This document shows, piece after piece, positions 1-10,060 of a stretch of 10,060 nt of DNA (positions are counted from its first letter, which is position 1; each line of letters opens with the position of its first letter). Under the pieces are notes generated by a model that was not told where the DNA came from, did no database searches, and saw nothing but the letters and a program-made list of their open reading frames with translations. The translations under genes were made by a program, and so were the position numbers. Origin of the DNA: an uncultured Lysobacterales bacterium (GTDB lineage: Bacteria; Pseudomonadota; Gammaproteobacteria; Xanthomonadales; SZUA-36). The stretch lies in NCBI GenBank assembly GCA_937995275.1, contig CALKKN010000249.1, positions 1 through 10,060 of the forward strand. Direction: 5' to 3'.

Positions 1-133
1 GCGGATTGATCGCGGCACTACCGAAAAGGCCGTCCACCCTGTCCGCTTTTTCCAATATGCCCTCTTCCTTGCCGATTGACTCTGGCTTTTTGCCCTGACC
101 CCAATAATTACGATAACTTTCATCCTGTTGCGC

Positions 134-161
134 TTGACAAGCACTGGGATAAAGATATACG
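134..161 (+). promoter_or_regulatory. Possible sigma70-type promoter
   Basis: A perfect TTGACA hexamer at 134-139 is followed after 16 bases by TATACG at 156-161, a four-of-six match to the -10 consensus. It lies about 100 bases upstream of the small gene at 260, which would leave a leader containing the hairpin at 188-211. It is the best promoter-like match I found by eye upstream of the operon. Whether its transcript continues into the secretin operon is unknown. Confidence 0.3.
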
Positions 162-187
162 TTGTATGAGCAGAGTTGTAACTCTAC

Positions 188-211
188 TGGCTGCAGACTT
201 CCCTGCAGTCA
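188..211 (+). repeat. Inverted repeat in leader of the small gene
   Basis: The left arm TGGCTGCAG (188-196) and the right arm CTGCAGTCA (203-211) can pair over nine positions, with one G-U wobble and a six-base loop. No T-run follows, so it does not look like an intrinsic terminator. It would lie in the 5' leader of the gene at 260 if the promoter at 134-161 is real. Confidence 0.4.
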
Positions 212-259
212 AACCTCTTCTTCAAAGGAATGAGGGATGACTAATATAGGAGGGGAGGG

Positions 260-541
260 ATGACCAAGCAATTCGTAGCACTATTCATACTGGTCGTCAT
301 CGCGATTATCGCGGGTGTGACATTCACCAACATCGTTATCTACGAGTCGACTCAAATCTACGACCTCGATGTAATGTACGGTTCAATCTTCAGCTTTCTC
401 GACACGGTAGTGTTCAAGCTGGCCGAGCAGAATGGGGCCGTCGAGTTCTGGATCTCGGAGGCGACTCGCGAGGTGCAGATGGCGGAAGCCGAGCTGTTCT
501 ACTGGAATGAGTACATCTTTGAGATCATCAATGGGACATAA
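260..541 (+). CDS. Small acidic single-pass membrane protein, unknown function
   Basis: A 93-residue protein that I do not recognise. Residues about 6-27 form a strongly hydrophobic, isoleucine- and valine-rich membrane segment preceded by one lysine, so an inner-membrane anchor with the rest in the periplasm is likely. The remainder is acidic, rich in aromatic residues and probably helical. It lacks a prepilin peptidase motif (no glycine followed by a phenylalanine/threonine/leucine-rich stretch with Glu5), so it is not an obvious pilin. The ATG at 260 follows a strong purine-rich ribosome binding site (AGGAGGGGAGG, 248-258), which supports it being a real gene. Base composition is more AT-rich than the genes from 656 onward. 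It shares orientation with the secretin operon, 114 bases away, but membership in that operon is inference. Its design (N-terminal anchor, short helical tail) resembles that of the protein at 3649-4023. Confidence 0.7.
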   Translation: MTKQFVALFILVVIAIIAGVTFTNIVIYESTQIYDLDVMYGSIFSFLDTVVFKLAEQNGAVEFWISEATREVQMAEAELFYWNEYIFEIINGT

Positions 542-603
542 TTCCTAGGCTTGCAGCCTTGGGCCTCGGCCCGGCATCGCATCGCCTGAGCGATCGGATA
601 AAC

Positions 604-635
604 GTGCTCCCCTTCTCGCATGGGAGGGGGAGCAC
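604..635 (+). promoter_or_regulatory. Strong hairpin in the secretin leader
   Basis: GTGCTCCCC (604-612) is perfectly complementary to GGGGAGCAC (627-635). Pairing continues inward for five more positions (613-617 with 622-626) with two G-U wobbles, leaving a GCAT tetraloop at 618-621. The 14-bp stem captures a Shine-Dalgarno-like purine stretch and an in-frame ATG (620-622), 21 bases before the preferred secretin start. There is no T-run after it, so a role in mRNA processing, stability or translation control is more plausible than rho-independent termination. It might set secretin expression relative to the small upstream gene; that is inference. Confidence 0.55.
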
Positions 636-655
636 CATTCGGGGGGGCTGAAGTG

Positions 656-3409
656 ATGGCATACAAGCGCGCAGGCGTCGAGGCGGCGAGACGCCCGGAC
701 CGGGCCCTGCATGTTGCGGCGCTGTTCGGCGCGCTGCTTCTATACGCGAGCGCGGCGCTGTGCCAGGAGTCCCCATCCTCATCTCCATCCCCGGTCGGGG
801 ATCTGCGCGCCGATGTCGACCTCAACGACGTCAGCGCTGAAAGCGCGCTGCGCTTCCTGGCCGAGATTTACGATGTCTCCCTGACCACCGGGGAGTTGCC
901 TGACACCCGGGTGACGCTGCGCCTGAGAGGGCTGAACGCCGCCGAGGCGTTCGAGGTCGTAGCCCTTACCGCCGGGCTCGAAGTGGAACGTCACGGCTCG
1001 GTCCTGTTCGTCTCATCCCGGGCCCACGATGGCGCAGCCCGCCGGATCGTCTTCGGCCCTTTCCCGTGGACCTCGGCAACAAGTCACGAATGGCTGGCCG
1101 CGACCGGTGTCGAGTCGACGCCGGTCGGTGACGACGCGGTACTGCTCGAGGGCGCGGAGGCGTCGATCGCGGCGGTCGTGGAAGCCATCGAGGCTGCCCG
1201 GCCGGGTCTGGTCGTCGAGCAGGTCTTCCCTCTCGGCGCGGCTCCCGGCGAGGAAACCCTGCAGGCGGTGAGCACGCTTCTCGATCCCGAGCTCGAGTCC
1301 GCCAGCTACGACCCGACCGGTCACCTCCTGACCGTGTCGGCCCTGCCCGCCACCCTGGACCACGTCGAGCCGCTGCTTGACAGGCTGACGCAGTCGCCGG
1401 AGCAGTACGAGATCGAGGTCAAGGTGGTGGAGGTTTCTACCAATGCCCTCAGGCGCATCGGCGCCCAGGGTTTCTTCAGCCTGCAGGCGAACCTCGGCAA
1501 TTACCCAACCACCTTCCCGATGGAGAATCTGGATGACTCCTTCACCTACTTCCCTTCACCGAACGAACTGGCGGAGCTGAGCAACACCGCCAGCCGGCTC
1601 GGCTCCCAAGCGGTGCCCATACTGCCAGGGTCGCTGCAGGAATCAGGCTTCCGCTTTGGCAGCGTCGATGCACGCGGCGTTGGCCTGTTGATCGAATTCC
1701 TCGAGCAATCCGGTGACGCCCGGGTCATGGCCACGCCGAAGGTCACCTCGCTCGACAACCGGCAGGCTTTGATCAGCATGGTCACCACGCTGCGCATCCC
1801 CACCTACACGCAAAACGTGGCCTTCGCCACGACCGCCGTGAGCGGTATCGAGAAGATCGACGTCGGCACCACGCTCGAGGTGCGGCCGCGACGAACCGAG
1901 GGCGGCATTCTGCTGGACGTGACCCCGGAGGTCAGCGAACTCGTGCCGACGGTGGCCGCCTTCAATCCGAAAGGGCTGAACCAGGACTTTCCGACGGTCA
2001 TGCGTCGGCGTACCCAGACCGAGGTGATCCTGGATGAGGGCGAGACCCTGGTCATCGGTGGCCTGGTGATCGAGCGCGAGCGAGAGACGGTGGGCGAAAC
2101 GCCCGGTCTGTCGAAGATTCCCTGGCTGGGGCGGGCCTTTCAGCGCAAGGCCACGGAGTCACATAACTCGGAGTTGCTGGTTTTCGTGACGCCCCACGTC
2201 CTGCCACCGCCCGAGGAGCGGCAAGCCAGGGTGCGGGTCGATAACAGCTGGTTGCCGACCGAACTGGCGTGGCAAATCCAGGCGGCGCGGGGTTTGCTGA
2301 CCAGCCCGACACCGGACGCGCGGGTCGCCGGCACGCGCATGCTCGATCAGATCGACGATGAGCTCCTCGAGGCGGACCTGGACGTCGGCCAGGAAGTCGT
2401 TCGCCTCGGTGCCGACTCCGCTCCGGAAGTGCGGGCGGCGGCAGCCCTGTTCCTGCTTCACCGGCGGCCGGAGACCGCCATTGGCGAGATTCTCCGGTTC
2501 TCCGACGGCCGCTCAGTGGCGGTCACGGCGGTGTCGTCCGAGATCGCGCCGCACCAGCGCGCCGCCCTCGCCGAAATCCTGTCCCGATCGCCCGGAGGGG
2601 TCGACCTGCTGGTGGAACGGCTCGAGCAGTCGGCCGAGGCGCGGGATCCGACAGCGACCGGGAATCTGCTCGAGGCCCTCGGCGTGGCGGCACCCGAGAG
2701 CGCGGCGCGGCTGGCCGTGGACCTGGCGGCGCGAACCCCTGGCCTGCTCGCCCAGAGACAGCTCATCGACGCACTCAGCGGCGCACCCGGCGACCACAGC
2801 GAATTGGCGGCTTTGGCGCAGACCGGCAAATCCGTGGAAACGCGCGCCTACGCCGAGGCCGGATTAGTGCGGTCCATCGGGACGCCGGGGGCCTCGGCGA
2901 ACGCCGAACTGGGAGCCCGGATCCAACGGTTCCACCTCGGAGTGGCCCAACAGCCGCCCACCGAGGCCGGTCTCGGATGGAACGGCAAGCCGGCGGAGAT
3001 CGCCATCTCGGGGGATCCTCTCGGCGTCGATCTGACCCGGGTAGCCCTCGACCTTCTCGCCGCCAGGGCGCCGGACCTGCGCCAACTGGTCGGCTTCGCG
3101 CTGGCGCGGATCGACGTCGGCACCGCGGAAACATCCGTCGATCCGCAGGATCGCAGCGCGCGTCTCAAGACCGCCGGGGTCACCCCGGAACACCTGGCCC
3201 TGCGCATGGTCCGGCTCGCATCGATCGTCTTCGACTCCCGGGTGCTGGGCTTCCCGGCATACGGCGAGCGGGCGCTGGCCCACGCCGTCCGCCAGGAGAT
3301 TCGCGCCCTGGAACGCCTCACCGGAGCCTCCTGTTCCGCCGACTGCGCTGACGGAACGGTGCTGGAGGTTCTGGCCGGCGATGCGGCCCGGGAGGCAGGG
3401 GATGTCTGA
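656..3409 (+). CDS. Secretin (GspD/PilQ family) with long C-terminal helical extension
   Basis: Outer-membrane gate of a type IV filament machine, 917 residues. Residues 1 to about 35 are a Sec signal peptide (basic stretch, then hydrophobic core, cleavage near ASA33). About 49-121 resembles an STN/N0 domain, about 130-245 an N1-type secretin domain. About 250-518 is the secretin barrel domain: the VKVVEV strand, RVMATPKV near 356, QTEVILDEGETLVIGG near 453-468, GLSKIPWLGRAF near 484-495, and the closing ELLVFVTPHVL at about 506-516. Most secretins end soon after this point. Here about 400 further residues follow (from base 2210), helix-rich with HEAT-like stretches such as APEVRAAAALFLL, and with two cysteines near the end. 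I prefer ATG 656, since it begins a clean signal peptide and follows a G-rich stretch; the in-frame ATG at 620 lies inside a hairpin and adds a glycine-rich leader. No lipobox, so it may need a pilotin. Confidence 0.95.
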   Translation: MAYKRAGVEAARRPDRALHVAALFGALLLYASAALCQESPSSSPSPVGDLRADVDLNDVSAESALRFLAEIYDVSLTTGELPDTRVTLRLRGLNAAEAFEVVALTAGLEVERHGSVLFVSSRAHDGAARRIVFGPFPWTSATSHEWLAATGVESTPVGDDAVLLEGAEASIAAVVEAIEAARPGLVVEQVFPLGAAPGEETLQAVSTLLDPELESASYDPTGHLLTVSALPATLDHVEPLLDRLTQSPEQYEIEVKVVEVSTNALRRIGAQGFFSLQANLGNYPTTFPMENLDDSFTYFPSPNELAELSNTASRLGSQAVPILPGSLQESGFRFGSVDARGVGLLIEFLEQSGDARVMATPKVTSLDNRQALISMVTTLRIPTYTQNVAFATTAVSGIEKIDVGTTLEVRPRRTEGGILLDVTPEVSELVPTVAAFNPKGLNQDFPTVMRRRTQTEVILDEGETLVIGGLVIERERETVGETPGLSKIPWLGRAFQRKATESHNSELLVFVTPHVLPPPEERQARVRVDNSWLPTELAWQIQAARGLLTSPTPDARVAGTRMLDQIDDELLEADLDVGQEVVRLGADSAPEVRAAAALFLLHRRPETAIGEILRFSDGRSVAVTAVSSEIAPHQRAALAEILSRSPGGVDLLVERLEQSAEARDPTATGNLLEALGVAAPESAARLAVDLAARTPGLLAQRQLIDALSGAPGDHSELAALAQTGKSVETRAYAEAGLVRSIGTPGASANAELGARIQRFHLGVAQQPPTEAGLGWNGKPAEIAISGDPLGVDLTRVALDLLAARAPDLRQLVGFALARIDVGTAETSVDPQDRSARLKTAGVTPEHLALRMVRLASIVFDSRVLGFPAYGERALAHAVRQEIRALERLTGASCSADCADGTVLEVLAGDAAREAGDV

Positions 3410-3635
3410 CCGGCGTTTGCCAGGCGGGGCCGCGATCGGACTGCTGGTCTGCGTCCTGCTGCTCGGGTGCGCCAGCACGCCGCCGCCTACGGACCTCGAG
3501 TCGATTCAACCGGACGCCCCTGCGGAGTTGATGCACGAGGCGCCGGCTGCTCGCGACGCGCTCGAAGAGGGACTTCGCTGGATCGTGCGGGACGCGCCCG
3601 GGACCAACGCCACGCCGCCCCGGAGAAAGCCATGA
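3402..3635 (+). CDS. Small lipoprotein, candidate secretin pilotin
   Basis: A 77-residue lipoprotein. Two arginines (R4, R5) precede a hydrophobic stretch (about 9-22) that ends in the lipobox LLGC with lipidated Cys23. Residue +2 is Ala, not Asp, so sorting by Lol to the outer membrane is expected. The mature part is only about 55 residues, proline-rich at first and then probably helical, with many acidic residues. I see no named domain. ATG 3402 overlaps the end of the secretin gene by eight bases and follows a GGGAGG ribosome binding site within the secretin coding sequence; an in-frame ATG at 3381 would spoil the signal peptide's basic start less cleanly. Overlap with the secretin gene suggests matched expression, so a pilotin or secretin-accessory role is the natural guess. 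Known pilotins are mostly longer, so this is inference. Confidence 0.8.
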   Translation: MSDRRLPGGAAIGLLVCVLLLGCASTPPPTDLESIQPDAPAELMHEAPAARDALEEGLRWIVRDAPGTNATPPRRKP

Positions 3636-3636
3636 G

Positions 3637-3643
3637 AGGAGGT
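3637..3643 (+). promoter_or_regulatory. Consensus ribosome binding site AGGAGGT
   Basis: AGGAGGT lies five bases before the ATG at 3649. It is the closest match to the 16S anti-Shine-Dalgarno complement in the operon and fixes the start of the coiled-coil protein. It also suggests this protein is made at a higher rate than its neighbours. Confidence 0.85.
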
Positions 3644-3648
3644 GAGCG

Positions 3649-4023
3649 ATGAAAGTGGGGGCGGTGGCGGTGCCGGTGATTGTGGTCGCCCTGATCTTCG
3701 CCCTCGTATGGGGCGTCTCAATGGCGACGATGCAGGCCGGCGCCAGGGCGGTCGAAGGCGGCCTCGAGATGGTGCGCCTGCAGCTCAGGGTGGCGCGCAT
3801 GCAGGAAGAGGTCCTGCGCCTCTCCCGGCAAAGCCTGGAACTGCAGCTCGCAGAGCTCGATGCCCTCAAGGCGGGAGCCGCTTCCCGGAGCCCGGAGACG
3901 GTCGACCACGACGACCCGGGCGCAGGTACGGTTGAGCTCGATGGAAACCGCGAGACCGGATCCCAGAGTGAATGGCCGAGGGTTGAACCGCGGTCCGGAT
4001 CGACCACTACTGCGGACAAATAG
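3649..4023 (+). CDS. Membrane-anchored coiled-coil protein of unknown function
   Basis: A 124-residue protein that I cannot assign to a family. Residues about 5-27 are a membrane segment. About 33-77 is a long amphipathic helix with leucines and methionines at heptad-like spacing and frequent Arg, Glu and Gln, typical of a coiled coil. About 78-124 is polar, rich in Ser, Thr, Gly and Asp/Glu, and likely disordered. Topology is probably an inner-membrane anchor with the coiled coil in the periplasm, though the reverse cannot be excluded. It sits between the lipoprotein and ATPase genes, starts behind a near-perfect ribosome binding site, and its TAG stop overlaps the GTG start of the ATPase by one base. 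Context suggests a structural or assembly factor of the filament machine. It is not a pilin: no prepilin cleavage motif is present. Confidence 0.8.
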   Translation: MKVGAVAVPVIVVALIFALVWGVSMATMQAGARAVEGGLEMVRLQLRVARMQEEVLRLSRQSLELQLAELDALKAGAASRSPETVDHDDPGAGTVELDGNRETGSQSEWPRVEPRSGSTTTADK

Positions 4024-5486
4024 TGCAGCGCGCCGCCGAGAAAGCACCCCACGGACGCCGGCCCGAGCTGACCCTGCTCGATGGCTTGCGCGCGGTGCCG
4101 CCCGGTGTCGCGCGGCGCTACCAGGTGATCCCCTTGCGCTACGAGGGCGATCGGCTGGTGGTCGGGGCGATCGACCCTGACAACCTGGCGGCCCTCGATG
4201 CGCTCCACCGCCTGGGCCATGCCCGGATCGAGCTCGAGCCGCTGTCGCAGGAGCGCTACCGCGAGGTGATGCAGAGATGGTACGGCCCCGTCGGGGATAT
4301 CGCCGAGTTCGCGGCCCGACTCCCCCCACGGCTCGACCCTGGCGAACCATCGCTAGGTTTTGACGACCGGAGCGATGAATCGCCGGCAGCGCGCTTTCTC
4401 GCCCTCACCCTGACGGCCGCCCTCTCCGAGAACGCCACCGACGTCCACTTCGAACCCGATCGCATCTCGCCGAGAGTTCGCTTCCGGGTGGACGGAGTGC
4501 TGGTCGATCGGGTCGCCCCCCCACCCTGGCTTGCGGACCGTGTTATCGGCCGGATCAAGTCCATGGCGGGGCTTGCGCTCGGCGAATGCCTCTTCGCCCA
4601 GGACGGGCAACTCAGCTTCCCGACGCCGGCCGGGTCGGTCTCGATACGGGTGTCGATCGTGCCCAGCGACAGGGGCGAATGCGCGGTGCTGCGGCTTCTC
4701 ACGGTCGAGAACGAGGTCCCCACGCTGGAGCAGTTGGGAATGCCCGCCGCGGTCCGCCTACAGGTCGTCGAGGCGGCCGCCGGGCAGGAAGGCCTGATCG
4801 TCTTTGCCGGTCCCACCGGAAGCGGCAAGACGACCTCGCTGCACGCGTTGCTGGAAACGGTCGACGCGGACCGGCGGAACATCGTTTCGATCGAGGAACC
4901 GGTCGAGATCCACTCCCGCCGAGTCCGGCAGGTGCCGGTACGCCGCGAGACCGGCCTGGACTTCGCCAGTGCGCTGCGCTTCGTCCTGCGCCAGGATCCC
5001 GACGTCATCCTGGTCGGCGAGACCCGCGACACCGAGACTGCCGAGCTGGTGCTGCAGGCCTCGCTGGCGGGCCACCTGGTCCTTACCACCGTACACGCTT
5101 CCAACGCGCTCGGGGTCTTCGACCGCTTCGCGCAGCTGGGGGCGGACCGTCGGCTCCTGGCGCAGGTTACGCGACTCGCCGTATCGCAGCGGCTGATCCG
5201 GCTGATCTGCCCGCACTGCGCGGGTAAAGCGTGTTTCGCCTGCGACGGTACCGGCTTGAAAGGGCGTACTGGAGTCTTCGAGCTCGTCACCCTCGGGAAC
5301 GAGCTGGCCGAGCTGGTCCGCCAGGGTGCCCGGCCCGGCGAGCTGAGGGCAGCCGCGCGGGCCGCCGGCATGAGGACCCTTCAGGAAGCCGCAGCGGAAC
5401 TCGAGCGCAAGGGCGCGACCACGGCTGCCGAGATCGAGCGGGTGCTGGATCTCCAGGGCCGTTCCGGCAGCCCGGGAGGTGACTAG
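4023..5486 (+). CDS. Assembly ATPase of the GspE/PilB/MshE family
   Basis: Cytoplasmic hexameric ATPase that powers subunit addition to the filament; 487 residues. About 15-88 is an N-terminal T2SSE_N/MshEN-like domain. TDVHFEP (139-145) and the segment to about 230 form the N2 domain, and the C-terminal ATPase carries Walker A GPTGSGKTT (263-271), the Asp box IVSIEEPVEI (287-296), Walker B DPDVILVGETRD (325-336) and the His box LAGHLVLTTVHASNA (348-362). A tetracysteine zinc module, Cys396/399 and Cys404/407, is followed by the family motif GTGLKGRTGVFEL, which indicates an assembly ATPase and not a PilT-type retraction ATPase. The spacer between the two CxxC pairs is only four residues, shorter than usual in GspE. 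The usual basic AEKR-like segment before QDG is replaced by GECLFA. The start is GTG, overlapping the preceding TAG by one base with no clear ribosome binding site, so translation is probably coupled. Confidence 0.97.
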   Translation: MQRAAEKAPHGRRPELTLLDGLRAVPPGVARRYQVIPLRYEGDRLVVGAIDPDNLAALDALHRLGHARIELEPLSQERYREVMQRWYGPVGDIAEFAARLPPRLDPGEPSLGFDDRSDESPAARFLALTLTAALSENATDVHFEPDRISPRVRFRVDGVLVDRVAPPPWLADRVIGRIKSMAGLALGECLFAQDGQLSFPTPAGSVSIRVSIVPSDRGECAVLRLLTVENEVPTLEQLGMPAAVRLQVVEAAAGQEGLIVFAGPTGSGKTTSLHALLETVDADRRNIVSIEEPVEIHSRRVRQVPVRRETGLDFASALRFVLRQDPDVILVGETRDTETAELVLQASLAGHLVLTTVHASNALGVFDRFAQLGADRRLLAQVTRLAVSQRLIRLICPHCAGKACFACDGTGLKGRTGVFELVTLGNELAELVRQGARPGELRAAARAAGMRTLQEAAAELERKGATTAAEIERVLDLQGRSGSPGGD

Positions 5487-6844
5487 TGTCCGCCGTTCCA
5501 GGCAAGTCGGGGCGTGCCGCGACCGGTCGCCCTCGATGCACCGTCGGCCTCGATCTCCGCCACCCATCGCGCGCCGCGGCGGTTGCCGTGGACGCCAAGG
5601 GACAGTTGCGGGCCTGGGCGTCGATCCGCGGTGAAGGCGACCCCGTGGCGCTGACCAGGGCCGCCCTCGAGACACTCTCCGTACGTCCGAAGGAGGTGGG
5701 GGTTCTGGTCGGCTCCGAGCAGGTCCGGGTCGGGGTTTACGAGGGAGCGCGTGCGCCCGGCGAAGGGGAGATCACCGAGGCGCTGGTGGCCGAGGGCCAC
5801 GAACCGATCCTCACCCCGGCGATCGCCGCGTCATCGGCTGGATCCGGCGCTTGGCTGGTGGCGGGCTGCGACGAAGAGAAGGCGCGATCACTGGTCGATG
5901 GACTCGCCGAGCTGCTGGTGCTGGAACCCATGCTGGCAGTCGATCGGCTGCTGATCCTGGAGCACCTCCAACCCGGAACGGCGGCTATGGAGATCACCGA
6001 AGACGAACTCCTGATCGTCACCAGGCCGGCAGACGCGGCGCCCCTCACGCGGTCGCTCCCCACCGCGCGCAATGCGGAACAGACGCAGTCGGAGGCCCTG
6101 CGCACACTGGAGACGATCGGCGGTGCCCGGTCGATCCGGCTGCTGGGCGCGAGACGCGATGAACTGCGCCAGATGCTCGATCAGCAGGGGCTCGACCTGC
6201 ACCAGGAGGCGCTTCCGGCCTGTGACGGGGAGCCACTGCCCGCCGACCTCGAACTGGCCTGGCGCCTGGCCACCGCGGTTAACCCCGCGGAAATTTCCAG
6301 TCCTCAATTGGCGAAGCGCCGCCAGAGCATGCAGTGGGCGCGGAGGGCAGCTATCCTGGCCGTCGCGGTCATCGTTCTGAGCGCGATCCTCGTCGCTTTC
6401 GGCATCTCCGCGGCACTGAGTATCCGTGCAGCACAAAATGCCGACAGCGCCGGATTGGCGGCGACCCAAGCCCAGATCAGGCAACTCCGGGAAGCCGGGG
6501 CATTGGCTAAAGAGGTGGAACGGCTGCGCGCGCAGATGGGTCCGCGGGGCTTGCCCTGGCCGCAACTGGCCGGACCGATTGACGAGCTGGCGCGGCGGAG
6601 CCCTCCGAGCATCGGCTGGGAGCGGCTCGCGATCGTCGAGGGCGAGCTGGAGCTCGAGGTTTCCTCGGCCGGGGCGGTGCCGTTGGTCGACCTGGAACTG
6701 GCGCGCTCGACGCTCGAGGGCGGCCTCGGGTTCAGTAACACTTCCTGGGACGAACCGGTTCCGGACCCAACGGGACCCGGCTTTCGCCAGACCCTTCGCG
6801 CAACGTTGGCGACCCCGCCGGGCAGCGTGGGGGAGGCGCGATGA
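5486..6844 (+). CDS. GspL-like protein joining PilM-like and PilN-like parts
   Basis: Inner-membrane assembly-platform protein, 452 residues. About 18-270 looks like a cytoplasmic actin-fold domain of the PilM/cyto-GspL type: a first strand-turn VGLDLRHPS near 20-28 in the place of PilM's GIDIGSSS-like motif, and a second strand MEITEDELLIVTR near 168-180. Arg-rich residues 277-287 precede a membrane helix at about 288-313. About 318-352 is a likely coiled coil, and about 355-443 a periplasmic domain compatible with the PilN/GspL ferredoxin-like fold. In PilMNOP systems these two parts are separate genes; here they are one chain, as in GspL and MshI-type proteins. By family knowledge it couples the ATPase to the periplasmic alignment complex. 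GTG 5486 overlaps the ATPase TAG by one base and has GGAGGT five bases upstream. The two-domain reading rests on motif placement, not on an alignment. Confidence 0.8.
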   Translation: MSAVPGKSGRAATGRPRCTVGLDLRHPSRAAAVAVDAKGQLRAWASIRGEGDPVALTRAALETLSVRPKEVGVLVGSEQVRVGVYEGARAPGEGEITEALVAEGHEPILTPAIAASSAGSGAWLVAGCDEEKARSLVDGLAELLVLEPMLAVDRLLILEHLQPGTAAMEITEDELLIVTRPADAAPLTRSLPTARNAEQTQSEALRTLETIGGARSIRLLGARRDELRQMLDQQGLDLHQEALPACDGEPLPADLELAWRLATAVNPAEISSPQLAKRRQSMQWARRAAILAVAVIVLSAILVAFGISAALSIRAAQNADSAGLAATQAQIRQLREAGALAKEVERLRAQMGPRGLPWPQLAGPIDELARRSPPSIGWERLAIVEGELELEVSSAGAVPLVDLELARSTLEGGLGFSNTSWDEPVPDPTGPGFRQTLRATLATPPGSVGEAR

Positions 6845-7383
6845 AAACCGCCTGGACGCGAACCTCCATTCTCCTGGCCGGCGCACTGGTGGCCCTGGTG
6901 GCGGCAATGTGGATTCTGCGCATGGTGGCGGTGCAGGCCGCCGTTCCGCGCATGCTCCAGGCCGCCCAGCAGACATTTCAGGAGCGCGGCGGGGCGCAGG
7001 GCCTGGCCGATCGGCAGCGGATGCTGACCGAGATTCACGCCGGTCTGGAACGTCAGCGCGCGGCGATGAGCTCGGATGCAGAGCTTTTCAATCGTCGGCT
7101 TGGAGAGGTGTTCGATGAGCTGGGGCTCGTCGTGACGACCTCGAGCGGGTGGCGCACGCTGCCCGGCTTTGCGAATGAGCGCGCAGCGGGTTTCGAGCGG
7201 GCACTTACCGGCTCGGGGGCGTTCGGAGATTTGCTCGACGCCATCGGGACGATCGAGAGTTGGCCCGACCAGGCTCGGGTGAGGTTCCTGCAGGTCGTCC
7301 CGGAGGGGCCCGGGTCCGTATCCTTCAGTCTGGATATCGCCGTGGTACGGCTGGCGCCATCCGCCGGAGAGGGAGAGAGCTAG
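6841..7383 (+). CDS. PilO/GspM-like inner-membrane protein
   Basis: A 180-residue bitopic protein. Residues about 8-31 are the membrane segment, about 35-90 are helical and probably coiled coil, and about 92-172 are a periplasmic domain with the helix-strand mix expected of the PilO/GspM ferredoxin-like fold, including SGSGAFGDLLDAIGTIE-like sequence near 122-138 that resembles the 'G.Y..L..F...L' part of PilO proteins. Sequence identity to named families is low to the eye. Assignment rests mainly on size, topology and position after the PilN/GspL-like gene and before the PilP/GspC-like gene, the standard N-O-P order. ATG 6841 overlaps the preceding stop as ATGA (four bases). Confidence 0.7.
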   Translation: MKTAWTRTSILLAGALVALVAAMWILRMVAVQAAVPRMLQAAQQTFQERGGAQGLADRQRMLTEIHAGLERQRAAMSSDAELFNRRLGEVFDELGLVVTTSSGWRTLPGFANERAAGFERALTGSGAFGDLLDAIGTIESWPDQARVRFLQVVPEGPGSVSFSLDIAVVRLAPSAGEGES

Positions 7384-7384
7384 C

Positions 7385-8173
7385 GTGCTGAGCAAGAGGC
7401 TTCTGTTCGTCGTCGCGGGTGTGGTGATTGCCGGACTGGCGGTGTTGCTGGTCCTCCGGGGCCTGAACGCGCAGCGCCCGGAGCCCGCCGGAGCGAGCGA
7501 CGCGATCGCGGAATCCACCGGCGATCCGACGCCCGAGGGCGGCAGGGCGAGCGGGGAAAAATCGCGACGGTGGCAGGAGTTCACCGGCGGTGCGGCGCGG
7601 AGCTCCGATGAGGTGACGACGGCCCTGCGGCCGATCGAGCGCCAGGCCCAGGCTGCCGGGAAGCCGTTCGATCAAGCCTACGCCCGAACACAGTTGGGCC
7701 GCCTCGGGTTCCGTCTCGAAGGCATTGGTCGCGGCGAGGAGCCGTTGGCCCTCATCTCGGGACGGGTGGTGAGAATCGGCGACCGCATCGAAGGCTACCG
7801 CGTCGAGTCGATCGACCGCTCCGGTGTCCTGCTGATCGGCCCAACCGGCATGCGCCTCGATCTGGCGCTGCAGCAGCGATCGGCCGCGCGGGGGAACCTG
7901 TCGACGGGGAGCGACGACTACGCCGGCGGTGGCGCCGGCGGGCAGCAGAGCAGCGTGTGGCGGAGCACGGACGGGCTGCGGGCTCGGCCCTACTTTCCCG
8001 ACGGCAGGCCCGACATCAGGCCCACCGACCCGAACCTCAAGGTCAGGGAAAGATTGAAGAACGAAGACCTGCCCTGGGATCGAAACACGCCACCGTGGCC
8101 TCAAGGCCCGTTTCCCCAACCGCCAGCGGCGTACATAGAGCGTGAGCGCGAACAGCAGAAGAGGCAACGGTAA
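7385..8173 (+). CDS. GspB/GspC/PilP-like periplasmic alignment protein with proline-rich tail
   Basis: A 262-residue protein with a membrane anchor at about 5-26 and a disordered linker (27-75). The homology-region domain lies at about 106-162: LEGIGRGEEPLALISGRVV (111-129), then IGDRIEGYRVESID (131-144), then a strand-rich end near 146-160. This layout of 'no x x I x ... I xGxxVxxGDxIxGYxVxxI' is typical of GspB, GspC and PilP, which contact the N-terminal domains of the secretin. Unlike classical PilP it is not a lipoprotein; a transmembrane anchor is more GspC-like. The last 100 residues form a Gly/Ser stretch followed by a proline-, arginine- and tryptophan-rich tail (about 196-253), whose role I cannot infer. 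GTG 7385 starts one base after the preceding stop, behind a GGAGA-type site; the hydrophobic segment begins right after it. Confidence 0.85.
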   Translation: MLSKRLLFVVAGVVIAGLAVLLVLRGLNAQRPEPAGASDAIAESTGDPTPEGGRASGEKSRRWQEFTGGAARSSDEVTTALRPIERQAQAAGKPFDQAYARTQLGRLGFRLEGIGRGEEPLALISGRVVRIGDRIEGYRVESIDRSGVLLIGPTGMRLDLALQQRSAARGNLSTGSDDYAGGGAGGQQSSVWRSTDGLRARPYFPDGRPDIRPTDPNLKVRERLKNEDLPWDRNTPPWPQGPFPQPPAAYIEREREQQKRQR

Positions 8174-9291
8174 TGAGCGGTGATGGCCGGCGCCTCGGCC
8201 GGGTCCTCCCGGAGGAGGCGATCAGTGCCCTGGCCGACCTCGTGGCCGCCGGCTACGGCATTTCCGCCGCGCTGGAGGTCCTGCCCCGGCGGGCGTTGAA
8301 ACCCGCTGTCGTCCAGCGACTGGAGAGCGAGGTCGCAGAGCTCCAGGCGGGCGGGGCGCTGGATCTGGCACTCGAGCGTCTCGGTCTCGAGATCACGCCC
8401 GCCGTGCTCCGCGGCTCGCAATCGCACTCTGCCGATATCGAGGCTGCCCTGCGCGCCGACGTCGAGGCCCGGACGGCGGCGGCGGCGGCGCTGCGCAAGA
8501 CGCGATCCGGGGTCCAGCTGTTCGGGATCATCGTCGGCGGCATGGCCCTGTTCACCTTCATCCTGGCCTTCTTTTTGGTGCCGGGCATGATCAAGGGCGT
8601 TGCCGGTTTGGCCCAGGGATCGGAACTACCCCCGTCGCTGGTGCGATTCGAGCAGTTCCGTGACACCTGGCTGGCGCTCGGCGCCGGCTTCCTGTTGGCC
8701 ATGACGGCGCCCTTCGTCATCTATTCGGGCATTGTCGGCCGGTCCGAGTGGAGGGCCTTCCTGCAAGACTTCCGCCTGTACCTGCCGTTTCTCCGGCGGC
8801 ATGCGATCGCCGCGTCCAGCGCCCGGCTGCTGGAGGCAGTGGCGCACGAGGAGGCGGCGGGAATCCCCACCAACCTGACGCTCCGGCGGGTCCAGAGAAG
8901 GGAGCCGGTGCCCAGGCTGCGGAACGATTTGGGACTGGCCGCGACCCGGCTTGAAGCCGGCGACTCCTGGGAAGCCTGTCTGCGCGGGACGTTGTTCGAC
9001 ACGCCGGTGCTCGCCGACTTGGCCAGCCTGGCAAGCCGCGGAGCGCGACCGACCCAGGGCTGGCGCTGGGCCGCCGCCCGCAATCGGGATGAGGCGGTAA
9101 AGTCGCTGCGCCGCGCCATCGTGGCGGCGGCGGTGGTAGTGTTCGTACCGTCGTTTCTCTACATTCTTGTGTTGATGAACGCCGCGGCGGTCACCTCGTC
9201 GGTGGCGCAGTTCGAAGCCCTCAGGCAGCAAGTGGAACTGTTGACCGACGAGGTCGAGGAAATGTTCCAGAACGTAAGCCCGCAGCGGTGA
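8173..9291 (+). CDS. GspF/PilC-like inner-membrane platform protein, short form
   Basis: Polytopic inner-membrane protein expected to sit on the ATPase hexamer and organise subunit extraction; 372 residues. It has two GspF-type helical domains: about 13-110, and about 203-312 (YLPFLRRHAIAASSARLLEAV onward, written here from 203 to 223). Membrane helices lie at about 115-138, 166-187 and 314-338, which matches the family topology. It lacks the roughly 60-70-residue N-terminal segment that precedes the first domain in GspF and PilC. Its first-domain signature ALADLVAAGYGISAALEVL diverges from the usual RQLATLLxAGLPL pattern. The conserved LP near the second membrane helix is kept (152-153). The final 30 residues, after the third membrane helix, form an acidic helix. 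ATG 8173 overlaps the preceding TAA by one base. Confidence 0.9.
   Translation: MSGDGRRLGRVLPEEAISALADLVAAGYGISAALEVLPRRALKPAVVQRLESEVAELQAGGALDLALERLGLEITPAVLRGSQSHSADIEAALRADVEARTAAAAALRKTRSGVQLFGIIVGGMALFTFILAFFLVPGMIKGVAGLAQGSELPPSLVRFEQFRDTWLALGAGFLLAMTAPFVIYSGIVGRSEWRAFLQDFRLYLPFLRRHAIAASSARLLEAVAHEEAAGIPTNLTLRRVQRREPVPRLRNDLGLAATRLEAGDSWEACLRGTLFDTPVLADLASLASRGARPTQGWRWAAARNRDEAVKSLRRAIVAAAVVVFVPSFLYILVLMNAAAVTSSVAQFEALRQQVELLTDEVEEMFQNVSPQR
8474..8491 (+). repeat. Short GGC/GCG trinucleotide tract
   Basis: About six tandem GCG-type triplets encode an alanine run (residues about 102-106) between the first helical domain and first membrane segment of the GspF-like protein. Slippage would change the length by whole codons without shifting the frame. 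Confidence 0.6.
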
Positions 9292-9579
9292 GCCGGCAAG
9301 AGTTGCGGCGCCGCAGTTTGGTCAAGAAAATACTCGCTCGCCTAAATGTTATGGTGCACCCGGCAGGATCGGGCCGGTCGCCGGAATGTCGTGCGTCGCC
9401 GTCGGTGGGCCTGATCGAAGCATTCTGATAGATCGTTTCCCTCCATTGGCTGAATTTCATTAGGCGGCTGGGACTCTGTTGTCCAGCAGGGCGGAATCCG
9501 CGGCAGAAGACTGCGCAGCTAGGAAGTATCCATGGGTGAGGAAGCGTTTGGGCGCGATTTGGTTCACCTATCGCGGTGA
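9292..9579. other. Region without a recognisable gene after the operon
   Basis: I see no convincing gene. There is a 12-base palindrome at 9304-9315 and a perfect hairpin at 9562-9581. A 59-codon frame starting at TTG 9479 and ending at 9658 is open, but it has no ribosome binding site that I trust, resembles no family I know, and overlaps the transposase fragment in another frame. No clear intrinsic terminator with a T-run follows the last operon gene. Composition is mixed and less GC-rich than the operon, consistent with a boundary to mobile DNA. Confidence 0.5.
9304..9315. repeat. 12-base perfect palindrome after the last operon gene
   Basis: TGCGGCGCCGCA begins 12 bases past the stop codon of the GspF-like gene. 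As RNA it could form a four- to six-pair stem with a GCGC loop, followed by only three T residues. It could be a weak terminator or a protein site; the sequence does not decide. Confidence 0.35.
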
Positions 9580-9581
9580 AC
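9562..9581. repeat. Perfect 7-bp inverted repeat upstream of transposase debris
   Basis: GTTCACC (9562-9568) pairs perfectly with GGTGAAC (9575-9581) around a six-base loop. It lies just before the IS256-type fragment. It could be a remnant of a mobile-element end or part of an unrelated structure; I cannot tell. Confidence 0.4.
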
Positions 9582-9603
9582 TGGTCTGCGCTCAGAGAGG
9601 TGG

Positions 9604-9699
9604 GTCCATTCCTTTAGACAGCCAAACCCTTATGCGTTTCCATCGCAGCACTGGCTGAAGATCAAGACCAACAACCCGATGGAGCGCCTGCTCAATGAA
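9604..9699 (+). pseudogene. Fragment of IS256 (mutator)-family transposase
   Basis: In this frame the translation reads PYAFPSQHWLKIKTNNPMER at about 9628-9687, followed by LLNE. This fits the C-terminal part of IS256-family transposases, where a 'FP..HW.K..TNNP.ER...EI' block precedes the RRRTR motif. Similarity stops sharply after the GAA codon at 9697-9699, where RRRTR would be expected, and the sequence continues as an IS3-type transposase in another frame. Upstream, the frame is closed by TGA at 9577-9579. The gene is thus broken at both ends, about 30 codons of recognisable sequence. Assigned by motif memory, without a search. Confidence 0.6.
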
Positions 9700-10060
9700 G
9701 CCGACCCTGGCCAGAGAGTTGGTGCTCGATGCCATCCTGATGGCCGTGTGGCGACGCCGACCGAAGCAGGGGGTGACGATCCATTCCGACCAGGGTACGT
9801 AAAACGGCGGCGACGGCTGGCAGCGCTTCTGCCGTGATCTCAATCTCGAACCCAGCATGAGCCGGCGCGGCAACTGCTGGGACAATGCGCTCGTCGAGTC
9901 GTTCTTTAGCAGTTTAAAGAAAGAACGCATCAAGAAACGCATCTATCAAACCCGCGAACTGGCGCGCGCCGATGTGTTTGACTACATCGAAGTGTTTTAC
10001 AATCGACAGCGCCGCTACAGCCATCTGAGCAGTGTCAGCCCGGAGGCCGTCGAACAGGCC
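9695..10060 (+). pseudogene. Truncated IS3-family DDE transposase (OrfB) with internal stop, runs off right edge
   Basis: The frame from 9695 reads as the C-terminal half of an IS3-family integrase-type (rve) transposase: MKPTLARELVLDAILMAVWR, then PKQGVTIHSDQG, SMSRRGNCWDNALVESFF, and DVFDYIEVFYNRQRR with a following SHLSSVSPEA. The second catalytic Asp (HSD, codon 9788-9790) and the catalytic Glu (VES, codon 9896-9898) are present, with the family's 35-residue spacing. The N-terminal part with the first Asp is missing, replaced by the IS256-type fragment. A TAA at 9800-9802 lies where family members usually have Gln (GSQY or GTQY), so one C-to-T change from CAA would explain it. The frame stays open to the window edge. 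Non-functional as read. Confidence 0.9.

What the first reader, a model, noticed from the sequence alone, without database searches (positions are those of the whole stretch)
2210..3409. Secretin with about 400 extra residues after the barrel domain
Secretins of type II secretion and type IV pili normally end at, or within about 100 residues of, the LLVFVTPHVL-type end of the barrel domain. Here about 400 residues follow in the same frame, with helix-rich, HEAT-like stretches (for example near residues 588-602 and 725-740) and a terminal pair of cysteines. Because the secretin C-terminus lies at the outer periphery of the barrel, such a domain could form a periplasmic collar around the gate, replace a pilotin, or bind peptidoglycan or a partner. 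I know of no standard secretin with this layout, though I cannot exclude described relatives.
Basis: partly seen in the sequence, partly recalled or inferred. Interest (0 to 1): 0.7.

Follow-up and report, generated by a model that had tools for sequence, protein, structure and literature searches.

The report
Secretin with solenoid and dead-peptidase tail
An outer-membrane gate protein here carries a long built-in tail, a helical-repeat domain followed by a domain shaped like a metal-dependent protease but without its active-site motif, and gene fusions in its relatives suggest that the tail works together with a small lipoprotein made by the next gene.

Summary
The secretin (ATG 656, 917 aa) runs 401 residues past its barrel in one frame; 18 comparison secretins run 29-75. 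The extension recurs in 39 database proteins, all secretins (five named Thermoanaerobaculia, one Acidobacteriota, most unnamed), so it is no frameshift. It matches no Pfam or NCBIfam family and no PDB sequence.

AlphaFold2 gives two confident domains: a HEAT-like helical solenoid (about 530-741) and an alpha/beta domain (about 775-913) whose structural matches are dominated by zinc-metallopeptidase (zincin) folds. None of 38 aligned members has HExxH there: a likely pseudo-peptidase.

The next gene encodes a 77-aa lipoprotein with one conserved amphipathic helix. In 24 of 37 relatives with an intact C-terminus that helix is fused to the secretin's end; the same 24 have lost most of the middle solenoid. 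I propose a reversed pilotin pair: the secretin carries the folded receptor, the lipoprotein only the peptide. Binding is inferred, not shown.

The operon (secretin, lipoprotein, X, E, L-, M-, P-like, F; no pilin recognised) is a GC-rich island in two gammaproteobacterial genomes, probably acquired. New variant of a known kind.

The parts
656..3409 (+). secretin gene, 917 aa (ORF opens at 620; start 656 by relatives): N-terminal domains, barrel to residue 516, extension to 917
1697..2203 (+). Pfam Secretin (barrel) domain
   Evidence: PF00263, 137 bits in the genome search
2243..2590 (+). extension part A, residues 530-645: first helices of the HEAT-like solenoid, kept (123-129 residues) in 38 of 38 aligned members
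   Evidence: AF2 pLDDT mostly above 90
2591..2878 (+). extension middle, residues 646-741: further solenoid helices, retained in unfused relatives, mostly lost in the fused clade
2978..3406 (+). C-terminal alpha/beta domain, residues 775-917, zincin-like fold without HExxH
3332..3346 (+). Cys 893 and Cys 897, conserved in close relatives only
3402..3635 (+). 77-aa lipoprotein gene overlapping the secretin stop; lipobox LLGC; mature part about 55 aa
   Evidence: sequence; 5 relatives besides itself
3540..3605 (+). conserved amphipathic helix of the lipoprotein, the piece found fused to secretins in relatives
3649..4023 (+). small protein X, one N-terminal hydrophobic segment plus likely coiled coil, no family match
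4023..5486 (+). GspE/PilB-type assembly ATPase with MshEN domain
   Evidence: PF00437 309.6 bits, PF05157 39.8 bits
5486..6844 (+). 452-aa protein, read as GspL/PilM-PilN-like by size, order and one hydrophobic segment; no significant family match
   Evidence: assignment is inference
6841..7383 (+). 180-aa protein, read as GspM/PilO-like by order and size
   Evidence: no significant match; inference
7385..8173 (+). 262-aa protein, read as GspC/PilP-like
   Evidence: weak PF23893 match, E 0.0026, below cut-off; inference
8173..9291 (+). GspF/PilC-type inner-membrane protein
   Evidence: PF00482 29.4 bits, over cut-off
260..541 (+). 93-aa membrane-anchored ORF upstream, also present beside the operon in the second genome; membership unsure

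Best explanation
This is the outer-membrane secretin of a minimal type II secretion / type IV filament-like operon, in a subfamily whose barrel is followed by a HEAT-like solenoid and a zincin-fold domain without the HExxH motif. Shown by computation: the two domains, the missing motif, and the repeated cis-fusion of the neighbouring lipoprotein's helix to the secretin C-terminus. Inferred: the extension sits in the periplasm around the barrel near the outer membrane, as in other secretins whose C-termini lie there; it acts as a built-in, non-catalytic peptide-binding receptor; and it captures the short helix of the lipoprotein, which tethers or assembles the ring at the outer membrane. In known systems the lipoprotein (pilotin) is the folded receptor and the secretin offers the peptide; here the roles would be reversed. 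In the fused clade the helix is supplied in cis and the middle solenoid has been reduced.
Against: No complex was modelled or measured, and the barrel itself is poorly modelled. Foldseek finds no PDB match at E 0.001 or better for the domain (best 0.063), the best structural alignments have high rmsd, and profile comparison with 7 mod_HExxH sequences gives no support (0.3%). The fused secretins show no lipobox in their first 45 residues (0 of 22 that have an N-terminus), so the helix can work without its lipid, which fits a structural partner better than a pure membrane pilot. dN/dS of extension parts A and middle (0.83, 0.72) and of the lipoprotein (1.02, 77 codons) shows little constraint between the two genomes. 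The fusion clusters in one clade and so counts as about one or two events.
Confidence: 0.4

Rival explanations
1. The extension is a scaffold or collar that anchors the secretin to peptidoglycan or to an inner-membrane partner, as GspA/GspB or TsaP do from outside; the lipoprotein helix is only one of several parts of that collar.
For: Solenoids are typical protein-binding scaffolds; the lipid is dispensable in the fused clade; no pilotin family matches the lipoprotein.
Against: No peptidoglycan-binding family (LysM, AMIN, SPOR or the like) is reported in the family scans of the window's secretin or of the 38 aligned members.
Confidence: 0.25
2. The zincin-like domain keeps its cleft as a substrate or signal-peptide recognition site and works in cargo selection or gating rather than in assembly.
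For: It is the best constrained part of the extension (dN/dS 0.28), is kept in every aligned member that reaches it, and has a peptidase-like fold.
Against: No cargo gene is recognised; the C-terminus of a secretin is expected outside the lumen, away from cargo (established structures, recalled); no ligand data.
Confidence: 0.2
3. The domain is an active metal enzyme with an unusual motif.
For: The nearest solved relatives by fold include metal-dependent enzymes beyond peptidases, such as an HExxH oxygenase.
Against: HExxH is absent from 0-exception: 0 of 38 aligned members; no NCBIfam enzyme model matches.
Confidence: 0.05
4. Artefact: frameshift, mis-joined genes, or a contaminant contig without biological meaning.
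For: The window lies in a 78% complete, 379-contig assembly with 2.65% contamination and differs in GC from the flanks.
Against: Same frame in 38 other proteins; same operon inside a 43-kb contig of a 97% complete genome whose flanking gene has close relatives in most of the family; confident fold.
Confidence: 0.03

Closest known systems
RcpA-TadD secretin-pilotin pair of the Tad system (PMC10499894, passages seen)
   Same: A secretin works with a helical-repeat (TPR) protein and an outer-membrane lipid anchor; a short peptide lies in the solenoid groove and is needed for assembly.
   Different: There the solenoid is the lipoprotein and the secretin supplies the last four residues; here the solenoid is part of the secretin and the lipoprotein supplies a helix. 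HEAT-like rather than TPR, plus a zincin-like domain.
PulD-PulS / GspD-AspS T2SS secretins with S-domain (PMC3542185, passages seen)
   Same: C-terminal region after the barrel, small outer-membrane lipoprotein, an approximately 18-residue helix as the contact.
   Different: S-domain is about 60 residues and natively disordered; pilotins are folded. Here 401 residues, folded; the lipoprotein is short and apparently unfolded apart from the helix.
HExxH (mod_HExxH) and other zincin-fold enzymes such as ChlB HExxH domain and Wss1
   Same: Fold of the C-terminal domain in the model.
   Different: HExxH absent; no sequence-profile similarity to the 7 mod_HExxH sequences tried; fused to a secretin.
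Gcp16, putative gluzincin that co-occurs with the mitochondrial T2SS (PMC8134430, passages seen)
   Same: A zincin associated with a type II secretion apparatus.
   Different: Separate membrane protein with conserved HEXXH; homology to this domain was not tested.

Membership tests
Secretin superfamily | Secretin (barrel) domain PF00263 over cut-off | tested here: met
   132.4 bits against 27.5; 38 of 38 aligned members
T2SS GspD (TIGR02517) | score over the curated equivalog cut-off | tested here: not met
   149.7 bits against 351.35
Type IVa pilus PilQ (TIGR02515) | score over the curated cut-off | tested here: not met
   135.7 bits against 284.35
Complete T2SS or T4P operon | pilin or pseudopilin genes in the operon | tested here: not met
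   no N-methylation family reported for the 9 window proteins scanned; N_methyl matches lie on other contigs of both genomes
Complete T2SS or T4P operon | assembly ATPase and GspF-type platform protein | tested here: met
   PF00437 and PF00482 over cut-off
Pilotin | small lipoprotein encoded with the secretin | tested here: met
   lipobox LLGC and overlap with the secretin stop, read from sequence
Pilotin | match to a known pilotin family | tested here: not met
   no Pfam or NCBIfam match
Pilotin | binds its secretin and is needed for its outer-membrane targeting | not testable with these tools
   only indirect: cis-fusion of its helix to the secretin in relatives
HEAT repeat proteins | match to a HEAT family model | tested here: not met
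   no HEAT model among Pfam matches of 38 members at E 1
HEAT repeat proteins | alpha-solenoid fold | tested here: inconclusive
Zincin metallopeptidase fold | overall fold | tested here: inconclusive
Zincin metallopeptidase | HExxH motif | tested here: not met
   0 of 38 aligned members, one of which ends before this part
mod_HExxH (TIGR04267) | sequence-profile similarity | tested here: not met
   not among NCBIfam matches of 38 members; hhalign 0.3% against 7 sequences, 2 of them under the family cut-off

The most novel reading that the evidence does not exclude
A new, reversed kind of secretin-pilotin pair: the secretin itself carries a folded receptor made of a helical solenoid and a retired metallopeptidase domain, and the lipoprotein is little more than a lipid, a leash and one helix; in one acidobacterial clade the helix was then captured by gene fusion, giving secretins that no longer need the lipoprotein.
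Probability: 0.3. Interest if true: 0.75.

Novelty: new variant of a known kind. Interest (0 to 1): 0.6.

Why it matters
Known pilotins differ in fold but share one logic: a folded lipoprotein grips a short secretin peptide. A system that turns this round would show that the lipid anchor and the receptor can be swapped between partners, and the fused and unfused relatives form a natural experiment for what the lipid is needed for. An inactive peptidase fold built into an outer-membrane pore would be an unusual reuse of that fold. My ten literature searches listed no paper whose title or shown abstract describes such a secretin; they cover open-licence PMC papers only.

Tried and rejected
Frameshift or chance ORF: rejected by conservation in frame. 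Known domain: no Pfam or NCBIfam match outside the secretin part, no PDB sequence match for the extension up to E 1. Whole extension as HEAT repeats: rejected for the last third, which is alpha/beta. Membership in mod_HExxH: no profile support (3 of the 7 sequences showed no HExxH in the stretch that I translated). Secretin as a self-piloted lipoprotein: no lipobox pattern in the first 45 residues of the window's secretin; P0006 and P0035 match a crude pattern, but ahead of the hydrophobic stretch, so I took these as chance. Viral and plasmid carriers: one viral contig with 27% identity over the barrel only; in plasmids no record covering 80% of the query and the ten listed covering 37-43%. 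Weak matches of the extension in five other genomes of the order (E 2.6e-4 to 8.8e-4) and one on contig C47 of the own genome (E 4.3e-5, two stops) are short, and I did not count them as relatives. One search computed tail lengths wrongly for minus-strand loci and is replaced. P0040 was left out of the alignment because its C-terminus departs from the others; P0034 ends early and is excluded from the fusion count, though it stands as 'sep' in the tree.

Full report
What is there. The window is contig C249 of a 2.59-Mb, 379-contig genome assembly. It holds eight same-strand genes between 656 and 9291: a secretin, a 77-aa lipoprotein whose ATG overlaps the secretin stop, a small membrane-anchored protein, a GspE/PilB-type ATPase with an MshEN domain, three proteins that I read as GspL-, GspM- and GspC/PilP-like from order, size and hydrophobic segments (no significant family match), and a GspF-type protein. 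No pilin or pseudopilin family was reported for the nine window proteins scanned; such genes occur on other contigs of this genome and of the second genome, and both have further PilB/PilT-type ATPases. A 93-aa ORF upstream (260-541) is also present beside the operon in the second genome.

The observation. The secretin's Pfam domain ends at residue 516 of 917. Measured the same way, 18 secretins from related genomes end 29-75 residues after the barrel; this one ends after 401. Searching with the extension, and then with that of a shorter relative, returned 39 distinct proteins including the window's own, each with a Secretin domain. Five of these are named Thermoanaerobaculia by their source and one Acidobacteriota; most carry no taxon name. 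The alignment of 38 of them (P0040 left out) is A2.

The lipoprotein link. The conserved part of the lipoprotein is one helix followed by a short tail. Of the 37 relatives whose C-terminus is intact (window included), 24 carry this helix at the end of the secretin itself. The local alignment score of the mature lipoprotein with each tail is reached by 0 of 500 shuffled tails in all 24, and by 38-476 of 500 in the other 13. P0009 and P0028 match by BLASTP at 5e-10 and 5e-7, the window's own secretin does not. P0009 has the C-terminal end typical of unfused members, then a linker, then the helix, as expected for a fusion of neighbouring genes without the lipobox. Free lipoproteins were found only in close relatives of the window (6 proteins including itself), a search limited to shared 5-residue words. 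In the tree the fused state lies in one region and needs three changes, one of which is due to the truncated P0034 being labelled as separate; P0008 is the other unfused row inside it, at a weakly supported place. All 24 fused members retain only 4-38 residues in the columns of residues 646-768, against 86-150 in the 13 unfused ones. As the fused members are related, this is one or few events, not 24. None of the 22 fused members with an N-terminus shows a lipobox in the first 45 residues, so the fused helix works without a lipid.

How it probably works. In Tad and T2SS systems the lipoprotein is folded and grips a short C-terminal secretin peptide (PMC10499894 and PMC3542185, passages seen). 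Here the secretin carries the folded part and the lipoprotein the short helix. The simplest reading is a reversed pair in which the helix docks on the solenoid or in the former peptidase cleft, tethering or assembling the ring at the outer membrane. Shown: domains, absent motif, fusion. Inferred: periplasmic position, docking, function. Against it stand the lipid-free fused clade, the weak constraint on parts of the extension and on the lipoprotein between the two genomes (dN/dS 0.83, 0.72 and 1.02) and the absence of any complex model.

Origin. The shared stretch with the second genome, G008, covers 158-9274 at 87-88% nucleotide identity. Within it the operon is 63-72% GC in the window, while the G008 contig flanks are 46-58%. 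Of 39 genomes of the family, the operon's 452-aa protein has a strong match only in G000 and G008; the extension has strong matches in only these two of 398 genomes of the order, and in the own genome alone among 398 of the phylum and 369 of the class (these samples overlap). A gene on the G008 flank matches in 39 of 39 family genomes, although in four of them (G003, G007, G010, G021) only a distant relative was listed. In the tree the window's group lies next to P0035-P0038, of which P0038 is named Acidobacteriota. Acquisition from Acidobacteriota is the likely history; contamination of the window's own bin is not excluded by itself, but G008 argues against it.

Novelty. New variant of a known kind: a secretin, with a tail architecture that I found in no listing of ten literature searches.

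Noticed in passing
window 158-9274: The operon is a GC-rich island shared with a second genus at 87-88% nucleotide identity; the second genome's flanks are much lower in GC, which suggests horizontal acquisition.
   Followed up: partly
window 260-541: A 93-aa membrane-anchored ORF upstream of the secretin occurs in the same two of 39 family genomes (plus a weak match in a third), but its dS (0.84) is three or more times that of the operon genes (0.10-0.28).
   Followed up: partly
window 9857-10060: Fragment of a transposase integrase core (rve_2, rve_3 over cut-off) at the contig end, reading off the contig; probably why the contig ends there.
   Followed up: partly
relatives P0010-P0013, P0015, P0016, P0029-P0032: Several fused-clade secretins also lack most of the region of residues 124-185, an N-terminal periplasmic domain.
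   Followed up: no
G008 whole genome: No prepilin peptidase (PF01478) match in this 97% complete genome, although it has nine prepilin N-methylation matches.
   Followed up: no
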